Assembly: GCA_028280735.1 (NCBI GenBank) | Contig: JANQLH010000452.1 | Location: forward strand, 1-37,227 | Direction of reading: 5' to 3' | Length of the DNA: 37,227 bases | Source: SAR324 cluster bacterium | GTDB lineage: Bacteria > SAR324 > XYD2-FULL-50-16 | Part shown: positions 1-37,227 of the stretch, piece by piece | Layout of the letters: each line of letters begins with the position of its first letter | Position numbering within the stretch: the stretch's first letter is position 1 | Program-made: the position numbers and the translations under genes | Notes under the pieces: generated by a model | Told to the model about the DNA's origin: nothing | The model's database searches: none | Seen by the model: only the letters and a program-made list of their open reading frames with translations

Positions 1-100
1 CTGCGGATATACCGGCCCCGGTAATGAACAGCAAATCTTGTGACTGTTCAAGAATCTTAACAACTTCAACTACTTGTTGATCGAAATTATCTCCGGACAT
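1..100 (-). CDS. Sir2-family NAD-dependent deacylase, N-terminus (partial, runs off the window)
   Basis: Reverse-strand translation from ATG at 100: MSGDNFDQQVVEVVKILEQSQDLLFITGAGISA; ITGAGISA is the sirtuin NAD-binding motif. Confidence 0.75.
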   Translation of the reverse strand, partial: MSGDNFDQQVVEVVKILEQSQDLLFITGAGISA

Positions 101-112
101 TTTTTTACCTCA

Positions 113-925
113 TTAGTAGTCAATTCCTGAAATCTTGTGCGTTTCAACCGGCATTCTGCTTTTTATTTTTTGTTGAAAAGCAGGATCAAGGTTGCCGTAT
201 ATGATACCTTCACCGGTTTCCAAAATACTAACGACATCCCCCCAGGGATCTATGATAACCGTACTTCCGAATGACTCCCTGGTTTTGCTGTGTTTACCGT
301 ATTGCGCCGGTGCTGCGATGTAAACCTGGTTTTCGATAGCCCTGCACCTCAGCAGATTTAGCCAGTGAGCTTTTCCTGTAGGTACTGTAAAAGCAGCCGG
401 AACGAAGATAACCAGGGCACCCATGCTTGCCAGTCTCTGGTAGAGAACGGGAAATCTAAGGTCGTAACAGATAGATAACCCGGTTTTGCCGATATCATGA
501 TCAAATATGGCGATTTCTTTTCCCGATTCAATCACGTCCGATTCCAGTATCTTGACATTTTTAAGATCGATATCAAACAGGTGGATTTTTCGATAGGTAC
601 CCGTGATCTCACCTGATTTATTGATTAAAACAGATGTATTATACGCTTTCATGGGATTATGAGGAATGCGTTCATAGATGCTTCCCATGAGAATGGATAT
701 GCCCAACTCCCTGGCTTTGTTTTGAAAGCATTCAACCAAAGGTCCGGGAACCAGTTCTGCCGCTTCCAGGTAGTGCTCTTTATCACCCAAAAGGAGAAAG
801 TTTTCCGGAAAAGCAACCAAATCAGCATTCTCAGCTGCTGCTTTTTCTGTGTATGTAAATGCGGTGTCCAGGTTTTGCTCCCTGTCCATGGTGGTGTTCA
901 TTTGAACAACAGCTATTTTACTCAT
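113..925 (-). CDS. Carbon-nitrogen hydrolase (nitrilase superfamily, Nit1/Nit2-like amidase)
   Basis: Glu-Lys-Cys triad contexts AFPENFLL, YRKIHLFDI, LSICYDLRFP. Confidence 0.9.
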   Translation of the reverse strand: MSKIAVVQMNTTMDREQNLDTAFTYTEKAAAENADLVAFPENFLLLGDKEHYLEAAELVPGPLVECFQNKARELGISILMGSIYERIPHNPMKAYNTSVLINKSGEITGTYRKIHLFDIDLKNVKILESDVIESGKEIAIFDHDIGKTGLSICYDLRFPVLYQRLASMGALVIFVPAAFTVPTGKAHWLNLLRCRAIENQVYIAAPAQYGKHSKTRESFGSTVIIDPWGDVVSILETGEGIIYGNLDPAFQQKIKSRMPVETHKISGIDY

Positions 926-956
926 CTCTTGTTCCTGTATCTATAACCGGTGGTAT

Positions 957-1790
957 CTATTCTGTTGGTGCAAGTTCTTCAAGACGAAATTGCGCCTTGA
1001 TTCTTAAAGGGTTAGTAGGTTTCAGATCCATCAGTTCCTTATACAAATCCAGGGCTCCGTTTAAATCCCCCGAACGCTCCAAGGAAACGCCGAGCCACCA
1101 CTTGGCATCATGTATCTTGTTGGACTTTGGATACTGTTTTAACAGCTCAAACAGCCTTAAGGAAGATGTATTATAATCTCCTCTTAAAAATGCCATATAA
1201 GCAATAAAATAGAGAGAATCGTCTGCAAGGTCCGATTTGGGATGGTTCCTGCGAAAGCTTTTGAAGTGTTGATCTGCTTTTTTAAAGCTACGGGCTTTAA
1301 ACGAATTAAAGGCAACTTCAAAATCAGCCTGTTCCTTGTCTTTGTCTTCGGCTGCAATATCAATGCTGGATTCAAAAAACTTCTGCAATTCTTGTAGGGC
1401 TATAACCTGGTCGCCCATGCGTTTATTGAGTTTGTTGATTCGAGACGCGTTTCTGCGCAGGGTTCGTTGTGTCTGCTCGTTATCGTTGGTTGCCAGCTCC
1501 AGATCGTTTTTAATAGTATTGAGTTCATCGATAAAGAACTGCTGAGCTTTTCTAAAATTGTTCAAGCGTTCGTTGATCTCTTTTTTGTATTCGGCCACCT
1601 CGCTTCGAAGATCTGCCAGTGTTTTTAATTCCTGCTTTTCCAATGCCACAACCCGGGCTTCCAGAATTTCCATCTTATCCTGCAGGTGCGGTACAGTAGC
1701 TTTTGGAGCGCAACCAGCCTGGGTAAAAAGAAGACTTATCAACAGGAAAAAGCTTGTTATGGTTACATACTTAAGACTTTTATTGCTCAT
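957..1790 (-). CDS. cpoB: CpoB/YbgF-like periplasmic coiled-coil plus TPR protein; possible lipoprotein (LFTQAGC)
   Basis: N-terminal hydrophobic/lipobox-like signal, coiled coil, C-terminal TPRs, downstream of tolB. Confidence 0.75.
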   Translation of the reverse strand: MSNKSLKYVTITSFFLLISLLFTQAGCAPKATVPHLQDKMEILEARVVALEKQELKTLADLRSEVAEYKKEINERLNNFRKAQQFFIDELNTIKNDLELATNDNEQTQRTLRRNASRINKLNKRMGDQVIALQELQKFFESSIDIAAEDKDKEQADFEVAFNSFKARSFKKADQHFKSFRRNHPKSDLADDSLYFIAYMAFLRGDYNTSSLRLFELLKQYPKSNKIHDAKWWLGVSLERSGDLNGALDLYKELMDLKPTNPLRIKAQFRLEELAPTE

Positions 1791-1803
1791 ATAAAGTAAT
1801 CGT

Positions 1804-3069
1804 TTAGTTGATTTTAAATTTAAAAGGTTTCCATCTGTACCTTGCCGACCAGGTCGGGTTAAATTCGCTGATGCCCGGTCCGGATTTTGTCAACCGGCGC
1901 TTGTACGTTCCGTCTGCCCGGATAATGTATAGCTTTTGTTCGAAATTTGTTTTTGATACAAACAGTATCTGTCGACCGCTGGGAGACCAAACCGGTTGTT
2001 CGGCAGAAGATTTCCCGGAAGTGACCTGCTGAACAAAATCCCCATCCCGGTCCATCAGGAAGATTTGATAGACATTATCCTTCAAACCGGAAAAAACGAT
2101 GTAAGCTCCATCGTTGCTCCAGTTTGGTTCATAATTGAGCGGTCCCTCATATGTCATGCGAAAGGTATCTCCCGTGTCCAGCATCCGTTGGTAAATCTGG
2201 ATACTGCCGGATCGATTGGAAACAAACAGCAGTCTGCTGCCATCCGGAGACAGGCGTGGATTGGTCTCGGTCGTAGAACGACGCGTCATTTGCTGGATGA
2301 TATTCCCTTTGAGATCAATCTTAAAAAGGTCTGAGTTGCCTTGTTTGGATTTGGTTATGACCAGTTCTTTTCCTGAACCTGCCCAACTTCCCCCGCTTGT
2401 TTTACTGAGGTTCTTAAACAAGGTTGAGATTTCACCGGAGGCGAATGACAACATCCTCAAATGACTTCCCTTTCTGCCAAGTGTTGTAAAGATGATGGAT
2501 GAACCGTCCGGTTTCCACCTGGGCAGAATATTATAATTACCGTCATTAAGCAATTCGTAGCTTTTGTCTCCGAAGGCATCTGTCATCATTATCCGGTATG
2601 TGCCAGATGAGTCTTTCTCGACGTAAGCCACGGCACTGCGAAGCACACTCCTTTCGCCGGTAAGCTGAAAAATGATTTCCTCGATCATGCGGACGGTCTG
2701 CCGCTCGATATCCTCGGCACTGGAGATCTTTAAACGATGATCAAACAATGTTGTGTTGTCCGGCGTAAATATCCAGGCCCTAATTTCATGATTAGGAATG
2801 AAACGCAGTTTTAGAATCAAATCGATATTGTCATACAGATTTTTTATATCGAACAATCCGGACCACATCAGGTTTCGTTTTATCAAACCGACTGTTTTTT
2901 TCAGCTGCTGTTGATCCGTACGGGGATTTCGTTCAACGTTTACCGCAATTTGCAGTCTACCATAATTATAACTGCTGATATCGATGATTTCTTCGTCGTG
3001 ATAGGCAAAAGCGGTTGTAGAACAAACAAGAAAAGTAACAATACACCACAACCTGGTTTTTAATCTCAT
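1804..3069 (-). CDS. tolB: Tol-Pal system beta-propeller protein TolB
   Basis: Signal peptide, N-terminal TolB domain, repeated PDGSRLLFVSNRSG / SPSGRQILFVS propeller repeats. Confidence 0.92.
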   Translation of the reverse strand: MRLKTRLWCIVTFLVCSTTAFAYHDEEIIDISSYNYGRLQIAVNVERNPRTDQQQLKKTVGLIKRNLMWSGLFDIKNLYDNIDLILKLRFIPNHEIRAWIFTPDNTTLFDHRLKISSAEDIERQTVRMIEEIIFQLTGERSVLRSAVAYVEKDSSGTYRIMMTDAFGDKSYELLNDGNYNILPRWKPDGSSIIFTTLGRKGSHLRMLSFASGEISTLFKNLSKTSGGSWAGSGKELVITKSKQGNSDLFKIDLKGNIIQQMTRRSTTETNPRLSPDGSRLLFVSNRSGSIQIYQRMLDTGDTFRMTYEGPLNYEPNWSNDGAYIVFSGLKDNVYQIFLMDRDGDFVQQVTSGKSSAEQPVWSPSGRQILFVSKTNFEQKLYIIRADGTYKRRLTKSGPGISEFNPTWSARYRWKPFKFKIN

Positions 3070-3091
3070 TGCAATTTATATTGGTTGTTGA

Positions 3092-3958
3092 TTATCTGAC
3101 TAGACTGTCGGCTGTGAATCTGAATTTCGCCTGGTAAACCGGCTCATCAACCAACAAAACCTTAGGGATTTTGGGAAACGGCGTTGAAACCCTGATGGCT
3201 TTGATAGCGGCTCTTTCGACAAGCGTTGATCCGGAGCTATCCAGCAGTTCAAGTTTAACAATATTTCCTTCGGCATCAATGATTGCTTCCAAAATAATAA
3301 CAAAGTCTTTTTTACTATTCGGGGGAACGTTCCAATTTGCTGTAATAAGCTTTTTTAAAGTCTCCCGATAGGTATTTGTTTCTTTCTTTTTTTCCCAGAC
3401 CCGTCGAGCGGGTGTCAGGTTGCTAAAACTATCAGTCGCTTGTTCATTGTTGATCTGGGTGGAAGAAACTTCTTGTTGGGTTCCCTGGTTCACTTGCTTC
3501 TGAACGGTTTCTGTGTTCGTTGTTCGGTTATTTGTGGCTGTCTTTTTTGTTATTTTAGTGTTTGATTTATCAAGCTTTTTTGGGGTGGTTTCCCTTGTCA
3601 TTTTATTAGCACGTAAATACCCCAACAAATCGGACTGCTTTTTATCAATATCGCTGACCAGATTGTTTTCAGAATTTAGCTTAAGGCCTTTGGATCGGAT
3701 TAAATCATCAAGACTTTTTGAAGACAGGGCTGGAGCAACGGGTTCAATTGACCTGACAGTTTCTTCCGTGTTTGTTTTGGGATGGGTTAGAGTTTCCGGC
3801 TGATTTTGTGTTTTGGGATCTATAAACTCGATCGTAGCCTCAAAACTCTCAATACGGTTGTTAAACTGGATGGAACTGAAGATCAGAAATAATACAAGGG
3901 TCGCATGAAATGCAAATGAAGCAAAAAAATATGTATGAGAATGCAGTAAAAGTCTCAT
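3092..3958 (-). CDS. tolA: TolA/TonB-like protein with C-terminal TonB-type domain
   Basis: Single N-terminal TM, low-complexity middle, TonB-C-like domain (ILEAIIDAEGNIVKLELLDSSGSTLVERAAIKAI); position in tol operon. Confidence 0.8.
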   Translation of the reverse strand: MRLLLHSHTYFFASFAFHATLVLFLIFSSIQFNNRIESFEATIEFIDPKTQNQPETLTHPKTNTEETVRSIEPVAPALSSKSLDDLIRSKGLKLNSENNLVSDIDKKQSDLLGYLRANKMTRETTPKKLDKSNTKITKKTATNNRTTNTETVQKQVNQGTQQEVSSTQINNEQATDSFSNLTPARRVWEKKKETNTYRETLKKLITANWNVPPNSKKDFVIILEAIIDAEGNIVKLELLDSSGSTLVERAAIKAIRVSTPFPKIPKVLLVDEPVYQAKFRFTADSLVR

Positions 3959-3993
3959 GATTTTGCTCGGTGAGGAAGGACAATAGCCTTAGG

Positions 3994-4410
3994 CTATGCT
4001 TTGTTCTTTTCCTGAACAAGAAATCCCAGTCGTTGAATACCGCTGTTTTTTAACATCACCATCAGACCGGCGATCTTCTCCCAATCGACTCTTCTATCAG
4101 CTTCTACAAAGGCGGTTTTGCCGGGGTTGTTTTCTTTCCAGACCAAAGCCTCTTTAAGCAGATCGCTGGGTGTATATCGCTTTCCTTTAATGAGATAGGT
4201 GCCATTCTTGTTGATGGTTATCACAAATTGTCTGGCGTCCCTTACGTTCGATGATCTCAGGGTTTCCTTTGGCAACTGCACATCAATCGCCTTGTAAAAC
4301 AAGGGTGCAGTGATCATGAAGATTACGAGCAGTACCAGCAAGACATCAACAAACGGTGTTACGTTAATTTCGCTGATAGGGTCCTGCTCTTGGAGTCTGT
4401 TTTTAAACAT
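3994..4410 (-). CDS. tolR: Biopolymer transporter ExbD/TolR
   Basis: ISEINVTPFVDVLLVLLVIFMITAPL signature. Confidence 0.95.
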   Translation of the reverse strand: MFKNRLQEQDPISEINVTPFVDVLLVLLVIFMITAPLFYKAIDVQLPKETLRSSNVRDARQFVITINKNGTYLIKGKRYTPSDLLKEALVWKENNPGKTAFVEADRRVDWEKIAGLMVMLKNSGIQRLGFLVQEKNKA

Positions 4411-4434
4411 GATGCACCTCTGTAAAATCCCCGC

Positions 4435-5166
4435 TTATTTCCTGTTTAATTTGGAGTGAGCGACAGCCTTTGTGTACTCTCTATCGAAAAGATTGATTAG
4501 ATCGAAACCGAACGCTTCCATCTGTTGCCTGATTATTCGTGTTTTATTTCGGAAAACGTTGTAAGCCATTAATGCAGGGATAGCGGCAAAAAGCCCAAAG
4601 GCTGTTGCTACCAAAGCAGCAGAGATTCCGGGAGCGACGACTGCAAGGCTGGCTGCTCCCTGGGAACCGATACTGTAAAATGCATCGATAATTCCGGTGA
4701 CGGTTCCGAACAAACCGATGAATGGTGCGGAACTACTGATGGTTGCCAGGATGACGAGAGATTTTTCAAAAACGAGGCTTTCATTGAGAATACATTTTTC
4801 GATACTACGTTCAACCCTGAGTAAAAAATCGGGTTTTTCATCGGGATTCAGCACCTGTTTTTGTCTGCGATAGGTCTCGACGTATTCAAGGTAAGCGGCC
4901 TGGAATTCTTTTGCATAGTAGGTGGAAATATTGGCTTCGGCCCGTTGTTTTGCTTCCGCAGCACCCTTGGTAAGGTTAAGGTTTTTGAGGAATTCGCCGG
5001 CATGTTTGACCGCAACTCGAAAATTCATCCATTTCCATCCGATTACCGCCCAGGAAAGCACGGACATGAACAATAATACCACCAGAATTGCGACAGATAT
5101 GACACCGCCCTGCAGGATAATCGTTAAAAATGAATTGCCCGAAAATTGTGTGATAGGTTCTGCCAT
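4435..5166 (-). CDS. tolQ: MotA/TolQ/ExbB proton channel family protein
   Basis: Three TM segments, SAPFIGLFGTVTGIIDAFYSIG signature. Confidence 0.95.
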   Translation of the reverse strand: MAEPITQFSGNSFLTIILQGGVISVAILVVLLFMSVLSWAVIGWKWMNFRVAVKHAGEFLKNLNLTKGAAEAKQRAEANISTYYAKEFQAAYLEYVETYRRQKQVLNPDEKPDFLLRVERSIEKCILNESLVFEKSLVILATISSSAPFIGLFGTVTGIIDAFYSIGSQGAASLAVVAPGISAALVATAFGLFAAIPALMAYNVFRNKTRIIRQQMEAFGFDLINLFDREYTKAVAHSKLNRK

Positions 5167-5279
5167 TCCCTAACCTTTTAAACCGATGTAGTTTTTATTG
5201 AGTAAAACCTCTTACTATGTCATTGAATCATCACTTGCAAGTGTCGTGAGTGTTGAGAAAATATGCCTTCTCTTTAACA

Positions 5280-5753
5280 TCACTTATATTCGACTGAAAT
5301 GATTTCAACTTCGATGGAGCCTTTGGGTACTCTCAAAACTACCTCGTCACCTTCTTCTTTCCCCAGCAGGGATTGGGCAATAGGCGATTTAATAGAGATC
5401 TCCCTGTTCTCGACGTCGGTTTCCTCTTCACCTACGATTTTCCAACTGGCCTGCTCTCCCGAATCCAAATCTTCATAGGTAACTGTTGCTCCGAATCTGA
5501 CATCGTCAGAGCCGGTTTTTGTAACATCCACAACCTCTGAATTTGCAATAATAGCATTTAGATGCTGGATTCGGCCTTCGATAAATCCCTGTTTTTCTTT
5601 GGCAGCATGGTATTCTGCGTTTTCCTTTAAGTCTCCGTGAGCTCTTGCAGTTGCAATATCGTTAATAATCTTGGGGCGTTCTTCTTTGATTAACTGGCTT
5701 AACTCCTCTTGCAGCCTTTTGTATCCTTTCGCTGTGATTGGCTTTCTTTCCAT
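5280..5753 (-). CDS. greA: Transcription elongation factor GreA
   Basis: MERKPITAKGYKRLQEELSQL..., typical length 157 aa. Confidence 0.95.
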   Translation of the reverse strand: MERKPITAKGYKRLQEELSQLIKEERPKIINDIATARAHGDLKENAEYHAAKEKQGFIEGRIQHLNAIIANSEVVDVTKTGSDDVRFGATVTYEDLDSGEQASWKIVGEEETDVENREISIKSPIAQSLLGKEEGDEVVLRVPKGSIEVEIISVEYK

Positions 5754-5931
5754 ATTTTTTCCTTTGACAGATAGTAGTTACCTTGAAGTGATTATTAAAT
5801 CGGGAATTTTGATATTTGGCAATAGACTGGAAGGTGCTTTTTTAAAGATTTTGAAGCACTTTTTTAATAGCTCAAGTCTAAAATAAAACGGGGATTATGA
5901 ACGCGTAAAGACAGGTTACAGATACTTGATA

Positions 5932-8900
5932 TCAGGATGGTGCGAACAGTTCGTTGAGGTCGTCCATGTTCAGCATTTCTTCCAGTGAATCGGATACTCC
6001 GACTATATTGTCAGCCAGTGCCTGTTTCTTTTTTTGCAGCTCGACAATTTTTTCTTCGATGCTGTTTCGGGTGATCAGCTTATACACAAACAAGTGGTTT
6101 TTCTGGCCGATTCTATATGCCCGGTCAGTCGCTTGTGATTCTACAGCGGGATTCCACCAAGGATCGTAGTGAATCACATAATCCGCGGCAGTGAGGTTGA
6201 TTCCGGTTCCACCGGCCTTAAGACTGATAAGGAATACAGGATAAGCATCGCTCTGTTGGAACTTTGCAACCAGAGTATCCCTGTTTTTACTGCTTCCGTC
6301 CAACTGCAGAAAGGGAATACCGGCTTTTTTCAGATCTTCATGCATCAAATTGAGCATTTTTACAAACTGACTGAACACCAATACCCTGTGTCCCTCTCCA
6401 ACGATATCCGCGACTGTTTCAATGAAGAGATTAAATTTTGCACTGGCTGGAGGATCAACACCTGCAAGAGAGCTTAATCTCGGGTCACAGCAGATTTGCC
6501 TGAGTTTTAACAAGGCATCAAAAATTGCGATTTTTGCACCTTTGACACCACCGGCCGAGATCTTTTCCTTAACCTGCTGATGCACTATTTTGAGAACTGA
6601 ATTGTAAAGCTTTTTCTGAGGGGCGTGCATTTCACAGAACAGTGTCTGTTCCGTCTTTGGAGGCAGTTCCTTGGCAACATCTTGCTTTAAACGCCTTAAA
6701 ATAAACGGTCTGGTTTGTCTTCGCAATAGTCCGTGATCAGGTCGTTTCTTTTTAAAGCCCCGCCTTCCTTTCGGACGAATATAGTCACGTTCGAAATCCT
6801 TCATACTGCCGAAAAATCCAGGCATTAGGAAGTTGAACTGTGACCACAATTCGATGACTGAGTTTTCGATCGGAGTTCCGGTCAGGGTAAGTCTTTGTTT
6901 ACCGTCAAGCATCATCACTGCTTGAGCCGTTTTGGATCTCGCATTTTTGATATTTTGTGCTTCATCAAGAATGACGGTCTGGAATTTTATCGATTTTAAC
7001 CACTCCAGGTCGCGCTGCAACAAACCGTAGGTTGTGATAATCAAATCAGATTTTTTGGCTTCCGCATAATGTTCCTTGCGTTTCTGACCATGCAACAGGA
7101 CGGCCTTGAAATGGGGAACGAACTTTTCAACTTCAGCCATCCAATTAGTTACGACGGATGTCGGTGCTATTACCAGGTTTGGTTTCTTGATACGCTTCTT
7201 TTTTAGGATTGCCAGAAAGGCCAGGGTCTGAAGGGTTTTTCCAAGCCCCATATCATCGGCCAGGATACCACCAAAATTAAAGTCATTCAGGAAGCAAAGC
7301 CAATTGACACCTTCTTTCTGATATCCCCGTAATGTTCCTTTAATCTCCTTGGGAATGCGTTGGGACTTTACACCTTTGAAAGAGCTGATTTTTTTGAGGA
7401 TTTTGTCCCACTCCTCGTCACTCTGGCGTTCAGAGGCGATACTTTCCAACTCGCTTAACAAGCCGATCTGGAATTTATCCACTTTAAGTTTTTCGGCGTT
7501 TTTGGCTTCCTCTTCATTCATCGCGGCTTCAATCGCCTTTGTCGGATCAACGCCTTTTTCTTTAGAGGTCTGGATCAATCTGTTGAGAATGGGTGCATAC
7601 CTGGCAATCCAGTCACCATCTATCACGGCAACACCTTCACCGGATGAGAGTTCGATGGCTTGTTCGTTGTTTTGCCACATTTTCACGATTTCTTTGAGAT
7701 CAAAACTTTCTCCGTCAACCGTCATGGTGACATCCACGTCAAACCAGTCGATTCCGGACTGGATAGAAGTGGAGAGTACAGGAACGAGCTTTTTGGTCTT
7801 CCATCTCTTGAGTTTTGTGCCACCCAGGTAAATCAGCATGGAATCCTGCCCATGGGCCGGCAAGACTTCGAGGACAAACTTCAGACTATGGTCCTCCCTC
7901 ATGGAATAATCCCCATCACCTTCATCCACCCAGCCGACTTCCAGCATTTCTTCACGAAGCCGTTTTTCCTGGCTCAAGTCCTTTGGTATTTTGTACTGTT
8001 TGCCGTCAAGAGTCTGTTCAAACTCATCCGAATTAAGGTCCAACGGGTAAGGCAATTCTCCAATACCCGTCACCATAACGGTATCGAGTCTGCCCATTAA
8101 AATGCCTTTTACTTCCCAAATAGTCATTTTCCCTTTCAACTTGTAGTTGAACAGGGCCGACACCCTTAAAACACCCTGCGGATCATGTATTTGGATGTTT
8201 CGTTGTCGCAGGTACGGAAGGGCAGCGGAGTAGAAATCGCTGACTTCAGATTCTTCGACGATAACACCGGAAACCGTATCGTTAATTAACCGTCCGCTCA
8301 TCATGGAGCCGACCCTCACCAGCTGTTCATCTTTCAGAATAAAACTCGGCGCCATGCCGATGGCCTTGGGTGGTGTTCCGCTCTGGTTGAACATGGGCTG
8401 GAATTTCTTCTTACTGTCGAAATGGCCGATTTCACCTTTTAACAGGTACTGATTTTCATTGCTGGGATTTCTGATAACGGTAATTCTAAAATCCAGTGTT
8501 TCCGGATTGATCATATGTTTTTCGCCGTTAAAATTCACGGCGAAGGGATACTCTTCTGCCAGCATCAAGAACTGAGACGCGGCATGTCGCTCCAGGACGT
8601 AAAAATCTTCAACCTTCTTCTGATGGTAGATGGTATCGATCACCTGAAATAACTTGGCCGCCTTGGGAGCGGTAGAAGGGTTTTTTAACTTGGAGTTTTC
8701 TCCGTCATAGTTTTCGATAGTCAAAGCGAGACGGTTGGTATTGAATCGCTTTGTTTCCTCGTGCAGCATGATGGTTGTTTTGTCCTCTTTATGATTGAAC
8801 AATTCAACCTTATTCTCCGGCATGGTTAGCCAGTATTTCCAGTTTTTTACCGCCCTGGCTTCGAAATTAGGGGGATCCACCTTTTTCGGATCCATGATGG

Positions 8901-9942
8901 TCAGTTTCTTTTCCGGATACCATTCCTGCCAGGTTTTATGAAAAACTTTCCATTCGTCATTTGAGATTAATACCCCTTTAAATGAATCCTTAATCATGGG
9001 AGCAGGGATAGGCGTGGGAAGAATTTCGTAATACCTGGAGTCAAATATGATCGCTTTCGGCAGACCGTATAGTATCAACCCCCGGTCAACAAACTCATCC
9101 GTGATAATCGGCAGCCTATTATCATTCTCGTAGTGATAGAATATACCTGCCAGTATCCGGTGATTAGGAAGAATGTGAACATTGATGTCAAACTCTACCT
9201 GTTTGAATGAGTTTCTGATCGGTTCGGTATTATCTGAGTAGAATGTAAAGGGGTGACCCAATAACAGAAAAAGCAGGCTGTGTGTATCCCTTGATGAAAG
9301 CACCAGGGGATTGGGAACTTCATCCTCGTTGTATTCGTGTTCGGTATTGGTAATCAGTTTATTTTCATCCAGAAAGGACTTAATCACCCAACCCGGGTTG
9401 TTGTTGTTATCCAAAAGCGACTTGGATATGGATTTTATCGGCTTCTCGTTGCCCCACCCGCGAATTCCGTACCTGGCCCGGTTAAATGACCAAAGAAACT
9501 TCTCCTCACTGTCCGGTGCCAAGATTTGCGTGAAACGAATGATTGTATGAATATCGCCAACCTCGACAGGAATGGAGTCAAACCCGTGTTCCTGTTTCCA
9601 GTCTTTAAAGGAGAACTGCGGATAATAATCTGCCGGCAGGATGTCTTTGCTTAGCTTGGCAAATTCAGGTCCTATCGAGAACTGATCGAACGAGGCTTCT
9701 TCCAGTACCGGTTTGTTTTTGGGTTTTTTCCATTTAGGCTGGTCTTTAACGGGGACATCAAAGAGGTCTTCGACAATGTTTTCAATCTTTTCCCCTTTGT
9801 CTTCCAAAAGATAAATCGCCTGACCTTCCCAGTCCTCAAAATCGGCAAGAAATCTTACAAATTCCCTAGCCAAAGGAGCAGAAATGTTCTTGGATTTTTT
9901 GATTGCTTTGACGATCGGGTGCGATGATGTTAATTTGCCCAC
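5932..9942 (-). CDS. SNF2/HepA-family DEAD/DEAH-box helicase
   Basis: ADDMGLGKTLQTLAF (Walker A), DEAQNIKN (motif II), LTLTGTPIENS, SLKAGGTGINLTAADYVIHYDPWWNPAVESQATDRAYRIGQ. Confidence 0.95.
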   Translation of the reverse strand: MGKLTSSHPIVKAIKKSKNISAPLAREFVRFLADFEDWEGQAIYLLEDKGEKIENIVEDLFDVPVKDQPKWKKPKNKPVLEEASFDQFSIGPEFAKLSKDILPADYYPQFSFKDWKQEHGFDSIPVEVGDIHTIIRFTQILAPDSEEKFLWSFNRARYGIRGWGNEKPIKSISKSLLDNNNNPGWVIKSFLDENKLITNTEHEYNEDEVPNPLVLSSRDTHSLLFLLLGHPFTFYSDNTEPIRNSFKQVEFDINVHILPNHRILAGIFYHYENDNRLPIITDEFVDRGLILYGLPKAIIFDSRYYEILPTPIPAPMIKDSFKGVLISNDEWKVFHKTWQEWYPEKKLTIMDPKKVDPPNFEARAVKNWKYWLTMPENKVELFNHKEDKTTIMLHEETKRFNTNRLALTIENYDGENSKLKNPSTAPKAAKLFQVIDTIYHQKKVEDFYVLERHAASQFLMLAEEYPFAVNFNGEKHMINPETLDFRITVIRNPSNENQYLLKGEIGHFDSKKKFQPMFNQSGTPPKAIGMAPSFILKDEQLVRVGSMMSGRLINDTVSGVIVEESEVSDFYSAALPYLRQRNIQIHDPQGVLRVSALFNYKLKGKMTIWEVKGILMGRLDTVMVTGIGELPYPLDLNSDEFEQTLDGKQYKIPKDLSQEKRLREEMLEVGWVDEGDGDYSMREDHSLKFVLEVLPAHGQDSMLIYLGGTKLKRWKTKKLVPVLSTSIQSGIDWFDVDVTMTVDGESFDLKEIVKMWQNNEQAIELSSGEGVAVIDGDWIARYAPILNRLIQTSKEKGVDPTKAIEAAMNEEEAKNAEKLKVDKFQIGLLSELESIASERQSDEEWDKILKKISSFKGVKSQRIPKEIKGTLRGYQKEGVNWLCFLNDFNFGGILADDMGLGKTLQTLAFLAILKKKRIKKPNLVIAPTSVVTNWMAEVEKFVPHFKAVLLHGQKRKEHYAEAKKSDLIITTYGLLQRDLEWLKSIKFQTVILDEAQNIKNARSKTAQAVMMLDGKQRLTLTGTPIENSVIELWSQFNFLMPGFFGSMKDFERDYIRPKGRRGFKKKRPDHGLLRRQTRPFILRRLKQDVAKELPPKTEQTLFCEMHAPQKKLYNSVLKIVHQQVKEKISAGGVKGAKIAIFDALLKLRQICCDPRLSSLAGVDPPASAKFNLFIETVADIVGEGHRVLVFSQFVKMLNLMHEDLKKAGIPFLQLDGSSKNRDTLVAKFQQSDAYPVFLISLKAGGTGINLTAADYVIHYDPWWNPAVESQATDRAYRIGQKNHLFVYKLITRNSIEEKIVELQKKKQALADNIVGVSDSLEEMLNMDDLNELFAPS

Positions 9943-10455
9943 TGTGAAAAAAACTTTATGAAATTAGCCAGATAGCCCAAATAAAACGGAGGGTTGAAGA
10001 TATATTAATAATTCAAATCCTGAATAAAGAATCGCTTTTGAGTATAGCCTTTATTTTTTTTCTATTGCAATAGCCAAGGTCTGTTTTTTGCTGAGACCAA
10101 GTCCTTTGCTATCACTGATCTCATACTATATCTCAATAATTCGATAAAAAGGATTTGGCTCAATTTACGAAGATTCAACAATAATACAAGACTAAAGGTT
10201 TAACCATTGACCACAATTTGTAAAGTTTCTTTATTACAAGCATCTATCCCGGGAGATACTTTATGGGTTCTGTTTTTTTTCCTCAGTGATAACACATGAT
10301 TTTTCCGCAGGTTACATGAAGGACTACTTGTTAAATTACTTAAAATAGCGATTTACAGCTACTTTTTTAAACTGCATGATTGATTTGGTGAATTGATTCA
10401 GGTATAACTTGTTTGTGTTTGGATCAGCTATAAAGGATACTAGAGCGGTTCTTGA

Positions 10456-11649
<1,194 letters not shown>

Positions 11650-11678
11650 GACTAAAGATAATCATTTCCAACGAACAT

Positions 11679-11706
11679 TCAAGATAACGTCAGGTCGTTA
11701 TCTTGA
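11679..11706 (+). terminator. Perfect 11-bp stem hairpin between mreB and mreC (terminator or processing element)
   Basis: TCAAGATAACG-tcaggt-CGTTATCTTGA; no strong U-tract, so function uncertain. Confidence 0.5.
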
Positions 11707-11727
11707 TATTCTTCCAGACAATAGTAT

Positions 11728-11736
11728 TGCTATAAT
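11728..11736 (+). promoter_or_regulatory. Candidate extended -10 promoter for mreC
   Basis: TGCTATAAT (TGnTATAAT) about 25 bp upstream of the mreC start; no good -35. Confidence 0.4.
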
Positions 11737-11757
11737 ACGGTTTTTCTAAAAAACTTA

Positions 11758-12612
11758 ATGTTTCGCTTCATCAAGAACAACCGACTTCGCATATCCATTG
11801 TAGTAATTTTCCTGTTTTTTCTACTTTACCTTGCTACCCAGGTTGAAATACAGAGATCTGAAAACTGGTACACTGCGACCATTCACACCATATCCTATCC
11901 ATTTCAGGCCACATTTCATTTTGTTAAAAGGAATCTGACTGAAACCTGGAACAGCTACCTGTGGCTGGTTGATGTAAAAGAAGAAAACGACAGGCTCTGG
12001 GCCAGAGTTTGGGAACTGGAGGAAGAAAATGCCCGGTCCCGGGAAATTCGTTTGGAGCACGACCGTTTAAGGGAAATCCTCGAATTTAAGAGGAAAGATC
12101 CCAATGTCAAGGTATTTGCAGAAGTGATTTTTGAAGTCAAAAAACCTTTTTTTCAATTGCTGGTGATCAATAAAGGATCTGATGAAGGTATTCGACCGAA
12201 TTTTGCCGTGGTTTCGCCGGAAGGAATCATCGGCAAGATCCAATCTGTCACTGCCAATCAGTCGGTTGTACAAATGATAACAGATTCAAGGTCTCAGTTT
12301 CCGGTTTTGATTCAGCGAACAAGGACCAAGGCCATGTCTTACGGTTCATTGGATGGTACCATTACGATCAAGAGAATACCCAGGCGCCAGGAAATTTTTA
12401 AAGATGATCAGGTGGTAACTTCAGGCTTGGCCGGGGTATTCCCCAAGGGGTTTCCTGTTGGAAAAGTGGATAAGATAGAGAAAGAATCATCAGGATTGTT
12501 TCAATCCGTCACTATGATTCCGGCGGTTGATTTGAGTAAAATCGAGGAAGTTGCCGTGCTGTTGCGGAATGTTGAGAATATCCATCAACCGCTGTTCACC
12601 GACATAGAGTAA
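11758..12612 (+). CDS. mreC: Rod shape-determining protein MreC
   Basis: N-terminal TM, coiled coil, MreC beta-domain (VINKGSDEGIRPNFAVVSPEGIIGKI...). Confidence 0.93.
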   Translation: MFRFIKNNRLRISIVVIFLFFLLYLATQVEIQRSENWYTATIHTISYPFQATFHFVKRNLTETWNSYLWLVDVKEENDRLWARVWELEEENARSREIRLEHDRLREILEFKRKDPNVKVFAEVIFEVKKPFFQLLVINKGSDEGIRPNFAVVSPEGIIGKIQSVTANQSVVQMITDSRSQFPVLIQRTRTKAMSYGSLDGTITIKRIPRRQEIFKDDQVVTSGLAGVFPKGFPVGKVDKIEKESSGLFQSVTMIPAVDLSKIEEVAVLLRNVENIHQPLFTDIE

Positions 12613-12613
12613 A

Positions 12614-13117
12614 ATGTATCCGGCATTCGTCTGTTTTCTGTTTTGGTTCCTGTCCATTATTCTTGAAACTACTTTCTTTGCCTTGTCGGATTGGTTTCAA
12701 CCGAATCTTTATTTTGTTGTGGCCGTCATATTCAGTATTCACTGGCGCGGGTCCGAAGGTTATTTTATCGCCACCCTGATGGGGCTCACGGCTGATTGTT
12801 TTTCAACCCTTCCTTTTGGCATTTACGGGCTGAGCTATTTCATATTGTCATTCCCCATGCGGTGGTACGCTGTTAAAATTTACCAGGAAGCGTTAATTAC
12901 TTTGCCATTTGTTGTCGGAATTTTTACACTGGTCATGAATGCATTGGTACTCGGCTTTTTAAAGACCTTCTTTTCCCAGGGAGAATTCAATAGTTGGTTG
13001 GGAAATGTCCTGTTTAACGAAGTGATTCCATCGGGAATAATGGCTATCCCGGCTTTGGTGATGCTGAGAAACCTGGAAAAGCGATATAGAATTCATCTTT
13101 CGGAGCGAAAATTTTGA
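12614..13117 (+). CDS. mreD: Rod shape-determining protein MreD
   Basis: Polytopic membrane protein between mreC and mrdA; GLTADCFSTLPFGIYGLSY. Confidence 0.85.
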   Translation: MYPAFVCFLFWFLSIILETTFFALSDWFQPNLYFVVAVIFSIHWRGSEGYFIATLMGLTADCFSTLPFGIYGLSYFILSFPMRWYAVKIYQEALITLPFVVGIFTLVMNALVLGFLKTFFSQGEFNSWLGNVLFNEVIPSGIMAIPALVMLRNLEKRYRIHLSERKF

Positions 13118-15036
13118 AGGAAGAACCGCTATCATTTGAAGAGTTACAGCTTTTTAACCGCAGAGATTTGATAATACGCTCTGTCCTGACAGTTCCATTT
13201 GCGGCAATTGTTTGGCGACTTTGGAATTTACAGGTTAAAAACGGTAAAACTTATAAGGAACTCTCGAAAGGTAATCGAATTCGATTAAAATCTTTGGCAG
13301 CACCCAGGGGTATTGTTTATGACAGAAACGGGGTTATAGTCGCCAAAAACATTCCTTCATATATTTTGAACCTTGTCAGAGAAGATGTCCCCGATATTGA
13401 TGAAGTGCTGACCAAGATTTCCCTGTCGTTGCAAATTCCCATTGAACTACTGCGAAGGAATCTGCAGTCTCAACTCAAAACTGCCCGTTTTGTCCCCATT
13501 CAAATTCACAAGGATCTGACCCTTAGACAGATAGCCCTGATCGAGACCTATCAGGAACAATTTCCGGGAATAAGTATCGAAGTAATGCCACGCCGCTATT
13601 ATCCATTGCTGAGCACTGGAGCCCACGTCTTCGGGTACATGAGTGAAATCACCAAGGCCCAGCTAAAGAAATTGCCCGAAAACAAGATCAAATCGGCAAA
13701 GATCATTGGTCAGGAAGGTATTGAAGCGGTCTACAACGAGCATCTGATCGGCACCGACGGCGGAATGCAGGTAGAAGTAAACAATGCGGGAAGGGAAATA
13801 CGAACCTATCCCGGGCAGATCGATCCCAAACCCGGCAATGACATTATTCTTTCAATTGATAGCGTCCTGCAACGCCAAATTGAAAAAATCATGGGAAAAC
13901 GCCGCGGGGCAGTCATAGTGATGTCACCAAACACGGGTGAAGTCCTGGCTATGGTCAGTCTTCCTGCATTTGATCCCAACGAGTTTTCCCAAGGGCTTAG
14001 TGTAAAACGCTGGAGAGAGCTTAGAAACGACCCCGGGCATGTATTGAATAACAAATGTATTCAGGGTATCTATTCTCCGGGTTCTACCTTTAAGATGGTA
14101 ACGGCTGCTGCTGCCCTGGAGTCGGGAATAGTTTCCCCTGATACCGAAATCAAGTGTGACGGTTTTATCAGGTTAAAACGTACAAAAATGCACTGCTGGA
14201 AGAGAAGTGGCCATGGTTATCTCAATGTGGTCCAGGCTATTGAACATTCATGCAATGTGTTTTTCTATAAAGTAGCCATGGAGATGGGGATCGAAAAAAT
14301 CAAGGAATATGCCAATAGATTTGGACTGGGTTCCCCCTCGGGAGTGGATCTGCTTTCAGAGCTTAGCGGTGTAGTACCTGACAGGGAATGGAAACTCAAA
14401 CGTTATAAACAGGAATGGCAAAAAGGGGAGACGCCAAATGTTGCAATCGGTCAAGGATACCTTAGTGTAACACCTATTCAGCTGATCAGTTACATCAATG
14501 CGATCGCTAATGGTGGTTTTTTTGTTAAACCACGAATTGTAAAACAATATATCGATAATGAAAGTTTGACCAAAATTGGAAAATTGGAGCCTGGTCTTAA
14601 TCTTCTGGAAACCAAAATTGAAAAACGTGAAATCGACATCAAGCCTGAAACGTTAGATCTATTAAGACAAGGAATGGAACGAAACGTTCAGGGTGAAAAA
14701 GGTACAGGCAGACGCGCGAGATCCGGTCTTGTTGCTGTTGCCGGAAAAACCGGAACCACCGAGGTAATCAGCTCTAAAACCAGGGATAAGATCCTTAAAG
14801 AGCAAGGTGAAGTTGCGGAGAAATTTCAGAATCATGCCTGGTTTACGGCATTTGCTCCGGTGGAAGATCCAATGATTTCAATGGTTGTTATGGTCGAACA
14901 CGGCAGTTCCGGTTCAAATTCCGCAGCAATCGCCAGACAGATTATAGACTACTATTTTACCAATATTGAATCGGTTCCTAAATCTCCATTGGAAAACCTA
15001 CCTCTTAAGACAGAAGAACTTGGGAACAACACATAA
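13114..15036 (+). CDS. mrdA: Penicillin-binding protein 2 (transpeptidase), TTG start overlapping mreD stop
   Basis: YSPGSTFKMVTA (SxxK), SCN, AGKTGTTE (KTG) motifs. Confidence 0.95.
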   Translation: MKEEPLSFEELQLFNRRDLIIRSVLTVPFAAIVWRLWNLQVKNGKTYKELSKGNRIRLKSLAAPRGIVYDRNGVIVAKNIPSYILNLVREDVPDIDEVLTKISLSLQIPIELLRRNLQSQLKTARFVPIQIHKDLTLRQIALIETYQEQFPGISIEVMPRRYYPLLSTGAHVFGYMSEITKAQLKKLPENKIKSAKIIGQEGIEAVYNEHLIGTDGGMQVEVNNAGREIRTYPGQIDPKPGNDIILSIDSVLQRQIEKIMGKRRGAVIVMSPNTGEVLAMVSLPAFDPNEFSQGLSVKRWRELRNDPGHVLNNKCIQGIYSPGSTFKMVTAAAALESGIVSPDTEIKCDGFIRLKRTKMHCWKRSGHGYLNVVQAIEHSCNVFFYKVAMEMGIEKIKEYANRFGLGSPSGVDLLSELSGVVPDREWKLKRYKQEWQKGETPNVAIGQGYLSVTPIQLISYINAIANGGFFVKPRIVKQYIDNESLTKIGKLEPGLNLLETKIEKREIDIKPETLDLLRQGMERNVQGEKGTGRRARSGLVAVAGKTGTTEVISSKTRDKILKEQGEVAEKFQNHAWFTAFAPVEDPMISMVVMVEHGSSGSNSAAIARQIIDYYFTNIESVPKSPLENLPLKTEELGNNT

Positions 15037-15106
15037 TTATTCGGTTTTGGCTGACATTAGCTGAAACTGCATATCTCCTTCACAATTCAACGCTTATATT
15101 CGAAAT

Positions 15107-15703
15107 ATGAATCTTGTTCAATACAAACATATTGTTTTAGCTTCAGGCTCGCCAAGAAGAAAGGATTATCTGGATAAATACAATTTGAATTTTGAGGTTA
15201 TCAAAGGTGATATTGATGAAACCGTGATGCGGGGTGAAGGTCCCGAAAGCTATGCCCGAAGAATGGCCTTGGAAAAAGCAAACGAGGTTATACCCGAATG
15301 TACTGCAGATGCTGTGGTGATCGCGGCAGATACTATCGTGGTGTTTGAGAGTGAGATACTGGGTAAGCCCCCTTCACCGGAGGATGTGCTGCCAATGTTA
15401 AAAAAACTGAACGGCAAATCCCACGAAGTAATCACCTCCTACCAGATCGTCGATAAAGGCACTAATGAGGAGGTCAACCGGTCGGTGTTCACAAAAGTTC
15501 GATTTAACCGGCTTTCCGACCATATTCTGAAAGCTTATTCCCGATCACGGGAGCCCTTGGACAAAGCCGGAGCATATTCAATCCAGGGATTGGGAACGAT
15601 TCTTGTGGAATCGATCGAAGGTTCCTATAACAATGTGGTAGGCCTGCCTATAGAAATACTGCTTCAGGATCTGATTGCCATGCAGGTAATTGATACAAAA
15701 TAA
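15107..15703 (+). CDS. maf: Maf-family nucleotide pyrophosphatase
   Basis: VLASGSPRRKDYL, AADTIVVFESEILGKP. Confidence 0.95.
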   Translation: MNLVQYKHIVLASGSPRRKDYLDKYNLNFEVIKGDIDETVMRGEGPESYARRMALEKANEVIPECTADAVVIAADTIVVFESEILGKPPSPEDVLPMLKKLNGKSHEVITSYQIVDKGTNEEVNRSVFTKVRFNRLSDHILKAYSRSREPLDKAGAYSIQGLGTILVESIEGSYNNVVGLPIEILLQDLIAMQVIDTK

Positions 15704-15810
15704 AGAATCAAACAGTAATTAAAAAACAAAGTGCTTTAAAAAAATATGTAAACAGGATAAAAATCTCATTTATTCTAATTATTTATATCCCGTCTTCCCC
15801 TTTAATCAGC

Positions 15811-16794
15811 ATGCAACCCAGTAAAACAACCACCACTTTCTTCTTTCTCCTATTCATTTTATTCATTGCCCATACTGCATCCGCCCAGGAGATCGATTTT
15901 TTGCCTGAAGGAGTTTTTTCTTCGAGGTACGAGTTAAGCACATCCAGTTACAATTCGGTGCTTGATCGCTCTAAGAAGACAGATTTACTTAAGGAACTAT
16001 TGGACCGAAATTCGATCGGGGAAGACGATATCAAAGGGGATTTGGCTTATACCTCAACTGTTCACTCATTCATGTTGCAATACGGCCTCTATGATAGTTT
16101 GAATGTTGCGTTGGTGGTTCCGTTTGTTATCAATAAGCGTGAATCAAACCTGGAGGTCGCTAACACCGGGAATGCTTCGCATATACAATTTGCTTCAGAT
16201 TATGAATCAGCTGAAAGCCAGGGAATAGGTGATATTTCGCTGATTGCAACCTGGAGGCCTGTCTATAGTGACTCCAATGATTTTCGGGTTGGAATTGAAC
16301 TCAACGGCAATAACGGTCAATACCATTTATCTGATTCGGATAATGTTTCCCTGGGAAACGGGGCCAATGATTTGGAAATCTTGCTTAGATGGCTTGTCTA
16401 TTCAAGTGAGTCAGAATTCAGAACAGATGTGGAACTCGCTGTGCTGGCTACAGAAACTATTGAAATTACGGAAGATGATACCGATTACGAAATAAAAAAA
16501 GGAAACAATGTGCACCTCGGTATCGATCTGTCCGATAATTTGGGATCAATTAATTACGGGGGAGGGCTCAAGGTTGTCACATCCGGTAAGACACAAATCA
16601 ACGATGTTGATCAAGGGGATAACTACCTGGCGTTTTACTACAAATTATTTTTGAATTTCGGAAATCTAAAGCGTTTGGAAGAGTCAACAATAAGCTTGCC
16701 TTGGTATGCAGGTGTTTATTTTGAGGATATCTTTATCGGAACGAATGCACCGGCTGCCAGTACCTTCGGCATTAAAGCAACCCTGTATTTTTAG
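15811..16794 (+). CDS. Putative outer-membrane beta-barrel protein
   Basis: Signal peptide ending ASAQE, alternating amphipathic strands, C-terminal aromatic (ATLYF). Confidence 0.7.
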   Translation: MQPSKTTTTFFFLLFILFIAHTASAQEIDFLPEGVFSSRYELSTSSYNSVLDRSKKTDLLKELLDRNSIGEDDIKGDLAYTSTVHSFMLQYGLYDSLNVALVVPFVINKRESNLEVANTGNASHIQFASDYESAESQGIGDISLIATWRPVYSDSNDFRVGIELNGNNGQYHLSDSDNVSLGNGANDLEILLRWLVYSSESEFRTDVELAVLATETIEITEDDTDYEIKKGNNVHLGIDLSDNLGSINYGGGLKVVTSGKTQINDVDQGDNYLAFYYKLFLNFGNLKRLEESTISLPWYAGVYFEDIFIGTNAPAASTFGIKATLYF

Positions 16795-16800
16795 GATCAC

Positions 16801-16827
16801 GGCTGTCAAAACCGGGTTTTGGCAGGC
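16801..16827 (+). terminator. Hairpin just downstream of the OMP stop codon
   Basis: CTGTCAAAACC/GGTTTTGGCAG near-perfect inverted repeat 7 nt after the stop. Confidence 0.4.
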
Positions 16828-16958
16828 CGTCGGGCTGACAGGATGATACACGATTACTGAAACCTAATCATTGCAAAAGGTTCGATTGACGGAAAATCAA
16901 ACCGGTTGTTAGGATAATCGATATACCAGACAACCCTTCATTTGACACCGCACTGCCC

Positions 16959-17057
16959 GGAGGTAGTTGAGTCTCTGGTGGGCTCCCCGGTCTTCAAAAC
17001 CGTGCGCGGCGCGTGCAGAACGTGCTGGGTGGGTTCGATTCCCACGTACCTCCGCCA
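16959..17057 (+). tRNA. selC: tRNA-Sec (anticodon TCA)
   Basis: GGAGGTAG...CTTCAAA anticodon loop (TCA at 16994-16996), long variable arm GCGCG-TGCAGAA-CGTGC, T-arm GTGGGTTCGATTCCCAC, 3' GTACCTCCGCCA. Confidence 0.93.
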
Positions 17058-17293
17058 TTCATTATACATCGCTTCTCTGCCACAGGTTTTTTAAAGTTCT
17101 ATCGAGGGTGTTGTGAGGCTGCAAGTGTTTGGCAGACAACCTTATTTATTCGATAGCCTTATACTCGTCTCCCCCTGGCCCCTTTTCCTGGCTGTATGAT
17201 CCCCGTCGGATTCCGGGGCGGTCCCCCGAATATCTTGTATCATGAAGTGTATCCGTGCCGGTTTTAAATTCAATCTTTCAAGCAGATAGTCAA

Positions 17294-17833
17294 TCAAAAC
17301 CTTAAACCCACCAGGACCCCGAGGCCAACGATGACGGAGTTTTTCAGGTCGCCGGAGGGGATGTTTACATAGAGGACGTTTGGTGCTACGACAAACTCGT
17401 CTTCAATAACCCATTTGTAGCCGATGGTGACTGCCGGAGAGGTGCCTGAAATCTCAATATCACCTTCTTTGTCATCGTCTTTCCAGTCAGTCTTTCCGTT
17501 GATTTGCTCCAGCCCGACTCCAACATGAAGTTTTTCCCTGGATTTCATTGGATAGATGCTCACTCCTGCACCAATATAGCTTCCACGACCGTCTTCATGA
17601 TAGTCACTGATGTCCGTATAGGAATAGCCAAAATTTCCTATTCTTGCATAGACGGCTAATTTCTCAGCTACCGGGTATTCGGCACCTGCCATAATCAAAG
17701 TTCCGACAACGTTTGTGTATAGCGATGCATTTAACTCAATTTTTTCTGCCGCGTTGATGTTGGCATGGTTAACAGAAGTCAGGATGAATACACAACACGT
17801 TGCAATAATGGTTTTTTTGACCTTCAAATACAT
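17294..17833 (-). CDS. Putative small outer-membrane beta-barrel protein (OmpA/OmpX-like fold)
   Basis: Signal peptide, barrel-like strands, terminal VGLRF. Confidence 0.65.
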   Translation of the reverse strand: MYLKVKKTIIATCCVFILTSVNHANINAAEKIELNASLYTNVVGTLIMAGAEYPVAEKLAVYARIGNFGYSYTDISDYHEDGRGSYIGAGVSIYPMKSREKLHVGVGLEQINGKTDWKDDDKEGDIEISGTSPAVTIGYKWVIEDEFVVAPNVLYVNIPSGDLKNSVIVGLGVLVGLRF

Positions 17834-18032
17834 GTGATCTCTCCTTGTTTATAACATATCAAGGGATACATCTTTCCCAAATAGCGATACCTTTTCTGAC
17901 CGAGCACAAGCACCTGACGCCGCACAATATCGCCTCATATACTTGTAGCAAGGCATTTCCTTTATAAAGCAAGACTACTCGAATTTTATTTATGATAGGA
18001 GATCGATCCTATAGAGTTGATTTTTCCTAGTC

Positions 18033-18079
18033 AAGATTGACCTAAACCTGTCAATAGTTGCCGGGTTTAGGTCGACCTT
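18033..18079. repeat. Long imperfect inverted repeat (16-nt arms, 15-nt spacer) in a 600-bp intergenic region
   Basis: AAGATTGACCTAAACC ... GGTTTAGGTCGACCTT; one mismatch and one wobble. Confidence 0.75.
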
Positions 18080-18429
18080 ACATCCGGTAGGATTTGATGG
18101 ATAGAAAAAACCAATGGTTGATACAGGAAAGGATTGTTTTAAACTACAGATCTCTAGCGAAAGACAAAAAATCCTTTTACTCTTACCGAGCGCTTTTGGA
18201 TAAATGTCCGTTATGCAATCCGCTTGGATTCTGATTGTTCGGGCCGCAAATCCGGATGAAAGTTGTTGGTCAATATTTCCAATAAAAAACAATAACGATC
18301 CTGGTAAAAGAATGAAAAAAAAGCTAAACAAGTGGTTCTAACCTGTTTCTAAACCTGATCGAAACGTGAAAAAACAAAAGGATTTGATTTCAATACACTT
18401 AATAGTTACAGCTTTCATCCTTTGAATTT

Positions 18430-20511
18430 ATGAAAAATAAAGTCGGTTCCAAATTTTACTGGTTTATTGCCATTTCGGTTTGCTTATCAATTCTCATTTC
18501 ATCTATCACAATCGCCTTTTATCTGCTGAATCAATTTGAAAAAGAAGTTTTGCTGAAAGATGAACTTCATTTGAAGGGGTTGGTCGGTAACGTGGAGGGA
18601 TTTATTGATCGATCCTATTCATTGAACTACCAATTGTCGGTTAATCCCATAATTATTGATAATCTGCTTAACGCTCCGAAAGAATGGAGTAAACGTTTGC
18701 AGTCCTACATCAGTCAATATGAAGTGGGAAGAGGATTGAGTGACAACAGCGGGTTGCCTTTGTTCATTCAAATGCAGAAACAATATGATTTTGTAGAATT
18801 GTTTTTCCTGCAGGATATCCAGGGGAAGCAGACTGCCAGAAGTTTTGGTATCCCGGGTTTAAGAGACAAGCGCTGGTGGTTTCGTAAAATGATGACGGAT
18901 GAGCATCATTCTCCCTTTGTTTCAAAATCCTATTTTTCACTGACAGGTGATAAACCCGTTTCAAGTATATTTCACCCTGTTTTACACAACAATAAGCTCA
19001 TTGGCATACTTGGAACTGATATTAATTTCGATTTTCTGCAAACATTTGTCAGCAAACATATTTTTTCCAAAGACCTCTATGCCATGATTACGGATAATGA
19101 AGGTGTGGTGATAGCGCATCCAAACAAAGAGATGCTGCGAAAAATCTATAACCTGAAAAACATGTCGTTGGAAGTATTGGAATCAAAGGTATCTTACGAT
19201 GGTGTGCTGGATAACTCCGGCCATATGAAAACAAGCAAGAATCATCTTGATTGGGACCCGAAGATATCAGATATTGTCAAAAACGCGATTGAAGGAAAAA
19301 GCGGCTTTGAACAAGAGGTAATCCTCGATGAAAAACTGCATACCTTGTACTACCATCCTGTTGCCGTGGCCGGAAGTGAAAAAAACTTCACGGTAATTCT
19401 CGTGCGGGATCAATCTACCTTGATTTCCACAAAAATCAAGATAGTGTTTTTTGTCCTGGGTTTTACTGTTTGTACGATATTTATCCTGCTGTTCATGTTC
19501 CACTTCTTTTTCAAACGATTCATTCTAACTCCCCTTGGAACGCTGACGAGTTCAATTAAACAGGCGGATATTGATCAAACCTCTCCTGTAACCTTAAAAT
19601 CCAATGATGAATTTGAAACGTTGGCAGAAACCTTCAATGAATTACACAACAAGTTAAGAAAGGCTCGCTCCAACCTGGTGGATTTGAATGAAAAGCTGGA
19701 GGAGAAAGTCGAAATGCGGACCACCGAGCTAAGATTGATCAACGAAGAACTTGGAAAAGAGATTGATGAGCATAGAATCACTACGGAGAAGTTGAGGGAG
19801 GCACGTGATCAGGCTGAATCTGCCAGTCATGCAAAAAGCCAGTTTCTGGCCAATATCAGCCACGAGTTACGAACTCCCATGCATGGTATTCTGAGTTTTG
19901 TAACGCTTGGATTGAGCAAAATCGACACGCTCAAAAGGGGGAAAATCAAACAATTTTTGGGAGAGATCCATTCCAGTGCCCATCGACTGCTCAATTTGCT
20001 TAATGATTTGCTGGATTTATCCCGACTCGAGTCAGGCAAGGAAAAGTATATTTTTGAAGAACACCGTCTATCGCCCGTTGTCTCGAAAGCAATAGCTGAA
20101 ATGTCCGCTTTTCACAGGGACAAGAATATTGCTGTAACCTTTGAAGACCCAAATTTTGATGATCGAGCCCTTTTTGACGGAGCCAAGATAACGCAGGTCT
20201 TGCAAAATCTGATCTCCAACGCCATCAAGTTCAGCAACGAAGGAGGCAGGGTAAAACTGGAATTAACGGAATCCGATAAGAACATCATGGTTGCTGTTGC
20301 GGATAACGGTGTTGGTATTCCCGGCAATGAGTTGGAGTCGGTATTTGATAAATTCGTACAAAGCAGTAAAACTGCCACAGGTGCAGGTGGAACAGGCTTA
20401 GGACTCTCAATCTGTCAAAAGATCATCGGTGATCATCAAGGAAAAATTTGGGCCGAAATCAACCCGAAAGGAGGAACGATTTTAAAGTTTATGATCCCCA
20501 GAAGAATATAA
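18430..20511 (+). CDS. Sensor histidine kinase with dCache-like sensor, HAMP, HisKA and HATPase domains
   Basis: Two TMs flanking a Cache-like region (GILGTDINFDFL, ITDNEGVVIAHPN), H-box FLANISHELRTPMHGIL, N-box NLISNAIKFS, GTGLGLSI. Confidence 0.93.
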   Translation: MKNKVGSKFYWFIAISVCLSILISSITIAFYLLNQFEKEVLLKDELHLKGLVGNVEGFIDRSYSLNYQLSVNPIIIDNLLNAPKEWSKRLQSYISQYEVGRGLSDNSGLPLFIQMQKQYDFVELFFLQDIQGKQTARSFGIPGLRDKRWWFRKMMTDEHHSPFVSKSYFSLTGDKPVSSIFHPVLHNNKLIGILGTDINFDFLQTFVSKHIFSKDLYAMITDNEGVVIAHPNKEMLRKIYNLKNMSLEVLESKVSYDGVLDNSGHMKTSKNHLDWDPKISDIVKNAIEGKSGFEQEVILDEKLHTLYYHPVAVAGSEKNFTVILVRDQSTLISTKIKIVFFVLGFTVCTIFILLFMFHFFFKRFILTPLGTLTSSIKQADIDQTSPVTLKSNDEFETLAETFNELHNKLRKARSNLVDLNEKLEEKVEMRTTELRLINEELGKEIDEHRITTEKLREARDQAESASHAKSQFLANISHELRTPMHGILSFVTLGLSKIDTLKRGKIKQFLGEIHSSAHRLLNLLNDLLDLSRLESGKEKYIFEEHRLSPVVSKAIAEMSAFHRDKNIAVTFEDPNFDDRALFDGAKITQVLQNLISNAIKFSNEGGRVKLELTESDKNIMVAVADNGVGIPGNELESVFDKFVQSSKTATGAGGTGLGLSICQKIIGDHQGKIWAEINPKGGTILKFMIPRRI

Positions 20512-20537
20512 ATTATTCCTCAGATGAGACTGGGTGG

Positions 20538-21512
20538 TTATGGATGGGCTTTAAAAAACTCCCAGATTTCTTTTGTCAGATTATAATTGAATAACGAGTC
20601 GTCCTGCGATAGCCGGCTTGTATGATATACGCCGGGCCAGCGGTGATTCCAGTTGGCAAGGGAGACTTTGACTACTTTTTTGTTTTTCGAACAGTCTTCC
20701 CAAGATTTTTTTTCGACGGCGTTTTCCCGTGTGTATCGGGTGTCACTGGTTTGCGAACATTGATTGGTATTAAGCCAGAATTCCACACTTTGTTTAAATG
20801 AGTAAAAGGTAAGCTCTCCATTTGATCCCTCTCTGGCCCCTCCTTCATAAGGAATGCTATCGTCAGCTGTGCCATGTGCCAGAAACACCGATACAGGATT
20901 TGGAGGAGGTTTTAGCTTCCATTCCGGTTTGATGTTCACATCGATAGCTCCGATCGTTGCGCTTACGACGGCAACAGACTTTGGATATTCGGGATACTCG
21001 GTGGCGAAACGGTGGACCAGCATACCACCGTTTGAAAAACCAACAAGGAAGATTCTTTCGCGATTGATGGGGAGGCTTTTTGAGGAGCTTTCAATGATCT
21101 GCTTGAGGTAACCGGTATCATCAATTTTGTTTTCAGCTGCATAAGCACAACAAAATCCGGCATTCCAATGCCTAAGGAATCCAAAGATTCCAACGCCGTT
21201 TGCGTATGAAACTATAAACCCTTCTCTGTCCGCCAACTCATTGAAACCGGAAATCTCGGAAAAAGCGGAGGCTGAACTGAATGCTCCATGAACGACTACA
21301 ACCAAAGGATAGGTCTTTTGCGGAGTAAAATTTGTTGGAACGTGAACTAAAAAATCCCGTTTAAAGCCCCTGAAAGTCATTTCCACAGTGCTTTGATAGG
21401 TACCTGGCAGTATTTTACCCGCCTGCGGAAGTGTTTGGACGCAACCTGTCAAGAACGTGATAATCGTGCCGATCAACAACAGAAACAGGTAGCGGAAAAA
21501 TAAGGTACGCAT
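20538..21512 (-). CDS. PHB depolymerase-like (LpqC family) esterase, probable lipoprotein
   Basis: VGFSNGGM lipase box, lipobox FLTGC; start reassigned to the ATG at 21512 preceded by ATGGAGGCATAATC; the ORF track start at 21551 gives an atypical N-terminus. Confidence 0.8.
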   Translation of the reverse strand: MRTLFFRYLFLLLIGTIITFLTGCVQTLPQAGKILPGTYQSTVEMTFRGFKRDFLVHVPTNFTPQKTYPLVVVVHGAFSSASAFSEISGFNELADREGFIVSYANGVGIFGFLRHWNAGFCCAYAAENKIDDTGYLKQIIESSSKSLPINRERIFLVGFSNGGMLVHRFATEYPEYPKSVAVVSATIGAIDVNIKPEWKLKPPPNPVSVFLAHGTADDSIPYEGGAREGSNGELTFYSFKQSVEFWLNTNQCSQTSDTRYTRENAVEKKSWEDCSKNKKVVKVSLANWNHRWPGVYHTSRLSQDDSLFNYNLTKEIWEFFKAHP

Positions 21513-21537
21513 GATTATGCCTCCATGGATTGATGGC

Positions 21538-22446
21538 TTAATTCCTGGCAACCAGATTGGAAAGGGATTCCTGAATCTTATGTTTCTGATTCTTGAATCT
21601 TTTCAGCGAAACGGTATGTTTATGATCAGAAAATACCAGTAGCTCATGATCGGAAATGCCGAGTCGTTCGGCATGAGTCATTACTTCCTTGATGGATGCT
21701 TTCCTGATTTCTTCAGGTGTGACCTGAAGCCTGACCGATTCGCCAAGCTGTTTTACAATACGATAAATACTTGTTGAAGAAAGCCCCCGGCTCTTTTTTG
21801 CAGCAATATCAAGGTTTTCAAAGAGTGGTCCTTCATCTTTTCCGCGGTACTTAAGCCAGCTGTTCAATGCATTGACCGTTTTGATTGGGAGCAACTTAAC
21901 TTTGTTTGGAAGATCCTGGCCGAGTCTGATGGTGATTGTTTTGCGGGTTGCGTCATAGTCTTTTAAATCAAGATCGGCAATGATCTGCCTTTTTAAGGCC
22001 AGGTCAAATAAAAGACGAATAATCGCATAATCCCGGGTTGATTTTTTCTTGTTTTCCTGGGTTTTGGCTGTGTTCAACAACAGGATTATTTGTTCCTTGT
22101 TCAGACAAGTGATAGCAGGCTGATTGTCATTTTTTTCGTTGGGAATTGTCAGTTTCCAGTTCAACAAACCTTCATTGTTTGCCGCCTTGACCAGTGATCG
22201 GAGGGTAGAGAGCTTTCGATTGATTGAAGAAATACTTTGTCCACTTTCCAATAGTTCGGTTTTGTAGTGCAAAACGACAAGGTTTGCCTGACTTTCAGGT
22301 AATCCAAACAAGAGATCGAGTGTTTCCCGTGCGGATTCTTTCTTAAGGAACTCCTTAAAAAAATCCAGGTCTTTGCTATAAGCCAAAAGAGTACTTTCGC
22401 TTTTATTCGGGAAAAAGTGTTTAATGATATTCGTGGTGTTATTCAT
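21538..22446 (-). CDS. Tyrosine recombinase/XerC-like protein lacking most catalytic residues
   Basis: N-terminal SAM-like region (STLLAYSKDLDFFKEFLKK...SSINRKLSTLRSLVKAA) and C-terminal recombinase-like fold (RDYAIIRLLFDLALK..., KVKLLPI); catalytic Tyr position occupied by Phe or Leu. Confidence 0.75.
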   Translation of the reverse strand: MNNTTNIIKHFFPNKSESTLLAYSKDLDFFKEFLKKESARETLDLLFGLPESQANLVVLHYKTELLESGQSISSINRKLSTLRSLVKAANNEGLLNWKLTIPNEKNDNQPAITCLNKEQIILLLNTAKTQENKKKSTRDYAIIRLLFDLALKRQIIADLDLKDYDATRKTITIRLGQDLPNKVKLLPIKTVNALNSWLKYRGKDEGPLFENLDIAAKKSRGLSSTSIYRIVKQLGESVRLQVTPEEIRKASIKEVMTHAERLGISDHELLVFSDHKHTVSLKRFKNQKHKIQESLSNLVARN

Positions 22447-22540
22447 AAAATGTTTTTAAGGATTGCATTTAACTATTTGTAAATAAAAGATCTACGTTGA
22501 ATTCCGGTAACACTTACGACTTAACATACTGAAACCTGGA

Positions 22541-22570
22541 GTGTATTCTAATTTTGAAATTATAATACAC
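22541..22570. promoter_or_regulatory. 30-bp near-perfect palindrome, candidate operator or recombinase-binding site
   Basis: GTGTATTCTAATTT-TG-AAATTATAATACAC; 13 of 14 arm positions pair. Confidence 0.7.
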
Positions 22571-22589
22571 ACTTGGTGAGGGCTGTCAA
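22559..22589 (-). promoter_or_regulatory. Candidate sigma-70-type promoter for the leftward recombinase-like gene
   Basis: Reverse strand TTGACA-N16-TATTATAAT (TTGACA at 22589-22584), overlapping the palindrome. Confidence 0.5.
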
Positions 22590-22743
22590 TAGCATTCTTT
22601 GATCAACAACCAATATTTATCGATGCTGGTTGATAGTATGCCAGCCGGGTTTTGATATTGTTTTCCGGCTCTGAACGTGGTAAAGCTGGAAGAGATGCAC
22701 CGTTGAGACGCAATCAACCTATTACGTGAATTTACGGACCGAT

Positions 22744-22992
22744 ATGAGAGAAGAAGATAGAGTTGTAATGCAGATAATCGCAGAGATAATGGAAGTTGAT
22801 GAGGCCGACATGTCTCCGGATTTGACCATGTACGACCTGGGAGCGGATGAACTGGATATGGTGGAGGTTACATTGGCGCTTGAACAGGCTATGGATATAG
22901 AGTTTCCTGATAGCCGTCTCCTTATCAATCCGGAAAAAGACTCCAGTTTTAAAGTCGCGGATGTAATCAGCATTGCAGCGGAATATTATTAA
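22744..22992 (+). CDS. Acyl carrier protein-like protein lacking the phosphopantetheine-attachment serine
   Basis: DLGADELDMVEVTLALEQAMDIEFPD aligns with ACP [26 protein letters not shown]; a GTG start at 22726 is also possible. Confidence 0.85.
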   Translation: MREEDRVVMQIIAEIMEVDEADMSPDLTMYDLGADELDMVEVTLALEQAMDIEFPDSRLLINPEKDSSFKVADVISIAAEYY

Positions 22993-23003
22993 CAGAAACC
23001 CAT

Positions 23004-23321
23004 CTACTGGTTAATCCACTTGCTGATGCTTTTGATACTGTTCAGTGTTTCGGCAAGTTTTTTACCTGCTTTGAATTTTGCCACAAGTTTTCCCGGGATA
23101 ACCATTGACTCCCCGGTTTGAGGGTTAACGCCGGTTCTTGGCTGCCTGGGCTTTATGCTGAAAGTTCCAAACCCTGTCATTGTAAACTTCCTGCCTTTTG
23201 TCAATTCTTCGCTAATCGATTCAAAAGTCGCATCTAAAGCTTCACCGGCTTGCTTTTTCGACAAACCGACTTTTTCTGCGATTTTGGATACCAGTTCCTG
23301 TTTAGTTAAATTGTTTGTCAT
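23004..23321 (-). CDS. HU/IHF-family DNA-binding protein
   Basis: MTNNLTKQELVSKIAEKVGLSKKQAGEALDATFESI...FTMTGFGTF...RTGVNPQTGE. Confidence 0.95.
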   Translation of the reverse strand: MTNNLTKQELVSKIAEKVGLSKKQAGEALDATFESISEELTKGRKFTMTGFGTFSIKPRQPRTGVNPQTGESMVIPGKLVAKFKAGKKLAETLNSIKSISKWINQ

Positions 23322-23352
23322 AACTCTCCTTGTTTGAAGGTTGAAATTTGCT

Positions 23353-23865
23353 CTACTCGATTTGCAAAATTAACTCGTCTTTGTATACGACCTGACCCGG
23401 GACCACATGTACGGCCTTGACCTTCCCCGGTTTGGGAGCAACAATTTCGTTCTCCATTTTCATCGACTCCAGGACTACTAATGGTTGATCTTTTTCAACC
23501 CTGTCTCCAACGTTCACTGAAATCGACAAAACCTGCCCGGGCAAGCTGGATTTAATGTCACCGTTAATGATTCGCCGACTTGGTTTTGCTTTTTGGGAAA
23601 CGGACTTGATTTTTTCTATTTCCACGTCAAAAGGCAGCCCGTTTAAATATATCTTTCTCGGAAACCCGTCCGCGTGTCTGGCAACTTCAACCGGAAAAAC
23701 CTCATTGTTGACCAACAAGGTCTTGATTCGGCCGTTTGAATGGTATTCTTTAATTTTTACATCAAAGCTTTTTCCATCCACATCGATTTTAAATTGATTT
23801 GAGAGATTATTAACCTTCTCTATTTCAATTGAATACGGTTTATCACTTTTTACGGTATATTTCAT
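23353..23865 (-). CDS. Biotin carboxyl carrier protein of an acyl-CoA carboxylase
   Basis: C-terminal biotinyl domain with intact ESMKMENEIVAP. Confidence 0.9.
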   Translation of the reverse strand: MKYTVKSDKPYSIEIEKVNNLSNQFKIDVDGKSFDVKIKEYHSNGRIKTLLVNNEVFPVEVARHADGFPRKIYLNGLPFDVEIEKIKSVSQKAKPSRRIINGDIKSSLPGQVLSISVNVGDRVEKDQPLVVLESMKMENEIVAPKPGKVKAVHVVPGQVVYKDELILQIE

Positions 23866-23887
23866 CTATGTCTATTCATTGCAATAT

Positions 23888-25408
23888 TTAGAAACCATAG
23901 TCCTTTCTGCTAATCCAGCGGGCAGCAGAGTTCCATAGTTTTGAACGAATTGGTTCACCCTCGGGATCGGCGATGGGCGATTTTGCCGACTCACTGAAAA
24001 GCGAAAGTGCGGCAATCATTGCGGCTATTTCATGATCTTTTTCATTTTTTAAGCCATTCAGCAATGCGAGTCGATTCTGAGACTTGGTAATGTAAGAGAT
24101 GTTCATATTTCTTGATTTAAACAGGTCAGACTGGATAATTGCCCTGAGAAGAGGAAGGTTGGTTTTTATCCCGTCAATATAACAATTTTGCAGGGCGAAT
24201 CTCATTTTTTGAATGGCTGCTTTTCTGGTCGAATCACGCACGAGCAGTTTGGCAATCATGGGATCATAAAAAGTCGCTACATTATCCCCGCTAAAATAAT
24301 TGGACTGAATGTTAATGCCCTGTCCAAAGGGCAGGTAAAACCGGTCTATTGTTCCGGGGCACGGGGCAAAGTTATTGATCGGGTCTTCCGCGCAAATGGA
24401 TACACTGATAACGTGTCCGTTTCTGTTTAGGTTTTCCTGTCTGACTTTTAGCGGATCACCGGAAAAAATGCGGATTTGTTCTTTAAGCAGATCCACACCG
24501 GTTAATTGACTGGTCGCGGTATAAAAAGGTTGGATGTATCCGTTGATCTTAAGAAAATAGATTTCATCTCCGTCAACAAGGAATACAACAGACACGAATC
24601 CGGTGGCGTCCAACCTATTCACAACTTTTCTGATGATGGATTCTATTTTTTTTCTTTTTTCCTCATCTATAACCCTGGAAGGAGTTTCAACCAGAATCTT
24701 TTGAAACCGCCGCTGGACCGAGCACCATTGCTCAGGAAAGATAATAACGTTTTTATGATGATCTCGCAGAACAGGGAATTCAATATGATGAGCATTTTCG
24801 AAATACTTTTCCACAAACACTTCTCTTGAGTTCATGGAATATTTTTCACAGCGGGACAGCACATAGTTATAAGCTGATTTTAATTCCCTGGGATTATAGA
24901 CCAGCTTTAAACCTTTACCGCCATAACCATGAACGGCTTTTAGGAGCAAAGGATAGCCGATATCATCTGCTGCAACCTTTAATTCATTATAATCCTGACA
25001 TTTAGTAGAACCAGGCAGGATCGCCAATCCCAGTCGCCTTGCACGTTCCTTTACAAAAGGACGGTTAGCCAGATTCATTGCTCCTTCCAATTCCGGAGCG
25101 ATGGTGACGATGCCTTTTTGTCGTAGTTTTTTGGTAAATTCAGCATTCTGAGCGAGAAAGCCATAGCCTGAATGCACGGCATCCACTTTTAAAGAGGCGG
25201 CAAGTTCAACGATCTGATCAATATCCGCGTAAGCCCGCGATGAAACGGAGGATTTTAACTCATAGGATTCATCGGCATTGCGCACTCCGGCACTGTTTCT
25301 ATCTTCATCCTCGAAGATCGTGATAGCTTTGCCTCCAAGCTCTTGCACAGCCCGGACACAATTTGCCTGAATCAACCCGCGATTGGCGATTAATACTTTG
25401 GAAAACAT
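23888..25408 (-). CDS. Biotin carboxylase-like protein, predicted catalytically inactive
   Basis: Ungapped similarity to AccC-type proteins (KVLIANRG, GYGFL, VFVEKYFENAHHIE, TGVDLLKEQIRI, IDGIKTNLPL) but active-site residues substituted. Confidence 0.85.
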   Translation of the reverse strand: MFSKVLIANRGLIQANCVRAVQELGGKAITIFEDEDRNSAGVRNADESYELKSSVSSRAYADIDQIVELAASLKVDAVHSGYGFLAQNAEFTKKLRQKGIVTIAPELEGAMNLANRPFVKERARRLGLAILPGSTKCQDYNELKVAADDIGYPLLLKAVHGYGGKGLKLVYNPRELKSAYNYVLSRCEKYSMNSREVFVEKYFENAHHIEFPVLRDHHKNVIIFPEQWCSVQRRFQKILVETPSRVIDEEKRKKIESIIRKVVNRLDATGFVSVVFLVDGDEIYFLKINGYIQPFYTATSQLTGVDLLKEQIRIFSGDPLKVRQENLNRNGHVISVSICAEDPINNFAPCPGTIDRFYLPFGQGINIQSNYFSGDNVATFYDPMIAKLLVRDSTRKAAIQKMRFALQNCYIDGIKTNLPLLRAIIQSDLFKSRNMNISYITKSQNRLALLNGLKNEKDHEIAAMIAALSLFSESAKSPIADPEGEPIRSKLWNSAARWISRKDYGF

Positions 25409-25420
25409 TTTATATCATTG

Positions 25421-27034
25421 TTATAGAGGTATGTTGCCATGCTTTCTTTTCGGCATTTCAACACTTTTACCGATAAGTGTGCTGAGGTGAGTGATGATAA
25501 TACTTCTGGTTTCTTTTGGTTCGATAACGTCATCAATGTAACCCAGAGATGCCGCATATTTCGGATTGGTAATCGATTCCATGTACTCTTTTTCGCACTC
25601 TTCCGTCTTTTTGGCCGGATCACTGGCTTCTTTTATCTCTTGCTTGAATACTATGGTCACGGCGGCTTTTGGTCCCATTACTGCGATTTCAGAGCCCGGC
25701 CAGGCTAACACGACATCTGCACCAAGATGCTTGGAACACATACAAATGTAAGCACCACCATAAGCCTTCCTTAAAACAACAGTCAGTTTGGGAACGGTGG
25801 CTTCGCTATACGCATAAAGCAACTTCGCACCATGTCTAATGATACCCGAGTATTCCTGGTCAGTACCTGGCAGAAAACCCGGAACATCAACCAATGTCAA
25901 CAAAGGAATATTAAAAGCATCACAAAACCTTACAAATCGAGCGGCTTTGTCCGAAGCGTTGATATCCAGACAACCGGCCAGCTCCACGGGGTTATTGGCG
26001 ACAATACCGATAGTATATCCCTCCAACCTCGCAAACCCGATGGTGATGTTCTTTGCAAAACCGGCCTGTAGCTCGAAAAATGACGAGTCATCAACTATAA
26101 AATCAATCACTTGTCTCATTTTATAAGCCTTGGTGGTTTGCGATGGAACCAGGTTTTCTTGCGGAATTTCCTTGTGTTGAGCGGTATCGATGTTGTTATA
26201 AAAAGGAGGTGACTCAAGGTTGTTGGCCGGTAAATAGGAAAGTAGGCGTTTTACCCAATCCAGGGTGGATTCATCGTCTTCCCCCACATAGGCAGCAACT
26301 CCGGACTGGGACATGTGAACATCGGGCCCGCCAAGCTCATCTTTGGTTACGGTTTCTCCGGTCACGGTTTTAATGATGTCGGGACCGGTAATAAACATGT
26401 TGGAGGTGTCTTTTACCATGGCAATGAAGTCCGTTATTCCGGGTGAATACACAGCACCGCCAGCGCAAGGTCCCATAATCACGCTGATCTGCGGAATAAC
26501 ACCTGAAGCTTTGGTGTTTCTAAAAAATACTTCACCGTAACCGGAAAGCGCCGATATTCCTTCCTGAATCCGAGCTCCCACGGAATCGTTTAGAGTGACA
26601 AGAGGAGCACCGTTTTGAATGGCCAAATCCATGATGTTTGCGATTTTTTTTCCATGCATTTCACCAAGAGATCCCCCCAGAACCGTAAAATCTTGAGCTG
26701 CGCAATAGACCAGCTGACCATTGATTCGCCCGAATCCTGTTACAACTCCATCTCCGGCGGTTTTACTTTTAGAAAGGCCAAAATTTTCATTTCGCAGTTC
26801 AATAAAACCACCGACTTCTGTAAAGGTATCGGGGTCAAACAGATATTCAATTCTCTGCCAGACAGTCATTTTACCTCGAATGTTTTGGGCTTTAAGCCTA
26901 TCACCGCCTCCACCCAGTTTCATTAATACCTTTTCTTGCTTTAGATTCTTGATACGTTCCGAGTTTATTTTATCTATTTGCACAGTAAGCGCTCCAATAT
27001 TTGTCTGGTTACCAGCCATATGTTCTGCTTCCAT
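25421..27034 (-). CDS. Acyl-CoA carboxylase carboxyltransferase subunit (propionyl/methylmalonyl-CoA type)
   Basis: GGSLGEMHGKKI, GARIQEG, MGPCAGGAVYSP, VDVPGFLPGTDQEYSGIIRHGAKLLYAYSEATVPK, RKAYGGAYICM. Confidence 0.95.
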   Translation of the reverse strand: MEAEHMAGNQTNIGALTVQIDKINSERIKNLKQEKVLMKLGGGGDRLKAQNIRGKMTVWQRIEYLFDPDTFTEVGGFIELRNENFGLSKSKTAGDGVVTGFGRINGQLVYCAAQDFTVLGGSLGEMHGKKIANIMDLAIQNGAPLVTLNDSVGARIQEGISALSGYGEVFFRNTKASGVIPQISVIMGPCAGGAVYSPGITDFIAMVKDTSNMFITGPDIIKTVTGETVTKDELGGPDVHMSQSGVAAYVGEDDESTLDWVKRLLSYLPANNLESPPFYNNIDTAQHKEIPQENLVPSQTTKAYKMRQVIDFIVDDSSFFELQAGFAKNITIGFARLEGYTIGIVANNPVELAGCLDINASDKAARFVRFCDAFNIPLLTLVDVPGFLPGTDQEYSGIIRHGAKLLYAYSEATVPKLTVVLRKAYGGAYICMCSKHLGADVVLAWPGSEIAVMGPKAAVTIVFKQEIKEASDPAKKTEECEKEYMESITNPKYAASLGYIDDVIEPKETRSIIITHLSTLIGKSVEMPKRKHGNIPL

Positions 27035-27474
27035 GCAGAACTGGTGATTTGATCGTATATTAGGGATGTGGTTTTGGCGTAAACGCTTTTATTTACTGCC
27101 TTTCATTACAATTAAATTATGTTTTTGTTTTGGGCAAGTACATGTCGATGCAATTTTCCCTATTTAGTGCGTTCTGCATTCAGCGATCAGCTCACAGCCG
27201 GTTTTTGCCTGCCATTGAAATGCCTTGCCGAACGCTGATTTCCGGTATCAGGCACCAGGTTGCATAAGGGATTTGGGATTTTCCCTTCAGGCACAACTTT
27301 AGTGGGCTGGTTGATAGTTTCGGGGAATTGATTTAGTATGGCCTATCTTTGTGTTGGTTAGTAAGCAAAGAATTACCCTGTTAGTCCTTTCACTACAATC
27401 ACATCATTCAAAACAGAGTTCTTTGTATCACGCTGAATCGCAGGGAATACGCGATTTAAAAAAAGGGAGAAAGT

Positions 27475-28329
27475 ATGGAGATAAAGACTTTTGGAGTAGT
27501 TGGTGCCGGGCAAATGGGAAATGGAATTGCACAGGTCGCAGCAATGAGCGGATTGGATGTCATAATGAATGACATCAAAGACGAGTTTGTAGAAAAAGGC
27601 TTGGCTACAATCACCAAAAACCTGGAAAAAAGTGTCAGCAAGGGAAAACTGCCTGCTGAGGAAAAGGATGTTATTTTAAGAAGGATACAAAACAGCGTCA
27701 ACCTTAAGGACATGGCGAAAGCTGATTTTGTTGTTGAGGCTGCAACTGAAAATGAACCGGTAAAGCTGAAGATTTTTAGAGATTTGGATGAAATCTGCGA
27801 CAAGGGTACTATCCTTTCGACCAACACCTCTTCAATCCCGATTGGCAGAATTGCTGCAAATACAAACAGGCCGGAGCTGGTTATTGGTATGCATTTCATG
27901 AATCCGGTTCCTGTCATGAAGCTGGTAGAAGTTATTCGGGGTATTGCGACATCCGAGGAAACTTTTCAAACTACATGGAATTTATCCGAACAATTTGGCA
28001 AGACACCCGCAGAAGCGAACGATTTTCCGGGATTTATCGCCAACAGAATCTTGATGCCCATGATCAACGAGGCTGTTTTCTGTTTATATCATAATGTCGG
28101 TAAGGCTGAAGATATCGATACGGTGATGAAACTGGGAATGAACCATCCCATGGGACCTTTGGCACTGGCAGATCTTATCGGGCTTGATACCTGCTTGGCT
28201 ATTATGGAAACCTTGTATGACGGATTTAAAGATTCGAAATACCGGCCTTGCCCATTGCTAAGAAAATACGTGGAAGCCGGATGGTTAGGGCGAAAGGCAG
28301 GTAAGGGGTTTTATTCGTATGCCGCTTAA
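27475..28329 (+). CDS. 3-hydroxybutyryl-CoA dehydrogenase
   Basis: GVVGAGQMGNGIAQVAA, STNTSSIPI, GMHFMNPVPVMKLVEVI, NDFPGFIANRILMPMINEA. Confidence 0.95.
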   Translation: MEIKTFGVVGAGQMGNGIAQVAAMSGLDVIMNDIKDEFVEKGLATITKNLEKSVSKGKLPAEEKDVILRRIQNSVNLKDMAKADFVVEAATENEPVKLKIFRDLDEICDKGTILSTNTSSIPIGRIAANTNRPELVIGMHFMNPVPVMKLVEVIRGIATSEETFQTTWNLSEQFGKTPAEANDFPGFIANRILMPMINEAVFCLYHNVGKAEDIDTVMKLGMNHPMGPLALADLIGLDTCLAIMETLYDGFKDSKYRPCPLLRKYVEAGWLGRKAGKGFYSYAA

Positions 28330-28372
28330 CAAAGCGTAATGTTGGAAACCTTAATTATATTGATCAAGTACC

Positions 28373-28729
28373 ATGACAAATGAAAATGATGGCTCTGCGT
28401 TAATAGATCTTGAGTTCTTTGAATCGCGAAGACAAGTCGGAGAAGATTTCTTAGAGAAACTTGTTGAGGTTTTCAGCCTGGAAGCACCCAAACTGGTGAA
28501 TAAAATAAAAGGATTGATTGAAGAGCGTAATCAGTCAGGCCTGGCTGATTCGGGTCATAAGTTTAAAGGCATGTGTTTAAACGTCGGGGCAGAAAGATTA
28601 AGCATGTTGGGTAAGTCAATCGAATCCTCAGCCAAAGCCGGCGATTTTGATGAATTGACTGATGTAATTTTCGAACTGGACAAGGTATTGGACAATACAC
28701 TGTTTGAAATGCGGAAACTGATCGAATAA
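28373..28729 (+). CDS. Stand-alone Hpt (histidine phosphotransfer) domain protein
   Basis: ADSGHKFKGMCLNVGAERL resembles the AHxLKGxxxNxGA Hpt motif; 118 aa, all helical. Confidence 0.75.
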   Translation: MTNENDGSALIDLEFFESRRQVGEDFLEKLVEVFSLEAPKLVNKIKGLIEERNQSGLADSGHKFKGMCLNVGAERLSMLGKSIESSAKAGDFDELTDVIFELDKVLDNTLFEMRKLIE

Positions 28730-28800
28730 GGCGAAAATAGAAGAGAGGGACAACTCCTAAAACAAGATGAGGTCGATATAAGGTTCTTCGCATGTTTGAA

Positions 28801-28823
28801 ACCCCGCGAGTTCGAAGCGGGGT
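28801..28823. terminator. Hairpin between convergent Hpt and pfk genes
   Basis: ACCCCGC-gagttcgaa-GCGGGGT perfect 7-bp GC-rich stem. Confidence 0.55.
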
Positions 28824-28860
28824 ATGAGTGAGAATACTTTTCGAGGCAGGTTAAGAAAGC

Positions 28861-30153
28861 TTAGTTTTTGAACGAGGGTTGACCTGTCGACTCCAAAACA
28901 CTGATCCAAAGCCTGGAACTCGGATGCAGGGTCTTTTTATGAGAGATGGTCAGGCTAATGGGTAGTTGGCAATACACCCCATGCCAAATGGAAACCAGCA
29001 ATCCCGTTCTGCCGGACATAGCGGCATGAACTGCATTTTGACCTAGGGTTGCACTGAATAAACCATCATTGGTATTAGCCGGGACAGAGCGGATAATGTA
29101 GCTGGGATCGATGTACTTCAGGTTCACTTCAATGCTTTGTTTGGCGAAATATTCGTTGATTCGATCCTTCAATAAACTGCCGATATCCTTTAGTTTTATG
29201 TTTCCCGATTTATCAGTCGCCTGCTCTCCGTTTTGAAAGAACCGCTGTCCGGCGCCTTCGGCTACAACAATTACCGCATGAGATCTTGATTCCAGTCGTT
29301 TCTTCAGTGTCTCCAGGAAACCGTTCGGCCCCTCCAGATCAAAATCCACCTCGGGAATGAGCACATAGTTGACGTCGCGTTGAGAAGCAGCAGCCGTGGC
29401 GGCAATAAATCCGGAGTATCTCCCCATTAGTTTAACAAGTCCAATGCCGTTCGGGTATGAAAGGGCTTCGGTATGAGCGCATTGGATGGCGTTTGTAGCA
29501 GTGTCAACTGCTGTTTCAAAGCCAAATGATTTGGAAACAAAAGAAATATCGTTATCAATTGTTTTTGGAATGGCTGCAACCGCTATTTTTAAGTTTCTGT
29601 TGTCAACTTCTTTTTCGATTTTCTCTGCTGCCCTTAAAGTGCCATCACCGCCTATGATGAACAACATGTTGATGTTTTGTCGTTCCAGCGTGTCAACGAT
29701 TGCTTCAATGGATTGTGCACCGCGAGATGATCCGAGCATTGTTCCGCCTTGTTCGTGAATATCGGAGACAACACTGGGGTCGAGTGGAATGAGGGGATGC
29801 CCGTAGGAAGGAATGAAACCTTGCAGACCATATTTAATACCAAATATGCTTCGTACCCCATATCCATGGTACAGGCTCATAACAATGGCACGAATAACAT
29901 TGTTTAACCCGGGACATAATCCTCCACAGGTGACAATGGCCGCAGTAACCTTTGTGGGGTCAAAATAAATCATTTTGTTCGGTTGTGAGATTTCAAAAGC
30001 AACCGGCGGGTCTTCCTGCTCCATTCCCGGGTAAGGGTGAAACAGAATTTCATTGTTTAAAAGTACTTCATCGGCAATGGATAGTGGAGATTTTATCTTG
30101 GGTTCACCCAAACGCTTTATAATCACTTCTTCCGAAGAAAATGGAGGTTTCAT
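28861..30153 (-). CDS. PfkA-family 6-phosphofructokinase (PPi-PFK-like clade with GGDGT)
   Basis: IIGGDGTLRAA, AIPKTIDNDI, GLVKLMGRYSGFIAA. Confidence 0.92.
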   Translation of the reverse strand: MKPPFSSEEVIIKRLGEPKIKSPLSIADEVLLNNEILFHPYPGMEQEDPPVAFEISQPNKMIYFDPTKVTAAIVTCGGLCPGLNNVIRAIVMSLYHGYGVRSIFGIKYGLQGFIPSYGHPLIPLDPSVVSDIHEQGGTMLGSSRGAQSIEAIVDTLERQNINMLFIIGGDGTLRAAEKIEKEVDNRNLKIAVAAIPKTIDNDISFVSKSFGFETAVDTATNAIQCAHTEALSYPNGIGLVKLMGRYSGFIAATAAASQRDVNYVLIPEVDFDLEGPNGFLETLKKRLESRSHAVIVVAEGAGQRFFQNGEQATDKSGNIKLKDIGSLLKDRINEYFAKQSIEVNLKYIDPSYIIRSVPANTNDGLFSATLGQNAVHAAMSGRTGLLVSIWHGVYCQLPISLTISHKKTLHPSSRLWISVLESTGQPSFKN

Positions 30154-30414
30154 TCCTATTCCCTGTAAAGTTTAACTTCTGCTCTGGAACCAATGATTTT
30201 TAGGCCACTTATAAATGCTATCTTACCAAATTATCTTTTTATTTCTGTCACAGTATCGCGTTTTTTTCAATTAAATTATAAAGCCACCTGCAGATAACTA
30301 TAACAAGGCTATCTTAAGTTTTTTTCTTGTAGCTTTTAGAAGCAGTGGTTAAGCTGATTTGAATAGAGCACTACCTTTGGCATTACTCTCTTCGACAAGT
30401 CTAAGGATTCATTA

Positions 30415-32745
30415 ATGTTATTTGAGAAAGAGCAACTAGTTGATTGCATTCAATCAGACATCGAAATAGTCGCAATTTGGGGGGCGTTCCAAATCATCAA
30501 ACTGGATAACGAGCGGATTAAAGAGTTTTTGCCATATTTTTTGAACTCTCAGTTTACAGATATCCAGGATGCCGGATTGGCCAAAATTGCCGATCTCAAA
30601 CTGGAAGGCTATACCGCGGATATTATCCGCATTTTTCGCGGGGCAGAAGGGCAATTAAAGCATACCGCAGCCTTTGCCATATCAGCATTTCCAAATGACA
30701 TTACCGGGGCACTGTTACACAAATGGTTTGATCAGCTTAGCCATGACAACCAGTCAACCAGGCAGGAATACGATGCAGCCGTCTATTCTTTTTTGAATTT
30801 CGATAAACAGCGAAATTTCCAGACTGCGTTAAACAGCCTCCGAAGTTTTCATGGTGATATGGTTAAAAGCTCCGTTTTGTTCACTAATCTGTTACAGTTC
30901 TGCGAATCGGAGCGAGATTATTCAGAGGTCATAGACCAATATTTCATCCTGAGAGACCAGTTTTCCGATGCGGAGCTGACCCTTCATCTGGTTGATTCCC
31001 TGGTTGATTCCGAGCTTCGGGATTGGTGGGCGACAAATCTTTCCAAGGGCTATACGGTCAGCTCAATTTATAACCAATGCTATATACTTTTGGGATTGGA
31101 TGAAGACCTGACTGATCGCCACTACTGGAACGAGTTGGAGTCTGCCCTGGGTGAGTCCGAAACACTCTATAAGAGCAGCCCAAGCTGCTCCAAGGAACTG
31201 ATCGACACGGTTCAACAATGGATCGGTCATTTGCTCGTCAAGAGTGAAGAGGATCAAACGTTCCTTAAACTTAAGTGGATTATTGACGGTTTTTCCAAGA
31301 ATGAAAACCTGTTTAAAAACACCATACCCAAAATTGTTGAGCTTGAAGTTCAGTTTATTCTTTCAATTCCGCTGTTTATTGTCCTGGAAAAAGCCTTTGT
31401 CGGATGGATGAAAAACCCGGCTGAACATGTAGAACAAATTGCAAACTACTATCACTCCACTTTATTGATTAAGGAAAACCGGGAGAAAGTATTGTCGATG
31501 TTTTTTCCGGAACCGCCCAAGTGGTCTGATGAAGAGTTGATTATCAAAAACAGTGAGTCTCCTGTTGACGTCAATAACAATAAAAATGACATCATTTGGT
31601 CGTTTTACAGGGGTGAACTGCTTGGTTACGCAGTTCCCTGGCCGACCATATTTCCCAATCCCGATTTTTCACATTTTCTGACCAATGGTCTGGCCAGGAT
31701 ATATTGCTCGAATTTTACCGCTTTTATTGAGGCCAAAGACAAGGTCTCCATCGATTATGCCCTACAATTGTTTCAGCTTCGACCGAGTCGAGACGCCATT
31801 ACACTGGTAACCCAACATTTTGATTACCTTTACCAATTTCACACTGAAACATTATATCAAACCGTGGAATTTCTGCCGGACGCATCGTTTTTTGATTTGC
31901 TGCTGGAAAAATACAACCAGGGTGAGAGAGAAATATCCAGACTATTATTGTTGATTTCAACTGTTTTTGATCTGGAGCTTCCGGCGGAGATAAAAACCGA
32001 AGTGTTTGATTCAGGTAAATCTGGTCATCAAATGCTGGGGGTGAAGAAGCCGATCCGTCTACATTGTAATGAGTGTAAAAGTTCGTTTCAATATTCAGCT
32101 GATGTGATCTACATAGACGAAACATCCATCTTGACTTCAAATCAGCTCACACCGGAAGCTATCTGGGTGCCCCATGGATTCAGCTGCAAGAAATGCGAAG
32201 CGGATCTGCCTTTTGATTTAGACACAACCCAAATTGATGAGTTATCCCAACAGTCCAGGGTTGACAGAATTTTCAAGATCACGCCGGAGACAGGAGCCCA
32301 CCAATACGGCTATCCTACAAGTTTAATCGATTTTCCAAGACACCAGGGCAAAATGTACAATCCGGGAGAGTTTGCAGAATTGGTAAAAGGAATCTCCGGG
32401 GGTAGCACTTTAGACGAAGATGAGCTTAAACTGATCTGGATGAAACAAGCGAGATTAATGAATGCCATGTCCCGATGGCAGGAATGTAAAGAAGCTTTGG
32501 AAAAAGTCAAATCGATGGAAAAGATGGATGAAGAATGGATTTTTCTGATGGGACTGGTCAGCTACAAGTTATCGGATTTCGCTGAAGCAAGAAAATACTT
32601 CGACTGGATTATTAAAAAATATCCCGAGGACATTCCCCAGGCATCCTTTACTCCATTTGTTGAAAAAGCCCGTTTGCACATTAGCTACCTGAACTCAAAA
32701 TCGTCAAAAAAAGCTCTGTTTAAAGTAATCCCAGGAAAAAAATGA
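30415..32745 (+). CDS. Uncharacterised 776-aa HEAT/TPR-like repeat protein with a central CxxC...CxxC zinc ribbon
   Basis: LHCNECKSSFQ...GFSCKKCEADL; C-terminal TPR (EEWIFLMGLVSYKLSDFAEARKYFDWIIKKYPED); ATGA overlap with recJ. Confidence 0.75.
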   Translation: MLFEKEQLVDCIQSDIEIVAIWGAFQIIKLDNERIKEFLPYFLNSQFTDIQDAGLAKIADLKLEGYTADIIRIFRGAEGQLKHTAAFAISAFPNDITGALLHKWFDQLSHDNQSTRQEYDAAVYSFLNFDKQRNFQTALNSLRSFHGDMVKSSVLFTNLLQFCESERDYSEVIDQYFILRDQFSDAELTLHLVDSLVDSELRDWWATNLSKGYTVSSIYNQCYILLGLDEDLTDRHYWNELESALGESETLYKSSPSCSKELIDTVQQWIGHLLVKSEEDQTFLKLKWIIDGFSKNENLFKNTIPKIVELEVQFILSIPLFIVLEKAFVGWMKNPAEHVEQIANYYHSTLLIKENREKVLSMFFPEPPKWSDEELIIKNSESPVDVNNNKNDIIWSFYRGELLGYAVPWPTIFPNPDFSHFLTNGLARIYCSNFTAFIEAKDKVSIDYALQLFQLRPSRDAITLVTQHFDYLYQFHTETLYQTVEFLPDASFFDLLLEKYNQGEREISRLLLLISTVFDLELPAEIKTEVFDSGKSGHQMLGVKKPIRLHCNECKSSFQYSADVIYIDETSILTSNQLTPEAIWVPHGFSCKKCEADLPFDLDTTQIDELSQQSRVDRIFKITPETGAHQYGYPTSLIDFPRHQGKMYNPGEFAELVKGISGGSTLDEDELKLIWMKQARLMNAMSRWQECKEALEKVKSMEKMDEEWIFLMGLVSYKLSDFAEARKYFDWIIKKYPEDIPQASFTPFVEKARLHISYLNSKSSKKALFKVIPGKK

Positions 32746-34454
32746 GTCGACCAGTAGTCATTGTTCCGGATATGTCAATTCAAGACTGGTTTGACGAATC
32801 TTCAGATTTATCCCCGGAAGATCAGATAGTCAATTCCATTATTGACGGGCTGGATGAAGAGGATAAAGAAACCTACTTCAAAGCATCATTAAGCGATATT
32901 CCCAACCCTACCAGTTTAAAAAATATTGATAATGCTGTCGCTTTATTTGTCAATGCTGTTTTGAATGACAAAAGGATCCTGATAGTCGGGGATTATGATG
33001 TTGACGGAATTACCTCAACGGCCCTTTTGATTCGCTTTTTCAAGCGCCTGGGGTATACAGATTATGAGGCGTTTATTCCCAATCGATTCATACATGGATA
33101 CGGTTTAACAGAAAAAACCGTTGAAATCATTCTTTCCAAAAAGCCGCAGCTTGTCATTACAGTGGACAACGGAATTACTGCTAAACATGAAGTGGAGTTG
33201 ATCAGGGAAAAAGGAATAGATGTAATAGTTACCGATCACCATCTTCCTCAGAAAGATTCTTTGCCGGATTGTGCCGTTTTAAATCCAAAACAACAGGGTT
33301 GTGGTTTTCCTTACAAACATCTGTCCGGGGTTGGTGTTGTTTTTCTGTTGCTCATTGCTGTAAGAGCGAAACTTCGGGATTTGGGTTTCTGGCTTAATAA
33401 GGTAAAAGAGCCAAACTTACTGGAGCACCTCGATTTGGTAGCCCTTGGCACAATAGCCGACCAGGTTCCATTGCTGGGTCTGAACAGATTGTTTGCCAAA
33501 TACGGCCTAAACCAGATGACCAAAAAAATCCATGAAGCTTGCGATGATGAACTCTTTAACTATTTAAAAATCTTTGCAAAAAAAACCAACATTAATTCAT
33601 TCAACAGCGAATCCATTGCTTTTAGCCTTGCTCCTTTACTCAATGCCACAGGCAGGATGAAAGATGCTGAAGAAGGATTGAAATTTCTATTGTCAGATAA
33701 CGATCAAATAGCCTTAAGCCGATATCAATACCTTGAGCGTTTAAATCAAAAACGACGCAAAAAACAGCAGATCATGGCAAAAAAAGCCGTTTCACAAGCA
33801 GATAATCTGATTAAGGAAGAAAAGGGTATTGTGGTTTATAACGAATCGTTTCACGAAGGATTGATCGGAATTATTGCCAGTCACCTGGTTGATCGGTTTC
33901 ATTTTCCAAGCATTGTCTTAACAGATGGTGAAAATGGTGTTTTAAAAGCCTCCAGCCGTTCCAAAAATGAAAACATAATGGATATGCTCAGGGAATGCGA
34001 AGACTATTTGATTCAATTTGGAGGTCATGCCAATGCCGCAGGGTTTAGTCTCAAAAAAGAGAATTTGGATGGTTTTCACGAATGTTTTACTGAAGTTTGT
34101 GCCAGGTATATTCCTGAGAACCGGGAATATAAAATCGCCGCTAACATGGAAGTGAAGCTTGAAATGATGACATTTGGTTTGATCAACCGGCTTAAAATGC
34201 TGGAGCCCTATGGACATCTAAACAGAAAACCTGTTTTTTTTATTCCCCGGATAGACCTTCCGGTACCGACAACATTGACAGGTAAACACCTTAAATGGAA
34301 GTTGGATCATGAATTAGAGCTGATTTACTGGAACGGGGCTGACTCTTTACCTTATGCCCGATGTTATGATGTGGCTTTCACCTTGGGTGAGAATACCTTC
34401 CGGGGGAAAAGAAAGCGGCAATTGGTGGTAAGTTCAATTATTGCAGCAAGTTAA
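32742..34454 (+). CDS. recJ: Single-stranded-DNA-specific exonuclease RecJ
   Basis: VGDYDVDGITSTALL, VTDHHLP, GTIADQVPL, FGGHANAAGFSL. Confidence 0.94.
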   Translation: MSRPVVIVPDMSIQDWFDESSDLSPEDQIVNSIIDGLDEEDKETYFKASLSDIPNPTSLKNIDNAVALFVNAVLNDKRILIVGDYDVDGITSTALLIRFFKRLGYTDYEAFIPNRFIHGYGLTEKTVEIILSKKPQLVITVDNGITAKHEVELIREKGIDVIVTDHHLPQKDSLPDCAVLNPKQQGCGFPYKHLSGVGVVFLLLIAVRAKLRDLGFWLNKVKEPNLLEHLDLVALGTIADQVPLLGLNRLFAKYGLNQMTKKIHEACDDELFNYLKIFAKKTNINSFNSESIAFSLAPLLNATGRMKDAEEGLKFLLSDNDQIALSRYQYLERLNQKRRKKQQIMAKKAVSQADNLIKEEKGIVVYNESFHEGLIGIIASHLVDRFHFPSIVLTDGENGVLKASSRSKNENIMDMLRECEDYLIQFGGHANAAGFSLKKENLDGFHECFTEVCARYIPENREYKIAANMEVKLEMMTFGLINRLKMLEPYGHLNRKPVFFIPRIDLPVPTTLTGKHLKWKLDHELELIYWNGADSLPYARCYDVAFTLGENTFRGKRKRQLVVSSIIAAS

Positions 34455-34476
34455 CCTACCGGCTGACACAGATAAG

Positions 34477-35034
34477 CTAATTGGTAAAGGTCTTGGCAAG
34501 GCTATGGTGGCACTGTGGACAAGTTTCAACAAGCATTTCCAATGAGGTGTGACATTTAGGACACACCTGGCAATCCCACCCTTTATAATTCTCTACACTA
34601 TGTTTTTTTGATTTGGATGAGATGGAAAGTATTTTGTTCTGCAGTTTTTTATGGGACTGTGCAATAGCCTCATGTTCCGATTTGATCTTTTCAAATTTGG
34701 CAAGATCAGCGTTCAGGTAATTATAAACCTGGTTTAAGACGCTCACACTTTTGCGTTTGTAACGACTTAATTCGTAAAACGCCTTAGCAACCCCCAAAAT
34801 CAGCATAAGATCTATTACGCCCAGGGCAACCTTGCCCCAGAATGGGATCAATTGACTGTCGAATACGGTAATAATAAGGAAACTAAGCAACAGAATAAAT
34901 CCACTGAATGAAACAATCAGACCTTTGTATAAAACAGAAATGACTTTGTGCTGGTTCTGGAATATTTTCAGATAATTGACTAATGGATTTTGTTTCAGGT
35001 CTGCAGGTGGTTTGGACTCGATCGGAGCATTCAT
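34477..35034 (-). CDS. Two-TM membrane protein with C-terminal zinc ribbon
   Basis: Two hydrophobic segments plus CQVCPKCHTSLEMLVETCPQCHHSL. Confidence 0.65.
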   Translation of the reverse strand: MNAPIESKPPADLKQNPLVNYLKIFQNQHKVISVLYKGLIVSFSGFILLLSFLIITVFDSQLIPFWGKVALGVIDLMLILGVAKAFYELSRYKRKSVSVLNQVYNYLNADLAKFEKIKSEHEAIAQSHKKLQNKILSISSKSKKHSVENYKGWDCQVCPKCHTSLEMLVETCPQCHHSLAKTFTN

Positions 35035-35066
35035 AATCTTGCTGGTTCTAAAGGTTGCTCATGGAT

Positions 35067-35780
35067 TTAACTTACTGACTTGGCTAAGTTTTCAAAGCGC
35101 TTTCGGTGCCACTTCTTCTTAAAACGATTGTTGAAATTATCTGCTAATTTTTCAGCCAGGTTTAAGGCCAAAGCTTCAATATCAGCAGCCTCTTCTTCAT
35201 CCAGTATTCTTTTTTCAGCTATTCCGGTCCAGATGATATGACTGGATTTGGCATCGACCAGGCGTAGTTTCATTCGCAAGCCTTTGTCATCCCGGCATGT
35301 CAGACAAGGCCAACGATCCAGCTGGAATACCAGAAAATTGTCCACATCCAGGTAATGGCCAAGAGGATTTGAGAGGTCCTTATCCGAAACGGAAACAACA
35401 GTGAGACTATCCAGGTAAATCTCTTTGCCTTGAGCGATTCTGGGATTCTTCTCCAACAAAGCGTTGAGCTTTTCGTCACTCAATATGGTGTTGTAAAGTG
35501 CCATTCCCTGAACCTTGGTAATCATAGCCTTATGCAGTTTCTCCGCCGATTGCAAGGGAACCGCCTTGGTGCCGAAAATAGAAAAAATCGCTGCTGAGTT
35601 TCCAATTAAATCAATTGCTTCTGGGTATGTTTTGATCTCTTCCAGCTTTCGTTCTTCCAGGATGGCTTTTCGACTATGTTCAGCTATCGTATCCGTAAAG
35701 GTACCTGATCCACTGCACCCGATCACCAAGAGAGCTGCAAGGAAAATAGAAGTGTTTGAGAGCAGTTTGGATATTTGCAT
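35067..35780 (-). CDS. Uncharacterised lipoprotein
   Basis: Signal peptide with lipobox LLVIGC; internal CLTC. Confidence 0.7.
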   Translation of the reverse strand: MQISKLLSNTSIFLAALLVIGCSGSGTFTDTIAEHSRKAILEERKLEEIKTYPEAIDLIGNSAAIFSIFGTKAVPLQSAEKLHKAMITKVQGMALYNTILSDEKLNALLEKNPRIAQGKEIYLDSLTVVSVSDKDLSNPLGHYLDVDNFLVFQLDRWPCLTCRDDKGLRMKLRLVDAKSSHIIWTGIAEKRILDEEEAADIEALALNLAEKLADNFNNRFKKKWHRKRFENLAKSVS

Positions 35781-36190
35781 TGAGTTGTTCTGTTATATCA
35801 TAGCAAGGGAAAATGTTGCTTTGCTATGAATGGCGGTTAGGTAAAAAGTCCTGGTTTAGAGCTTATAACCAACATTTATCAACCTTTTAAGAACTCGTCC
35901 AGTAGGTAAGAAAAGCAAGCTTGATATCTGTCTGATTCCTATCAAGAAGCAGAAATCCATTAATTATTCCCGGTTTCTGAGCTTTGCTTTCTCTGAATGA
36001 TAAGTTAGGTTTGGCACTTTCGAATTCATCTTCATTTTACACAGTCAGGTCTGCGAATGTGAAATTTGAGTCAAGATCTCACGGGAAAAAGGGTTTGACG
36101 AATTTCAACGGAACAGGGCAATTTAATGATTTGGGTGAAAAATACAAACACCAGTAATCATTAACCACCAGGCAAAGAAAGGTAGTGCAG

Positions 36191-37227
36191 ATGAGTGAAC
36201 TCGGCAATCAAATGAAAGCCCGACTTGAAAAGCTGGAAAGACTGAAAACTTTGGGTGTTAACCCTTATCCCTATCGTTTTGAAAAATCGATTACGATCAA
36301 GGAAGTGAAAGAAAAGCAGGACTCACTCATTGAGGATGAAACTGAAGTAAAATTGTGTGGACGACTCCTGGCATTCAGAAGACAGGGAAAAACCGCATTT
36401 TGTAATCTCAAGGACGGATTTGAAAGAATACAGCTTTATGTCTCTAAAAACGTGATTGGCGAAGAACCGTATGAAGCATTTAAATGCCTGGATTTAGGAG
36501 ACTTTGTCGGGGTTAAGGGTGTTGTATTTAAAACAAAAACCGGTGAATTGTCTGTCAACGTAAAGTCGTTTGAAATTCTATGCAAAACCATTCGGCCGTT
36601 GCCGGTTCCTAAAGAAAAGATGGTGGATGGCCAGAAGGTTGTCTATGACCAGTTTAAAAATGTTGAACAGCGATACAGACAGCGACACGTTGATCTGGTT
36701 ATGAACGATGATGTTGTTGATGTCTTCATGAAACGTTCGATCATTTTAAAAACCATTCGTAATTATTTGGAACGGCATGGTTTCCTTGAAGTTGAAACTC
36801 CAACCTTGCAAAGTATTTACGGGGGTGCCAGTGCCAAACCCTTTGAAACGCACCATAATGCACTGGATATGAAACTCTACCTGAGGATATCAAATGAGCT
36901 TTATCTCAAACGCTGTATTGTAGGAGGTATGGATAGGGTTTATGAAATCGTGAAGGATTTTCGAAATGAAGGAATTGATCGTACCCACAATCCCGAGTTC
37001 ACCCAGGTTGAGTATTACCAGGCATACGCAGATTACAACGACATGATGACTCATTTTGAGAATATCTATGTGGAAGCCTGTAAAGCCATTCACGGAACCA
37101 CAAAAATCACCTACCAGGGCACGGAACTGGATCTGACACCTCCCTGGAAACGATTGACCATGAAAGGAGCGATCAAACAATATACGGGATTTGATATCGA
37201 TGAAAAGTCGGATGACGAGATCATAGC
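36191..37227 (+). CDS. lysS: Lysyl-tRNA synthetase, N-terminal part (open at window end; missing from ORF track)
   Basis: MSELGNQMKARLEKLERLKTLGVNPYPYRF..., VEQRYRQRHVDLV, YGGASAKPFETHHNALDMKLYLRI, FRNEGIDRTHNPEFTQVEYYQAYADY. Confidence 0.95.
   Translation, partial: MSELGNQMKARLEKLERLKTLGVNPYPYRFEKSITIKEVKEKQDSLIEDETEVKLCGRLLAFRRQGKTAFCNLKDGFERIQLYVSKNVIGEEPYEAFKCLDLGDFVGVKGVVFKTKTGELSVNVKSFEILCKTIRPLPVPKEKMVDGQKVVYDQFKNVEQRYRQRHVDLVMNDDVVDVFMKRSIILKTIRNYLERHGFLEVETPTLQSIYGGASAKPFETHHNALDMKLYLRISNELYLKRCIVGGMDRVYEIVKDFRNEGIDRTHNPEFTQVEYYQAYADYNDMMTHFENIYVEACKAIHGTTKITYQGTELDLTPPWKRLTMKGAIKQYTGFDIDEKSDDEII

Follow-up and report, generated by a model that had tools for sequence, protein, structure and literature searches.

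The window, the whole 37,227-nucleotide stretch of a SAR324 cluster bacterium contig analysed here, encodes a biotin carboxylase (BC) homologue that is a pseudoenzyme: it has the enzyme fold, nearly all of its catalytic residues are lost, and purifying selection retains the protein. Its inactivity is predicted from the residues that have been replaced. We refer to this protein as the pseudo-biotin carboxylase (pseudo-BC). An altered BC kept by selection between intact partner genes points to a new, non-catalytic job, and domain-based annotation as "biotin carboxylase" would mistakenly credit the operon with CO2 fixation. Pseudokinases and other pseudoenzymes are well known; no description of a BC pseudoenzyme was found in the literature searched, which left out most subscription journals.

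Gene organization of the locus

The following features of the window were considered.

22726-22992, plus strand: ACP-like protein whose phosphopantetheine Ser is replaced by Glu (LGADELDMV); PF00550, 38.6 bits
23004-23321, minus strand: HU-like protein, 3' of the BCCP gene, named by sequence inspection
23353-23865, minus strand: BCCP, 170 aa, biotinylation motif ESMKMEN intact
23888-25408, minus strand: pseudo-BC, 506 aa, with Biotin_carb_N, ATP-grasp and Biotin_carb_C domains
24521-24553, minus strand: replaced catalytic segment of pseudo-BC, LKINGYIQPFY (E. coli E288 to K, R292 to Y, E296 to F)
25421-27034, minus strand: carboxyltransferase (CT) of the PccB/MmdA type, 537 aa, oxyanion-loop motifs GPCAGGA and KAYGGAY kept
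27475-28329, plus strand: 3-hydroxybutyryl-CoA dehydrogenase (3HBDH), a divergent neighbour

The sequence-only reading had described a full-length open reading frame lying between CT and BCCP genes in an otherwise intact operon, and both its extent and its setting were borne out; the segment LKINGYIQPFY was likewise verified on the bases. The three BC domains scored 103.7 (Biotin_carb_N), 143.5 (ATP-grasp) and 104.2 bits (Biotin_carb_C). CT and BC, and likewise BC and BCCP, lay 12-36 bp apart in the window's genus; the corresponding gaps in a second genus of the same family were 56-162 bp. In all five genomes that carry pseudo-BC, the order CT, pseudo-BC, BCCP was conserved together with the divergent 3HBDH gene, a nearby ACP-like gene and a recombinase. 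The HU-like gene is outside this operon core and was seen only in the window's genome (G000) and G002.

Replacement of catalytic residues

Residues are numbered according to AccC of E. coli MG1655 (locus L179 of the genome record), which also served as the pairwise reference. Alignment with this protein reproduced the gap-free match of the window segment to AccC YFLKINGYIQPFYTATSQLTGVDL given in the sequence-only reading, as well as the substitutions E288K, R292Y, E296F and R338S and the change from ANRGEIA to ANRGLIQ. Further losses, not listed in the sequence-only reading, were R16N, E87Q, H297Y, V295P, R228Q, Q213P, G164Y and R366N.

Of eleven functional positions examined across an alignment with 103 canonical BCs, nine (K159, K238, E276, E288, N290, R292, Q294, E296 and R338) were invariant in 103/103 sequences, and R16 was invariant in all canonical BCs where the position is aligned. 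At E276, E288, R292, E296, R338 and R16 the window protein has V, K, Y, F, S and N, and all but the first of these replacements are common to the five pseudo-BCs, including those of the catalytic residues Arg292, Glu296 and Arg338. The loss of the metal ligand Glu276, claimed from the window, is true there and confined to the window's genus, as G008 and G009 of the second genus keep Glu; the other ligand, Glu288, is Lys in all five. His236 is indeed replaced by Phe, as had been noted, but the change does not serve as a sign of a dead site: canonical, active BCs have H, N, Y, F, Q or R at this position, and H236F is therefore uninformative on inactivity.

Retained in the window protein were K159, E201, K202, H209, Q233, K238, N290 and Q294; the ATP-side residues K159, E201, K202, H209 and Q233 were kept in 5/5 pseudo-BCs, with K or R at K116. 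The Mg2+, bicarbonate and biotin residues are thus replaced and the adenine-side residues retained, from which we infer that pseudo-BC is unable to carboxylate biotin. Among 92 near-invariant BC columns (conserved at 95% or more), 31 were replaced in all five pseudo-BCs and 57 were kept. Each canonical BC departed from these columns at 0-10 positions and each pseudo-BC at 32-34, and the residue loss is therefore beyond chance.

In three single-chain proteins of about 1,530 aa (L111-L113, in G036, G012 and G019), the BC domain departs at 9-10 of 91 near-invariant columns and keeps the catalytic set.

Predicted structure and possible nucleotide binding

An AlphaFold2 model built on an alignment of 48 sequences had a mean pLDDT of 84.5, with values of 89-93 over residues 271-300 and poor definition of the last 60 residues. 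Foldseek matches to this model were solved BCs, the best being 7kct (TM 0.84 by query and 0.93 by target, rmsd 1.9). By the model and the domain matches, the BC fold is retained, in agreement with the sequence-only reading, and the gap-free alignment gives no hint of other Glu or Arg residues having assumed the catalytic role.

The change E288K is that of an E. coli BC mutant whose ATP complex has been solved (PDB 1dv2), in which it makes ATP binding more stable even though the two Mg ions are absent (PMC4922591). This precedent, together with the ATP-side residues kept in all five proteins, could favour a regulator: pseudo-BC would hold ATP or ADP but not turn it over, and would switch or inhibit CT-BCCP according to nucleotide state. 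We regard such a role as unlikely, given that there is no sign of a regulatory partner and that fold constraint alone could account for the kept residues.

Orthologues and selection

Whole-genome searches revealed pseudo-BC orthologues with 63-78% identity in G001 and G002 (window's genus) and in G008 and G009 (second genus), and the motif FLK[IV]NGYIQPFYT was present in all of them. By profile and motif searches, the altered protein occurred in the same operon in 5 of 52 phylum genomes, from two genera of one family. A canonical-form orthologue, which the sequence-only reading had named as the mark of an assembly-specific or decaying allele, was found in none of the 52. The remaining five genomes of the family (G003-G007) have no PccB-type CT. 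A contig search for relatives returned at least 80 loci, and among the matches listed all were at most 38% identical to pseudo-BC. Since the five pseudo-BC genomes form one clade, phyletic correlations among them are not independent.

The dN/dS of pseudo-BC was 0.045 (dS 1.55) between G008 and G009, the sole pair with unsaturated dS, compared with 0.030 for CT and 0.027 for 3HBDH. For the other, saturated pairs dN was compared instead, giving 0.14-0.26 for pseudo-BC; in the same genomes, the canonical MCC-type BC had values of 0.11-0.17. Replaced positions were fixed to one new residue in 25/31 cases, compared with 173/357 canonically variable positions (Fisher p = 6e-4). At 23 of the 25 fixed sites more than one codon is used, indicating that synonymous change continued while the new residue stayed. 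In the BC tree, the pseudo-BC stem measured 3.4 changes per column and was followed by short branches, its placement among canonical BCs being weakly supported. Taken together, dN/dS, dN, fixed sites and tree read as one burst of change followed by strong constraint.

The view that the gene is a retained pseudoenzyme and not a decaying one was thus upheld, with four orthologues sharing the replaced residues, dN/dS far below 1 and fixed sites. Decay, an assembly artefact or a frameshifted allele might be entertained because the window's genome is assembled in fragments (511 contigs, 88% completeness), but five separate assemblies all carry the gene at full length, its dN/dS is near 0.05 and its synteny is conserved, and we consider this reading practically excluded.

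The stronger conservation of replaced pocket positions than of canonically variable ones could also be expected if the pocket had been rebuilt for a different reaction, with the conserved Lys, Tyr, Phe and Pro as a new active site. This is very unlikely: ATP-grasp chemistry requires acidic metal ligands, of which the window's genus has neither, and the proteins encoded alongside pseudo-BC in the operon belong to biotin carboxyl transfer.

The partner proteins and a proposed split BT domain

CT kept 143 of 164 near-invariant columns and had 13 replaced, including G147 and G152 near DSGGARIQEG, so that its activity and substrate are not assured. Its best solved match was the PccB-type CT 1vrg (E 3.5e-195), and in the CT tree the window protein fell within the PccB/MmdA clade, a position that fits a carboxylase as well as a decarboxylase. 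The conserved changes G147T/M and G152V near the DSGGARIQEG loop may reflect an altered substrate. In BCCP the ESMKMEN motif was present in 5/5 genomes, while the rest of the protein varied (46-52% identity to the window's BCCP). Compared with a PCC-type complex with a functional BC, the operon has the CT oxyanion loops and the BCCP biotinyl-Lys motif, and its own BC fails by its residues; with CT and BCCP intact, the damage is concentrated in BC.

Residues ~443-506 of pseudo-BC matched the start of the BT domain, and the N-terminal ~100 aa of BCCP matched its remainder. In fused PccA proteins the order is BC, then BT domain, then BCCP, and the BT-BCCP part of 33 of them aligned globally with pseudo-BC tail and BCCP joined into one sequence (E 4e-34). 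Locally, the match to fused PccA was best from SLWNSAARW in the tail through BCCP, with low alignment confidence over the tail helix. These matches suggest that the tail and the N-terminal half of BCCP form one split BT domain. A tail that depends on a partner would be poorly defined when modelled alone, which is what the model showed. The same gene order and tail recur in canonical CT-BC-BCCP operons of Chloroflexota.

Other carboxylase and decarboxylase genes

A canonical BC elsewhere in the genome, for which the sequence-only reading had advised a search, does exist: G000 has an MCC-like operon (C434) and a pyruvate carboxylase (C200), its only canonical BCs. MCC-like BCs were present in G000, G001, G002 and G009, and ACC-like BCs in G001, G002 and G009. 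The locus might thus still encode an ATP-dependent acyl-CoA carboxylase in which an MCC-like or ACC-like BC carboxylates BCCP in trans and pseudo-BC serves only as a docking or assembly partner. In actinobacteria, BC subunits shared between heteromeric complexes are known, which lends this some weight, and no fused PccA was found among the BC reading frames of G000-G002, so that a propionyl-CoA carboxylase there would need a borrowed BC. On the other hand, pseudo-BC would occupy the usual place of the active BC, and the canonical BCs already have a CT in their own operons, as well as a BCCP wherever the contig covers it. We therefore rate this arrangement as possible, though doubtful.

In four genomes (G000, G001, G002 and G009; loci L136 on contig C386 of G000, L138, L140 and L142), genes for CT, BCCP, OAD_beta and a small OadG-like protein form an operon that adjoins an epimerase-like gene, with mutase genes as well on those contigs that include them; apart from CT, BCCP and OAD_beta, the genes were named by sequence inspection. 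From its gene content, this operon is likely a sodium-pumping methylmalonyl-CoA decarboxylase of the MmdA-D-C-B type, and BC-free methylmalonyl-CoA chemistry seems to be present in these bacteria. OAD_beta lies on contig C386 and not on C356, and the membrane beta subunit is absent from the pseudo-BC operon.

A lone PccB/MmdA-type CT, with no adjoining BC or BCCP, is kept in the window's genus (L135 on C292 of G000, L139 on C62 of G001 and L141 on C93 of G002).

The ACP-like neighbour

The ACP-like protein has LGADELDMV where eight canonical ACPs of relatives have LGADSLDTV (DSL to DEL), the Glu codon being GAA or GAG. Its orthologues (65-85% identity) were confined to the five pseudo-BC genomes, all of which have the gene next to the operon, whereas the ACP present in 30 of the other genomes searched was more distant. 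Common descent within a single clade would suffice to account for this co-occurrence. A BC-free transcarboxylase combining a BC frozen as a Mg2+-independent, ATP-holding scaffold with a Glu-ACP that has no cofactor site, as two paired "pseudo" components, would be a long shot.

Proposed role of pseudo-BC

We consider that pseudo-BC probably serves as a structural subunit in a CT-BCCP complex whose ancestor was a three-gene PCC-type acyl-CoA carboxylase. A structural role is favoured because the adenine-binding side is kept and the tail apparently supplies part of the BT domain. A three-gene propionyl-CoA-type acyl-CoA carboxylase would have become a CT-BCCP complex in which BC was kept as a structural subunit, its C-terminal tail and the N-terminal half of BCCP forming one BT-like domain that would hold the biotin carrier near the CT hexamer. 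Loss of pseudo-BC would then untether BCCP, so the protein could not be dropped even though its chemistry is gone. As a less sure step, E288K may allow a nucleotide to be held as a fixed structural ligand. As to the carboxyl source, we tentatively favour CT running without any BC, at somewhat less than even chances, over loading in trans by a canonical BC, which has a still smaller chance; the locus by itself is compatible with either. In the BC-free case, CT would take a carboxyl group from a dicarboxylic acyl-CoA such as methylmalonyl-CoA and pass it on, in transcarboxylase or decarboxylase mode.

Comparison with known systems

The canonical BCs AccC, PycA and CfiB (PDB 1bnc, 1ulz and 7kct) share with pseudo-BC the whole fold and the adenine-side residues at 31-36% identity, whereas pseudo-BC is without their Mg2+, bicarbonate and biotin residues. 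The E. coli E288K mutant bears the same Glu-to-Lys change, but there it is engineered and single, whereas in pseudo-BC it is natural, fixed and one of many losses.

The three-gene propionyl-CoA-type operons of Chloroflexota (L014 and L030) share the gene order, close spacing and CT family (56% identity), a BCCP of ~165-170 aa and the BC length with a W-rich C-terminal tail; however, their BC has all of the catalytic residues that are replaced in pseudo-BC. With the MmdABCD decarboxylase and the Propionibacterium transcarboxylase, the pseudo-BC locus shares the CT family and BCCP and the lack of a working BC. Those systems are without a BC-fold subunit, whereas the pseudo-BC locus is without the membrane beta subunit. 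As regards the 5S pyruvate-binding subunit of a methylmalonyl-CoA:pyruvate transcarboxylase, the pyruvate carboxylase on C200 was all that came to light.

The nearest precedent found is plant BADC, a non-biotinylated BCCP relative in heteromeric ACCase that acts as assembly "glue" (PMC11926652). Both are non-catalytic relatives of a carboxylase subunit, but BADC is a pseudo-BCCP, whereas pseudo-BC replaces the BC of its operon and does not sit beside one.
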